Assembly: GCA_019235415.1 (NCBI GenBank)
Contig: JAFAKN010000184.1
Span: 1 to 64,000, forward strand
DNA from: Alphaproteobacteria bacterium
GTDB taxonomy: Bacteria; Pseudomonadota; Alphaproteobacteria; Reyranellales; Reyranellaceae
Length of the DNA stretch: 64,000 nt
Reading direction: 5' to 3'
The position numbers were made by a program, and so were the translations under genes. Below are positions 1 through 64,000 of the stretch, in pieces (within the stretch, counting starts at the first letter, position 1; each line of letters begins with the position of its first letter). Under the pieces are notes generated by a model. That model saw nothing but the letters and a program-made list of their open reading frames with translations, was not told the DNA's origin and searched no databases.

Positions 1-770
1 AGCGACATGTCCTGCCTGCCCGAACCCCGTCCGCCCGCCGGCATCGGCTACTCGTATCTCGACTGGTTCGGTGCCTACAACATGGCGACGGCGGCGCTCG
101 CCGCCCTCTACAGGCGGGCCACGACGGGCCGCGGCTGTCACGTCGACGCCTCGCAGGCGGAGGTCGGCATCTTCCTGACGGGAACCGCGGTTCTCGATCA
201 CTCGGTCAACGGCCGCCGCTGGTCGCGCTACGGCAACCGTTCGCCCTGGCGGCTCGCCGCGCCGCATGGCGCCTACCCGACACGACCCGCGGAAAGTGGG
301 GCCGAGGACAGCCGGGGCAAGGACCGCTGGATCGCGATCGCCGCCTTCACCGACGCAGAGTGGCGCGCAGTCGCGAGCGCGCTCGGCCATCCCGAGTGGC
401 TCGACGATCCGCGGTTCGACGGGTTGTCGAACCGGCGCGCCAATGAAGACGCGCTTGATGACCTGATTGCCGGCGCCATGGGCGCTTGCGACGGGGCCGA
501 CCTCAAAGGCCGTCTACGGGCCGCAGGCGTCCGGCCGGGATTTGCCCAACGGCCGAGGGTCGCTACATCCCCAGCTTCGGCATCTGGAATGGCTGGTCGA
601 GTTGCCGCAAACCGAGCTCGGCAACTGGCAGATGAAGGGCTTCCGTGCGCGCCTCGACCGCAGCCCGGCACCGGCCTCCGGCCCCAACTACAGCGCGGAT
701 ACCGAGCGCGTTCTCTCGTCGGTTTTCGGGCACACAGCCGAGCAGGTGGCCGGGCTGCACGCGGCTGACC
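1..770 (+). pseudogene. CaiB/BaiF family III CoA-transferase, 5'-truncated by window edge and frameshifted
   Basis: Frame of ORF 7..768 has family-like N part (GYSYLDWFGAYNMATAALAALYRRATTGRGCHVDASQAE). From about nt 535 the similarity continues in the frame of ORF 467..889 (LEWLVELPQTELGNWQMKGFRARLDRSPAPASGPNYSADTERVLSSVFGHTAEQVAGLHAADLV). Confidence 0.75.
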
Positions 771-926
771 TCGTCCCATGGCTGCGTGGAGATCCCGGGG
801 CTCTGCGCCAGCGCCGCCCAACAGTTAGAGCGGTGTTTAGGCGGCCATGGCGAACAATTGGGATGACGACGTGGCACAAAATCCGATGAGAATCGCCTCC
901 TCATCGCTCAAATCGGGATTATCAAT

Positions 927-1016
927 GAATGTCGGTCTCGGTGGTTGCAGGCCCCCGCAACCACCGAAACCGACATTCCCGCTGCCTCAGCGACGGGAAT
1001 GTCGGTTTTCTTATTT
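927..1016. terminator. Two overlapping, mutually exclusive hairpins in the gap between convergent genes
   Basis: Arms 927-948/957-978 (22 bp, 1 mismatch) and 968-981/994-1007 (14 bp, perfect) share the middle segment; the second is followed by TTTTCTTATTT. Confidence 0.6.
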
Positions 1017-1204
1017 GTGCCTTTGTGCCAACGGCTTGCGGGCGGCCGCCCCCGCATCCATCGCAATCCCAATTGGGCTCGCGCGGACGCTCTTCCGCCC
1101 GATCGTCTTTCGTCAGGGCGATGGCCCGGCAGCTGGCAGGGCGCCGGCGCGGTGGCGATGTCTTCGCCGACTGCCCGGTCGTTCTAATGCGAATGCCATC
1201 GGAT

Positions 1205-2836
1205 TCACTCCGAATAGACGGGATGGTAGGCACGCGCGCGAATGAAGGCGCCTATATCCGTCGGGAGGGGAACACGGGCGAGACCCTTGTCAAAAATATA
1301 CGTGGCGACGCATCCGGCCACGTGAAGCGAGGCCTTGAGGATTTGGCTCTGGGGCGGATAGATGAGGCCGGCCGCAAGGTGCTCCTCGGTGACCTGCTGC
1401 GCTACGGCCTTGGCTGCGACAATGAACATCTCATCAGTCACTCGCGTCGCTTCCGTGGCGAGCACGGCCATTCCCATGGCAGGAAAGATGTAGACGTTGT
1501 TGCCCTGGCCGGGCACGAATCTGCGTCCGCCGATATTCACCGGCGGGAACGGGCTCCCGCTTGCGAAGATCGCGCGGCCATCGGACCAGCGGTAGGCTTC
1601 CTCCGCCGTGCATTCGGAACGCGAGGTCGGATTGGAAAATGGAAAGATCATTGGCCGCTCGTTGATCTCGGCCATGGCCTCGATGACCTGCTGATTGAAG
1701 AGCTTCGGCACGGTGCTGACCCCGATGATCCCGGTGGGCCTGAGCGCCCTGACGGCTTCCGCGAAACTTGTGGTCGGCACATGCTCGATCGCGAACGGCT
1801 TCTGGAATTCGGCAAGGTCGGTTCGTGCCTTGACCAAGAGGCCGTTGATGTCGAAGAGGGCATTGCGCGATCGTGCCTCGCCGATGTTCATTCCTTCGAG
1901 CGCCATGGACTGGCTGATGAGTTGCGCGATGCCCGTCGCCGCGGAGCCGCCGCCGAGGAAGAGGAAACGCTGCTCAGCGAGCTTGCTCTTCGAAATGCGC
2001 AATGCCGCCAAAATGCCGGCCAACGCAACGCCCGCGGTGCCCTGGATATCGTCGTTGAAGGTGCAGATCTTGCCGCGGTAGCGCGCCAGGATAGGGACCG
2101 CATTGATGTTCGCGAAGTCCTCCCACTGGATGCAGCATTTCGGGTACAGCGCCTGCACGGCCTCGACGAACTCGTCGACAAAGCCGAAGTATTCGCCGCC
2201 GCGCACGCGGTGCTGCCGCAATCCGAGGTACAGCGGGTCTTCCAGGAGGTTGTGGTTGTTGGTGCCGACGTCGAGAACGACCGGCAAGCAAAGCCGTGGC
2301 GGCACGCCGGAGCAGGCGGTGTAGAGGGCGAGCTTGCCGATCGGTATGCCCATGCCTCCGGCTCCGAGATCGCCCAGGCCGAGGATGCGCTCTCCGTCGG
2401 TCACGACAATGAACCGCACGTCTTTTTCAGGCCAGTTGGAAAGGAGCTCCTTCAGACGGCCGCGAGCGGTGATCGGGAGATAGATGCCGCGAGGTCCGCG
2501 AAAAATATGGCCGAACTTTTGGCAGGCTTCGCCAACCGTCGGCGTATAGACGAGTGGCATGTAGGTGGCCGGATCCGACATGAGGACGGCGTAGTAGAGT
2601 GTCTCGTTGCGCGCCTGCAGATCCGACAGGACGAGGTATTTCTGCAAGTCGTCGTGCAGATTGGCGATCTCGTCGTGACGACGCGCCACCTGAAGTTCGA
2701 TGGGAAGCACGGCCGGAGGCAGCAGGCCTTCGAGGCCATATGCACGTCGCTCCGTCTCGGTGAATGCTGTTCCCTTGTTTAAACGCGCGTCGTGAAGTAG
2801 TTCGTATCCTTTCATGCCCTGATTGATAGCCATCAT
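1205..2836 (-). CDS. maeA: NAD-dependent malic enzyme
   Basis: 543 aa ORF with malic enzyme motifs (YTPTVGEACQKFGHIFRGPRGIYLP, FNDDIQGTAGVALAGILAAL, FPFSNPTSRSECTAEEAY). Confidence 0.93.
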   Translation of the reverse strand: MMAINQGMKGYELLHDARLNKGTAFTETERRAYGLEGLLPPAVLPIELQVARRHDEIANLHDDLQKYLVLSDLQARNETLYYAVLMSDPATYMPLVYTPTVGEACQKFGHIFRGPRGIYLPITARGRLKELLSNWPEKDVRFIVVTDGERILGLGDLGAGGMGIPIGKLALYTACSGVPPRLCLPVVLDVGTNNHNLLEDPLYLGLRQHRVRGGEYFGFVDEFVEAVQALYPKCCIQWEDFANINAVPILARYRGKICTFNDDIQGTAGVALAGILAALRISKSKLAEQRFLFLGGGSAATGIAQLISQSMALEGMNIGEARSRNALFDINGLLVKARTDLAEFQKPFAIEHVPTTSFAEAVRALRPTGIIGVSTVPKLFNQQVIEAMAEINERPMIFPFSNPTSRSECTAEEAYRWSDGRAIFASGSPFPPVNIGGRRFVPGQGNNVYIFPAMGMAVLATEATRVTDEMFIVAAKAVAQQVTEEHLAAGLIYPPQSQILKASLHVAGCVATYIFDKGLARVPLPTDIGAFIRARAYHPVYSE

Positions 2837-3359
2837 ATCGCTCTCCTATAACTCGATGCGGTCTCGGTCTGTTTACCGACGCGCGTCTATTTCACTCGAG
2901 AGTGCCGCTGAGAGTGCAGCAGCGTGTTGTTGACGTTTCCCGCCCGGTAGCGCTCCGCTGAAGTTATCGAGTCCCACTTGATTGATCTTCACCGCGCAGG
3001 GACGCCATTAGCTGATGAACCTACCTAACTAAGCTTTCGGTCTGTGGCATGTTAGTTGCGCTGCACCCACTTGACAGCAAGCTCGCCCCTCCGTCGCTTT
3101 GACCGACCACGGAGGGTCACCTGTCGAGAGGAGCGGAACGGAAGCTAAGCCATCGTTTAGTGCGATTCTATGAAGATCCAAGGGCGCGCCTCCTGTGCTA
3201 GATGGAGCGGTGCCGACAGGTCGGCATAGTTTGGTCCCAAAGGCGCATCTTCTCGGAGGGATGCATGTCGGTGAGCTTCTCCGCGACGCGAGCGGCGCCG
3301 ACTGTTTGCATTAAATCTAGACCCCGATGTTTGCAATCACGTCACTCAGGAGGCCGAAA

Positions 3360-3926
3360 ATGCGGTTGCCTCTTCTTACGCCGTCGAAGTTGAGCCCCGA
3401 GCAACGCGCGCTCTACGAGGACATGAGGCGCGGGCTCGAAGCGAATTTCAAAGGAACGTCTGCAATCGACGCGTCCGGCGCTTTGGTCGGTGCCTGGAAT
3501 CCATGGCTGACTTTCTCGAAGTTCGGCGGTCCGATGTGGGAACTCCTGAAGGCTCTTTCCATGTCGCCGACATTGCCTCGCGCGGTTCGGGAGATCGCGA
3601 TCCTCGTGACGGGCGCGAGATTCCATGCGGCATATGCAATCTATGTGCATGTTATTGCTGCGGAGTTCCGCGGGCTACCTGACGACAAGATCGCCACCAT
3701 CACCGCCGGACAACGACCGGGCGATCTCACCCCCGAGCAGGAGGTCGCCTATGACACTACCGCAGCTCTGCTGGCTGGTGGCGTGCTACCTGAGCTTAAC
3801 TATCGGCGGGCTGTCGCGACATTCGGTGATCTAGGAGTCGCTGAGCTCATCAATTTGGTCGGCTTGTATTGCATGATTTCGGTTACGTTAAACGGCTTCG
3901 ATGTCCCCGTGCCGGAGACGAGCTGA
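3360..3926 (+). CDS. Carboxymuconolactone decarboxylase/AhpD-like family protein
   Basis: LSPEQRALYEDMRRG...MSPTLPRAVREIAILVTGARFHAAYAIYVHVIAAEFRGLPDDKI fits CMD-family architecture; start set at internal Met 3360. Confidence 0.75.
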   Translation: MRLPLLTPSKLSPEQRALYEDMRRGLEANFKGTSAIDASGALVGAWNPWLTFSKFGGPMWELLKALSMSPTLPRAVREIAILVTGARFHAAYAIYVHVIAAEFRGLPDDKIATITAGQRPGDLTPEQEVAYDTTAALLAGGVLPELNYRRAVATFGDLGVAELINLVGLYCMISVTLNGFDVPVPETS

Positions 3927-4129
3927 CACATGGCGGCTCATCAACGCCTACGGTACCGGCGTTGGCAATCGGCCACGTGCACGCGACAGTGCTGCGGCGG
4001 CGCAGCCCGCCGCGACGCCGACTATCGTTTCGGCGAGCGGTGGCATCGATCATCAGGCTGACGACGGGTGCGGCGCGGTCAGGTGGACTGGCTTCGCACT
4101 CTACGATGCCGGCATTCGCCACTACGACT

Positions 4130-4262
4130 CAGGTGACGCGCGGCCGCAAGGACAGGTCGTCGGACAGCACGTAGATCGTGATCGCCGCCAGGAAGAGCAG
4201 AAGAGCACGACGCCGAGCCAGAACAACGGCGAATGATGAATGGGTTTCGTGCCGCCCCGACC
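4130..4262 (-). pseudogene. Remnant of a small single-TM protein, frameshifted
   Basis: Minus strand PIHHSPLFWLGVVLF then, in another frame, LFLAAITIYVLSDDLSLRPRV; joins into one hydrophobic peptide across a CTCTTC duplication. Confidence 0.4.
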
Positions 4263-4559
4263 GAGCCCTCCACTGGGCCGGCTGGTCATGAGCGCCTGAA
4301 AGCGCATCTGCGCTCTCGAGGTCGCAAACGATGCGCTGTTGCTCACCACCTTGCGCAAGGCGGAAGACGCGCGGGGCATTGAAGATGTCGGCCCCATTAA
4401 ACTGCTCAAGGCTGATTCGCTGTGAGGATGCGCTACGCGCCTTTGTCGAAGAGAAGCGCAAGGGCATGCCCGTTCGCCCGAGCGGGGAGCTGTCGCCGGA
4501 AAACCTTCCCCAGCATCGCCGGGGAGTGTCAGTCATTGGGATCGCTGCTCTACCGTCGT

Positions 4560-4645
4560 GCCGCGCCAGAACCGATTGCCGAACGCTGCATTCAAGCAGT
4601 TCGTCGTCCCTGAGCGGCTTGGCCAGATCGCTACGTTCAGCTGAG
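4560..4645 (-). pseudogene. C-terminal remnant of a response-regulator receiver domain
   Basis: Minus strand reads DLAKPLRDDELLECSVRQSVLAR, close to CYLAKPFRDDELLECVGAAINSDL of the intact receiver gene at 37576-38004. Confidence 0.55.
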
Positions 4646-4799
4646 GATCATCGGGCTGTCACGCAAGGCGGCGGAGGCCGATCCATTCGATCAGCCGGCC
4701 TGACGCGGACGCGGACTGAGCTGGCGCTCCAGCAGATGCGGCCTAGGTCGCGTGCGTTGTGAAGTCTTGTCGCCGCCGCCGACAGCAGCGAGCGCGCAA

Positions 4800-5095
4800 A
4801 ACGTTTTACTTTCCCGACAATCTTTCAGCCTGTCCAATTCGCCGAAACGATAACAAGGGTCAGCGCCTGGCGCTTTCCGGCCGGCAAGCTGCAGGCGCAC
4901 GTCCGTCGCGACGCGGAGCTCGAGTTCCAGGCCAGGACTTGTGCGATGCGTAGCGGCACGCACCTCAGCAATTCTGTCGGCGTGACCTCCGAGGCCGTGA
5001 GCCGGGTCCGTCCACAGCTGGTGTCGTGACGGCGCGCGATCGACGGCATGTAAAGATCACCAGCAGGCGCTTACCGGATCGCCCTGCCGACCGCC
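4800..5095 (+). pseudogene. Degenerate CRP/FNR-family regulator remnant
   Basis: FAETITRVSAWRFPAGKLQAHVRRDAELEF... MRSGTHLSNSVGVTSEAVSRVRPQLVS* RRAID; resembles the cNMP-domain end plus HTH_CRP recognition helix, with stops. Confidence 0.5.
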
Positions 5096-5244
5096 AAAGC
5101 CGAAGCCGCAAGCAGAGCAGTGATTGACCTACCTCAAATCGGCACGGTGCTAAGCCGAGGCAAAGTTACACCGCTGCGGGCGCAAAAGGCGTCGGATCCG
5201 CAGTCGTATCCGAGACGGCGCCCCTCTCTTCAAGGAGTCATCAC

Positions 5245-5724
5245 ATGTTGAAGCGTATCCTCGCCGCCTCGGCGAGCCTGCTGTTCCTCGCCGCGGCGGC
5301 CGCCCCGGCCTTCGCGCAAACCAAGTCGGGCGCGAACCTCGGCTCGCTCACCTGCAACGTGGCGGGCGGCGTGGGCTTCGTGTTCGGCTCGTCCAAGGAG
5401 CTGAGCTGCCTGTTCAACCGAACCAACGGCGTGGCGGAACGCTACACCGGCAGCATCAAGAAGTTTGGCGTCGACATCGGCTTCACCAAGGAAGCGCAGA
5501 TCGTCTGGCTAGTGTTCGCCCCAGGCAATGTGGGGCCAGGCGCGCTCAGCGGTGCCTATGCCGGCGCTACGGCCGGCGCGACGGTCGGCGTGGGCGCCAA
5601 CGGCAACGTCCTGATCGGCGGCAGCAACAAGCAGATCACCCTACAGCCGGTCAGCGTCGAGGGCGCAATCGGCCTGAACGTCGCTGCCGGAATCGGCGAG
5701 GTCGAGCTGAGAGCGGTCAAATAG
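5245..5724 (+). CDS. DUF992-family secreted protein (paralogue of 20588-21085)
   Basis: Signal peptide MLKRILAASASLLFLAAAAAPAFAQ; GSLTCNVAGGVGFVFGSSKELSC...FGVDIGFTKEAQIVWLVFAPG. Confidence 0.8.
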   Translation: MLKRILAASASLLFLAAAAAPAFAQTKSGANLGSLTCNVAGGVGFVFGSSKELSCLFNRTNGVAERYTGSIKKFGVDIGFTKEAQIVWLVFAPGNVGPGALSGAYAGATAGATVGVGANGNVLIGGSNKQITLQPVSVEGAIGLNVAAGIGEVELRAVK

Positions 5725-6240
5725 GGGGGCAGCGGCGGATGAGCGCGGCCTTCGGTTTCCCTTATCTTCGAGGCAACAGCGAGCGAGGTTGATACAGGTC
5801 AAAGCCCTCTTTCGATCCGAAGGCTATGAGCTGATCCACGCTCCTTGCTTCCTCCCATACTGGCCTGCGCGGCTCGCACCACGCAGGCCATTTTCTTCCC
5901 TTCGCTCGGCCTACGACGAGGGCGCACCAGTGGGCCAACCGTCGTTGATGGCGTCGTAGGGGACTCGGCGTGGAAGCACTGGTGCACACGCTTTGACAGG
6001 AAGCCGCGGGTCTCTCCTCGCGCTCGGCTGGCTGGCGGCCCACGGCATCGAAGCAATTGCGGACGGCGACGTGGACCTCCTTATGAGCATGGTGTGTCCG
6101 AGCACCGCGTTTCACCACGATGCCCTTGCCAGGAAATGGCCAATCCCAACGCCGAGGCCATGGTGGGCGCTTACGCGAACGTCTAAGCTAGCCAGCGGTC
6201 GCTACCCGAAGCGACTTTTCCAGACGGTTCCTTCAGCACT

Positions 6241-9108
6241 TTGGGCCCGAAAAGGATTGAGCGCACGACGTCGGCCGCCGATGCGCGGCCGCAGAACCCG
6301 CAGCGTGGCCATCGCGATGCGACGGGGGGGCGTGTGCGGGTGTTCCGGCATCGGCGAGAGCTCCTTGTCGACGGCCAGCCCGCCAAGCTGGGCGGCCGTG
6401 CCTTCGACGTGCTGCTCACTCTCGCCGACGCCGAAGGCGCCGTTGTCACCACGGACGCGCTCATGGAGTTGGTCTGGCCCGGCCGGGTCGTCGAAGAGAA
6501 CGCTGTCCAGGCACAGATTTCGAAGCTTCGGGGCGCCCTCGGGCGGCATCGCGGCCTGGTCCGGAACGTGCCCGGCCGCGGCTATCAGTTGCTTGCCGAA
6601 GAGCCCCTTCTGGCGGAGCCATATCCAGCTGAACAAGCAGCGGGACAGTCGAACCTGCCACAACCGGCATCGGAGCTGATTGGCCGGGAGGCGGAGATTG
6701 AGGAGGTTCTCGAACTTGCGGGCCGGCATCGGCTCGTAACGCTCACCGGGCCGGGTGGAATCGGCAAAACGCGTCTGGCCTTGGCTGCGGGTCACCGTTT
6801 GCTGCCGCAGTTTGCCGATGGGGTCTGGTTCGTCGAGTTGGCGTCAGTGGAAACGCTCGACCTGATTCCCGAGGCGGTAGCCTCGGCGGTCGGAATGGCG
6901 GCTCTTCCGGGCGGCATGACCGCCGAACGGCTGGGCCGCGCTCTCCGGCAAAAAGGCATGCTGATCATTCTCGACAATTGCGAACACGTCATCGATGGGG
7001 CCGCCACGACGGCGGAGTCCTTGCTTCGGATCGGTCCCGAGGTACATGTGCTGGCGACCAGTCGCGAGCCATTGCGCGCCGAGGCGGAGCAAGTATGTCG
7101 GGTGTCCGCCCTGCCCGTGCCCGAGGCCGGTACGCAAGACGTCGTAAAAGCCTCGCAGTACGGCGCGGTTCGCCTGTTCCTCGAGCGCGTTTGGGCGGCC
7201 GGTCAGCGCTTCGAGCCGGACGGCAAGCTGATGGCGGCAATTGTAAGTATCTGCCGGCATCTCGACGGCATTCCGCTTGCCATTGAACTGGCTGCGGCGA
7301 GCGCCGCGACCCTGACGGTTGAGCAGGTCGCTGCCCATCTCGATGACCGTTTCAAACTGCTGCAGGCGGGCAGGCGAACCGTACCGCGCCATCAAACTTT
7401 ACGGGCGACTCTCGATTGGAGCTACGAACTGCTTACTGAACCGGAACGCATTCTGTTGCGTCGGCTAGCAGTGTTCGCTGATGTTTTCGATCTCGAGGCC
7501 GTCGTCGGCATCGCAACGAGAGGCGACCTGTCGAGGGTGGAAATCGTCGCGACGTTGGCAGGCCTGGTCTCGAAATCGCTTGTCGCGACCATCGAAGACC
7601 GCTCGGTGCGCTATCGACTGCTGGAAACCACACGGGCCTACGCGCTCGATAAACTCGTGCAGAGTGCCGAGCACGAAATCGTTTCACGTCTTCACGCTGA
7701 CCATTATCTCCGGCTTTTCGAGCAGGCGGAACACGACTGGAGAGTCGGAGCGGTGGTCGAGTGGTCGAGGGACTACGGCGGCTTCATCGACGATCTGCGG
7801 GGGGCGCTTACCTGGGGTTTTTCTGCTGACGGCGAAGCCTCCATGGCGGTTCGGCTGACGGCGGCGTCATCCCCGCTGTGGTTCGAGTTGTCGCGCCTGT
7901 CCGAATACCGCGAATGGACGCGGCGCGCCTTGGATCGCCTGGAGGCCGACGATCGCGGGACCAGGCTCGAGATGGTTCTGCAGGTGAACTTAGGCCTCGC
8001 CGCCATGCTTACTCTGGGCATGGACGAAGGCGCGCGGGCCGCGTTGCGGGCCGGACAAGCTCTCTCGGTGGTGCTCCGGGATCCCGAATACGAACTGCGT
8101 GCTCTCGCGGCCCTGGTCAACTTTTCCCATCGACTTGAGGAGCTCGAACAGGCCTTCGCGCTCGGCCGGAGGGCGCAAACGGTGGCCAGCGCGATGGGCG
8201 ACTCGATGGCTCATTTGGCCGCCGATGGGATGCTCGCCCCCTCACTCCTGCTGGCGGCGGATTATGGCGCCACCCTTGAATTTGCCGAGAGGGTAGAGCG
8301 TCTGGTCACGCCCGCGCTGCGGAGCAATCAAATTAGCCGCTTCGCGATCGACCGGTTCCGCGGCTACACAGCTCCGGCTCTATGGATTACGGGTCTGCCC
8401 GTTCAAGCCCAGCAGTGGGTCGATAAGCTCTTCAAGGATGAGATCGTGAGCGGCCATCCCATGTCGAGGGCCCTGATCCTCGTATGGAATGCCTGTCCCA
8501 TCGACATGTGGTGTGGAAGTTGGGCCTCGGCCGCCAGCCGGATCGCAGAGCTGAAAGAGGTTTCGCAGACGCACCTGTTCACAAGTTACGAGGCGTGTGG
8601 CCTTGGGTACGAGGGCTATCTCCTGGCCAAGGAAGGCAAGACGGAGCAGGCACAAGCCCTGCTCCGCGAGAGCCTGGATCGCCTTCGCGAGGCTCGATAC
8701 GAAGTCCTATACACGATGTTCCTCAGCAAATACGCCGAGGTTCTCGCACCGTTGGATCCCGGTAGAGCATGTGATGCGGCGAGCCAGGCGGCGGAACGTT
8801 GCGAGCGCCGTCGCGCACTTTGGTGGTTGCCCGAAGCCCTACGCGTAAGGGGCGAGATCCTGCTGCGGTTGGAGCCGTCGGACGCGGCTGCCGCCGAACA
8901 CAGCTTTCGACGGTCCCTTGAGCTGGCTCGCCGGCAGGGCGCGCTGTCGTGGCAGTTGCGTACGGCGACAAGCCTTGCACGGCTGAAGCAGCGACAGGGC
9001 TCCTTTCCCAAGGCCAAGACACTTCTGCAGCGCGTTTATTGTCGTTTCACGGAAGGGTTCGAGACGGCGGATCTGAGAGCCGCGAAGGCTACCCTCGACA
9101 TGCTGTGA
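6241..9108 (+). CDS. OmpR-type winged-helix + NB-ARC/AAA-like ATPase + TPR-like regulator
   Basis: N-terminal wHTH (GRAFDVLLTLADAEGAVVTTDALMELVWPGRVVEENAVQAQISKLRGAL...GRGYQLL), Walker A (TGPGGIGKTRLALA), DNCEHV; exact start uncertain. Confidence 0.82.
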   Translation: MGPKRIERTTSAADARPQNPQRGHRDATGGRVRVFRHRRELLVDGQPAKLGGRAFDVLLTLADAEGAVVTTDALMELVWPGRVVEENAVQAQISKLRGALGRHRGLVRNVPGRGYQLLAEEPLLAEPYPAEQAAGQSNLPQPASELIGREAEIEEVLELAGRHRLVTLTGPGGIGKTRLALAAGHRLLPQFADGVWFVELASVETLDLIPEAVASAVGMAALPGGMTAERLGRALRQKGMLIILDNCEHVIDGAATTAESLLRIGPEVHVLATSREPLRAEAEQVCRVSALPVPEAGTQDVVKASQYGAVRLFLERVWAAGQRFEPDGKLMAAIVSICRHLDGIPLAIELAAASAATLTVEQVAAHLDDRFKLLQAGRRTVPRHQTLRATLDWSYELLTEPERILLRRLAVFADVFDLEAVVGIATRGDLSRVEIVATLAGLVSKSLVATIEDRSVRYRLLETTRAYALDKLVQSAEHEIVSRLHADHYLRLFEQAEHDWRVGAVVEWSRDYGGFIDDLRGALTWGFSADGEASMAVRLTAASSPLWFELSRLSEYREWTRRALDRLEADDRGTRLEMVLQVNLGLAAMLTLGMDEGARAALRAGQALSVVLRDPEYELRALAALVNFSHRLEELEQAFALGRRAQTVASAMGDSMAHLAADGMLAPSLLLAADYGATLEFAERVERLVTPALRSNQISRFAIDRFRGYTAPALWITGLPVQAQQWVDKLFKDEIVSGHPMSRALILVWNACPIDMWCGSWASAASRIAELKEVSQTHLFTSYEACGLGYEGYLLAKEGKTEQAQALLRESLDRLREARYEVLYTMFLSKYAEVLAPLDPGRACDAASQAAERCERRRALWWLPEALRVRGEILLRLEPSDAAAAEHSFRRSLELARRQGALSWQLRTATSLARLKQRQGSFPKAKTLLQRVYCRFTEGFETADLRAAKATLDML

Positions 9109-9282
9109 GCGCTCACGCAATTGCCATCATGGCGCACGTTGGTGAATATTTTTGGCCAATTTTTCCGCAAGGGCAGCGGTTGCTGCAGCAAGGTCACGGC
9201 CATGCGGATCGTCGGTACTATCCGGGATCTTTTCTACTTTGGTCGACGGCCTACTTACGCGGCGATCCACGAATCAAGCGGA

Positions 9283-9433
9283 TCGTGTCCCATTGGTCTC
9301 CGCAACCCGACCCTAACCCGGAAATCGTCGGTGACCACCGCTGGGGATAAGTAGCCCGCCGCCGCCAGACTCGTTGGCGGTCGTGTCGCCGGGCTACTTA
9401 CCCCCAGCACCTACACCACCTCTCGGGACACGA
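9283..9433. terminator. Nested inverted repeat between convergent genes
   Basis: Arms 9341-9358/9390-9407 (18 bp, 1 mismatch), inner CCGCCA/TGGCGG 9362-9367/9375-9380, outer TCGTGTCCC/GGGACACGA 9283-9291/9425-9433. Confidence 0.55.
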
Positions 9434-9614
9434 CCGACGAAGGCGCAGGGTCCCTAGCGTGCGCTCGGTCCGGGGAACCTACGGCGTGGACCAGTTCATG
9501 CGGGAGAACCGACAAGTTTAATTCTTGGCTAAGTGCGTCGTGTAGGACCGATCCGTTCCATCGTGATGGACGCTGTCGGCATGGCGCAACCCGTCGCCTT
9601 GACCCGATGGAGCG

Positions 9615-9989
9615 TCACGGCTCGTGGAGAGCAGAACGAACACACTCTTCCAAGTCCTGATCGTCCACGGGCTTGTACAGGAAACAGAGGACGCCCTGCC
9701 TCAACGCACCGTTCCTGATTCGGTCGTCCGGGTACGCTGTGACAAGAATGCTGGGAATCGCGCGCCCGGCGTCGAGGAGGTGTCTGTGGAGCTCGGGTCC
9801 GGTCATTCCCGGCATGTTGACGTCCGCGATCAAGCAGGCGGTTTCGGAAAGCGACGGCGACGCCAGGAAATTCTCGGCCGATGGAAAAGCTTCAACACTA
9901 TAGCCCAGCGAAACCATAAGCCTTTTCATCGAGTCGCGGAACGGCTGATCGTCGTCGACTATCGCGATCAATCGCAAGTCGCGCATCAA
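9615..9989 (-). CDS. Single-domain response regulator (receiver only)
   Basis: 124 aa; IAIVDDDQPFRDSMKRLM...CLIADVNMPGMTGPELH...LVTAYPDD...LYKPVDDQDL. Confidence 0.85.
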   Translation of the reverse strand: MMRDLRLIAIVDDDQPFRDSMKRLMVSLGYSVEAFPSAENFLASPSLSETACLIADVNMPGMTGPELHRHLLDAGRAIPSILVTAYPDDRIRNGALRQGVLCFLYKPVDDQDLEECVRSALHEP

Positions 9990-10191
9990 GTGTCTTCAGG
10001 GCGCATCCTAGCCACGTTACACGGCCACCTCATGCTCGCTTCTCCATGTAATGTTAGTGCAATTACGGGTCAAGCCAACGCCACCTCACCTAAGCCATCG
10101 CTTATGCCTTCGCGTGTTGGCGCGGGGGTACTGTTCCTGCTCGACGATTGTCCTTACACTCAGCGCGGAGACTTTGACCCAAGGGTCGCCT

Positions 10192-10827
10192 ATGAGGGAT
10201 AACAGCCCCAGTGTCGTGATTGTGGACGACGACGCGGAGTTTCGCGACTCGGTTGGCCGTTTGATGAGGTCCGTGGGCGTGGATACGCAACAGTTTCCGT
10301 CGGTTACGGACTTTTTGAAGGCTGAGCTGCCGGACCGCCCGACTTGCCTCGTCGTTGACGTCAGAATGCCGGGCCCAAGCGGACTCGATCTCCAGCGTGC
10401 GCTCTCCGCAGCGAAGCGTGAACTTCCCATCATTTTCGTCACTGCTCACGGTGACATCCCGATGAGCGTGGAGGCGATGAAGGCCGGTGCAATCGAGTTC
10501 CTAACCAAGCCGTTCCGCGATCAGGACCTTCTGGATGCCATCGAAGCCGGTCTTGCCCGGGATCACGCCCGCCGAGAGAGCGCAGAAGCGGACGAAGAGC
10601 TCAGAAAGCGGTTCGACTCTCTCAGCCCACGCGAACGCGAGATCATGGTGCAGGTGACTGCTGGGCAGCTGAACAAGCAGATTGCCTACAGTATCGGCAT
10701 CACCGAATCGACGGTGAAGGTGCATCGCGCCAACCTCATGCGCAAGGTGAAGGCCCGCTCGCTTCCCGAACTCAGCAGGATGGTGGACAGGCTTGGCTTG
10801 ACGCCGGAGCAGCAGCAGGATGCCTGA
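10192..10827 (+). CDS. FixJ-type response regulator (receiver + LuxR HTH)
   Basis: VVIVDDDAEFRDSVGRLM...VVDVRMPGPSGLDLQ...FVTAHGDIPMSVEAMKAGAIEFLTKPF...LSPREREIMVQVTAGQLNKQIAYSIGITESTVKVHRANLMRKV. Confidence 0.9.
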   Translation: MRDNSPSVVIVDDDAEFRDSVGRLMRSVGVDTQQFPSVTDFLKAELPDRPTCLVVDVRMPGPSGLDLQRALSAAKRELPIIFVTAHGDIPMSVEAMKAGAIEFLTKPFRDQDLLDAIEAGLARDHARRESAEADEELRKRFDSLSPREREIMVQVTAGQLNKQIAYSIGITESTVKVHRANLMRKVKARSLPELSRMVDRLGLTPEQQQDA

Positions 10828-10891
10828 CCTCTTGTCGCTATGATCCACCCTCGCGCTGCTTTGGGCTGAGCATCGCCGGCGTTGCCTGCCT

Positions 10892-13816
10892 TTAGCGGAC
10901 CCGGCGCGCTTTCCTCGCCGCAGCTTCATCGGTGACGTGCAACGTATCCAACAGCGCCCGCGCGGTATGGAGATCGGCTGTATCAAAGCCCTCGGTGAAG
11001 CGGTTATAAACCGGCCGCAGCAAGGCGGCGGCATCGGCGGATCGCCCTCGGGCATGCCACGACCGCGCCATGGTCACGGCCGTGCGCAGTTCCCAGGATA
11101 ACGCTTTCTGTCGGCGCGCCATTTCCAGCGATCGTTGGAATTCGGCCTCCGCGTGAGCGATGCCGGCACCGCCACTTCGAGTCAGCACCTCGCCCTCGAC
11201 GCGAAGCGCTTCCGGCAGCCACCAGAGTGCACTGTGCTCTTCGCAGCGCCTGACCGCGTAGGTAGCGGCAGCCAACGCCGCGTCGTAGCGATCCAACGCC
11301 AGCAATGCCTCCGCGTGCGCGGAGAGGAACATCGAATGAAGCGCCTCCGAAGGGCTATTTCGTACGCGATTGATGCCGGCGCGCAGCAATTCTTCGGCGG
11401 CGGCCGCATCACCGAGCCGGAGCGCAATCTGGCCTTCGAAGCAAAGTACGTTGCCTCGATAGTGGCCCAGCTCGTGGCCGCGGCTTCTCTCCTTAAGTCT
11501 GGCAGTGGCGTCGCGGGCGATCGCGATGTCGCCGCGGCGAAAGGCCACGATGCCGCCGCACCAAGTCAACGCCAGGCAGGCTGAACTGGAATGGCTGCAA
11601 ACCTCGGCCTCGGCCAGCATGGCGTTCACCGTTTCCGCCGCCTGATCGACAAGTCCCAATGCCCAACGAACCATGGCCAGCGTTCCGCCGGCGGAGATGA
11701 ACGTATCTCTGCCCACCCGGGCGATATGCGCCCGCCGAACCGCCGGGTGCTGGGTTTGTCGAAACGTCCGTTCGGCATAGGTCAGGCAGTCGGAATATTC
11801 CGCCAGCCGGTGCAGCGAAACACCCAGGATCCAGTCGGCCAGGGTGGTGACGACCGGGTCCGACGCCGCGGTCACTGCCGCCTGAGCCTCGCGCCCGAAG
11901 GCGACGGCCGCGCGAAAGTCGTGCGCGCGATTGGAAATACTCGCCAATCCGGCCAGCGAGCGCAGCCGGTAATCGAGATCGCCCATCGCAGCGGCGAGTT
12001 CGGCAGACCGTGTCAGTTCCGTTTGCGCTCGATCGTTCGCGCCTTGCGAGAACAACAGCGAATAACCGAGGGCATTGCGTAGGATCATTTCCCGTTCGCG
12101 AACGTGATCGTCGGTGCCGAGCGCCTCGAGCGCCCGCTCCATCCAGCCGCGACACTCGCCGAACAGTGACAATTCGAACCAAAGCGGCACCGACGCCGTC
12201 GCCAGACCGATTCCGATTGCGGTATCGCCGGCGGCAGCAAAAGCCCAGCTGAGCGCGCCGCGCAAATTGTCGAGCTTGGGCCGATACTCCGCGAGCCAAT
12301 CGGTCGCCGGCAAGGCTTCGACTTCGGATTCGGCCCGCGTGAAGACAGCACGATAATATTCGGCATGCCGCTGGGCCAGGAGATTACTTTCTCCGGCGGC
12401 GGCGAGTTTCTCGATCGCGAAGGCGCGCGTTGTATCCAACAGCCGGTAGCGCGCGGCAGCTCGCATATCGGCCACGACCAACGATTTCGCGATCAGATCC
12501 ATGAGGCCCTGCATGACCCGCGCCGCCGGTAGCTCGGCGCTCGTCGCGACCGCGATGGCGCCTCCTAGGCTGAACGCGCCGCTGAATACGCCCAGACGCC
12601 GGAGGAGCACGCTCTCGGGTTCCGGCAGAAGATCGTGACTCCATTCCAGCGTCGCTCGCAGCGTCTGCTGACGCGCGAGCGCTGTCCGGCGGCCACCGAT
12701 CAGCAAGCGGAAGCAATCGTCGAGAAGGGCAAGCAGTTGGTTCACGCTCAACGCGACGGTTCGCGCCGCGGCCAGTTCGATCGCCAGCGGCAGGCCGTCA
12801 AGCCGGCGGCAGATCGCTCCGATCGTCGCCAACTGTTCCGCGTTGGGAGTGAACCGCGAGTTCACTGCGCGCGCCCGCTCGATGAACAGGCGCACCGAGC
12901 CATAGGCGAGAAAATCGGTATCTGATGCTTCCGCCTCCGGCACAGCGAGCGGGAGCACCCGACAAACCCATTCGCCCTCGGCGCGCAACGGTTCCCTACT
13001 CGTGGCTAGGACATGAGCCGCGGCGCCGGCCTGAAGCAGTTCCTGCGCCATGGCCGCCGCGGCGGCGACTACGTGCTCACACGTGTCCAGGACGAGCAGC
13101 AGACACCGGTCAGCTAGCGCCCGGGCCACTTGCCGCGCAGTGACGGTGCCGCCCGATTCCAGCCCTGCCGCAACCGCGATGGCGGCCGGTACCAGGCGCG
13201 GATCCGACAGCGCCGACAGCTCGACCACGTAGATGCCATCAGGGAATCGCCGCACTAAACGGTGCGCGGCCGCCAGCGCGAGGCATGTCTTGCCGATGCC
13301 GCCGGCCCCGGTGAGGGTCACCATCCGATGGTCGATCACCAGGCGTTCAATTTCACCTAGTTCGTTGCCGCGTCCGATGAGCTCGGACACCGGGAGCGGC
13401 AGGTTGCTTGGCGGCGACCGTTTCGCCGCCGTCGACGTGGCGAAGCGGGAAACAACCGGCTTAGTCTCCCGCGGTGATTGGGCGCGCAACTCGCCAATAA
13501 ACTGATAGCCGCGGCCCGAAACCGTGCGGATTAGCTCGCGGTCCCTTCCAAAAGCGCTCCGCAAGGCCGAGATCTGCGACTGCAGGGCGTTCTCCTCGAC
13601 GATGCGACCGGGCCAAACGCGCTCCATCAGCGCCTCTTTGCTGAGGACAGCGCCACGTGCCTCGATTAACGCTATCAACACGTCGCAGGCGCGCCTACCA
13701 AGCTTGACCGGGTGGCCGTCAGCCAGCAGCTCAAGCTGAAGCGGACGCAGGAGAAACCGTCCAAAGGCCAAGCAGGAGGGTGCTTCCGGAGCACTGTCCA
13801 TAGCTGGATTTATCAC
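10892..13816 (-). CDS. OmpR-type winged-helix + NB-ARC/AAA-like ATPase regulator (paralogue of 6241-9108)
   Basis: Same domain order: GRRACDVLIALIEARGAVLSKEALMERVWPGRIVEENALQSQISALRSAF; TGAGGIGKTCLALAAAHRL. Confidence 0.85.
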   Translation of the reverse strand: MINPAMDSAPEAPSCLAFGRFLLRPLQLELLADGHPVKLGRRACDVLIALIEARGAVLSKEALMERVWPGRIVEENALQSQISALRSAFGRDRELIRTVSGRGYQFIGELRAQSPRETKPVVSRFATSTAAKRSPPSNLPLPVSELIGRGNELGEIERLVIDHRMVTLTGAGGIGKTCLALAAAHRLVRRFPDGIYVVELSALSDPRLVPAAIAVAAGLESGGTVTARQVARALADRCLLLVLDTCEHVVAAAAAMAQELLQAGAAAHVLATSREPLRAEGEWVCRVLPLAVPEAEASDTDFLAYGSVRLFIERARAVNSRFTPNAEQLATIGAICRRLDGLPLAIELAAARTVALSVNQLLALLDDCFRLLIGGRRTALARQQTLRATLEWSHDLLPEPESVLLRRLGVFSGAFSLGGAIAVATSAELPAARVMQGLMDLIAKSLVVADMRAAARYRLLDTTRAFAIEKLAAAGESNLLAQRHAEYYRAVFTRAESEVEALPATDWLAEYRPKLDNLRGALSWAFAAAGDTAIGIGLATASVPLWFELSLFGECRGWMERALEALGTDDHVREREMILRNALGYSLLFSQGANDRAQTELTRSAELAAAMGDLDYRLRSLAGLASISNRAHDFRAAVAFGREAQAAVTAASDPVVTTLADWILGVSLHRLAEYSDCLTYAERTFRQTQHPAVRRAHIARVGRDTFISAGGTLAMVRWALGLVDQAAETVNAMLAEAEVCSHSSSACLALTWCGGIVAFRRGDIAIARDATARLKERSRGHELGHYRGNVLCFEGQIALRLGDAAAAEELLRAGINRVRNSPSEALHSMFLSAHAEALLALDRYDAALAAATYAVRRCEEHSALWWLPEALRVEGEVLTRSGGAGIAHAEAEFQRSLEMARRQKALSWELRTAVTMARSWHARGRSADAAALLRPVYNRFTEGFDTADLHTARALLDTLHVTDEAAARKARRVR

Positions 13817-14348
13817 GATCCAGGTTTTTTAACAGTCGGGATGAGCGGCCCGTCAAGCTGCCCTAACCTCGTCACTCGTAATCGCGTCTGATTTTCGCGC
13901 CCATTGCATTGTCGCTGCCAAAAGGCGTCGAGTTCGATCCACAGGCGGCAACCAGCAGCCGGATATGTTTTGCCGGTGTCGGGGTGTTGGTCTCTCCCGC
14001 AGCCTATCTCGTACATAGGCAATCGCCGTTGGTCAGAACATCGACAGCGCGTGCTGCCTGATTTCGAGCCACGGGATTCATGCCACGCACAGGATTCAAC
14101 CTGAAGGGCGCCACGGATTTCAGTTTAATTCAGGCTGCTCGCAGGACTTTGCAATCCAGGCTCGGTAGCTTGCGATCTGTGTGGCGCGGCAATTCGCAAC
14201 CGCTGCAGCCGCATAGGGAGAGCTGGCGATGAGCAGAGCGATTGCAATCGAGGGCCGGCTGGACGTTGACCGATCCGCACGCCGGGCAGCAGGCTGCCAA
14301 ACCTTGTGCACGGTATGGCCAAAGTCCGCAAGTCATGGCCTTCGCGAT

Positions 14349-15185
14349 ATGCCCGCAACGGCGACAGGAGCCCATGAATTTCCCAGCGGCGTCAAAGCCT
14401 GCGCCGCCAGCAGCGCACATCTCGATCGCCGCGCGGCGCTTGGCGAGATTGCGACTCTGCTCGCTCAGGAGGTCAAGAATCCGGTGGGGGCGATGCTCCT
14501 CAACGCCAAAGCCGCACTGAATTGGCTCAACGGCGAGCAGCCCAATCTCAATGAAGCCCGGCAGGCAATCGCAGACATCATCGAAAGCGGCAAAGTCGCT
14601 CGCGATCTCATAAACATGATCGACAGTTCGCGGCCGACCGAAGCCAGCCACAAGCGCCCCGTAGACATCAATAGCGCCATCCTCACCGCCGTCAGGCTGA
14701 GCTGGGGCGTGACCCGGCGAGAGGGCGTGTCCTTAAAGACAGACCTCGGCGCGAACCTGCCGATCGTGACGGGCGACAGCATCCAGCTGCAGCAGGTGCT
14801 CCTCAACTTGATCCGTTACGCAGCGGAGGCCATGTGCGACACGGTCGATCAGCCACGGGAGATCCTCGTTGCGACGGAGTTGGTGCGAGACGGTGTCCTG
14901 GTCGCCGTTCGGGATCGCGGTCCCGGGCTCGACCCGGCCAGCGCCGACCGCCTGTTCGAGCCGGTCTACGGCGCTAATCCCGGCGACATTAGCAGCGGGC
15001 TGGCGATCTGCCGGTCGATCATCGAGGCCCATGACGGACACTTGTGCGCGGTCGCCAATAGTCCGCACGGGACCGTGGTCCAGTTCGTGCTGCCAACCAA
15101 GTGCGCGCGACGTGCGCTGCCGCCGCGATCGCTCTTGGGCGCCACTGCAAATATGGATGCCGGCAAGGCTTCTGCGGATACGTAG
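14349..15185 (+). CDS. Histidine-kinase-like protein with degenerate catalytic motifs
   Basis: LGEIATLLAQEVKNPVGAMLLNAKAALNWL...LQQVLLNLIRYAAEAM...VRDRGPGL...SSGLAICRSIIEAHDGHLCAV; H-box His is Gln and N-box Asn is Tyr. Start uncertain. Confidence 0.82.
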   Translation: MPATATGAHEFPSGVKACAASSAHLDRRAALGEIATLLAQEVKNPVGAMLLNAKAALNWLNGEQPNLNEARQAIADIIESGKVARDLINMIDSSRPTEASHKRPVDINSAILTAVRLSWGVTRREGVSLKTDLGANLPIVTGDSIQLQQVLLNLIRYAAEAMCDTVDQPREILVATELVRDGVLVAVRDRGPGLDPASADRLFEPVYGANPGDISSGLAICRSIIEAHDGHLCAVANSPHGTVVQFVLPTKCARRALPPRSLLGATANMDAGKASADT

Positions 15186-15209
15186 TGTGACCCTGCGGGG
15201 AGGCACCGC

Positions 15210-15572
15210 GTGAACGCTGCGCTAAACCCGGTTGCCTACCGACAGGCGAAGAATTTGATCGCGCGGGGCAAGTTCGTCTATGACGAGCCGGAGGCTTGGA
15301 GCGAGCATCATCCGACGACGCGAATGGAGAACGAGTTCGTCGAGGCGCATGGGTTCGCCGCGTATGGCAACTGGTTCCTCGGTACGAACAGCGCTTATCA
15401 GGAAGGAACCACGCGTCACCACGAGCTGCCCTACGGGGATTTCGAATCCGTGCACCGCTGCGCACTGCTGGCCGCGAAAAGGCGGGCCGCGGAACAGAAG
15501 ACCGTGGAGATCGAGCAGGCGATCGCACGTCTGCTTGCCCTGATGGAGGTGAAGTCTGCCGAACTCGCCTGA
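15210..15572 (+). CDS. Conserved-looking hypothetical protein
   Basis: 120 aa ORF directly after the kinase-like gene; no family recognised. Confidence 0.5.
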   Translation: MNAALNPVAYRQAKNLIARGKFVYDEPEAWSEHHPTTRMENEFVEAHGFAAYGNWFLGTNSAYQEGTTRHHELPYGDFESVHRCALLAAKRRAAEQKTVEIEQAIARLLALMEVKSAELA

Positions 15573-16066
15573 CGGCGGTGGCAGCCTGTGGCCCGTGGTG
15601 TCCAATGACCAAATGGGCCAGCTCATGGGCGAGCGGGTGCTGGCCGGCACCGCATATTTGGCGGGGAACCTTGTCGGCGCACGGCACTGCACTATGTGGC
15701 AGCCCTGGTCAGCGCCCGAAAGAGTAATGATCCCGTCTGCTCGGCCGGCGGCCTTGTGGCTCGTCCGCTCGTGCTCAGGCAGGCCCATGCACCCACCGCC
15801 GAGGCGGATAGGCGCCGATCAGATAGAGGCAAGGGCCGGCAAGATCCATTTCGCCCATCTAAGCCAATAGTTTAGTCCGACCAGCCGAAGGAGAAGCCGA
15901 TACGACTCTCGCCTAATGGAGCGGGACGCAGCAAATGACGATGATCGTCGCGATGGAGCACCCGGCCATGATGAAGCAGTCTGGGACAGCAACTCTTTGC
16001 GTTTCATCGCGGCGTTTAATTCATCCACCCGTCGCGCGTGACTGGCCCTTTAACCCCGGTTCATCG

Positions 16067-16984
16067 ATGCCGATGTTCACCGAGATCCGACACGCCGTCT
16101 TGCCGCTTGCCCTGCGCAAGTTGCGTGGCGGCAACGAGTTGGAGCGGGCGGCATTGCTAATCGAATCGCTGGCACGCCACTGGCGGGACCGTAGGCCGTT
16201 GCAGCTTCTGATCGTGTCGCCGGAACGCGACGTCGACAAGGTGCAAGTGCGGCTCCCGGCTTTTCCGAACGTCCTCGTGTCGGTCTACGGCGAGCGCGAG
16301 TTCTTTCCTCGGTTCAGCTCATTCTACGCCATGCCGGGGTGGTACCGGCAGCAGATCGTCAAACTGCTGGTGCCCGCAGCGTTGGCGCTTGGCGGCTATC
16401 TCACCCTCGATGCCGATGTCTTCTGCGTCGACGATTTCGACGCCACGACCTTCATCCAGGATGGTCGGGCGCTGTCGCGCTGGGAACCTAAGCGGCAGCA
16501 CGCTTGGTGGCAGCGCACGGCGCGGTACGTGGGCGTGCCTTACGATGCGGCAGCGCACGGTCTTTCGGTCACGCCGAACGTCCTGCACAGCGACCTTTCA
16601 GACCAGGCACTCGAGCATGTCGGGCGCGGCCTGCTGAGTTGGCAAGTCGCCCTGTCGCTGCGGATTCTGAGCAGAATCGGCACGGTCCCCTGGACCGAAT
16701 ACGCGCTTTATACCAGCGCGGCCGAGCGGGCCGGAAACCTGTTCGACTATCACGTCCATTGGGACGATTGCTATTGCCAGGAGAGCCAGGTCTTTTCGGA
16801 ACACAGCTCGATCTGGCACGCCAGTGACTTCGCGTACCGGATTCAGCACATGCGGCGAAACCCGAGCGCGAAATTCATCGTCGTGCAGAGCAAGCCCGGC
16901 CTTTCGATGGACGCGGTGCGCCAGTACTGCCTGACCGTCGACAGCCGGATGGGGGCAAGCCGCAGCGAGCTGCTGAGCCAATGA
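16067..16984 (+). CDS. DUF6492-like glycosyltransferase-type protein
   Basis: YGEREFFPRF...GWYRQQIVKLLVPAALALGGYLTLDADVFCVDDF; stop overlaps start of next gene (ATGA). Confidence 0.65.
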   Translation: MPMFTEIRHAVLPLALRKLRGGNELERAALLIESLARHWRDRRPLQLLIVSPERDVDKVQVRLPAFPNVLVSVYGEREFFPRFSSFYAMPGWYRQQIVKLLVPAALALGGYLTLDADVFCVDDFDATTFIQDGRALSRWEPKRQHAWWQRTARYVGVPYDAAAHGLSVTPNVLHSDLSDQALEHVGRGLLSWQVALSLRILSRIGTVPWTEYALYTSAAERAGNLFDYHVHWDDCYCQESQVFSEHSSIWHASDFAYRIQHMRRNPSAKFIVVQSKPGLSMDAVRQYCLTVDSRMGASRSELLSQ

Positions 16985-18126
16985 ACGGCGGACCTCTCCA
17001 TCCGCCCGAATGGACAGTGCAACATCGCGGGCCCGACACGGTGCTGAGGCTTGCCGGTGACTGGATCGCGTGCCGCACCGGCGTTCGGTCACCCGCCGAT
17101 GCACGGCGCACGGTCGACGAAGCGGGCAACGGCACGTTACGAATCGACTGTGCCCAGCTCGGCCAATGGGACTGTGGGTTGGTCGTGTTCCTGCGCATGG
17201 TGCGGGACCGCGCGCGCGCCGCAACTGGCATCCGGATCGACGATGCCGCCGTTCCGCAAGCGGCAAGGCAACTGCTCGCCCTCACCGCCGCGGCCACCTC
17301 TGCAACCCACGGCTCTCGCAAGGTGGCTCACAAGTCCATCGCGGTTCGGGCCGGCGAGAACGTTCTCCGTGCCGGAAAGGAAGTCGGTCTGGCGACCGCG
17401 CTGGTCGGCGAGAGTGCCTTGCGCGCGCCAGTCGCGCTTGCTGGGCGGGCTCGCACCCGCGCAGTCGACGTACTGCAGCTCGCGGGCGAGGCGGGTTTCG
17501 GCGCACTTCTGATCGTGGCGATCTGCAATGGCCTCGTCGGCGACATTCTCGCCTTCATCGGTGCAGTGCAGTTCCGGCGTTTCGGCGCCGGGATCTATGT
17601 CGCGGACCTTGTCGGCATTGCCATGGTGCGGGAGATGGCCGCCGTAATGACGGCGATCGTAATGGCCGGCCGCACTGGCGGCGCCTACGCAGCGCACATC
17701 GCCACCATGCAGGGTAACGAGGAGATCGATGCGCTGAAGACCTTCGGCATCCCGCCGTTCGACTTCCTGGTGCTGCCGCGGGTGCTCGCGCTTGTGACCA
17801 TGATGCCGTTGCTCTACCTCTACGGCTGCGCGGTCGGACTGCTCGGGGGCTATGTCGTCGGCATTGCGACCCTCAACATAACTTCGAGCGCATTCCTGGT
17901 GGAGCTACAGGAGGCCGTTGCGGGCCGCCAGTTCGCCATCGGCTTGGTCAAGAGCCTCGCCTTCGGCGCCTTGGTGGCGCTCGCCGGCTGTCACATAGGA
18001 TTGCGCGCCGGGCGAAGCGCTGCCGAGGTCGGACGCGCGGCCACCAGCGCGGTGGTGGCAGGAATCATTGGTGTCATCGCGCTCGACGCCCTGTTCACCG
18101 CCTGCACGAATGCCATGGGAATCTGA
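16981..18126 (+). CDS. MlaE-type ABC transporter permease with N-terminal STAS-like domain
   Basis: GAGIYVADLVGIAMVREMAAVMTAIVMAGRTGGAYAAHIATMQGNEEIDALKTFGIPPFDFLVLPRVLAL is the MlaE signature. Confidence 0.9.
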   Translation: MNGGPLHPPEWTVQHRGPDTVLRLAGDWIACRTGVRSPADARRTVDEAGNGTLRIDCAQLGQWDCGLVVFLRMVRDRARAATGIRIDDAAVPQAARQLLALTAAATSATHGSRKVAHKSIAVRAGENVLRAGKEVGLATALVGESALRAPVALAGRARTRAVDVLQLAGEAGFGALLIVAICNGLVGDILAFIGAVQFRRFGAGIYVADLVGIAMVREMAAVMTAIVMAGRTGGAYAAHIATMQGNEEIDALKTFGIPPFDFLVLPRVLALVTMMPLLYLYGCAVGLLGGYVVGIATLNITSSAFLVELQEAVAGRQFAIGLVKSLAFGALVALAGCHIGLRAGRSAAEVGRAATSAVVAGIIGVIALDALFTACTNAMGI

Positions 18127-18129
18127 GCG

Positions 18130-18924
18130 ATGTCGCGAGACGAATCCTTGCTCAGCCGGTTGGAGGTGCGCAACCTGACGGTTGCCTTCGGCACGAACGT
18201 GGTCCAGCGGGATCTGAGCTTCGAGGTGCGGGCGCACTCCATCTTCGCGGTTATGGGCGGCAGCGGATGCGGCAAGAGCACCGTACTCAAGGCGATGATC
18301 GGATTGCTGTCACCTGCGACCGGAACCGTCTTGGTCGACGGTGAGGATTACGAGGCGGCCGGAGAGCGGCGGCGGATCGAGATTCGCCGCCGCTTCGGCG
18401 TGCTGTCCCAAGGTGGCGCACTGTGGAGTTCGATGACGGTTGGCGAGAACGTCGCGCTGCCGTTGCAGATGTTTACCTTGTTTGACGCGTCGTCAATCCG
18501 TGCCCTCGTCGATCTGAAGTTGGCTCTCGTCGGATTGGAAAGCGCGGCCGAGAAAATGCCGTCCGAGCTCTCGGGCGGGATGCGCAAGCGCGCGGCCTTG
18601 GCGCGCGCTCTGGCGCTCGACCCCGACATTCCGTTTTTCGATGAGCCGTCGGCGGGGCTGGATCCCATTACCTCCAACCGGCTCGACGACCTGATCCTGG
18701 AGCTGAGCAGCGGCCTCGGCGCGACCGTGGTCATCGTCACTCATGAGCTGCCCAGTTTGTTTGCCATATGTGATGACGGGATCTTTCTTGACGGCGAGAC
18801 CGGTCGCGCCATCGCGCGCGGCGCGCCGCGAAGCCTGCGGGACGGTTGTGGCGACCCCACTGTGCGGGCCTTCATGGAGCGCGGGCGTCGCGCAACGGAC
18901 GCCGCCCGGGGAACAGGCTCATGA
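18130..18924 (+). CDS. MlaF-type ABC transporter ATP-binding protein
   Basis: Walker A GGSGCGKSTVLKAM, signature LSGGMRKRAALARALALDP, DEPSAGLDPITS. Confidence 0.92.
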   Translation: MSRDESLLSRLEVRNLTVAFGTNVVQRDLSFEVRAHSIFAVMGGSGCGKSTVLKAMIGLLSPATGTVLVDGEDYEAAGERRRIEIRRRFGVLSQGGALWSSMTVGENVALPLQMFTLFDASSIRALVDLKLALVGLESAAEKMPSELSGGMRKRAALARALALDPDIPFFDEPSAGLDPITSNRLDDLILELSSGLGATVVIVTHELPSLFAICDDGIFLDGETGRAIARGAPRSLRDGCGDPTVRAFMERGRRATDAARGTGS

Positions 18925-19895
18925 CGACACGGGCAGGGATCGTCGGCGCCTTCATCCTCGGCGCAATTGGCCTTGCCGCGGGAGGTGTCCTGTTCTTTGG
19001 CGGGACCAAGATGTTTGCCAGAACGCTACACGCGGTGGCGTTCTTCAGCGAGCCGGTCTCGGGTCTCGACGTCGGCGCCCCGGTGACGTTCCATGGAGTA
19101 CGCATCGGTCTGGTCACGAACGTCACAGTGGAATTCTCGACGGCAAGCATGACCGGCCGCATCCCCGTGATCATGGAGTTCCAATCCGAGCAGATCAGCT
19201 GGGAAGGCGGCAGGAAGCTGACAGGCGATCGGGCGGAATTCGAGCGGCTCATCGCCGCCGGGCTGCGCGCGAAGCTGGAGATGCAGAGCTTCGTGACCGG
19301 GCAGTTGCGCGTCGATCTGGAATTGGAGCCTGACACGCCCGCGAGACGGACCGGCGCCTCGCCCGACCTGCTCGAGATCCCGACAGTCCCCTCGGAACTC
19401 GGCCAGCTGTGGGCACAACTCACCAAGCTCCGGCTCCAGGACCTGGCCGATTCGGTGCAGGGGGCGTTCGCTTCCCTGGATCACGTCCTGAAGCACGTCG
19501 ATGCCGTGCTCGATCCCTTGGTCGGCAATGCCAACGGCGCCCTAGTTGCCGCCCACCGGACGTTTGACACTGGCGACGAGGCGATCATCCGCGTCAAGGA
19601 AGAGGCCTCGACAGCCCTGCGCGATCTCGATGCCCTTCTCGTCGATGTGCGCCAGCAGGTCGGGCCGCGCAGCGCCGAACTCAGTCGTGTCCTCAATTCG
19701 GCCGATCGCGCGGCCCGCCAGGCCTCGATTTTCCTCGACTCGCTGAACGGGCTCGCGCAGGTGCGGTCGCCATTCCGCAGCAATCTCGAAGCGGCCATCC
19801 AGGATCTGTCTGCCACTGCGAGCTCCTTGCGCGACTTCGCCGCGACGATCGAGCGCAACCCGAATGCAGTCCTTCTGGGGAGGTCGGGCAAATGA
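18921..19895 (+). CDS. MCE/MlaD family substrate-binding protein
   Basis: N-terminal TM followed by FFSEPVSGLDVGAPVTFHGVRIGLVTNV (MCE domain); start at Met 18921. Confidence 0.9.
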   Translation: MTTRAGIVGAFILGAIGLAAGGVLFFGGTKMFARTLHAVAFFSEPVSGLDVGAPVTFHGVRIGLVTNVTVEFSTASMTGRIPVIMEFQSEQISWEGGRKLTGDRAEFERLIAAGLRAKLEMQSFVTGQLRVDLELEPDTPARRTGASPDLLEIPTVPSELGQLWAQLTKLRLQDLADSVQGAFASLDHVLKHVDAVLDPLVGNANGALVAAHRTFDTGDEAIIRVKEEASTALRDLDALLVDVRQQVGPRSAELSRVLNSADRAARQASIFLDSLNGLAQVRSPFRSNLEAAIQDLSATASSLRDFAATIERNPNAVLLGRSGK

Positions 19896-20515
19896 GCAGA
19901 GTTCTCTCAGTCGATCGTCCGCTTCGAACTATGAGTGCTCTGCCGTTCTTCTTGGCCCTGGTCGTGGCCTTGTCGGCCTGTGCAGGGCCACCGCCTCGAG
20001 AATATGTCCTGCGGACAACGGCAACGGTCGATCCCAGTGCGACGCTGGGCGCGGCCTCGCCAGTCGTTCAGGTCGAACGGGTGGTGCTTCCCGACTACCT
20101 TGACACTCGGGACATTGTGACGAGGCGCGACCGCGAAGTGGTGACAAGCGAAACCGGGCGCTGGGCCGAGCGACTCTCGCTTGGGGCGACCCGGTTGCTG
20201 GCGGCATCGCTTGCGGCGCACCTCAATGGTGTCGCCGTCACGTCGACGCAGCCGATCGACCCGCCCGTCATGCGAGTCGCGGTCGACGTCCTGAGGTTCG
20301 ACGTCGTCCACGACGGCCCGGTCGTGCTGACGGCGCGTTGGACCATCACCGACGGAACCGGACAAAAATCCTTGGCGACGGCGCAGGCGACCTTGCAGGA
20401 GTCCGTCGCAGGCACGCGCGATGACGCCGTGGTCGCCGCCATGTCGCTCGCTCTGGAGAAACTCGCAAACCGGATTTCGGCCGGTATCGAGCCGAACCTG
20501 GCCAGGCGGAATTAG
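19892..20515 (+). CDS. ABC-type transport auxiliary lipoprotein (PqiC-like)
   Basis: Lipobox-like LSACAGPPPREYVL; VQVERVVLPDYLDTRDIVTRRD; last gene of the Mla-like operon. Confidence 0.8.
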   Translation: MSRVLSVDRPLRTMSALPFFLALVVALSACAGPPPREYVLRTTATVDPSATLGAASPVVQVERVVLPDYLDTRDIVTRRDREVVTSETGRWAERLSLGATRLLAASLAAHLNGVAVTSTQPIDPPVMRVAVDVLRFDVVHDGPVVLTARWTITDGTGQKSLATAQATLQESVAGTRDDAVVAAMSLALEKLANRISAGIEPNLARRN

Positions 20516-20587
20516 CGTCCCGTCGGGGCTGGCGGCAGAGCCATCTTGGCTGACGGCCGTGGGTCATCGAAGCGAAGGAGACCTGAC

Positions 20588-21085
20588 ATGAATAGATCGT
20601 CTTTGATTTTGGTTACGCTCTCGGCCGTGGCGCTGGGAGCATTGGTCGCCCATGCGCAACAGGGCGCCTCGCTTTCGGCGTCCCGGAAGGGGGTCAATGT
20701 CGGTTCGCTGTCGTGCACTGTTGCCGGCGGGGCCGGCTTCGTCTTCGGGTCCACCAAGGCGCTGGGCTGCATCTTTACCCGCACGGACGGCACGGGTGAG
20801 CGCTATGCTGGCGAGATCAGGCGCTTCGGTGTCGACATCGGCTACACCCAGGACTCGCAGATCGTTTGGCTGATCTTTGCCGCCGGCAATATCGGTCCCG
20901 GTGCGCTCGCCGGCAGCTACGCGGGTCCGACGATACAAGGCAACGCGGGAGTCGGGATCGCGGCCAATGCCTTGGTGGGCGGCAACACCGGCCAAGTCAC
21001 TTTACAACCCGTAAGCGTCGAAGAGGGCGTCGGCTTGAACGTGGCCGGTGCCGTAGCCGATGTCACCCTGAAGCCCGCAAGATAG
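20588..21085 (+). CDS. DUF992-family secreted protein
   Basis: VGSLSCTVAGGAGFVFGSTKALGCIF...FGVDIGYTQDSQIVWLIFAAGNIGPGALAGSYAG; paralogue of 5245-5724. Confidence 0.8.
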   Translation: MNRSSLILVTLSAVALGALVAHAQQGASLSASRKGVNVGSLSCTVAGGAGFVFGSTKALGCIFTRTDGTGERYAGEIRRFGVDIGYTQDSQIVWLIFAAGNIGPGALAGSYAGPTIQGNAGVGIAANALVGGNTGQVTLQPVSVEEGVGLNVAGAVADVTLKPAR

Positions 21086-21169
21086 GATCGCTGTGTTCCG
21101 CGGCTGTCCGCCGCCTGATCTATCCGGACCCCGCCCTTAGACCCTGCACCCGGATCGAAGAGCCTGACC

Positions 21170-21841
21170 ATGTTGCTTTGCGTCTTTCCACCGGTGTCGC
21201 GGGCTCCAGGAGGTGAGAAGTTGACCATCGTTTTCGTTCTCGCCGCGGCCTGCATTGCCGCCATTGGCGGCTTGGGCGCCACGAGGCGCCAGTTGCACGT
21301 TGTCCTCGCGTTGGCATTGCTGTTGGCGGCGGGGCCGGTACACGCGCAGCAGGTCGCGACCGCTCAAGCCCACTTCGAATGTCCCCCGGGCGAGTTGGAT
21401 TCGCTGCAGATCAGCTGGACCACGCCGTGCGACAGCGGCGCCTGGCTGTTCGACACCCAACTCGGCTGCCGAATGTGGGATTGGCATCCCGAGCCGGAGG
21501 ACAACGTCGTCTGGCGCGGCCGCTGCCGCGGCAAGCTGCCGGATGGACCCGGCCAAGCGCAGTGGTACGAGCATGGCCGCCCGATCGATCGCTTCACCGG
21601 TCTCTACCGCAACGGCAGGCGCGAGGGGCCAGGGCAGTATGTCTGGAACGACTCGGTCCACTTCGAGGGCGCGTACGCCAACGACCTGCCCGACGGCTAC
21701 GGCGTGGTCGAGATCGAGGGCGAGAGATTGGCTGGCGAGTGGAAAAAGGGCTGCCTCGCCATCGACTCAAAGGTCGTCGCAATCGGCGTGCCACGCTCCA
21801 GCTGCGGACCCACCGGCAAACCTGCCATCGCGAACCGCTAG
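21170..21841 (+). CDS. MORN-repeat-like protein
   Basis: GLYRNGRREGPGQYVWNDSVHFEGAYANDLPDGYGVVEI. Confidence 0.65.
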   Translation: MLLCVFPPVSRAPGGEKLTIVFVLAAACIAAIGGLGATRRQLHVVLALALLLAAGPVHAQQVATAQAHFECPPGELDSLQISWTTPCDSGAWLFDTQLGCRMWDWHPEPEDNVVWRGRCRGKLPDGPGQAQWYEHGRPIDRFTGLYRNGRREGPGQYVWNDSVHFEGAYANDLPDGYGVVEIEGERLAGEWKKGCLAIDSKVVAIGVPRSSCGPTGKPAIANR

Positions 21842-21984
21842 CTGTTGTCGGGGATTAAAAGTCTCATGTCTAGTGTATTATTGATGGGTACCGTTGACGC
21901 TTTTCGGATGGCATTTTGACGTGTGCAGCCGATCTCGACGCCTCTGCAACCCACCGTAACTATCCGCATTCGCGGGACGGCGGC

Positions 21985-22310
21985 GAATGCGGCGAACAAG
22001 TGGCCCCGACAAAGATGCCACACCTCTTCTTGCCTACGCGTTCCAGGCCGGCGCGTCCGGCATAGCTCTCGAACGTACCCTTCTTGTAGGGCAGATGGGC
22101 GAGTTCCATCGTTCTACGATGCCGTCAACAATCATGGCACTCCCGAGCCCCGGTCCCAGGCCGAGAAAGTGCATTTTGCCACCCCTATAACAGCGAGTGC
22201 CTGCAACGCGGCATCGTTGACTATTTTCACCGGGCGACCGAAGGCAGCCGCGAAGTCGGAGCCCACCCAACCACGTCCGAGATTGTAAGGGCCAACCACA
22301 AGAAGCTTGC
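21985..22310 (-). pseudogene. ROK-family / polyphosphate-glucokinase-like gene remnant
   Basis: Minus strand in three frames: LGRGWVGSDFAAAFGRPVKIVNDAALQAL / GGKMHFLGLGPGLGSAMIVDGIVE / RMELAHLPYKKGTFESYAGRAGLERVGKKR. Confidence 0.72.
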
Positions 22311-22330
22311 GCTGAGTCGCGAAGCGTCAA

Positions 22331-22412
22331 TTGATCTAGGTCAAGAAGGCGGAGGCCAAATGTCATGTATCCGAACCGTGCGGCCATCGCCACTGGCCTT
22401 GATGTGCATCAA
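22331..22412. promoter_or_regulatory. Tandem FNR/FixK-type boxes upstream of the DUF2934 gene
   Basis: TTGATCTAGGTCAA (22331-22344) and TTGATGTGCATCAA (22399-22412, exact TTGAT-N4-ATCAA). Confidence 0.7.
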
Positions 22413-22472
22413 GGTCTTGCCCGGCAGGCGACGCGATCCTTCCAACAGGTGACGGCAGCGAAGGAGACGGCG

Positions 22473-22730
22473 ATGACACCAGCCAATGCAGCCCCTTGCA
22501 CCATCGAAGCGGTGCACACTGCCATTGCCGAGCGCGCGTACACCCTATGGGAAAGCGAAGGAAAGCCCGAAGGACGTGATGTTGAGCATTGGTCTCAGGC
22601 TGAGGCTGAGATCATGGCGAGTTCGTCCCTCCCAGGCGCTCAACGGCCGCAAGGTTTAACAGCGGGTCCTCGGCTCCAACATGCAGGCAGTTTCGTGCCT
22701 CAAGGCGTCGGCTATTTGCCGAGAACCTGA
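22473..22730 (+). CDS. DUF2934-domain small protein
   Basis: IAERAYTLWESEGKPEGRDVEHWSQAEAEIMA; SD-like GGAGA before ATG 22473. Confidence 0.65.
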   Translation: MTPANAAPCTIEAVHTAIAERAYTLWESEGKPEGRDVEHWSQAEAEIMASSSLPGAQRPQGLTAGPRLQHAGSFVPQGVGYLPRT

Positions 22731-22739
22731 TGCTGCGCT

Positions 22740-23580
22740 TTCGAATTGCGCCACGCCGGGAAAGCGCGACGCGTTCTGTCGCCATTTCAAAGGAGTTTCA
22801 CGGAATACGACCCGTCGACGCTGCCATGGCCTAAGCTCGACCAGGATGCGCTCGCGCGGCTGCGCGCCGCCCCCTTCTGGGAGGATTCTTCTATACGGAG
22901 CGGCGGGCCGGCGCGATCGTCGCCGTTTTCACCGAAACGGTGAGCGATCCAGTGGCTGAAGGATGCAATGACTCTCTGAGGGATGGGATGAGTCGCGCCA
23001 CGCACAGCTGATTCGAGTCATGAAATACGGCCTCGACGCACGCCCGATTGAGGACATCAGCTACAATATCGAGCGGCGCTTCAAGGACCGCGGCGTTGGC
23101 GAGTGTCTCGATTTGTTCCTCGGCTTCGGGTTGTTCAAGATGGCGGCAATCGGAGTTTCTGCTGCCCGATGTCTTGAAGATCTTCGGAATGCTGATGTAC
23201 GAGGGGACGCGGCATATCGTGTTGTTCATCAACTGGATGGCCTACGGCAAGGCGCGGCGCGGTTGGGTTGCGCGAGCGGTGCTGCCGCTCACCAGCTTTC
23301 GCTTATATCTTCGTGCGCTGCGCTGCCTGATGCTGTTGACCAAGCGCGGCAAGGGGACCAACGACGGCAAGAACTTCGCTGCCACCTAGGTCGGCCTGTT
23401 CCTCGACGGCTTCAATTTCCGCCGGTTCCTCGAGGAATGCTATTCGGAAAACCGCCGCGCATGAGTGCCTTTGAGCCCGAGCTGCCGACACCGTCGTTTA
23501 TGCCGCAGCTCGCCGATACGGCGCTGCGTGCCCTGCGCCTGTGGAGCGCGCAATGGCGCCGCAACCGAATTCGGTGTGAC
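22740..23580 (+). pseudogene. Ferritin-like protein, multiply frameshifted
   Basis: Pieces in different frames with stops: TEYDPSTLPWPKLDQDALARLRAAPFWED / FYTERRAGAIVAVFTETVSDPVAEG / HAQLIRVMKYGLDARPIEDISYNIERRFKDRGVGECLDLFLGFGLFKMA / GMLMYEGTRHIVLFINWMAYGKARRG / GLFLDGFNFRRFLEECYSENRRA*. Confidence 0.7.
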
Positions 23581-23626
23581 GCAGCGATGCCGTGCCAACA
23601 TCCGGAGGCCAAACTGCTGCAATGGG

Positions 23627-23989
23627 TCAGTCCTGGTCGCCGAAACCGCCGTCGCTGCGCATTGCCTCGCCCGACCCAAACCGGGAGTAGAGCATCAAGT
23701 CCTGTACCTCGGCGTCTCGGGCCGGCTTGTTGTCTTGGTCCGGATCGCTGCGCGTGTAAAGCGCTAGCCTCCGACATATTTTCCGCTGGTCGGGGAGACT
23801 TTCGGACAGCAGCGCCTCACGCAGACAGCGCGCCTCCCGGCAGTAGAGAAATACCGGTCCCGAGGAGCAGAGCACTGTCACCACGTAGGTGCCCGATCGC
23901 AACGGGGCGTGGTTTACCTCGTCGAACGACGTAAGATAGTACTCGTATTCCTTGCCCGAGATGCCCTTGAACGTGTGGCTGCGAGCCAT
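23627..23989 (-). CDS. Hypothetical protein
   Basis: 120 aa ORF, with FixK-like box TTGATCTATGTCAG (24046-24059) about 63 bp upstream (centre to ATG). Confidence 0.5.
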   Translation of the reverse strand: MARSHTFKGISGKEYEYYLTSFDEVNHAPLRSGTYVVTVLCSSGPVFLYCREARCLREALLSESLPDQRKICRRLALYTRSDPDQDNKPARDAEVQDLMLYSRFGSGEAMRSDGGFGDQD

Positions 23990-24015
23990 GTCGACCTCCG
24001 CCCTTGCCGCCGCCC

Positions 24016-25629
24016 CTACAGTGGCGTCGGACGGGGCGAGCCGGGTTGATCTATGTCAGGACCTTTGCCGAGGAGCGTACGTTTGTCCTCGACCTCGCAC
24101 GCCCTGCTCGAAGCAACCGTCAGGTTGCGCAGGCGCTGCCAGATACCGGGAGTGAGCATTGCGGGAGTGCACCGCCAGCGCCAATTGCCCTCGGGCTCGC
24201 CCGGCCGGTTCATGCGGGCCTCGTCGCCGAGATTGAGCAGATCCTGCAACGGGGCGATTGCCAAGGCCGCGGAGGAGCACCACGCGGCTTCGATCAGGGC
24301 CGAGGCCGCGCCGGCGCAGGTCGTCGGCGGCCGCTGCAGCGACTTCCATACTTTCTCCCGTAGCCATTCCGGCAAGCTTTCGAACCAACCGCGGCTGGTC
24401 GAGTTGTCGTGGGTCCCGGTATAGACGACGGCATTGCGGCCATAGTTCGCGGGCAGATGCGGATTGTCGCTCGAGCCGTCGAAGGCGAATTGCAGGACCC
24501 GCATCCCGGGTAGCCCGAACCGGTCGCGCAGCGCCACGACATCCGGGGTGATCACGCCGAGATCCTCGGCCACGAACGGCAGTCTGCCGATCGCCGCTTG
24601 CGCGGCGGTGAAGAAGTCTGCGCCCGGTCCGGCTACCCAGCTGCCCGGTTGCGCCGTCGCCGATCCGGCAGGTACGTGCCAGCCCGCCGCGAAAGCGCGG
24701 AAGTGGTCGAGGCGGACCATGTCGAATTGCGCCAGCAGCGCCCGCAGCCGATCGATCCACCAGCGATAGCCGGTCCGCCGGAGCGCTTCCCAGTCATAAA
24801 CGGGATTGCCCCAGAGCTGCCCGGCGGCGCTGAAGTAATCGGGGGGCACGCCGGCGACGAACAGCGGCCGACGGCGCTCGTCCAGTCGAAACAGCTGCGG
24901 CTCGGCCCACACGTCGCTGGATTCGGATGAGACATAAAACGGGAGGTCGCCGAGCAAGTGCACGCCTTTGGCGTGGGCGTAGTCCTTCAAGCGTCCGATC
25001 TGGCGAAATGCCAGGAACTGCCCAAACCTGATCCGCTCGCACTGCGGCGCCAGTTGGCGGCGTGCCGCGTCCACGACGCCGCTGTCGCGGCGCACCAGCT
25101 CGCTTGGCCATTCGAGGTAGGAGCGCCCGCCGTACCTGGCCTTCAGCGCACAAAACAGCGCATAGTCGTCCAGCCAGTGGCACTGGTCGCAACAGAACGC
25201 CTCGAAGGCAGCCCGCAAGTCGACGCTTGCACGCGCCGCGAAACCGCGCCAGGCGTCGCTGACCAGCCGCCGCCTGAACGGAAGGACGGCAGCGTAATCG
25301 ACCGAGTCGGTGGCGAGAGCGGTCTCGTCGCAGTTGCCGGGCTGCAGCAGCCCATCCTCGATCAGGTCGTCCGGGCTGATCAGCAGTTCGTTGGCGGCGA
25401 ACGACGACGGCGAGCAGTAGGGAGAATCCCCGTCGCCGACCGGTCCGAGCGGCAGGATCTGCCACCAGGTCTGCCCGGCGGCCTGCAGCACGTCGATCCA
25501 CTGCCGCGCCGAGGGGCCGAAATCGCCTATGCTGCGATCGGACGGCAGCGAGGTGACGTGTGCCAGGATTCCGCTCGCACGAAAATCCGGCGGAAACGGC
25601 GGCCAGAGCGAAGCGTGCAAGGGGCTCAT
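24016..25629 (-). CDS. malQ: 4-alpha-glucanotransferase
   Basis: RASGILAHVTSLPSDRSIGDFGPSARQWIDVLQAAGQTWWQILPLGPVGDGDSPYCSPSSFAANELLIS; start at Met 25629. Confidence 0.93.
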   Translation of the reverse strand: MSPLHASLWPPFPPDFRASGILAHVTSLPSDRSIGDFGPSARQWIDVLQAAGQTWWQILPLGPVGDGDSPYCSPSSFAANELLISPDDLIEDGLLQPGNCDETALATDSVDYAAVLPFRRRLVSDAWRGFAARASVDLRAAFEAFCCDQCHWLDDYALFCALKARYGGRSYLEWPSELVRRDSGVVDAARRQLAPQCERIRFGQFLAFRQIGRLKDYAHAKGVHLLGDLPFYVSSESSDVWAEPQLFRLDERRRPLFVAGVPPDYFSAAGQLWGNPVYDWEALRRTGYRWWIDRLRALLAQFDMVRLDHFRAFAAGWHVPAGSATAQPGSWVAGPGADFFTAAQAAIGRLPFVAEDLGVITPDVVALRDRFGLPGMRVLQFAFDGSSDNPHLPANYGRNAVVYTGTHDNSTSRGWFESLPEWLREKVWKSLQRPPTTCAGAASALIEAAWCSSAALAIAPLQDLLNLGDEARMNRPGEPEGNWRWRCTPAMLTPGIWQRLRNLTVASSRACEVEDKRTLLGKGPDIDQPGSPRPTPL

Positions 25630-25642
25630 CTGCCGGCCCCTC

Positions 25643-28129
25643 TCATGGTATCGGACACGGTTTTGCGTTCCAGATCTCGTGGGCATATTGCGCGATCGTG
25701 TGATCGCTCGAAAATTTCCCGCTGGCAGCCACGTTCAGGATGGCTTTGCGCGCCCACGCGTCACCGTCGGCATACAAAGTGGTGAGCTTCCCGTCCGCCT
25801 CGAGATAGGACTTGAGGTCCGCCAGGTGCATGTAGTGATCGCCGTGCGCCAAGAGCGCGTCATGCAACGGCGCAAACACGCCCGACTCGCCGCAGCTGAA
25901 ATGGCCAGAGCGCAACAAATCCAATGCAGTGCGGGTTTCGGGCTCGTTGTCGTAATGCCACTGCGGATTGTACCAGCTGCGGCTGTTGGCCACCTCGGCC
26001 GCCGTCAAGCCGAACAGGAAGAGGTTCTCCTGGCCGGCTTCCTCCGCCATTTCGATGGTTGCGCCGTCGCGCGTGCCGAGCGTCAGCGCGCCGTTCATCA
26101 TGAACTTCATGTTGCTCGTGCCGCTCGCCTCGTAGCCCGCGGTGGAGATCTGGTTGGAAACGTCGGCAGCGGGAATCAACCGCTCGGCCAGCGAGACGCA
26201 ATAGTCGGGCAGGAAGACGACCTTGAGCCGTCCCTTCACGGCCGGATCGGCGTCGATCGTGGCGGCGAGATCGTTGATGAACTTGATGATTAACTTGGCG
26301 AGCCGATAGGCCGGCGCCGCCTTGCCGGCGAACAGGAACGTCCGCGGCGTCATCTCGAGGCTGGGATTCTGCCGCAGCCGATCGTACAGCACGATGATGC
26401 GCAAGGCGTTGAGCAGCTGGCGCTTGTATTCGTGGATGCGCTTGATCTGGCAGTCGAAGATGTCGGCCGGATCGACGATGTGTCCGGTCGCGGCACGCAG
26501 CCACTGCGCGAAGCGCCACTTGGCCTCGTGCATGGCCTTGCGGAATGAGTCGCGGAAGGGCTTGTCGTCAGCGAGCGGCGCCAGGGCCCGCAACGCTTCG
26601 AGATCGGTCACCCAGGCCTCGCCGATGGCCTCGGTGACGAGCCTGGCCAGCGCCGGGTTCGCCAGCAACAGCCAGCGGCGCGGCGTGACGCCGTTGGTCT
26701 TGTTGTTGAAACGCTCGGGAAACACGTCGGCGAGGTCCTTGACCGTCGTCGTGCGCAGCAGACCGCTGTGAATCGCTGCGACGCCGTTGGTGCTGTGCGA
26801 ACCGACGATCGCGAGGTTGGCCATGCGCACCTTGCGTTCGCTGCCTTCCTCGATGAGACTCACGCGTCTGACGCGTTCCTCGTCGCCGGGAAAGCGGCTG
26901 CGCACGGTGTCGAGAAACCGCCGGTTGATCTCGAAGACGATCTCCAGATGGCGCGGCAGCAGCAGCTCGAACCAGGCGAGTGGCCATTTCTCGAGCGCTT
27001 CGGGAAGCAGGGTGTGGTTGGTGTAGGCCAAGGCCCGCTGCGTGATGTCCCAGGCCTCCTCCCAGCCGAGATGCGCCTCGTCGAGCAGGATGCGCATCAG
27101 CTCCGGCACGGCCATGGTCGGATGGGTGTCGTTGAGCTGTATGGCGACCTTTCCGGGAAAGCTGCTCCAGTCGCGGTTTCCGCGCCGATAGCGCCGCACC
27201 AGATCGGCCAGCGAGCAGGCGGCGAGGAAATACTCCTGCACGAAGCGCAGCGCCTGCCCCATGCTGGTCGAATCGTCGGGATAGAGCACGCGGGTGAGCG
27301 ATTCTGCAGCCAAGGTACCGGACAGGGCACCGACGAAATCGCCGCTGCTGAATTGCGCGAAGTCGAAATAGTCCGGCGTGGCGGCCGCCCACAGGCGCAG
27401 GGTGTTGATCGTCTTGCCGGCGTACCCGACGATCGGCCGGTCGAACGGGATGCCGATCAGTGACGAGCGCCGGCCGGGAACCGGCTGCAGGCGGCCGTCC
27501 TGCAGCGCGAACGAGCAGTTGATCTGGACTTCCACCGCTTCGTCGGGCCGCGCGACCTCCCACGGGTCGGTTCGCCGCAGCCAGTTGTCCGGCTCCTCGT
27601 ACTGCCATCCGTCGCGAATCGACTGCCTGAAGATGCCGTACTCGTAACGCAGTCCGTAGCCCATGGCGGGCAGCTGCATGGTCGCCATGGAATCGAGGAA
27701 GCAGGCCGCCAGCCGGCCCAGTCCGCCATTGCCGAGGCCGGCATCGGGCTCCTGCTCGATCAGCCCGAGCCAGTCGATATCCTGGCGCGCGACGGCCTGC
27801 TTGACCACGGGATCGAGCAGAAGGTTGGTGACGTTGTTGGCGAGCGAGCGCCCAATGAGGAACTCCATCGACAGATAGTAGATGCGCTTCGAGTTCTGCC
27901 GATCGTACGTGCTTTCGGTCAGGATCCAGCGCTGGGACAGGACGTCCCGAACGGAACGGGCGGCCGCTTCGAAACCCTCGCGCGGGCCGGCGGCCGCCGG
28001 TGCAACGACGTTGTCGAACAAGAGGTGACGCTCGTACAGGGCGTCGGCGCTGCCCGTGAATCGGATCGGGCCACAACCGTACTGGGCAAGAAGCTTCGCG
28101 TCGGGCACAGGTGTCGTGGAATCGTTCAT
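25643..28129 (-). CDS. glgP: Glycogen/maltodextrin phosphorylase
   Basis: 828 aa; YYLSMEFLIGRSLANNVTNLL, NDTHPTMAVPELMRILLDE, PLP motif GYEASGTSNMKFMMNGALTLGTRDGATIEM. Confidence 0.95.
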   Translation of the reverse strand: MNDSTTPVPDAKLLAQYGCGPIRFTGSADALYERHLLFDNVVAPAAAGPREGFEAAARSVRDVLSQRWILTESTYDRQNSKRIYYLSMEFLIGRSLANNVTNLLLDPVVKQAVARQDIDWLGLIEQEPDAGLGNGGLGRLAACFLDSMATMQLPAMGYGLRYEYGIFRQSIRDGWQYEEPDNWLRRTDPWEVARPDEAVEVQINCSFALQDGRLQPVPGRRSSLIGIPFDRPIVGYAGKTINTLRLWAAATPDYFDFAQFSSGDFVGALSGTLAAESLTRVLYPDDSTSMGQALRFVQEYFLAACSLADLVRRYRRGNRDWSSFPGKVAIQLNDTHPTMAVPELMRILLDEAHLGWEEAWDITQRALAYTNHTLLPEALEKWPLAWFELLLPRHLEIVFEINRRFLDTVRSRFPGDEERVRRVSLIEEGSERKVRMANLAIVGSHSTNGVAAIHSGLLRTTTVKDLADVFPERFNNKTNGVTPRRWLLLANPALARLVTEAIGEAWVTDLEALRALAPLADDKPFRDSFRKAMHEAKWRFAQWLRAATGHIVDPADIFDCQIKRIHEYKRQLLNALRIIVLYDRLRQNPSLEMTPRTFLFAGKAAPAYRLAKLIIKFINDLAATIDADPAVKGRLKVVFLPDYCVSLAERLIPAADVSNQISTAGYEASGTSNMKFMMNGALTLGTRDGATIEMAEEAGQENLFLFGLTAAEVANSRSWYNPQWHYDNEPETRTALDLLRSGHFSCGESGVFAPLHDALLAHGDHYMHLADLKSYLEADGKLTTLYADGDAWARKAILNVAASGKFSSDHTIAQYAHEIWNAKPCPIP

Positions 28130-28749
28130 CGGCTTCGTCCTTGGCCATGGGGCGCGTCGGAGAGCGGGGCGTTCCAGGTTTTGACCGCGGGGATGTCGCC
28201 GTAGTGGCCGAGCACGCAGAAAGAGCCGGTATCGAGCAGGAAGTTCACTCCGGCGGCCGGGGGCAACCCTATCCAGCGCGCGACCAGGACGCGCAGCACG
28301 TGGCCGTGCGCAAACAGCGCTACATCGCCCCGGACGGCGCGTGCCCGGGAGATTATCCGGTCGACCCTGGCCCCGACTTGCGCCGGCGACTCGCCGCCAG
28401 GGCAGCCGTCGCGGAAGACGATCCAGCCGGGCGCCTTTTCACGGATTTGGGCCAGGGTGAGGCCCTCATATGCGCCATAGTTCCATTCGCCGAGGTCGCC
28501 GTCGACACGCGCTGTCGAAGCGAGCCCGGCCAGCGCACAGGTGTCGCGGGCACGTTGCATGGGGCTCACGAACACGGCGGCGAAGCTCTGCCCAGCCAAG
28601 ACGGCACGCAGCTTTGTCGCAAGGAGGCGGCCGTTCTCGGTCAGCGGGAGGTCGGTCGTCCCGGTGTGCTGGCCACTGAGGCTCCAGGCGGTCTCGCCAT
28701 GACGGATCGCGAATATCTGCACCGGGTTCGCCCCCACATCGATCGTCAC
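28126..28749 (-). CDS. Histidine phosphatase family (phosphoglycerate-mutase-like) protein
   Basis: IFAIRHGETAWSLSGQHTGTTDLPLTENGR; overlaps glgP start. Confidence 0.85.
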   Translation of the reverse strand: MTIDVGANPVQIFAIRHGETAWSLSGQHTGTTDLPLTENGRLLATKLRAVLAGQSFAAVFVSPMQRARDTCALAGLASTARVDGDLGEWNYGAYEGLTLAQIREKAPGWIVFRDGCPGGESPAQVGARVDRIISRARAVRGDVALFAHGHVLRVLVARWIGLPPAAGVNFLLDTGSFCVLGHYGDIPAVKTWNAPLSDAPHGQGRSR

Positions 28750-28804
28750 GCCGCAAATGCAGCCGGGTCAGGATCGGCGAGGCCGACGCTTCCGATGGCG
28801 TCGG

Positions 28805-31264
28805 TCATGACCCGGAAGCCCGGAACGGCCATTGCCAGTTGGTGATTTCCGGCGCGTCTATTCCGAACTCGTAGGCGTGATTCTGGCAGGCGATCTGCTG
28901 GTTGCGCAACGCCTCACGGGCCGCGGAGCCGGTGACGCTGAACCGGGGCATGCGGTCGATGGCATCGATGGCCAGGCTGAAGCGGTCGGCCTCGTTGCGA
29001 ATCGCCAGTTCCAACGGCGTGTTGATGTTGCCGTGCTCCTTGTAGCCGCGCACGTGGATGTGGTGCTGGCCGGGGCGCCGGTAGGTAAAACGGTGGATCA
29101 GCCATGGATAAGCGTGGAAGTTGAAGATCACCGGCTTGTCGCGAGTGAACAGCGCTTCGAATTCGCTGTCGGTCAGGCCGTGCGGATGCTCTGCACGGGG
29201 CACCAGCTTGAGCAGATCGACCACGTTGACGAAGCGGATCTTGACATCCGGCAGGTGTTGCCGAAGCAACGCAGTCGCAGCCAACGACTCCATCGTCGGG
29301 CAGTCTCCGCAGCTCGCCATCACGACATCGGGTTCAGCGCCCTGGTCGTTGCTGGCCCAGTCCCAGATGCCCGCCCCTTTTGTGCAGTGCTCGATCGCCG
29401 CCTCGATGCCGAGGTACTGCAGGTGCACCTGCTTGTCCGCGACGATGACGTTGATGTAGTTGGTGCTGCGCAGGCAATGATCGGCCACCGACAGCAGGCA
29501 GTTTGCGTCGGGCGGCAGGTAGATTCGCACGACATCCGGGCTCTTGTTCGCGACGACGTCGAGGAAGCCGGGGTCCTGGTGCGTGAACCCATTGTGGTCT
29601 TGGCGCCAGACCAGTGCGGTGATCAGGATGTTGAGCGACGATATGTCGGCGCGCCATGTCAGCTCTTCGCACTTCTCGAGCCACTTGGCATGCTGGTTGA
29701 ACATCGAGTCGATCACGTGGATGAACGGCTCGTAGCTGTTGATCAGGCCATGCCGACCGCTCAGGAGATAGCCTTCCAGCCAGCCTTCCACGGTGTGTTC
29801 GCTGAGCATTTCCATGACGCGACCGTTGTCGGACAGCTCGCCGCCGTCGGCATCCTCCGGGAACTTCGCTGCAAGCCACGCCTTTTTCGTGACTTCGTAG
29901 AGCGCCTGCAGCCGGTTGGACTGGGTTTCGTCGGGGCCGAACACGCGGAAGTTCTGCATGTTCGACCGCATGACTTCGCGGACGAATTCGCCCAGCGTCG
30001 GAACGTTGCCGGCAAGGCTGGCGCCAGGCTTCTCGACTTTGACCGCGCAATCACGGAAGTCCGGCATGCTCAGCGGCCGACGCAACAGACCGCCGTTTGC
30101 CACGGGGTTGGCGCTCATGCGCCGGGTGCCGGTGGGTGCCAGCGCCTTGAGCGCCGGAATGAGTCGGCCGGTCTCGTCGAACAACTCGTCGGGCTTGTAG
30201 CTGCGCATCCAGCTTTCCAGCAGCTGCAAATGGCCGGCATTGGTGGCGATGTCGGGAATGGGTACCTGGTGGGCCCGCCAGAAGCCCTCGAGATAGTGTC
30301 CGTCGACCGTCCGCGGCGAGGTCCAGCCTTTCGGGCTGCGCAGGATGATCATGGGCCAGCGTGGCCGGAAGGCGCGGCCAGTCCGCCGCGCTTCCTCCTG
30401 CTTGCTGCGTATCTCGAGCACGCAGTGCTCGAGGGTCGCCGCCATCGCCTGGTGCATGCTCGGCGGGTCGCTGCCCTCGACGAAGTAGGGCGTGTACCCG
30501 TATCCGATGAACAGGCCGCTGAGCTCCTCGTGGCTTATGCGCGCCAGGATCGTCGGATTGTTGATCTTGTAGCCGTTCAGGTGGAGGACCGGCAGCACGG
30601 CGCCGTCGGTGATCGGGTTGACGAACTTGTTGCTGTGCCAGCTGGTCGCCAGCGGCCCTGTCTCGGCCTCGCCGTCACCCACCATCACCAGGGTAATGAG
30701 GTCAGGATTGTCATAGACGGTGCCATAGGCGTGCGACAGGCTGTAGCCGAGTTCGCCGCCCTCGTGGATGCTGCCGGGCGTTTCCGGCGTGGCGTGGCTG
30801 CCGATGCCGCCCGGGAAGGAAAACTGCTTGAAAAAGCGCTGCATCCCTGCTGCGTCTTCGCTCTTGTCCGGGTAGATTTCCGAATATGTGCCTTCGAGAT
30901 AGGCCTGCGACAGCACCGCAGGCGCGCCGTGGCCCGGACCACTGACGAAGATGGCATTCAAGTCGTACTTCTTGATCAACCGGTTGAAATGGACGTAGGT
31001 GAAGCTCTGCCCGGCGTCCGAGCCCCAGTGACCGAGCAGCCTGGGCTTGGTGTGCTTGAGGCTCAACGGCTCTCGCAGCAGCGGGTTGGCCTGCAGGTAG
31101 AGCATCCCGACGCAGAGGTAGAGGCTCGCCCGCCAATAGGCGTCGATCTTTTGCAGCTCATCGTGGCCGAGAGGCTGGCCGGCGACCGTCGCGCGTGCAA
31201 TGCCATAGGCGGAAAGGGAAGCATCGCGGGGAGAGGCGTCGGGAGCACCAGTGGGCATGTTCAT
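28805..31264 (-). CDS. xfp: Phosphoketolase
   Basis: [61 protein letters not shown]; start at Met 31264. Confidence 0.95.
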
Positions 31265-31383
31265 GGTGTTGCTCCTTTTGTGGGTGGACTTGCGGGCGTC
31301 GGGCACCCCGTTCGCGGGTTGGCGGCAGCGGGTCGAGGTGGGCGCATTGTGCCTTGGGCAACCACGCCGGCCCTTGACGTGGA

Positions 31384-33576
31384 TCAGCCCGCGTTTCTCA
31401 CCGGAGCTGCCTCCGCGGTCATGGCGCGCTCAGCGCCGGTAGACCCAATGCGCAGGAAGAGCGCCACCGTCGAGCGCGGCGTGACGCGGTATCGGCTGCC
31501 GCCCACGAGAGGACCCGAATTGTAGTCGACGATGTCGTCGGGCGAGGGGAGCGCGGTGTCGATCCAGCGCTGCCAGCCTGGCTCGGTTGACGGTACCGGG
31601 GGCAGTTCGAACTCGAGAGACTCCCAGTAGGCATTGTACATCATGTGCAGCCAGAAGGGCGAATCGGGGAACGATGGCCGCACGGTGCAGGCGAGGCTGT
31701 GGGAATCGTCGGACCAGTCCGGGTGGCCAAGCCGCACGCCGTGCCAGTCGATCCGGGCCCTGCGCAGAAGCTCGTTGAGGGTCAATGCAAAAGAATCGTC
31801 CAACCTGGCGCGCACCCTCTCCAGACGATGGCCGATCAGCACTCGCACGAAGCGGTGCAGGTCTGGATTGCGGTCGACAAGCCGCCAGTCCAGCCAGCTG
31901 ACCTCGTTGTCCTGGCAATAGGCGTTGTTGTTGCCGAGCTGAGTGCGGCCGACTTCGTCGCCCATCAGCAGCATCGGGGTGCCGATCGAGGTCAGCATGG
32001 CGACGAGAAAGTTTTTCGTCTGGCGATCACGCAGCTGTTCGGTCGCGACGTCGTGGCTCGGGCCTTCTTGTCCGCAATTCCAGGAGAGGTTGTTGTCCAT
32101 GCCGTCGCGACCGGCTTCGCCGTTCGCCTCGTTGTGCTTGCGGTCGTACGAAACCAAGTCGCGCAACGTGAAGCCGTCGTGGCAGGTCACGAAATTGATG
32201 CTTTCCTCCGGCTCGCGCTCGCGATGCCCGAAGATGTCCGGACTGCCGAGCACGCGTTGCGCCAACATCGGCACGGTATGGCGGTCGCCTTTCATGAAGC
32301 GGCGGATATCGTCGCGGAAACGGCCGTTCCATTCCTTCCAGCTGTCGCCGATGAAGCTGCCGAGCTGGTAGAGGCCTGCCGCATCCCAGGCTTCGGCAAT
32401 CAGCTTGGTACCAGCCAGGACGGGATCGGTTTCGATGTCCCACAGCGCCGGCGGATTGTCGAGCGGGCGGCCGCTCTCGTCGCGAGCCAGGATCGACGCG
32501 AGGTCGAAGCGGAAGCCGTCGACGTGCATTTCAGCAACCCAGTAGCGCAAGCTGTCGACAATCATGCGGCGCACGATCGGATGGTTGGCGTTGAGCGTGT
32601 TGCCGGTGCCGCTGTAGTTGGCATATTGGGCGCGGTTCTGCCCGAGTATGTAGTATGCCTCGTTGGCGAGCCCGCGGAAGCAGAGGGTAGGTCCGGTTTC
32701 GTCGACTTCGGCGGTGTGATTGTAGACGACGTCCAGGATGACCTCGATGCCCGCACGGTGCAGTGCCTTGACGAGGTCGCGGAACTCGTCGACCGCGCCG
32801 AGGGCGTCCCTGCGCGAGCTGTAGCCGGCGTGCGGGGCAAAAAATGATACCGGCGAGTAGCCCCAGTAGTTCGCCAGGCCAGGCGGGCAGTCATGGCGGT
32901 CGAACTGGAAGACCGGCATCAGCTCGACAGCCGTGATCCCGAGCTCACGCAGGTAGGGAATCTTTTCGATGACGGCGGCATAGGTACCGCGCCGCTCTTC
33001 GGCTATCCCAGAGCTCGGATGGCGGGTGAAACCCGCGACGTGCATCTCGTAGATGACCGTCGAGGAAAAGCTGCGGCGGAGCGGCGCGTCGCCCTCCCAA
33101 TCGTAGGCCGTGAGGTCGATCACAACGTTCTTCATGGCGGCGGCCATGTTCTCGCCGGGCTCGCTGGCACGCCGCCGCGAATAGGCCTCGGGCACGACGA
33201 CCGCACGACCATAGGGATCGAGCAGGACCTTGCCCGGATCAAAACGCAGCCCGTGCCCGGGGTCGAACGGACCCGAGGCGCGATAGGCATAAGCCTGACC
33301 AGGGCCGATGCCGGGCACGAAAACGTGCCAGTAGTGGTAAGTGCGGTGCGTCCGCGGGTCGAGGTCAATCACGCGCGACGGCCGCGTCGCCGCCTCGCAA
33401 TCGAACAGCAGGAGTTCGATCCGGGTGGCGCTGCGCGAGAAGACGCTGAAGTTGACGCCGCCGGCATGGATCGTGGCGCCCAGTGGGAAGGTCCGGCCGG
33501 CTGAGGGGACCAAAGGGCCAAGAGCCTTCGCGCCGGGGTGCATCTCTTTCGGGGCGCTGTCGACAAGCTTCGCCAT
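31384..33576 (-). CDS. glgX: Glycogen debranching enzyme
   Basis: [65 protein letters not shown]. Confidence 0.93.
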
Positions 33577-33652
33577 GCACCTTCCTCGACGCTCTTTGCG
33601 ACAAAGACCGGCTCACAGAGTCCCCCTCTCGCACAGCGCGAGCCATGTCTGC

Positions 33653-33666
33653 TTGATTTGCGTCAA
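33653..33666. promoter_or_regulatory. FNR/FixK-type box upstream of glgX
   Basis: TTGATTTGCGTCAA, centre about 83 bp upstream of the glgX start. Confidence 0.6.
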
Positions 33667-33812
33667 ACGCCGGTTTCCCGAGGCAGATTAGCTTCAACTT
33701 CCATCAGTTGGCACTGACCGCTGGTTCCGGTCAGTGGGGGCCCCCGCGGTCGCGTCTTGCGGGTCCGACAAGGCTGACATCAACGTGAAAGTCGGGTGAG
33801 GCGAACGTGATC

Positions 33813-34744
33813 CTATTGGATGACAATTTCGACCCGGCGGTTCTGCGGCTCGCGGACTCCGTCGGCGGTGGGCACGAGGGGATTCGTCTTACCCATGCCG
33901 AGGACGCTGATGGACTGGGTCGGCACGCCATCGCCTACCAGGGCGTCTTTGACGGCATTGGCGCGGCGCAGCGACAGCGTCATGTTGTAGACCTCAGGGC
34001 CCGACGCGTCGGTGTGGCCGGTGTTAGTGATGCGGGCGTTGCCGTTGTTCTTGAAGGCGTCTGCCGCCTGGCGCATGGTGGCAAGAGCCTGCGGCGACAG
34101 GTTGGACCGGTCCCAGTCGAAGAACACCATGAAAGAGGGCAGCGTGACGGCCGGCGGGGGCGGTGGCGGCGGAGCCGCGGTGAACTTCAGTTGTACGCTT
34201 GCCATCAGGGTGAAGTTGTTGTTGCTCCAGGTCGACCCGTTCACCTGCGGGTTCGAGGTTCCGTAGTACCGGCCATCGAGGTTGACGCGGAAGTTGCCGT
34301 CGACGTTCCACCGCAAGCCCAAAATCGCCTAATAGGCAAATACCGTACTGCCGAGCGACTGGTTACCGTCCACGCACTCGATGCCGGCGCCTGCACCGAC
34401 ATAGGGTGTGCTCAACGAAGCAGGCATGAAGTCGTACAGCAGGTTGGCCATGATCGCGAGCTGGCCGACTCTGCTCTGAACCGCGGTGCCGAACGGGCCG
34501 GCATAGGACTGATTCTGGCGATACACGGCCTCGATCTCGACGCGCGGGCCGATGAAATCGTATTCGATCATGTCGCCAGCGGCCCAACCGGTTTGCGGCG
34601 TCGTAGCCACCCCGGCGATCGTGGCGTTGAGCAAACAATTCACGCCGCCTTCCCCGCCGATATACACGCCGGGCGAGGGCGATTGAGCCTGGGCGATCAG
34701 GGCAACGCAGCCAAGGCCAACGCTCCCAAAAGCGCACTTTTCAT
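33813..34744 (-). pseudogene. OmpA-family outer membrane protein, frameshift in signal peptide and internal TAG
   Basis: MKSALLGALALAAL (start 34744) goes out of frame before LIAQAQSPSPGVYIGGEGGVN; TAG at 34329-34331 splits ...GSTVFAY*AILGLRWNVDGNFRVNLDG...; OmpA C-domain (TGHTDASGPEVYNMTLSLRRANAVKDALV) follows in the same frame. Confidence 0.82.
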
Positions 34745-34884
34745 AGCCGTCTCCGTCTTCGAGGCGGCTGGTCGTGATCGATGCCGGGCAAACGCTCCAT
34801 GACGTGCATCAACATCGAACATGGGCGGGATCAGCGTGGGCAAACGGTGCCGCCTGCAAGACCTGCGCTAGCCAGGACCAGACG

Positions 34885-36801
34885 ATGACTCCGGCCGCTC
34901 GCGAACCTAAAAACGTCGAGGATGGCGGCGCGGGGCGCAGGGGCGACGACCGGTGCCGCGACGTCTTCCGGGCCAATCCAACGTGTTTCATCATCGACGC
35001 TCGCGGGTCGATTCGCGTGGTGACGGCCTTCGGCGCCGCGCAGCTCGGTTACGAAACCGAAGAGCTGGCAGGACGACCGTTCGCCGACTTGGTCTTTGCG
35101 GACGACAGGCAGCTGGTGCTGCAGAACATGGCCGCTTGCCTCGATGCGATCGGCCGGCCGCTCAGCTGGGAAGCGCGGCAGATCAGCAGGGACAAAGGCG
35201 TGCTTCGGGTGCGCCACCACGCCGAGGCCATGCGCTGGGCCAGCAGCGAGTTCGTCGTGCTGCTCGGCTGCGAGAACGTTGCACCGGGGCAGGGGCACGG
35301 GCAGGGGCAGGACCTGGAATTGGAGCGACTCGTGGCGATCGCCGCCTCGCCGGACGAGGCGATCGTGAGCAACACGCTCGAGGACACCATTACGTCCTGG
35401 AATGCAGGTGCCTGCCAGATATTCGGCTACCAGGCGAGCGACATGATCGGCCATTCGAGCCTTGATATTATCCCGCCTGAGCGGCGCGACGAGGAACGCG
35501 AGATCCTGGCGCGACTGCAGGGCGGCGAGCGCCTTCGACACTACGAGACTGTGCGCGTCGCCAAGGATGGCCGTCGGGTCGATGTCTCTTTGACGGTTTT
35601 GCCGCTGGTCGACCTGGCAGGAAAGGTAGTGGGGGTGTCCAAGGTCGCCCGCGACATCACCGACGCCAAATCTGCGGCACGAGGCTTGAGGGGAAGCGCG
35701 GCCCGCGTGGCTGCGGTGATCGAAACAGCGGGCGACGGCGTGATCCTGATCGATGGCCGCGGCACGGTCCTGGTGTTCAATGCGGTGTGCGAGGGGTTGT
35801 TCGGTTATCCCGCCGGTGATGTCATCGGCAGGAACGTCAAGATGCTCATGCCCGAACCCTATCGGCGCAACCACGATCGCTACATTTCCGATTATCTTGC
35901 CACCCACCAGCCCAAGATCATCGGCAACAGGCGCGAGCTCGTCGGCCGCCACAAGGATGGCTCGACTTTTCCCTTGAGCCTTTCCGTCGGCGAGGCCAGT
36001 CAGGAAAGCGACTCGATTTTTGTCGGCATTATCCACGACCTGACCGCAGCAAAGCGCGCCGAGGCCGAGCTGCAGCAGGTTCGCACAGAGCTCGCCCGCG
36101 TAGCGCGGTTGACGACCCTGGGAGAGCTAACGGCCGCGATCGCCCATGAAGTCAACCAGCCGCTCACGGGGTTAGTCAGCAGCGGCAATGCCTGTCTGCG
36201 CTGGCTGGGCCAGGAAATGCCCGACCTCGAAGCGGCACGCCAATCGGTCCACCGCATGGTCAGCGCCGGCAACCGGGCCGTCGAAATCATCGCGCGGATC
36301 AGGGCTCTTGTCGGTAAATCGTCGCCGCAGCACAGGCGACTTGGCATGAACGAGGCGATCCGCGAGGTGATCGCCTTGATCCACCTCGAGTTGGAACGCA
36401 ATCAGATCGGGCTGGAAACCAACCTGGCGAACGATCTGCCTGATGTCTGGGGCGACCGGATCCAGCTGCAGCAGGTCATTCTCAATCTGGTCATGAACGC
36501 CATCGAGGCAATGAGCGGCATGAATGGCCGGGCACGCGTCCTGTCTATCACCTCGGCACCGGACGGCCCGATCGGCGTGCGTGTGACAGTGAGCGACTGC
36601 GGCATCGGGCTCGGCGATGCCAGTCCAGACCGCCTGTTTGAAGCGTTTTACACCACCAAGGCCAGCGGCATGGGGATCGGCCTCGCTGTCAGTCGTACCA
36701 TCGTTGAAGCCCACGGCGGCCGGTTGTGGGCCGTACCCAATCAGCCTCATGGGGCGGTTTTCCAGTTTACATTGCCGGCGAACGACGAGTCCTCGCGATG
36801 A
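34885..36801 (+). CDS. Multi-PAS sensor histidine kinase, FixL-like
   Basis: Last PAS MPEPYRRNHDRYISDYLATHQPKIIGNRRELVGRHKDGSTFPLSLSVGE resembles FixL heme-PAS; kinase LGELTAAIAHEVNQPLTGL...LQQVILNLVMNAIEAM...GMGIGLAVSRTIVEAHGG. Confidence 0.88.
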   Translation: MTPAAREPKNVEDGGAGRRGDDRCRDVFRANPTCFIIDARGSIRVVTAFGAAQLGYETEELAGRPFADLVFADDRQLVLQNMAACLDAIGRPLSWEARQISRDKGVLRVRHHAEAMRWASSEFVVLLGCENVAPGQGHGQGQDLELERLVAIAASPDEAIVSNTLEDTITSWNAGACQIFGYQASDMIGHSSLDIIPPERRDEEREILARLQGGERLRHYETVRVAKDGRRVDVSLTVLPLVDLAGKVVGVSKVARDITDAKSAARGLRGSAARVAAVIETAGDGVILIDGRGTVLVFNAVCEGLFGYPAGDVIGRNVKMLMPEPYRRNHDRYISDYLATHQPKIIGNRRELVGRHKDGSTFPLSLSVGEASQESDSIFVGIIHDLTAAKRAEAELQQVRTELARVARLTTLGELTAAIAHEVNQPLTGLVSSGNACLRWLGQEMPDLEAARQSVHRMVSAGNRAVEIIARIRALVGKSSPQHRRLGMNEAIREVIALIHLELERNQIGLETNLANDLPDVWGDRIQLQQVILNLVMNAIEAMSGMNGRARVLSITSAPDGPIGVRVTVSDCGIGLGDASPDRLFEAFYTTKASGMGIGLAVSRTIVEAHGGRLWAVPNQPHGAVFQFTLPANDESSR

Positions 36802-37430
36802 CCGAGCGCGAAGAGGAGGCGGTCACCTTCGTGATCGACGACGACGAGTTGGTGCGCGCATCGCTTGCGGATCTGCTGCGCTCAGTCAGCATCTCCGCGC
36901 AGGTCTTCGCGTCGCCGCGGGAATTCCTCGATTGCAAGCGTCCGGATACCGCTGCCTGTATCGTCCTCGATGTCAGGCTGCCCGGTGGGAGCGGACTGGA
37001 GTTTCAGCGTGCATTGGCCAAGGCAGGCATCGACCTGCCGGTCATATTCATCACGGGACACGGCGACATTCCCATGTCGGTACGGGCCATGAAGACCGGC
37101 GCCGTCGCCTTCCTGACCAAACCGTTGCGTGAGCAGGAGCTGCTCGATGCCGTCTATGCCGGCATCGAGCGCGACCGATCGCGCCGCACGCGCAATCAAC
37201 GCCTGGCAGAGCTGCGGAAGCGTCTTGCGTCTTTGACAACGCGCGAACGCGAGGTTCTACCGCTCGTTGTCAGCGGGCGCCCGAACAAGCAGATCGCCGA
37301 GGACCTAAAGTTGAGCGAGATGACCGTGAAGGTGCATCGCAGCCACATCATGCGCAAGATGCAGGCAAGGTCGCTGGTGGACCTCGTTCGAATGGCCGAC
37401 CAGCTTGGCGTTTCAGCTGAAGAATCCTGA
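36798..37430 (+). CDS. FixJ-type response regulator
   Basis: VTFVIDDDELVRASLADLL...FITGHGDIPMSVRAMKTGAVAFLTKPL...LTTREREVLPLVVSGRPNKQIAEDLKLSEMTVKVHRSHIMRKM; overlaps the kinase stop. Confidence 0.92.
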   Translation: MTEREEEAVTFVIDDDELVRASLADLLRSVSISAQVFASPREFLDCKRPDTAACIVLDVRLPGGSGLEFQRALAKAGIDLPVIFITGHGDIPMSVRAMKTGAVAFLTKPLREQELLDAVYAGIERDRSRRTRNQRLAELRKRLASLTTREREVLPLVVSGRPNKQIAEDLKLSEMTVKVHRSHIMRKMQARSLVDLVRMADQLGVSAEES

Positions 37431-37575
37431 ACCACACCCCGCCGTTGGCGTCCGTCGGCAGGCGGCGACTTGCGCCCTAAGCCAAAGCATTAGGTACTTA
37501 GCGCGACGGATGCATTCCGGTTCGCCCGCGAGGCAATGGCCGCCTGTGCTTGCACAGCGCTAGTCTCCCGGCGTC

Positions 37576-38004
37576 ATGAGAGGCCCAGTGTCGGACAGAC
37601 CGATGATCTCAATTGTAGATGATGACGAGACGGCCCGAGGAGGAACGATGGATCTCGTCAGGTCGATGGGTTTCGCCGCCCAAGCCTTCTCGTGCGGCGA
37701 GGACTTCCTCGCTTTCGATCAGCTACCCCGGACCGCCTGCTTGATCGCGGATGTTCGGATGCCGGGGATGAGCGGATTGGAGCTCTACAATCGCTTGCGC
37801 CAGTCCGGCCAATTCATCCCGACCATCCTGATGACCGCTTTCCCCACCGAGCGCGACCGGAGGCGCGCACTGAGCGCCGGCGTCCTCTGCTATTTGGCCA
37901 AGCCGTTCAGGGATGACGAACTGCTCGAATGCGTCGGTGCGGCAATCAATTCCGACCTGGCACCACCCGAAAACAACGGCGCAGGGTCCGATACTCAGCC
38001 CTAA
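37576..38004 (+). CDS. Single-domain response regulator
   Basis: ISIVDDDETARGGTMDLVRSMGF...CLIADVRMPGMSGLELYNRL...LMTAFPTE...LAKPFRDDELLE. Confidence 0.85.
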   Translation: MRGPVSDRPMISIVDDDETARGGTMDLVRSMGFAAQAFSCGEDFLAFDQLPRTACLIADVRMPGMSGLELYNRLRQSGQFIPTILMTAFPTERDRRRALSAGVLCYLAKPFRDDELLECVGAAINSDLAPPENNGAGSDTQP

Positions 38005-38026
38005 CCCGATACCAAGGAGACAGACG

Positions 38027-38983
38027 ATGCCAGACCGGATTGCAAACTGTGCCAACAAACAGCTGAGCTTTGGACCATTCCGCCTGTTGCCGTACCAGCG
38101 GCTGCTGCTGCTGCGCGACAAACCCGTCCCTCTTGGCAGCCGGGCTCTGGACATCCTGATGGCCCTGGTCGAACGGCCCGGTGAGCTGATCACCAAGGAT
38201 GAGCTCATGAGCAGGATCTGGCCCGACACGACCGTCGACACCGCCAACGTCACCGTGCACATGGCCGCGCTGCGTCGCGCGCTCGGAGACGGCAGCGAAG
38301 GTCAGCGCTACGTGGCGACGGTTCCGGGGCGTGGCTACATTTTCGTAGCCTCTGTGGCTGTTGACGTCCCGCTGCCGCCCAGTCCGGATCAGCCCCATGG
38401 CATCGCGGTCCGCCTGGCCAAGGGCGAGGAGCTGTTCGGCGAGGGCGAGCCGGCCGAACACTTCTACAAGGTTGCCGCCGGCACGCTGCGCACCTACAAG
38501 GTGTTGAGCGACGGTCGCCGGCAGATCGATGCTTTCCATCTGGCCGGCGACATCTTTGGCATTGAGGCAGGTTCGGAGCACCGTTTCTCGGCCGAGGCGG
38601 TGAACGGCGCAACGGTCATCGCCTGGCGCCGAAGCCACCTCGACCGGCTGACGCGCCAACACCCTGCCTTTGCCGAGCAGGTAATGGCGTCGATGATCGA
38701 CAGTCTGGAGCGGGCCCATGACCACATGCTGCTGCTGGGGCGCAAGAAGGCACCGGAGAAGATCGCGACCTTCCTGCTGCAGCTCGCCGAGCGCGTCGAC
38801 GAGTCCAACGAACTCGAGCTGCCGATGCACCGCTCGGACATCGCCGACCATCTCGGACTGACTGCCGAGACGGTGTCGCGGACGCTGACGGAGCTCTCGC
38901 GCCAAGGCCTGATCAAGCTCGCGGCCAGCGGCCGTTCGGTCGTGCTTGCCAACAAGCCTGGCTTGCAGGTGCTTAACGCCTGA
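38027..38983 (+). CDS. Fusion regulator: OmpR/CadC winged helix + cNMP-binding + HTH_CRP (FixK/FNR-like)
   Basis: N-terminus PVPLGSRALDILMALVERPGELITKDELMSRIWPDTTVDTANVTVHMAALRRALGDG...VPGRGYIF; C-terminus FGEGEPAEHFYKVAAGTLRTYKVLSDGRRQIDAFHLAGDIFGIEAG...MHRSDIADHLGLTAETVSRTLTELSRQGLI. Confidence 0.92.
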   Translation: MPDRIANCANKQLSFGPFRLLPYQRLLLLRDKPVPLGSRALDILMALVERPGELITKDELMSRIWPDTTVDTANVTVHMAALRRALGDGSEGQRYVATVPGRGYIFVASVAVDVPLPPSPDQPHGIAVRLAKGEELFGEGEPAEHFYKVAAGTLRTYKVLSDGRRQIDAFHLAGDIFGIEAGSEHRFSAEAVNGATVIAWRRSHLDRLTRQHPAFAEQVMASMIDSLERAHDHMLLLGRKKAPEKIATFLLQLAERVDESNELELPMHRSDIADHLGLTAETVSRTLTELSRQGLIKLAASGRSVVLANKPGLQVLNA

Positions 38984-39059
38984 AGGAGAACCCGGAGCGA
39001 CAACGGCATCTGCCACAGGGGGTCCGCGGCAGTGCCGCACGCAACTGAGAAATCGGAGG

Positions 39060-39395
39060 CGACATTTCGGTCGACCTCGGCGCCATCCTGAGTATCGGGG
39101 CTCCTACCTGAGACCATCGCGCTGTTCGTCTATCGCATCGTGCGCGAGATCGGTTCGCTGACCGGGGCCTCGGCGGCCTGGACGGCATGGTTTTTACAGC
39201 CGGAATCGGCGAGCACGATGCCAAGACCCGCGCCGAAGTCGCAGCCGGCTGCCGCTGGCCTCGGCCTGGCGCTTGATGCCGGCCGCAGTGCCAAAAGGTA
39301 GGGCGTCATCAGCCGCGATGACGCCAAGGTCAAAGCACTGGTCGCCCCGACCGACGAGTGGAGCGCATGATTGCCCGATGCACCAGTGCGCTGCT
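39060..39395 (+). pseudogene. ackA: Acetate kinase 3' remnant
   Basis: Fragments across frames/stops: ETIALFVYRIVREIGSLTG / LGGLDGMVFTAGIGEHDAKTRAEVAAGC / GLALDAGRSAKR*GVISRDDAKVKALVAPTDEW / MIARCTSALLG. Confidence 0.8.
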
Positions 39396-39489
39396 GGGAT
39401 CGGCGACCGGCCTGCGCTTTAACAAGATTTTGGGCCAATTTCTGCCGATTTACTCGAATCCATGGCGGGAAAGCTCTACCTATTTGGCA

Positions 39490-39583
39490 CTCGCGACCCC
39501 CCTCCCTGCATCGCGAGGACCGGACCCGATATCACCCTCGAAGGTCCGCTGGCGGCCGGTTGGTTCCAACCGGCCGCCTTTTT
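39490..39583 (+). terminator. Strong Rho-independent terminator preceded by two small hairpins
   Basis: GGCGGCCGGTTGG-TT-CCAACCGGCCGCC (39551-39578) then TTTTT; upstream CTCGCGA/TCGCGAG (39490-39496/39511-39517) and GGACC/GGTCC (39522-39526/39543-39547). Confidence 0.75.
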
Positions 39584-39620
39584 ATGCGATTGGCAAGCGG
39601 CGGCGGCGCACAAAGCACTG

Positions 39621-39634
39621 TTGACGTGGATCAA
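39621..39634. promoter_or_regulatory. FNR/FixK-type box
   Basis: TTGACGTGGATCAA, 14-bp near-palindrome. Confidence 0.6.
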
Positions 39635-39750
39635 TCCGGATACATCGCTCCTGTGCAAGAGGTTCGCCGGAACACGAGGGAGTCTGCAGCATCCGATAAC
39701 GGAAGGGCTGCAGCGGGGACTATCTCCAGGTCTTCGAAGAGGACAATCTC

Positions 39751-39849
39751 ATGGAAGCCGAGTTGCTTGCTCTCGCTGTTGTTGTCTGCAGTGTCGCGGC
39801 GCTGGCCATCGGAGGCTGGATTGCCTTGAAGAGGATGTTGAGGTGGTAG
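39751..39849 (+). CDS. Putative 32-aa single-TM small membrane protein
   Basis: MEAELLALAVVVCSVAALAIGGWIALKRMLRW*, with SD-like GAGGA 8 nt before ATG; below the 60-aa cutoff of the ORF track. Confidence 0.5.
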   Translation: MEAELLALAVVVCSVAALAIGGWIALKRMLRW

Positions 39850-39978
39850 GACTTGGCCCGAGTTGTGGTCGACGCCTCCGGGACACGCACCGCGTGGGCA
39901 ATTGGTTGATATACCCATCGAACTAGCAACCGGCCGCGACGATCATTGCGGTCCTCGTCGAGAGAGACTGACGACCCG

Positions 39979-40530
39979 ATGAAGGTTCTGTTTGCGACAA
40001 GTGAATTTGCCGATTTCTCCAAGGTCGGAGGCCTCGGCGAAGTCTCGGCCTCGCTTCCCCGCGGCATGAGCACGCGCACGTCGACGCCTCGGCGCTTCAG
40101 TGCCCGGGCGGCGATCCCGGCCTCCCGCAGCGCCGAAGCGCGAACGTCGGACGGCTTGTTGCTTTATCTCGTGAGGAGAAGTCGCTGTACGAGCGCCGCG
40201 GATCGCCTTACTGCGACCAGCACGGCCGCGACTGGCCCGACACGGCGGATCGTGGCCGCGAGCGACTTCCTCCTGATGCCCTCGCGCTTCGCCGGTGGCA
40301 TGGGCGATCGGCAACGAGGCATAGCGCTGCGCCTGCATCTGCATGAGACCTGGCGGCAGGACCGGTTTCCTGTTCTCGGATTTCGCGCCTGAGGGATTGC
40401 ATCGTACTTGCCGGCGCGCCTTTGCCGCGTTTGCCGACAGGGCCCGGCTGGCAACCGTGCGCGGCAACGCGATGTCGCGCCGGTCCGGCTGGTCGCTCGC
40501 AGCTCGGCACTATGAAACGCTCTACCAACG
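39979..40530 (+). pseudogene. glgA: Glycogen synthase remnant with internal deletions and a 60-bp inversion
   Basis: MKVLFATSEFADFSKVGGLGEVSASLPRG / SARAAIPASRSAEARTSDGLLLYLV / EKSLYERRGSPYCDQHGRDWPDTADR / RIVAASDFLLMPSRF, then minus-strand GLMQMQAQRYASLPIAHATG, then plus-strand TGFLFSDFAPEGL...RHYETLYQRTL. Confidence 0.85.
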
Positions 40531-40897
40531 GACTCTCACGCTGCCGGCGTCTTTTCGTTCGCGGCCGTTGCCCGGACGCCTGGCGAGGCATGCGCAAGCT
40601 CGCGGTCCCGCGGTCAAGAAGGCGTCGGCGATGCCGATGCTCGCCGAAACGTGGGAAGTCGCCGAAGGTCGGCAACATATCTGGAAGCAGCGCAGGCATC
40701 TCGCCGCTCTGCCGATGGGGGGCGCGCGATAAGCCAGGCGGCGCACGTCCTGCAGACTCTGGAGAACGCGCAGATGAGTCTCGAGACGCGCCTGCGCCGA
40801 CTGCACGAGCATGGCGAGCACGCAAAGCTGGGCTGACAGCGTGCGTCGCTCGAGGTGAGGCCGAAACGTTCGCCGCTTCTGGACAGGATGGCCAGCA

Positions 40898-43800
40898 CTA
40901 CGTCGGATTGTCCGCCGGTCGCGCAGGCGGCATCAGCTTCTCTCCCGGTTTCTTCCCGGTGCGCTCGCGCAGCGTCTGGAAGACGACGTAAAGCATCGGG
41001 ATCACGAGGATACCGATGCTGCTGGCGGCCAGCATGCCGACGAAGACCGGCGTGCTAACGCTGCGCCGGGCGATTTCCGAAGCGCCCTGGGCCCAAACGA
41101 GCGGCGCCAGGCCGACGATGAACGCGATGGACGTCATCATCACGGCGCGAAAGCGCAACTTTGCGCCGAGCTCGGCCGCCTCCTTGATGCCCATCCCGGC
41201 CTGCCGCTTGTCCTTGGCGAACTCGACGATGAGGATGGCGTTCTTCGCCGCCATTGCAATCAACACGACGAGGCCGATCTGCGCGTAGAGATTGAGGCTG
41301 AGGTTGAACAGCAGCACGCCCGCGAAGGCGCCCAGCACCGCGGTGACCACCGACAGCACGACGGGGACGGGGATCATCCAGCTTTCGTAAAGGCCGACCA
41401 GGAACAGGAAGGCGAACAGCAGGGCCATTCCGAGGACGACCGCGGTCTGCCCGCCGGCCCGCTGCTCCTGGAAGGCCGTGCCGGTCCATTCGAATCCGAA
41501 GCCCGGCGGCAGCGTCTTCGCCGAGATGTCGGCCATGGCCGCAAGCGCCGTCCCCGAGGCGACGCCCGGCGCCGGAATGGCGTTGACCGTCACCGAGCGG
41601 TAATTGTTGTAGCGCGTGATCACCTGCGGGCCGGTGATGTCGCGCAGCGCGGCGATCGCCTGCAGCGGCACCATCTTGCCCTTGTTGTTGCGGATGTAGA
41701 TCTTCCACAGATCGGGAATGTCGCGCCGGTTGCCCGCCTCGCCCTCCACGTTGACCTGCCAGGTGCGGCCGAACAGGTTGAAATTGTTCACGTAGTAGCT
41801 GCCGAGCGTCGCCTGCAGGGTGGTGAAGACGTCGCTGATGGTCAGCCCCATCGATTCGGCCTTCGGCCGGTCGATGTCGAGATAGAGCGACGGGGCCTGG
41901 GCGCCGTAGGTCGTGAACACCAGCGCGAAATGCGGGTCCTGGTGCACCGAGTCGATTAACCCCGCCACGACGCTGGCCAGCGTCGGTGGGTCGGCTCCCT
42001 CGAAGCTCTCGAGCTGGTATTCGACGCCGCCGGTCGTTCCGAGTCCGATGACCGGCGGCAGGTTGAACGGCAGGACCGTCGCGGTGCGGATCTGCGTGCC
42101 GGCACCGAACGTCTTTATGATCAGCGCCTGGGCCGAATCGGCGGCTGCCTTGCGGTCCTCGAAAGGCTGCAGCACGGCCACCATGAACGCGGTGTTGCTG
42201 GACGAGAACGAGTCGAGGAACGAGTAGCCGATGATCGACACGGTGTCCTTGACCTGTGGCATCGAGCGCAGGATCGCTTCGACCTGCCCGACGGCCTCGC
42301 TGGTGCGCGCGACCGAGACGCCGTCCGGCAACTGGACCTGCACGAAGAACGCGCCCTGGTCCTCCTCGGGCAGGAAGCTCGTGGGTGTCATGCGGGCCAG
42401 GCCGCCGACGCCCAGCGCGAACACCGCGACGAGCCCGATTCCCAACACCGAGAAGCGCACCATCTTGCGCACGAGCAGGGCGTAGCCGTCGCGGACGCCG
42501 TCGATCGCCCGACTGACGTAGCCCATCACGCCCCGGCGGGGACCGGAATGGCGCAGGAACAAGGCGCAGAGCGCCGGCGACAAGGTCAGCGCGTTGAACG
42601 CCGAGATCAGCACCGTCGCGATGATCGTGACGGCGAACTGCCGGAACAGTACGCCGGAGATCCCCGCGACGAAGGCCACGGGAACGAACACCGACAGCAG
42701 CACCAGCGTGATGCCGATGATCGGCGCGGTGACTTGCGTCATGGCCTTCTTCGCGGCGTCGGCCGGCGACAGGTCGGGTTCCTCCTCCATGACGCGCTCG
42801 ACGTTCTCGACCACGACGATGGCGTCGTCGACCACGATGCCGATCGCGAGCACCATGGCGAGGAGCGACACGGTGTTGGCCGAATAGCCGCAGGCCACCA
42901 GCACCATGAAGCCGCCGATCAGGCTGACCGGGACCGCGATGACCGGAACGATGGTGGCGCGAAGCTGCCCGAGGAACAGGAACACGACGAAGGCGACGAG
43001 AACGAACGCCTCGAACAGCGTCTTCAGCACTTCGTGAATCGTGTCGTTGACGAAGACCGTCGTGTCGTAGGTCGCGCGCGCCTTCAGCCCCTCGGGAAAG
43101 CGCGGACGGACCTTGTCGAGGGTGGCGTTCACGGCCGCGGCGGTCGCGATGGCATTCGAGCCGGGCGACAGGAAGATGCCGATGGTCACCGCTGAGCGGC
43201 CGTTCAGGCGGCTGAAGTTGTCGTCGTTCATGGCGCCCAGCTCGACCCGGGCCACGTCCTTGATGCGCAACGTCGAGCCGTCCGGGTTGGCGCGCAGCAC
43301 GATGTTGCCGAACTGGTCGGGATCGATCAGCCGGCCCTGGGTCTGGACGTTCAGCTGGATCTGCTGATTTTCCGGAACCGGGCGGGCGCCGATGCGCCCG
43401 ATCGATGCCTGGACGTTCTGGCTCTGGATCGCCTTGATGATGTCGGACGCGGCCACGTTGAGGCTGGTCAGCCGGGCCGTGTCGAACCAAATCCGCATCG
43501 AGTAGTTGAGGCCGCCGAACAGCTTGGCCTCGCCGACACCGGGCGTGCGCGACAGCTCGTCGAGGACGTTGATGATGGCGAAGTTGGTGATGAACAGCGG
43601 GTCGTATTTGCCGCTTTCGTCGTACAGGTTGACGAATTGCAGGATCGAGGACGATTTCTTCTGGACCTTGATCCCCTGGAGTTGCACCTCCTGGGGCAGC
43701 TGCGACAGGACGGTCTGCACCCGGTTGTTGACGTTGACGGTGTCGATGTCGGGGTCGGTGCCGAGCTCGAAGCTCACGGTGAGAGTGTACGAGCCGTCGT

Positions 43801-44053
43801 TGCCGCTCGTGCTCTTCATGTAGATCATCTTGTCGACGCCGACGATCTTCGACTCGAGCGGCTGCGCCACCGTGGCCTCGAGCACCTCGGCCGACGCGCC
43901 GGGATAGCGGGTCGTGACCTCGACCTGGGGCGGCACGATGTCGGGCAGCTGCGCCACCGGGATGCGCAGCAGGGACAAAAGCCCGCCCAGCGCAATGACG
44001 ATCGAGATGACGATGGCGAGTCGCGGCCGGTCGATGAAGACGGCGGAGATCAT
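40898..44053 (-). CDS. RND (HAE1-type) multidrug efflux permease
   Basis: 1051 aa AcrB-like: [80 protein letters not shown]. Confidence 0.95.
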
Positions 44054-45297
44054 TGGCTGGCGCTCCGGCGGGGGGCGGCCGTGGCGGGCGCCGGCGCCAC
44101 CGGTGCGTTACGCTGCGCGCGCTGGACGCCTTCGACGATGACCTGCTCGCCCTCCTTCAGCCCGTCGGCGATGGCCGCCGTCTCCGGCGTCATCTGGCCG
44201 AGGCGCACGCGCCGCTGATGGGCGATGTTGCGCTCGTCGACCACATAAACGTAGCTGCCTTCCTGGTCGGAGAGCACCGCGGCGCGCGGGACGGCGATGA
44301 CCTGCCGCGGCTTGACCGATTCGAGGAGCACCGTGACGAACTCGTCGGCGATCAGCTCGCGCAGGTTCACGCCGCCGGCCTTCTCTGCTCCGAGAACCGG
44401 ATTGGGAATGACGCCGCGCACGGTGAGCGTGTCGGTGTCCTGCGCCAGCACGTTGTTGATGAAGTCGATTTTGCCGGTCTGGGAGTATATCCTGCCGTCG
44501 GGCAGGCGAAGGCGGATCTTCACGGAGTCGAACCCGCCGCCCTTCGAATACTCCTCGCGCAACTCGATGGCACGCCGCGACGGCACCGGAAACATCACGT
44601 ACATCGGATCCTGGCTGACGACCGTGGTCAGGACGCCGGAATCCGGCCCCTTCACGTTGCCGAACAGGATACCGGAGCCCGGACCAACCACGTTGCCGAC
44701 GGTCACCAGCGTCCGCCCGATACGGCCGTCGATCGGCGAGCGAATCTCGGTGTAGTTGAGATTGATCTGTGCTATCTCGCGCTGGGCCTGGGCGGCCTTC
44801 ACCTGAGCCGTCAGCGTCCGCTGCGTCGCCAGGGCCGTGTCGACGGCCTCCTGGGTCCCGAAGTTCTTCTCCACCAGCTGCTGCTTGCGCCACAGTTCGG
44901 TCCGGCTGTTCTCGAGCTGGGCGGTCGCCTGCGCGATCGCGGCGTCCTGGACGTCCAGGGCGGCCTTGAACGGCGCGCGCTCCAGAACGTAGAGCAAGTC
45001 GCCTTTTTTGACGTCGACGCCTTCCGTGAAGAGGATCTGCTCCAGGAAGCCGGTCACGCGGGCGACGATGTTGACGCTGTTGATGGCCTCAATTCGCCCG
45101 TTGAATTCGTAGCTGTCTGTCATCGGCCCACGTTCCACCTTGATGACCCCGACCGCCGGCGGGGCGGAGGGTGCAGGCTGGGCCTTTGCGTCTGACGCCA
45201 CGCTCAGGATGACGGCGGCAGCCACGACCAGAGTCCAGAGACCCTTGGCGCCGTCGCGGGTCCGCCCGATGTCCGCAGTCCGAGCGTTTTTGGTCAT
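44050..45297 (-). CDS. RND efflux periplasmic adaptor (AcrA/MexA family)
   Basis: [41 protein letters not shown]...[25 protein letters not shown]. Confidence 0.93.
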
Positions 45298-46088
45298 GGC
45301 TGTTCTCCTTGGCGGGAAACCGCAAAATCGTCGCTGGAAACAAGGGTACGCGCCGCGTTCGCCGCGGCACTGTGACGAGGATCGACAAAGTGTGGTGCAT
45401 TTTGATCGGGTCCATCACCGTGGGACTTAAGCCTCTTCCGTTCGCTCTTCCGCCACCGAGCCCGCCTGATGCAGCAGCAACCGCTTGTTGAGAGGGACAA
45501 GCGGGGCCGGCGCGACCCTCACATGGAGACGCGCTGCGGGCGCCTTGCGTGAAACCGAGCGTGGCATTTCTGCCGTCGCGTTCCATTTGGGCCCAAGTGC
45601 TGCAGGCTTCGCCGTTGGTTCATGGAGGTACGCCTAAAGTTTAGCGGTCAGACCGACGAGCCGCTCAGAAACGCTCCGGCGGCTGCAGTCCTTGCCGTTT
45701 TTCCGTGAAGCTGAGCCTAATAGGCGGGGACATTCCTGCGATTGACCCAAATCAACGTCAGGAAACCTTGCTGAAGGCCGCTCGCGCCCCCACGCAGGCA
45801 GATCGAGCAGCAACAGGCGACGTTCGCGACATCGAACGAGAATATTCGCCTCACGCCGGAACGACGCATGGCCGTCCGGCCCGTCAGCACGATTGAAACG
45901 CTGGCGACGCCTGGTCGCGTCCAATAGACGCCCATGCTGAAGCGCCGCCGGTTAGCCGTCTATATCTCGCCGGTCGCAGCAGTCCAGCATGTTTTATACG
46001 AGGAGCTGCAAATGCCGACAGACGTAGATGGAGGCGGCGAGACCTTCGCGCGCCAGGTTGGCGCGAAACCGCTCGCCTAGAGGCTTCC

Positions 46089-46508
46089 ATGGACACTGCC
46101 TATATTTCGGCGTTCCCCGCGCTGGGCGGATCGGCGGTCGGCGCGTTCGCCTCCTTGACGACGACGTGGCTGACTCTGAATTCCCAGGAGCGCGCCAACC
46201 CGGCGGCGGGGGTGGTCACCCGGCGCGAGAACCTGTATGGAGAGTTCATCGAAGAAGTCGCCAATGCTTTGGCGGACGGGCCGGAAGACGCCCCGAAGTT
46301 CGTTCATATTTACGCCCTCATAACCAAGATGAGGCTGTTCGCGTCGCGCGATGTACTGGCAGAAGTGGAAGGGATCATGTTGAAGATCGTCCAAACCTAC
46401 GATAGTCCCGAAAAGGACTTTCAAAGGTCCATAAGGCGTCCGAGCGACATGGATATCCTTCGCGCATTCGGCGAGGCATGCCGCAGAGAGCTGAAGGTGA
46501 ACCTTTAG
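46089..46508 (+). CDS. Hypothetical protein with N-terminal TM
   Basis: 139 aa ORF MDTAYISAFPALGGSAVGAFASLTTTWLTLNSQERANPAAG...; family not recognised. Confidence 0.55.
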   Translation: MDTAYISAFPALGGSAVGAFASLTTTWLTLNSQERANPAAGVVTRRENLYGEFIEEVANALADGPEDAPKFVHIYALITKMRLFASRDVLAEVEGIMLKIVQTYDSPEKDFQRSIRRPSDMDILRAFGEACRRELKVNL

Positions 46509-46651
46509 CTCCACGTTGACCACGTCGATCGACTTGGCGGCCAAGGCCGACCGGGCCGGCCGAGGATCACAGCCAACCCCAAACGCGTAGCTGGCTGAGC
46601 CAGGGCCGCCGGCGTGCCGATGAGCGCTCGGCTGCTCGGCAGGGCGAAAGC

Positions 46652-47101
46652 TTACGCGGCAGCGATCGTGCGCAGCAGATCCTGGCGGCTGACGATGCCG
46701 ACCATGTGACCATCTTGCATGACCGGCACGCGCTTGATGCGGTGCGACTGCAGCAGACGGGCGACCTCGCTGGCTTCCGTGTCGGGCGCCACGGTGATCA
46801 CCGGCTTCGACATGACTTCCCCCGCGGTGCGGCTTGGCATGCGGAGGGTCGCAAGGAACTCAGGTGCGATCGGATGCCCCTCGGCCAAGAGCGCGAGCCA
46901 CCAGTCGCGGCGCGCCAAACGCTCTTCGTCGCTGCGGCCGACCAGGTCGCCCTCGCTCACCATGCCGATCGGCGCACCACGTTCGTCCACGACCGGCGCG
47001 GCGCTGATGTGGTTTTTGAGCAGAAGCTGCGCGACGTCGGAGATGGTTGCTTCCTTTCGAACCGAAACGACGTCCCGGGTCATGATGTGCTCGGCTTTCA
47101 T
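46652..47101 (-). CDS. Tandem CBS-domain protein
   Basis: MKAEHIMTRDVVSVRKEATISDVAQLLLKNHISAAPVVDERGAPIGMVSEGDLVGR...VMSKPVITVAPDTEASEVARLLQSHRIKRVPVMQDGHMVGIVSRQDLL. Confidence 0.93.
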   Translation of the reverse strand: MKAEHIMTRDVVSVRKEATISDVAQLLLKNHISAAPVVDERGAPIGMVSEGDLVGRSDEERLARRDWWLALLAEGHPIAPEFLATLRMPSRTAGEVMSKPVITVAPDTEASEVARLLQSHRIKRVPVMQDGHMVGIVSRQDLLRTIAAA

Positions 47102-47298
47102 ATTGGGCGCCCTCCATGAGACGGATGGTCATGAGCAAATTCGACGGCGAGAGACATCCACAGCCGCGGAGCGGGCAGCCCGCGCCGCTCGCCTTCGAGG
47201 CCGATACTCCGTCGCGCAGCACGGGCTCGTGACATAGATCAAAGCGTCAGCGTCTCGCGCTCGCCAAGCTTGTTCGGTGACAGGATGGGGAGAGCGAC

Positions 47299-49716
47299 AT
47301 GTCGATACCGTCTTTTGTTCGCTCGTTCGAGGATCTTCGGCTGAAGGACGTGCCCGAGGTCGGCGGAAAAACCGCTTCGCTCGGCGAACTGCGCGCCCTG
47401 CTTGGAGCGCGTGTACCTGAGGGCTTCGCGCTGACCGCCGATGCCTATCGCCATGCCCTCGCTGCCGCCAGCGCCGAAGCAAAGCTGCGCGCCTTGCTCG
47501 GAACTCTCGACCATCACAACGTTGCGCAGCTGGCTGAACGGGCCGCCGAAGCCCGCCGCATCGTCTACGAGGCGACCGGCGACGACTCGTTGCGCCGCCA
47601 GATCGTGGATGCATATCGCGCGCTCGAGGGGCGCTGCGGCAAAGGCGCCGCTGTCGCGGTCCGCAGCTCGGCGACGGCCGAGGACTTGCCGACCGCAAGC
47701 TTTGCCGGACAGCACGAGAGCTTTCTGAATGTCCGCGGCGAGCAGGATGTGGTGGAAGCCTGTCGTCGTTGCTTTGCCTCGATCTTCACCGATCGCGCCA
47801 TCGTCTACCGGATCGACAACGGCTTTGACCATTTCAAGGTCGCCCTGTCGGTGGGCGTCATGACGATGGTGCGATCGGATCTCGGGGCGAGCGGCGTCGT
47901 ATTCACCCTCGATACCGAATCGGGTTTCCGCGACGTCGTTTTCCTGACCGGAAGCTGGGGGCTCGGCGAGAATATCGTGCAGGGCAAAGTCGACCCCGAC
48001 GAGTTCTACGTGCACAAACCCACCTTCCGTGAAGGTTACCGAGCCGTGCTGAGCCGCTCGCTCGGCGGCAAGCAGGTCAAGCTCGTCTACGGCCGCGGAC
48101 ATGGTCCGGCCAGCACCCGCAACCTCAAGACGCCAAAGGCGGAGAGAGATCGCTTTTGTCTGGACGATCGTGAGGTGCTTGAGCTCGCCGAGTGCGCGAT
48201 CCGGATCGAGGACCACTATTCGCAACTGGCGGGGCATCCCATGCCGATGGATATCGAGTGGGCGAAGGATGGCGAGGACGGCAAGCTCTATATCGTCCAG
48301 GCGCGCCCCGAGACGGCGGCATCTCAGCGGGAGGCGAAGGCGTTCGAAGCATACGCGCTGAAGGAGACGGGCCCCTTGTTGGTCACCGGGCGTGCCGTCG
48401 GCGAGAAGATCGCCACCGGCGTCGTCCGGCTGATTGCCGACGCGGGCGACTTGTCCGACTTCAAGCCGGGCGAAGTATTGGTGGCCGAAACCACCACCCC
48501 CGATTGGGAGCCGGTCATGAAGACGGCGGCGGCGATTGTCACCCGTCGCGGTGGCCGAACCTGCCACGCGGCGATCGTCGCCCGCGAACTGGGCATCCCG
48601 GCCGTCGTGGGCGCCGATCGCGCCCTCGAAGACCTCGCGAGTGGCGCGGTGGTGACGGTCAGCTGCGCGGAAGGCGAGACCGGCCGGGTCTACGCCGGCA
48701 ATCTGCCCTTCGAGGTGACGCATGTCTCGGGGGGCGCCGTGCCGCGGCTGCGCACGGAGATCATGGTCAATCTCGGCAATCCGGAGCTTGCCTACCACAC
48801 CGCCATGCTGCCCAACGACGGCGTCGGACTGGCGCGCATGGAGTTCATCGTCAACGAGTACATCGGCATCCATCCGATGGCGCTGGTTTCTCCCGACAAG
48901 GTCAAGTCGAAGCGGGTACGTGCCGCAATAGAGAAGCGGGTGGAGGCCTACGCCAAGCCGACCGATTTCTTCGTCGACAAGCTTGCGCAGGGGCTTGGCA
49001 CGATCGCCGCCGCGTTCCATCCCAGGCCGGTCATCGTGCGGCTGTCGGACTTCAAGACCAACGAGTATGCGAGCCTGATGGGCGGCGCCGAATTCGAGCC
49101 GAAGGAGAGCAATCCCATGCTCGGCTTCCGTGGCGCCTCGCGCTATTCGCACCCGGCCTATGCGCCGGGTTTTGCCCTGGAATGCGCCGCGCTGGCGCGC
49201 GTTCGCGGCGAGATGGGGCTCAAGAATCTCAAGATCATGGTGCCGTTCTGCAGGCGCGTCGCCGAAGCGGAACAAGTCATCGCGACGATGGCCCAGCACG
49301 GCCTCAAGCGCGGCGAGGACGGTCTCGAAATCTATGTCATGTGCGAGATACCCAACAACGTGATCGCGATCGACGCGTTTGCCCGCCTGTTCGACGGGTT
49401 CTCCATCGGCTCGAACGATCTCACTCAGCTGACCCTGGGCGTTGACCGCGACTCCGAGATCGTCGCCTTCGATTTCGACGAGCGCGACCCCGGCATGCTC
49501 GAAATGTTCCGGCTCGCCGTGACCGGCGCCAAGCGCAACCGACGGCATGTGGGGATCTGCGGCGAAGCGCCGGCCAACTTCCCGGAGGTCGCCCAGTTCC
49601 TCGCCGGGCTGGGGATCGATTCGATCAGCGTCAACGCTGCGAGTCTGCTGCGGACCCTGAAAGTCGTGCACGAAGCCGAACAGCATGCGGCGGCGAGCCC
49701 GCTCGCCGCCGAATAG
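47299..49716 (+). CDS. ppsA: Phosphoenolpyruvate synthase
   Basis: 805 aa; VAVRSSATAEDLPTASFAGQHESFLNV; TRRGGRTCHAAIVARELGIPAVVG; SIGSNDLTQLTLGVDRDS. Confidence 0.95.
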   Translation: MSIPSFVRSFEDLRLKDVPEVGGKTASLGELRALLGARVPEGFALTADAYRHALAAASAEAKLRALLGTLDHHNVAQLAERAAEARRIVYEATGDDSLRRQIVDAYRALEGRCGKGAAVAVRSSATAEDLPTASFAGQHESFLNVRGEQDVVEACRRCFASIFTDRAIVYRIDNGFDHFKVALSVGVMTMVRSDLGASGVVFTLDTESGFRDVVFLTGSWGLGENIVQGKVDPDEFYVHKPTFREGYRAVLSRSLGGKQVKLVYGRGHGPASTRNLKTPKAERDRFCLDDREVLELAECAIRIEDHYSQLAGHPMPMDIEWAKDGEDGKLYIVQARPETAASQREAKAFEAYALKETGPLLVTGRAVGEKIATGVVRLIADAGDLSDFKPGEVLVAETTTPDWEPVMKTAAAIVTRRGGRTCHAAIVARELGIPAVVGADRALEDLASGAVVTVSCAEGETGRVYAGNLPFEVTHVSGGAVPRLRTEIMVNLGNPELAYHTAMLPNDGVGLARMEFIVNEYIGIHPMALVSPDKVKSKRVRAAIEKRVEAYAKPTDFFVDKLAQGLGTIAAAFHPRPVIVRLSDFKTNEYASLMGGAEFEPKESNPMLGFRGASRYSHPAYAPGFALECAALARVRGEMGLKNLKIMVPFCRRVAEAEQVIATMAQHGLKRGEDGLEIYVMCEIPNNVIAIDAFARLFDGFSIGSNDLTQLTLGVDRDSEIVAFDFDERDPGMLEMFRLAVTGAKRNRRHVGICGEAPANFPEVAQFLAGLGIDSISVNAASLLRTLKVVHEAEQHAAASPLAAE

Positions 49717-49741
49717 CGGGCGACCTGAAGAGGATTCGGCG

Positions 49742-50716
49742 ATGGTTGCAGTGGTAACCCTCACGATGAATCCGGCACTCGACATCGCGACTGTGACCGA
49801 TCGTGTCGTCCCCATGCACAAGCTGCGCTGCGGGGCGCCGCGCTACGATCCGGGCGGTGGGGGTATCAACGTTGCACGCGTCGTGTGCGCGCTCGGAGGC
49901 GACGCGCTGGCGATTTTTCCGGCCGGTGGCGCCGCCGGCGAGATGATCCGGCACCTGTTGCACGAGGCCGGCGTCGCGCACGAGGCCGTCCAGATCGCCG
50001 GATTCACCCGCGAGAGCCTCGCTGTCGAGGAACGCGGCACGGGCGACCAGTATCGGTTCATTCTGCCCGGGCCCGAAATCGGCGCTGCCGACCAGCAGCG
50101 CTGTCTCGACCGGCTCGCCGCGGCCTTGCCCGCGGCACGCTACGTCGTTGCCAGCGGCAGCCTGCCGACGGGGGTTCCGGAGGATTTCTACGCCCGCGTC
50201 GCCCGCCTGGCGCAGAGGCACGAAAAGCCTCTCCTCCTCGACACGTCCGGTCCGGCTCTGAAAGCGGTCGGCACAGCGGTCTATCTCTTGAAGCCGAGCC
50301 TGCGCGAGCTCGAGCAGCTTGTCGGTCGGCAAATCACCAGCGAGCAGGACGAGGAACAGGCCGTCCGCGACGTCATTGCCCAGGAGCGTGCCGAGAATGT
50401 CGTGCTTTCGCTCGGCGCCAAGGGCGCACTGTTGGCGACACGGAATGGCAGTGAGCGCATTTCGGCGATCCCGGTCGCGGCGAAGAGTACGGTCGGCGCA
50501 GGAGACAGCATGATGGGCGGCATCGTCGTCGCGCTGTCCCGGGGTTTCGCGCTGCACGAGGCCGTGCGCTTCGGCGTCGCGGCCGGCGCCGCGGCGCTGC
50601 TCGGAAGGGGCACACAGCTCTGCCGCGGGGATGACGTCGAGCGCATGTACGGAAAATTTTTTCTCGGCCCGGGAAGGCCGCTCGACGCGCTCGGGGCGCG
50701 ATCGGCGCGCACTTGA
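49742..50716 (+). CDS. pfkB: PfkB-family phosphofructokinase/hexose kinase
   Basis: VVTLTMNPALDIAT...RYDPGGGGINVARVVCALGGDALAIFPAGG; STVGAGDSMMGGIVVALSRG. Confidence 0.88.
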   Translation: MVAVVTLTMNPALDIATVTDRVVPMHKLRCGAPRYDPGGGGINVARVVCALGGDALAIFPAGGAAGEMIRHLLHEAGVAHEAVQIAGFTRESLAVEERGTGDQYRFILPGPEIGAADQQRCLDRLAAALPAARYVVASGSLPTGVPEDFYARVARLAQRHEKPLLLDTSGPALKAVGTAVYLLKPSLRELEQLVGRQITSEQDEEQAVRDVIAQERAENVVLSLGAKGALLATRNGSERISAIPVAAKSTVGAGDSMMGGIVVALSRGFALHEAVRFGVAAGAAALLGRGTQLCRGDDVERMYGKFFLGPGRPLDALGARSART

Positions 50717-50785
50717 TCTGCATCAGAGCGCCGGCACGCGGACAAGCGTTCGATCCAACCTACGTCATTGTGAGAGGAGCAGCCC

Positions 50786-51796
50786 ATGACAACAAGGATC
50801 GCAATCAACGGATTTGGCCGGATCGGCCGGCTGGTCCTGCGGGCAGCACGGGAGATGGATCATGAGGCCATCGAGATCGCCGCAATCAACGACCTCGGCC
50901 CGGTCGAGACCAACGCCCACCTTCTGAGCTACGACAGCGTTCACGGACGTTTCCCGGGCGAAATCACGAGTGGCGATAAGTGGATCGACGCCGGGCGCGG
51001 CAAGATTGCCGTCACGGCCGAGAAGGATCCGGCCCAGCTCCCGTGGCGCAAGCTCGGGATCGACATGGTGTTCGAATGCACCGGCAAATTCACCAAGCGC
51101 GACGGCGCGAAGAAACACTTGGAAGCGGGCGCAAAAAGAGTGCTGGTGTCGGCTCCGGGCGACAGCGCCGATTTGACCGTCGTGATGGGCGTCAACCACG
51201 ACGAGTTGAAGCCGTCCCATCAGATCATCTCCAACGCATCGTGCACCACCAACTGCCTCGCGCCGGTCGCCTACGTGCTGCAGAAGGGGATCGGCATCGA
51301 GCGCGGCTACATGACGACGATCCATGCCTATACCGGCGATCAAAACACCGTCGACACGCTGCACCGCGACCTGCGACGCGCGCGGGCCGCTGCAGTCTCG
51401 ATGATTCCCACTTCCACCGGCGCGGCCAAGGCGGTGGGCCTCGTCCTCCCGGCGCTGAAGGGCAAGCTGGACGGTTCGGCGATACGCGTTCCCACGCCCA
51501 ATGTCTCGCTCGTCGATTTCAAGTTCGACGCCGCGCGTACCACCTCGCGCGACGAGGTCAACTCGTTGATGGTCGAAGCCGCCGCGTCGAACCGCCTGCG
51601 CGGAATCCTGGGGATCAACAAGGCGCCGACCGTCTCCATCGATTTCAACCACGATGCTCACAGCGCGGTGTTCGACGTCACGCAAACCCAGGTGCTCGAC
51701 GACCGCTTTGTCCGGGTCCTGGCCTGGTACGACAACGAGTGGGGCTTCTCCAACAGAATGCTCGATGTGGCCGGCTGCCTTGCCGCGGCCGCCTGA
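50786..51796 (+). CDS. gap: Glyceraldehyde-3-phosphate dehydrogenase
   Basis: INGFGRIGRLVLRA; SNASCTTNCLAPVAYVLQ; WYDNEWGFSNRMLD. Confidence 0.97.
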   Translation: MTTRIAINGFGRIGRLVLRAAREMDHEAIEIAAINDLGPVETNAHLLSYDSVHGRFPGEITSGDKWIDAGRGKIAVTAEKDPAQLPWRKLGIDMVFECTGKFTKRDGAKKHLEAGAKRVLVSAPGDSADLTVVMGVNHDELKPSHQIISNASCTTNCLAPVAYVLQKGIGIERGYMTTIHAYTGDQNTVDTLHRDLRRARAAAVSMIPTSTGAAKAVGLVLPALKGKLDGSAIRVPTPNVSLVDFKFDAARTTSRDEVNSLMVEAAASNRLRGILGINKAPTVSIDFNHDAHSAVFDVTQTQVLDDRFVRVLAWYDNEWGFSNRMLDVAGCLAAAA

Positions 51797-51852
51797 ACGA
51801 GGCTGGCAAAGACCGTCCGTATTCTCCAGTCGATCCGAAGGAGGCATCTGCC

Positions 51853-53058
51853 ATGCCGCGGTTTCACACCATCGACGATGTCGACGTCGCCGGAAAGCGG
51901 GTACTGGTGCGCGCCGACCTCAATGTGCCGGTCAAGAACGGCAAGGTTGCCGACGCCACGCGCATCGAACGAGCCGCGCTGACGATCGAGGCCCTGGCCG
52001 CCAAAGGTGCGAAGGTCGTCGTGATGTCGCATTTCGGCCGGCCCAAGGGTCGCGATCCATCGCAATCGCTGCGCCCGCTCGTCGGGCCGCTCAGCCGGGC
52101 AATCGGCGGCAAGGAGGTGCAGTTCGCGAGCGATTGCATCGCACCGGCCGCGAAGGCGGTCGTCGATGCGCTGAAGCCCGGTGAGGTGGCGCTGCTGGAG
52201 AACCTGCGATTCCACCCCGAGGAGGAAAAGAACGACCCGGGCTTTGCCAGGCAGCTCGCCGAACTCGGTGATGTCTATGTCGACGACGCATTCTCCGCGG
52301 CGCATCGCGCGCACGCCTCGATCGAGGCGCTGGCGCATTTGCTGCCAAATGCCGCCGGTAAGCTGATGCAGGCCGAGCTGCTGGCGTTGGGCGCTGCGCT
52401 CGAGCACCCGCAGCGCCCCGTCATGGCGCTGGTCGGTGGAGCGAAGGTTTCGACCAAGCTCGACCTGCTGAAGTTCATCGTCGGCAAGGTTGATCGGCTG
52501 GCGATCGGCGGTGCGATGGCCAACACCTTCCTGTTCGCGCAAGGCCACGGTGTCGGCCGCTCGATGTGCGAAAAGGAATTGGCGGCCGGCGCCCGCGAGG
52601 TCCTCAGCAACGCCGAGAAGCAGGGCTGCAGGGTCATCCTGCCCGACGACGTGGTGATCGCCGACAAACTGGAAGCTGGGGCTACGACCTCCATCGTCGG
52701 CGTCGATGCGGTCCCGGGGAACACGATGATCCTGGACATCGGGCCGCGGAGCGTTGCGCGCCTCGAGGCGGCGCTCCTGGAGTGCAAGACGCTGGTGTGG
52801 AACGGCCCGGTCGGCGCGTTCGAGACCCCGCCGTTCGAGCGCGCCACCCTCGCGCTGGCGAACAAGGTTGCCGAGTTGACGACGGCGGGGAAACTGCTGA
52901 GCGTCGCCGGCGGCGGCGACACCGTGGCGGCGCTTGCCGCAGCCGGAGTTGCCGACCGGTTCAGCTATGTCTCCACCGCCGGGGGTGCATTCCTCGAATG
53001 GCTCGAAGGCCGTGCCTTGCCGGGCGTGGTGGCTCTTGCCCCCGATGATCATGCATGA
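51853..53058 (+). CDS. pgk: Phosphoglycerate kinase
   Basis: VAGKRVLVRADLNVPVKNGKVADATRI; GGAKVSTKLDLLKFIVGKVDRLAIGGAMANTFLFAQG; start at Met 51853, not the merged ORF start 50980. Confidence 0.96.
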   Translation: MPRFHTIDDVDVAGKRVLVRADLNVPVKNGKVADATRIERAALTIEALAAKGAKVVVMSHFGRPKGRDPSQSLRPLVGPLSRAIGGKEVQFASDCIAPAAKAVVDALKPGEVALLENLRFHPEEEKNDPGFARQLAELGDVYVDDAFSAAHRAHASIEALAHLLPNAAGKLMQAELLALGAALEHPQRPVMALVGGAKVSTKLDLLKFIVGKVDRLAIGGAMANTFLFAQGHGVGRSMCEKELAAGAREVLSNAEKQGCRVILPDDVVIADKLEAGATTSIVGVDAVPGNTMILDIGPRSVARLEAALLECKTLVWNGPVGAFETPPFERATLALANKVAELTTAGKLLSVAGGGDTVAALAAAGVADRFSYVSTAGGAFLEWLEGRALPGVVALAPDDHA

Positions 53059-53179
53059 TCGTGTTGGAGGCGCCTTGACGGGCAGATGGTTTTGATCGAG
53101 GCGGCCGCCATCCTGATCGACATGGATCTAGCTCGGGCTAACGTCGCAACAGGTCAATGGCGTTGAGTAGCCAAAACGC

Positions 53180-54055
53180 TCAATGCATCAGCAAGATCGG
53201 CCGATCGCCCTCCTCGAGGAACTGGCGCGTGCAACCGCCCAATATGTTTTCCCGGACGCGGCTATGCCCGAACGCGCCCAGCACGACAAGGTCGGCATCG
53301 AGATCGGTTGCCGCCTGAGACAGTCGCTGCGCGACGGAACGTCCGTCCGCCGGCAAGCGCTGCATCATTGCCTCGATGTCATGCCACTTGAGCCGCGCGG
53401 CAAGACCATTGGCAGCTTCGCCGCGGATCTCGCGACCTTCTTCGGCACTCAGTATGACGACATGTCGGCTCGCTTTGAGAAGCGGCATGGCCACGGCGAG
53501 CGCGCGTACCGCCTCCGGGCTCTCCTTCCAGCACACGACGGCCGTGCCGCTCGGTCGCCGCGGGCCATGCGCCGGTGCAATCAGAACCGGTCTTCCGCTT
53601 TCGAGGACCAGCTGCTCCAGAAGGCTCCGCGGCAGTCCGTTGCTGCTCCGGGGGCGACCGCAAACCGTAAGATCATTATGCCGCGCGTGGAGCATGATGG
53701 CCGACACGGCGTCCTCAGGCTGTTCTTCGCACCAGCAGGCCGATACGACCTTGGAACTCACTCCCGCCGGTCCGACCGCCAGGGGGATGCCTTCGCGCGC
53801 GCAAAAGGCCTTGAAATCGCGCAGGGCTGTCGCCGACCTCGCTGTCATGTCCCTGTCGATGACGCGATAGGACGTAGCGATGGCGGCACCGCGAGCGAAG
53901 TCGACATGCGGCGTGTTCCGGGCGGCCTCACTGGTTGCGATGCGCACATGGAAGAACTCGAGATTTGCGCCGATGGGCCTGGCCGCGGCAAGGGCAGTCG
54001 CGAAGACTTGCTCGTCCGTTTTGCTGCCGCCCGCCAACACCAGGATCGTACGCAT
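53180..54055 (-). CDS. Universal stress protein
   Basis: MRTILVLAGGSKTDEQVFATALAAARPIGANLEFFHV...LSQAATDLDADLVVLGAFGHSRVRENILGGCTRQFLEEGDRPILLMH. Confidence 0.88.
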   Translation of the reverse strand: MRTILVLAGGSKTDEQVFATALAAARPIGANLEFFHVRIATSEAARNTPHVDFARGAAIATSYRVIDRDMTARSATALRDFKAFCAREGIPLAVGPAGVSSKVVSACWCEEQPEDAVSAIMLHARHNDLTVCGRPRSSNGLPRSLLEQLVLESGRPVLIAPAHGPRRPSGTAVVCWKESPEAVRALAVAMPLLKASRHVVILSAEEGREIRGEAANGLAARLKWHDIEAMMQRLPADGRSVAQRLSQAATDLDADLVVLGAFGHSRVRENILGGCTRQFLEEGDRPILLMH

Positions 54056-54287
54056 GAGCCAACTTGGCGACATCGCCCGAAAGGGGCATTGACCTGCATC
54101 AAGTCGTTCGTTTTCGGGGCCCGAGTGCGTTTCCGCCTGCATGGCGAGCGATTGCCGCGCCAGGTCAAGGTGCCGGTTAAGGTTGAGACTCGAGGCGTCA
54201 AACGGCGCCGTTGCCCGCCACGGCGGTTGATCTAACGCAAAGGCACAAGGGCTTTAGACGGTAAAATGGACGGATTGGGAGGCTACG

Positions 54288-54911
54288 ATGATCATCGAGC
54301 GCTTGCGCCAAGAGCACCACAATGTTGAGAGGCTGCTCGCCGTCCTTGAGCGCGAGCTCAAGGTTTTGGATCACGCGAGCCACACCGACGATGAGGTCCT
54401 TCGCGGCATCATGGGCTACTTCGCACTCTATCCCGAGGTTTACCATCACCCCCAGGAAGATCTGGTTTTTGCCAAGCTGAAAATACGCGATTCCGCTGCC
54501 GCAGCCAAGATAGGCGACCTTGCTTCCGACCATCGCAAGGGAACTGAGCTTTTGCACTGTGCCGCTCAGGCGGTCGCGGCTGTGCTGGCCGACCCTGAAA
54601 TCTTGCGCGAGAAAGCCGCCAAAACCTGTCGCGATTTCATCGAGCATCAGCGGCGACACATGAAGATGGAGGAGCGTGATTTCTTTCCGGCCGCGCTCAG
54701 GGCCTTGGAACCGCAAGATTGGACGGAAATCGCCCCGACCGCGACGAGCCACAACGATCCGGTGTTCAGCGACGCCGCGGAGCAAACGTTCGACGCGTTG
54801 CGGGCGCGCATATTGCACTTGGCACGGGAGGCTGAAACGGACCGCTACTGCGAAGCCTTCGCGCGTATTGCGGGTGATGTGCACTCGGATCACTGGCGTT
54901 GGCGATTTTGA
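54288..54911 (+). CDS. Hemerythrin HHE-domain protein
   Basis: MIIERLRQEHHNVERLLAVLERELKVLDHA...YFALYPEVYHHPQEDLVFAKL...FIEHQRRHMKMEERDFFPAAL. Confidence 0.92.
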   Translation: MIIERLRQEHHNVERLLAVLERELKVLDHASHTDDEVLRGIMGYFALYPEVYHHPQEDLVFAKLKIRDSAAAAKIGDLASDHRKGTELLHCAAQAVAAVLADPEILREKAAKTCRDFIEHQRRHMKMEERDFFPAALRALEPQDWTEIAPTATSHNDPVFSDAAEQTFDALRARILHLAREAETDRYCEAFARIAGDVHSDHWRWRF

Positions 54912-55089
54912 ACGGCAGGAGTGTCCATCCGACGCAGGGGTCTTGTTCCATCGCGCGACAAAGGTCGGTCGGTTTACGACGACCATCGTGCTGATCGAAC
55001 CTCACAGCGGCCAGTGCCGGACCCGGGGCTTTGCCTCCTAGCGGCTTGCCTACTACCTCCCTCGGTTCAGTCGGCGAATCGCAGGCAGC

Positions 55090-56557
55090 TCACGCCAGCT
55101 CAAATGCGCTGCGGATGCGGTCCATCAGCTCGGACATGGACCGCGTCGAACCGTGCTCGGCTTCACTTGCATCATCGACCGCCGCGTGCTTGCCGCGCTG
55201 GCTGAGCGTCAAGCTTATGTCCTCGGCGACGCTCGGTCGGTCCTTCAATAACTTGCCCAAAGCCGCCTGCCCAACTTCGTACACCACCGTAAAGGTCATT
55301 GCCCGAATCGATCCCGGCTCGCCGTGCCCTGTGAACAGGCCAGCCTCGCCGAAATAGTCGCCCGGCGAGAGGCGGGCCAATTCGACCTCGCCGCCAGCTT
55401 CCTTGCGCGTGACGAGCAGCACTCCGGCCCGGATGATGAACAACGAGGACAGCTTCGTCCCCTGCTCGGCCACCGTCTCGCCCTTGCGAAAGGTTCGGGG
55501 GATCATGGTCGACGCCAGCCCCTGCTTTTCGTCTTCCGTCAGAGAGACGAACAGTGGGACCGCGTCGATCAGCCGAAGCGCGGTCGGGCGTGACGCTGCG
55601 AGGGTGTCGTGTGGCTGCGGCAGTGCACTTGCGGCCGCCTCCTTGGGCGGGGCGAGCATCAATCGCGCCGCGCGAAGGTGACGGTATATCAGGTCGTAGA
55701 GCTCGTGCCGGGCAGCCGACGCGGCAGAAAAATCTCGCACGCGAAACGACAGCTCGAACTCTATGGCCTGAGCATCCAGGGATTTGATCTGCACCGTTGG
55801 CGCGCGCGTCGGCATGATCAAGTTGCTGCTTCGCAGCACGGTTCGCATGATTTCCGTGATGCCTGACGGGGCCATGGTGGGGATGATGCGCACGCGCAGG
55901 TTGACTCCGTGGCTGCGGTTGGGCTGTTGAGATTGGTCAGTTGCGCCTTGGCGAGGGTGCTGTTGGGCAGCACGACCAGATCGTCGGTGGAATTGAGCAG
56001 GTGCGTGGCGCGCCAGTTGGTCTCGACAACTCGGCCCTCGGTGCCGTCGCTGAGCACGATCCAGTCGCCGACCTCGTAGGGCCTGCTGACGTTGAGGGCG
56101 ATGCCCGAGAAGACGTCGGAAATGGTGCTCTGCAGGGCAAGGCCCAGGATGATGGCGAAGACACCGGACGTGGCGATCAGGGTGCCGATCGGAGCGTTGA
56201 AGGCGTAGGCGACGACCGACAGCGCCGCCCCGAGATAGACGACGCCAACCACGAGATCCTGGAGCAGGCGGCCTTCGCGGGGCCGGCGCTCGAAGATCAG
56301 GAACACGCGCGCCGCCGCCGTCAGCAGCCAGGCGCCGTTGAGCCACCAGATGATCTTGGCCGCGATGAAGATGCCCTCGTATAGCGGCGTGCTGTTCGCC
56401 GCGACCTCGTAGGGAACGATGCCATAGTGGTTGAGGAGGACCGTCAGGACGACGAAAAACACAATAGATGCCAGGCCGGGTAACGGCGCAACAGGATCCG
56501 GGCGATGAGAGCGCCCGCGATGGCCAGCAGGCCTGTCTGGACAAAGGGATCAGCCAT
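55090..56557 (-). pseudogene. MscS-type channel fused to cNMP-binding domain, frameshifted
   Basis: GTLIATSGVFAIILGLALQSTISDVFSGIALNVSRPYEVGDWI...LTNLNSP, then out of frame NRSHGVNLRVRIIPTMAPSGITEIMRTVL...(cNMP)...GDYFGEAGLFTGHGE; break at about 55927, and a second likely break near 56470-56490. Confidence 0.8.
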
Positions 56558-56594
56558 CAGTTTGGTCATCACGCCCGCCCGCCGCGCCGAAGCT

Positions 56595-57512
56595 TCATCC
56601 GCCCAGCTTGTTTCTGAACATCGACAGGAGCTCGGGTCGCGCTGCCGCCCCCTCGACCACGACGGTGCAAGTCATGCCCGAGCTCACCAACACGCCGTCG
56701 GGGACGCTGTCGATGTGGATGCGGGTCGGGATGCGTTGTGCCAGCCGCACCCATTCGAACGTAGGCGTGACGTTCGCGAGCAGCTGCGGGCCGTCCGGGT
56801 TGTCGCGGTCGGTGATGCCGCGGCTGATGCTCTCGACGTGGCCCTTCAAGGCCGGCCCACCGCTCATGAGATGGATTTCGACGGGGGACCCCAGGGCAAC
56901 ACCCGGCATCTTGGTCTCCTCGAAGTAGCCTTCTACTCGGTAGGAATCGCTGTCGATCAGGGCGAGCAGCCGCGTGCCAACAGCCGCGTACTGCCCGACG
57001 ACGAGCCCCAGATTCGTGACATAGCCGTTGACGGGCGCCCGCACGACGGTGCGCTCGAGGTTGAGCTTGGCCGTCGCGAGGTCGGCGAGCGCCTGCTGGT
57101 AGGCTCCCACCGCCGAAGCTGCCACGTGTTGGGAGTCCTCCTTCGCTTCGTCGGATATGGCGAGGTTGGTAAGCTTGGTGCGTCGCTGAGCCTCGCTCTG
57201 GCGCATGAGCATCTCGGCGTAGCGGGCCGCCAAGTTGGCCTCGGCCGTCGCGACGGCGAGCTTGTAGCGGGCCTGGTCGATCACGAGCAGGATTTCCCCC
57301 TTGTGAACGACTTGGTTGTCCCTGACCCTGAGGTCGGTGACGAACCCCGCGACGTCGGGGGCGATCGTGACGACGTCCGCGCGAACCCTGGCGTCGCGCG
57401 TCCAGGGCGAAAGCATGTAGTAGGTCCACACCTCGTAGCTTCCCAGTCCGCCGGCGGCGAGGATCACAAGCGTGAGGGCGATGCCGACGAGCCTTTTCAC
57501 GATGGTTTTCAT
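56595..57512 (-). CDS. HlyD/EmrA-family membrane fusion protein
   Basis: LSPWTRDARVRADVVTIAPDVAGFVTDLRVRDNQVVHKGEILLVIDQARYKLAV...TVVRAPVNGYVTNLGLVVGQYA. Confidence 0.92.
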   Translation of the reverse strand: MKTIVKRLVGIALTLVILAAGGLGSYEVWTYYMLSPWTRDARVRADVVTIAPDVAGFVTDLRVRDNQVVHKGEILLVIDQARYKLAVATAEANLAARYAEMLMRQSEAQRRTKLTNLAISDEAKEDSQHVAASAVGAYQQALADLATAKLNLERTVVRAPVNGYVTNLGLVVGQYAAVGTRLLALIDSDSYRVEGYFEETKMPGVALGSPVEIHLMSGGPALKGHVESISRGITDRDNPDGPQLLANVTPTFEWVRLAQRIPTRIHIDSVPDGVLVSSGMTCTVVVEGAAARPELLSMFRNKLGG

Positions 57513-57526
57513 GTCGAATCCCCAGA

Positions 57527-57721
57527 TCAGGTCCAGAGCACCAGAACGCTGAACAGGCAAAGGAAGGTCCCAAAGCGGGCCAAAGCCGGGTGCCAGGCAA
57601 GGCGGTACAGGCCAAGTCGCGCCAGCAGCGGGTCGACGAGGGCGAACAGCGCCACCGTGGCGATGAAATACAGCAGTGTCGACGGCACGAGCGCGCCGAA
57701 CAGGCTAACTTCACGCAGCAT
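57527..57721 (-). CDS. DUF1656 small membrane protein
   Basis: MLREVSLFGALVPSTLLYFIATVALFALVDPLLARLGLYRLAWHPALARFGTFLCLFSVLVL between HlyD and FUSC genes. Confidence 0.82.
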   Translation of the reverse strand: MLREVSLFGALVPSTLLYFIATVALFALVDPLLARLGLYRLAWHPALARFGTFLCLFSVLVLWT

Positions 57722-59756
57722 GGATTGCCTCTCCATGCGAATCGCCATTCGGCCGCCGCCTGCAGGTCCGCTCGAGGGCGAGGCTGGCGGCGGCGAAGGC
57801 ATACATGTCGCGCTGCGCAGCACGGGCCGCTGCAACGTCGATGCTATTGCTCAGCAGGTCGGCACGGCATCCAAGCGAAGCCTCGCTGCTGACGCGACCG
57901 GCAAGGTCGAGCATCGGCTCTCCCCGTTGCGCAAGTATGCCGGCAATCCGGCCCGCAGTGGCCGCATCGCCTCTCCTTAGTCGCTTCTCGTCACGCACCC
58001 GGATGAGCTCGGTACCGGCGCTCAGCAGGGCAAGCCCAGTGTCGACCGCCTGCGCAGCCTGGTCTTCCGGCAACAACCGACAGAGGCGGTCGAGTGCCCC
58101 AATGCTGGCGGTCGCGAATTCGAAGTCGTCGATACGGGATTGCCAGGCGATGCGGGCAAACTGACCGCGCATCGTCTTTGCAAAGGCCCGCCGGGCGGCC
58201 TGCGGCGTGTCGGGCGCGACGATGGCCAACAGGAGGGCGGCGAGGGCGACGGCGAAGATCGCCGCGAGGGATGTGTTGACAAACTCGACCGCATCATAGG
58301 CCATCCGGTTCTGCAAGCCGGCAACGCTGGCAAAATAGAGCGCGGCGGCAAAGCCGACCGGCGCCAACCGGGGCTTGGCCATGAACCATGAGTCGACGAA
58401 CAAGAGCGGAGCGATCACGAGGCTGAACATCGCATAGCCCGACGAGCGGGCCAGGAAGACTTCGACCACGACGAAGCTCGGGACGGTCAAGAGGACGAAC
58501 AAGCCAACCGCCTTGGCCGCCGCGGGTGCGCCGCCATCCATCGTGGCAAACCGGGCGGTGACAACGGTCGCGAGGACGACGGCGGTCGGCCCATCCGGCC
58601 AGTTGGCGAGGATCCAGAACGAGCTGGCAATGACCACCGCCAGGGCCGCCCGCACGCCGGCCCACGCAGCGCCGACCAGGTCGTTCGAGATCACGAAGCG
58701 CTGCTGACCAAGGGCGGGCGGTCCCGGCGCCAAGAACGCGTCGTGCGCCTGGGCGAAGCCGGCAAAGGCTGCGAAAAAGTTGCGCAGAAAACCGACGGCG
58801 GAGGCGCTGCGAACAGCATCGGCCGCTGTGCCGATCGGATCGCGACCGAGGTCGCGTGCCAGCGGCAGCGCGGCACCCGCCCGCGCGAAGCTGAAACGCA
58901 AGCCATGCGCGTCGAGCTTGCCGTCGCGCCACAGCTCGATCGCCGCTGCGGCCTTTCGCATGGCTGGCTGCACGTCCGGCACGGCGGCGATGCAGGCAGG
59001 GGGTTCCGCCCGTTGCTGGTCGAGCAGCCGGGCGGCATCGATGACGCCGAGCATGGCGACACCGAGACGACGGACGGCGTCACTGCGCTCGCGGATCGAG
59101 CCATCCTCGAACACCGCCGACGCGCGCTGGGTCTCGATCTCAATCAGTTGCCCGGCCACGCGGTCGAAGCGGCCGCCCACGTCGCGCTGCGCCAACAGCG
59201 CCAGGGCGCCGTCGACCAGCTGGTGTGTGCTCGCCGCTATCGTCGCCCGCAGCGACGCCGCAAGCCTCTCGGGCAGCACGAGATGGCTGATCGTCGCCGC
59301 CACGAGAATGCCCAGCGAGATCTCCGTAATGCGCGCCTGCGCGTCGTAGAAGGCGGTTTCCGGCGCAAGGGCAGCGGGAATGCCGACGATCGCCGCCGTG
59401 TAACCCGACAGCACGCAGGCGTAGCTGGCAAAGTTCCTGAGACACTTGGATCCGAAGGTGCAGGCCGCGGTCCACAGCGCCAGGCAGCCGAGAAACAGAA
59501 CGCGCTCCTGGGCAAACAGCGATACCAGCACGAGGGCGACGGTCGCGCCGACCAGGGTGCCTATGATGCGGTAGAAGCCCTTGGCGAAGACGCGCCCGCT
59601 CTGCGGCTGTGCAACGATGAATACCGTGAGCACGGCCCATTTCGGATCGTCGAGATTGAAGCGGAAAGCCACCCACAGCGCCAGCAGCGCCGAGATCGTC
59701 GTCTTGGCGGCGAACACCGCATGGCGGCTCGATGCCCATTGGAAGCTCGTGGACAT
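57711..59756 (-). CDS. FUSC-family (AaeB-like) efflux membrane protein
   Basis: 681 aa; RHAVFAAKTTISALLALWVAFRFNLDDPKWAVLTVFIVAQPQSGRVFAKGFYRIIGTLVGATVALVLVSLFAQ. Confidence 0.9.
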   Translation of the reverse strand: MSTSFQWASSRHAVFAAKTTISALLALWVAFRFNLDDPKWAVLTVFIVAQPQSGRVFAKGFYRIIGTLVGATVALVLVSLFAQERVLFLGCLALWTAACTFGSKCLRNFASYACVLSGYTAAIVGIPAALAPETAFYDAQARITEISLGILVAATISHLVLPERLAASLRATIAASTHQLVDGALALLAQRDVGGRFDRVAGQLIEIETQRASAVFEDGSIRERSDAVRRLGVAMLGVIDAARLLDQQRAEPPACIAAVPDVQPAMRKAAAAIELWRDGKLDAHGLRFSFARAGAALPLARDLGRDPIGTAADAVRSASAVGFLRNFFAAFAGFAQAHDAFLAPGPPALGQQRFVISNDLVGAAWAGVRAALAVVIASSFWILANWPDGPTAVVLATVVTARFATMDGGAPAAAKAVGLFVLLTVPSFVVVEVFLARSSGYAMFSLVIAPLLFVDSWFMAKPRLAPVGFAAALYFASVAGLQNRMAYDAVEFVNTSLAAIFAVALAALLLAIVAPDTPQAARRAFAKTMRGQFARIAWQSRIDDFEFATASIGALDRLCRLLPEDQAAQAVDTGLALLSAGTELIRVRDEKRLRRGDAATAGRIAGILAQRGEPMLDLAGRVSSEASLGCRADLLSNSIDVAAARAAQRDMYAFAAASLALERTCRRRPNGDSHGEAIHAA

Positions 59757-59926
59757 GCCCCTCTACGAAGCCCCTCTCCTGAGGACGTGTGGCTTCCTGG
59801 CCGGAACATCCGCGTTTTGGGCCCGCCGTTCCATCCCGCGCTGGTCGCGTCGGTATGGCTGTTCGTGCCGACGCCCTAAGCCAAGGTTTAGCCGACGCGG
59901 TATCTGTCGAGGCAACTCGGCGCGGT

Positions 59927-60643
59927 TCATAGGAGCCTCGCATATGCGCCGATGAGCGGCGCCGCGAGCACGTTGAGCAATCCCGTCAGTACCATCGTGA
60001 GGCCGGCGATCGTACCTTCTTCGCCGCCGACCTCGTGTGCCTTCGCGGTTCCCATGCCATGTGCGCCCAGACCCAGCAGCGCGCCGCGCGCCAGTGCGGA
60101 CCGGATCGGCAGGCACGCCAGCATGAGCTCCCCGAGCGTGGCGCCGACGAGCCCTGTAGCGATGACGAAGAGGGCCGTCAGGTCGGCCGCGCCGCCGATG
60201 GTGTTCGAGACTTCCATGGCGAAGGGCGTGCTCAGCGAGCGTGCCAGCAGGCTCAACCGCAGCTGCTCGTCCACTCCCAGAAGCGTCGCGAGCGCCCAGG
60301 CGGACACCATTGAGGTCAGGCTGCCGGCGACCATGCCGAGGGCGAGGGCGGCCCAATGCCGAACGATCAGCGCGCGGTGCTCGAAGATCGGGACGGCGAA
60401 GGCGACAGTGGCCGGACCGAGCAAGATCAACAGCCAGCCCGTCGCCAGAATGTACTCGTGGTAACTGGTGTGCAGCACGATGGCCGCCGCCAACAGAGCC
60501 AGCGACGACGTGACGAGCGGAGGCGGCGATGCACGCCGCCAGCGCCGATGGACTGCCCGGGCGCAGAGGTACGCTGCGATGGTGGCGGCGGACCACGACA
60601 GCGTGGCGAGGGCAGGGCCGTGCCACAGCGCGCGTAGTTCCAT
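59927..60643 (-). CDS. lrgB: LrgB/CidB-family membrane protein
   Basis: LGPATVAFAVPIFEHRALI...LSLLARSLSTPFAMEVSNTIGGAADLTALFVIATGLVGATLGE...GLGAHGMGTAKAHEVGGEEGTIAGLTMVLTGLLNVL. Confidence 0.88.
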   Translation of the reverse strand: MELRALWHGPALATLSWSAATIAAYLCARAVHRRWRRASPPPLVTSSLALLAAAIVLHTSYHEYILATGWLLILLGPATVAFAVPIFEHRALIVRHWAALALGMVAGSLTSMVSAWALATLLGVDEQLRLSLLARSLSTPFAMEVSNTIGGAADLTALFVIATGLVGATLGELMLACLPIRSALARGALLGLGAHGMGTAKAHEVGGEEGTIAGLTMVLTGLLNVLAAPLIGAYARLL

Positions 60644-61098
60644 CACCGCACTCCCTTCGCCCGCGTGCACAGATCGACCACCAGCGCGGTGACGACCATG
60701 ACCGCGGCCGTGCCGGCCACGATGACGAGCAGCACCTTGCAACCGAGCACGCTCATCAGCTCACGGTGATCGAGCACCGCAAGGACGGCAGGCAGGAAAA
60801 ACAGCACCATGTGGCCGATGAAAAATTGGGAGCCTCGACGCAGGCTGCGGACGCTCAATCGTCGGCTCGCCAGCAGCGCCAGCGCGGCGATGAGGCCGAC
60901 CAGCCCGCCGGGGACCGGAAGCCCGGTTATGTGGACGAAGCCGTCGGCTCCCAGCCACAGACCGACCACGAGCAGGATTTGCAGGAGGAGGCTGCCCTCG
61001 AGCAGGCTGGGCACGCGGATGCCCAATCGCCGCGAAAACATGCAGGAGCTTGTAAGGGCGGAAAGGTGATGCATAAAATGAATTGATTGATTGAGCAT
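60643..61098 (-). CDS. lrgA: LrgA/CidA-family membrane protein
   Basis: ADGFVHITGLPVPGGLVGLIAALALLASRRLSVRSLRRGSQFFIGHMVLFFLPAVLAVLDH; overlaps lrgB; start approximate. Confidence 0.82.
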   Translation of the reverse strand: MLNQSIHFMHHLSALTSSCMFSRRLGIRVPSLLEGSLLLQILLVVGLWLGADGFVHITGLPVPGGLVGLIAALALLASRRLSVRSLRRGSQFFIGHMVLFFLPAVLAVLDHRELMSVLGCKVLLVIVAGTAAVMVVTALVVDLCTRAKGVR

Positions 61099-61118
61099 CA
61101 TTCGGATTAGCATTGGAC

Positions 61119-61969
61119 ATGGAATTTCGAACGCTTCGTGCTTTCGTCCAAGTCGTGCGGCAGGGCGGATTCTCGCCGGCCGCCAAGGTCGTGTTCGCCA
61201 CCCAGTCGACCGTGAGCAAGGCGGTGAAGCAGCTCGAGGAAGAGATCGGCGTGCCACTGCTCGACCGGCTCGGCCATCGCAGTCGCCTCACTGCCGCGGG
61301 CGAGGTCATGTACCCTCGGGCGCTGCGGATCCTCGCCGAACGCGACGACCTGCTCACCGAAGTCGGCGAGTTGCGGGGCCTGAAGCGGGGAACGCTGAAG
61401 CTCGGCCGCTCTTTGCCGCCTATCGCAGGCGCTATGCCGGCATCGACATCCGCCTGGTAGAGCACGGCAGCGAACGGCTCGATGAGGTTCTGCTGTCTGG
61501 GGACATCGAGCTTGCGGCCTCGCTTCTGCCTGTGCCGGAAGCTTTTGAATGGCAGGATGTCAGGCGAGAACCGTTGACGGCTCTGTTGCCAGCGGACGAC
61601 GCACTGTCGCGGCGGCGATCGCTGACGCTGCCGGCGCTGCGCGGTCTGCTCTTCATCCTGTTCCAAAGCGGATTCGCCTTCAACCGCATCATGCTGGATG
61701 CCTGCAAGGCATACGGATTTGAGCCCGACGTCGCAGCGCGCAGCAGTCAGATCGATTTCATCGTCGAACTGGCAGCAGCCGGCATGGGAGTGGGCTTTCT
61801 GCCGCGCATGATTGCGCAGGAGCGCAAGCATCCCTCCGTCAAGTGCGTGCCGCTCCTTGAAGCGCGCACCGACTGGCACATCGCCATGATATGGCGGCGC
61901 GGCGCGTATCTCAGGGCTTGGCTCGATCTCGTGGGGGACGCGCATAGCCGCCCCCAGCGCGCGGAGTGA
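61119..61969 (+). pseudogene. LysR-family regulator with small deletion/frameshift
   Basis: MEFRTLRAFVQVVRQGGFSPAAKVVFATQSTVSKAVKQLEEEIGVPLLDR...GTLKLG, then a different frame PLFAAYRRRYAGIDIRLVEHGSERLDEVLL...; divergent from lrgAB. Confidence 0.8.
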
Positions 61970-62282
61970 CGCCCACGATCAATGCCGCGAAGACCGCGGC
62001 ACGCCTCTTAACTTTCGTTTAGCGCGGCCAGCCCAAGGGTAATTCTAAAGTACTTGCGTGCAATGGCGTGCGCCGGCGGCGCTCGCGATCATTGTCGCGT
62101 GCAGAACGAAGTCCGCCTTTCCGTTTTCGAAGACTGCCCGCGGCGATCGGACGGCGAGATCACCGCATCACTGCTGATGGCGGCACCTCCCGCGGCCCCG
62201 GTCGCGCGGGAGCGACCGGCGACGCGTGATCGCCCGCTACACGAGTACCGCCGTTGGATGCATGACACCGATGGAGCGACAG

Positions 62283-62735
62283 ATGACGGTCATACCAAGT
62301 GCAGACGAGTTGATGGCGACGATCGCCAAGGCGCGCGCCGAGAAGTTGGCGGCGGCCGAGAAGCAGCACGAAGCCGAGAAAAAGAAGAAGGAGGCGCTTA
62401 TCGAGATGCTGCGCAAGCCCAGCGGATTTTCCGACGAGCAGTTGCTCGAAAAGGCATCGATTCTGATCGAGCACGCCGTCAGCAGGGGGGACACGGCCGT
62501 CGAGGTCTTTCGCTTCCCCCATTCGGTGTGCACGGACGGCGGGCGGGCCTTGAACCAGGGCGAGCCGGGCTGGGAGGGGACCCTGGTCGGCGAGCCCAAG
62601 GAAATCTACGACCTGTGGGAGCGCAAGCTGAAGCCCAAGGGCTATCACCTGCGCTACGAGATCGTCGACTATCCCGACGGCATGCCGGGAAACGTCGCGG
62701 TGACCTTGAGCTGGCAGGGCGGTCAGCAACGGTAG
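62283..62735 (+). CDS. Hypothetical protein
   Basis: 150 aa from Met 62283 (MTVIPSADELMATIAKARAEKLAAAEKQHEAEKKKKEALIEMLRKPSGFSDEQLLEKA...). Confidence 0.6.
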   Translation: MTVIPSADELMATIAKARAEKLAAAEKQHEAEKKKKEALIEMLRKPSGFSDEQLLEKASILIEHAVSRGDTAVEVFRFPHSVCTDGGRALNQGEPGWEGTLVGEPKEIYDLWERKLKPKGYHLRYEIVDYPDGMPGNVAVTLSWQGGQQR

Positions 62736-62811
62736 GACCGATACGCCGTGCCGCTTGGTCGCTTCATACAGCGGCTGCAGCGGAATCGGTCGTGTGCAAA
62801 TCCGAGTCTGA

Positions 62812-63855
<1,044 letters not shown>

Positions 63856-63886
63856 AGTCAGACGAGACGAACTCGAGGGCATCCAG

Positions 63887-64000
63887 ATGAGCCTGATACC
63901 CAACGACTTGACGCCGGTTTACAAGGCCACGATCGCCAAGGGCACCAGTGCGACCAGATGGCAACGGCCGGCCTACGTCGATCACCTGCCGCCGTGCAAC
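63887..64000 (+). CDS. N-terminus of a GltD-like NAD(P)-binding oxidoreductase, truncated by window end
   Basis: MSLIPNDLTPVYKATIAKGTSATRWQRPAYVDHLPPCN...; the YVDHLPPCN motif precedes the Fe-S Cys cluster in glutamate synthase small-subunit-like proteins. Confidence 0.55.
   Translation, partial: MSLIPNDLTPVYKATIAKGTSATRWQRPAYVDHLPPCN

Follow-up and report, generated by a model that had tools for sequence, protein, structure and literature searches.

Two in-place micro-inversions in a broken glycogen synthase gene of a Reyranella genome, probably left by replication template switching

Short-range template switch mutations with the switch-point order 1-3-2-4 have been described in great apes, where the ancestors are known (Walker et al. 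2021, PMC7954356). In this class a single inverted fragment stands in place of a longer ancestral stretch, and the same holds for the two blocks reported here from a remnant of the glycogen synthase gene glgA. They differ from the ape examples in that the host is a bacterium, that they measure 42 and 60 bp, and that the ancestor is deduced from orthologues. Most of the micro-inversions that distinguish human and chimpanzee are pure, measure less than 33 bp and lie between inverted repeats (Potapova et al. 2022, PMC8755829). Like the glgA blocks they are short and in place, covering tens of bases, but the glgA blocks have lost flanking bases and have no clear flanking repeats. In Escherichia coli, quasipalindrome template-switch mutations act at imperfect inverted repeats (PMC7202029, PMC6357072). 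The process proposed below is likewise template switching in bacterial replication, but the glgA blocks are not bounded by such a repeat. Finally, in E. coli under starvation, repeated template switching produces bursts of structural change that include inversions (Lin et al. 2011, PMC3161906). There, as in glgA, one episode may account for a number of inversions and copy changes; however, the E. coli case is large-scale amplification in the laboratory while the changes in glgA range from 42 to 768 bp within one gene. A full-text search of the open-licence literature returned almost no reports of micro-inversions in bacterial genomes. Short inversions are hard to spot, since aligners take them for sequence that is divergent or deleted. 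The glgA case adds a further instance to a mutation class already known, in an unusual host and at an unusual density.

The window (the whole stretch of DNA that was analysed, 64,000 nucleotides) is part of a 73-kb contig; the draft assembly that it comes from totals 7.6 Mb in 768 contigs and is rated 97% complete. The pieces of glgA are collected in Table 1, with residues numbered as in GlgA from Reyranella soli (NBRC 108950). A deletion of about 768 bp has removed residues 109-364 upstream of the piece at 40246-40290. The fragments form a monotonic series (1-28 forward, 42-29 reverse, 63-108 forward, 365-379 forward, 402-383 reverse, 411-471 forward), and according to both the HMM map and the fragment map every surviving piece has kept its ancestral order. 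Almost every base of 39979-40537 could be assigned, and thus the pieces are not a selection of the best-preserved ones. Pfam searches with the remaining ORFs of 39358-40990 gave no match. Downstream of the remnant, PDAWRGMRKLAV at 40569-40607 resembles GlgA residues 438-450. It is located 3′ of the copy of these residues already contained in 40355-40537 and is either a chance similarity or a duplicated scrap.

Table 1. Pieces of the glgA remnant and of the adjoining ackA remnant, in order of position.
Feature	Position	Strand	Sequence	Evidence and remarks
glgA residues 1-28	39979..40062	+	MKVLFATSEFADFSKVGGLGEVSASLPR, ending SLPR	86% aa identity to R. soli GlgA; Pfam Glyco_transf_5 1.4e-07
second micro-inversion, GlgA residues 29-42	40063..40104	-	ALKRRGVDVRVLMP	PSSM scan, HMM and fragment maps
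glgA residues 63-85	40105..40173	+	...AEARTSDGLLLYLV	73-85 at 77% aa identity; 63-72 placed by frame alone
glgA residues 89-108	40182..40241	+	SLYERRGSPYCDQHGRDWPD	after -1 frame change (8 nt replacing 9)
glgA residues 365-379	40246..40290	+	RIVAASDFLLMPSRF	HMM map, PSSM scan
first micro-inversion, GlgA residues 383-402	40291..40350	-	GLMQMQAQRYASLPIAHATG	translation, blastn, HMM, PSSM, fragment map, whole-genome search
glgA residues 411-471	40355..40537	+	GRTGFLFSDFAPEGL...YETLYQRTL	HMM map, iE 3e-14
ackA (acetate kinase) remnant, C-terminal ~100 residues	39098..39405	+		several 1-2 base frame changes, one stop

With its collinear fragments, broken frame and missing core, the locus is a pseudogene of the GlgA family (TIGR02095). 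A search with this family found no intact glgA in the source assembly; that one has been overlooked in a draft of 97% completeness is possible but unlikely. Among 65 Reyranella genomes, the source genome included, 10 have a strong match to GlgA, and 9 of these exceed the family cut-off. The nearest intact orthologue shows 65% amino acid identity over the remnant pieces, and R. soli shows 61-80% nucleotide identity per piece. The remnant itself occurs in the source genome and in no other of the 65, and inheritance from an ancestor common to other Reyranella was rejected on this basis. The question, raised in the earlier note, whether relatives share the inversion and its breakpoints is thereby answered in the negative for the genomes compared. 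A search of a plasmid collection gave no match.

The 60-bp block, when translated from the minus strand, aligns with its GlgA segment exactly between the plus-strand neighbours. In intact GlgA the order is PSRF-EPC-GLxQMxAQRYGxLPIxxxTG-GLADTxED-xxTGFLF, and there the piece ending at 40290, the block and the piece starting at 40355 correspond to consecutive stretches. Its orientation is also evident at the DNA level. In blastn comparisons with intact glgA genes, 40290-40350 aligns with the gene of genome G064 in the orientation opposite to that of its flanks (61 bp, 78.7% identity), and the same is true of 40290-40341 in genomes G077 and G016 (76.9% each) and of 40304-40343 in R. soli (85%). 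A PSSM for residues 383-402 was run against 584 kb of the same genome (1,162,706 six-frame positions) and scored 44.6 bits at this block, the runner-up reaching 9.6. Searching the whole genome with GlgA of R. soli likewise brought up the minus-strand piece (40159-40359, E 1e-4). At the edges of the block, EPC (9 bp) is missing on one side and GLADTxED, residues 403-410 (24 bp), on the other, and the ancestral 93 bp have become 60 inverted bp plus 4. These additional bases are TGGC at 40351-40354, which stand without explanation between the block and the resumed glgA frame.

An in-place inversion of precisely these 60 bp, within a glgA decayed by internal deletions and frame changes, had been proposed in the earlier note. 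The coordinates proved to be exact, the reverse complement aligns to GlgA at the expected place, the decay is seen in the HMM and fragment maps, and orientation and position are borne out by blastn, the maps and the PSSM. The losses at both edges show, however, that this was not a clean swap. Of the motifs given as flanks, that ending at 40290 is correctly placed while TGFLF begins at 40361 instead of 40358, the resumed frame starting at 40355. The note also counted only one inversion in the gene and overlooked the block at about 40063-40104.

This second block of about 42 bp encodes GlgA residues 29-42 on the minus strand and sits between residues 28 and 63. The corresponding PSSM scored 36.1 bits here, compared to 22.6 for the next of 1.16 million six-frame positions, and the block is also present in the independent HMM map and fragment map. 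It was not picked up by blastn against intact Reyranella glgA, and its identity rests on protein-level evidence and on its collinear position. The edges are uncertain by 1-2 bases, the last codon reaching 40062. At the right edge residues 43-62 (about 60 bp) are missing, and the ancestral 102 bp have been reduced to about 42 inverted bp. The plus-strand frame is open across the block. An imperfect 19-nt inverted repeat (79%; 40078-40096 and 40129-40147) connects the block with the sequence after it and would be a direct repeat in the ancestral orientation.

Both blocks match their orthologues as reverse complements between forward flanks, and neither is a pure inversion. In each, a shorter inverted copy has taken the place of 31-34 codons at the expense of flanking bases, and for this reason a template switch of the 1-3-2-4 type fits better than a clean inversion. 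We read the locus as a recently killed glgA in which two segments were replaced by their own reverse-complement copies via replication template switching, and we assign this reading a probability of about 0.62. The growing strand would have detached from its template just past an intact codon (residue 28 and residue 379, respectively), annealed to the opposite strand some tens of bases further on, copied it in reverse (from 42 down to 29 and from 402 down to 383) and rejoined its template further downstream (at residue 63 and at residue 411). A single event per block would thus yield one inverted fragment with an adjacent loss. The order that is found, 28 / 42-29 / 63 and 379 / 402-383 / 411, corresponds to this switch order. 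Orientation, order, coordinates and flanking losses of the blocks can be read directly from the DNA; that a polymerase produced them, and in how many events, is what we infer. Some points weigh against template switching. The ancestral sequence had to be deduced from orthologues, of which the nearest is 65% identical at the amino acid level; Ku is encoded four times, so that end joining with trimming is possible; and the TGGC after the 60-bp block is not accounted for. The inversions are clearly a mutational scar and not a functional element.

The four copies of Ku bring us to a different origin, in which double-strand breaks flanked each block and end joining restored it in inverted orientation with trimmed ends. 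The bases missing beside each block would fit such trimming. However, two close breaks and the recapture of a 42- or 60-bp fragment would have been needed twice within one gene, and the fully preserved order of the fragments speaks against random re-ligation. We therefore consider end joining the less likely, though still a serious, alternative.

It is still less probable that amplification or assembly created the inversions artificially, for instance as chimeras formed in whole-genome amplification. Most chimeras of this kind are inversions accompanied by an intervening deletion (PMC1855051), the source genome is a draft of many contigs, and there is no point decay by which the events could be dated. 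But an artefact would have to comprise two flips and two returns, each within about 60 bases and fixed in the consensus. Moreover, it would have struck a gene that is also broken by the 768-bp deletion and a frame change and that adjoins another broken gene; a scan of 584 kb from this genome turned up no other case.

Short inversions within genes are known from bacteria, and a recombinase might flip the blocks to and fro as in an inverton. In the present-day sequence, from which the ancestral flanks may differ, no inverted repeats of at least 7 bp are found at the ends of either block, which speaks against site-specific inversion. In addition, flipping back could not repair the gene since flanking codons are gone, and most of glgA is deleted; we give this explanation hardly any credence. 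The same applies to chance similarity: antisense frames of GC-rich genes can look like proteins, but each block scores well above every other six-frame position and lies where collinearity places it, and for the 60-bp block, which has an opposite-strand DNA match while the 42-bp block has protein-level evidence only, chance is refuted by the genome-wide PSSM scan and blastn.

Returning to template switching, the state of the coding sequence bears on the timing. Over 171 aligned residues the terminal branch of the remnant is 0.215, compared to 0.369 for the functional GlgA of R. soli, and its dN to outgroups does not exceed that of R. soli. None of the glgA fragments contains a stop codon. Departures from near-consensus residues number 7 in the remnant and 3-11 in functional genes, and the inverted pieces are as intact as the forward ones, with no excess of amino acid changes. 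Since neither such an excess nor stop codons are seen, the damage was recent or came in a burst. Judged from these comparisons, the structural damage would have been early and fast, the lack of stops by itself being compatible with a modest neutral period. We tentatively suggest, while regarding it as rather doubtful, that the two inversions, the 768-bp deletion and the frame change all stem from one replication accident in which the polymerase hopped serially between strands along glgA. This would be a gene-scale version of chromoanasynthesis, with the gene broken before point mutations accumulated.

When both strands of 584 kb from this genome were scanned for collinear fragments, the two glgA inversions were the only ones recovered. 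The scan sees only genes for which a homologue is available and its sensitivity is low; at this sensitivity, a genome-wide habit of micro-inversion was rejected. The additional matches were weak and fell on ORFs of low complexity in the wrong frame or on a short repeat. The latter, a false positive at L129:7259-7312 with the peptide CHPERSEGS, is probably a dispersed palindromic repeat.

Template switching may be one of the routes by which bacteria lose genes, as suggested by a dead gene that was flipped in two places and has not decayed by point mutation; searches for pseudogenes that read a single strand would then undercount such inversions. Searching both strands for collinear fragments is a simple test that can be applied to all bacterial pseudogenes.

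All pieces of the adjoining ackA remnant are on the plus strand; the fragment map found no inverted piece in it, and an inversion in this gene was therefore rejected. A second ackA match is found elsewhere in the genome (contig C319, 16395-16660). On contigs C644 (L150 and L152) and C127 (L149) the genome also encodes a GlgE-type domain, together with a branching enzyme that is divided between two contig ends; this suggests that glycogen is made by the GlgE route. This route would relax selection on glgA and could explain why its loss was tolerated. Near the dead glgA and ackA, a glycogen/phosphoketolase cluster (malQ, glgP, phosphoketolase and glgX by ORF inspection) is intact at 24016-33576.
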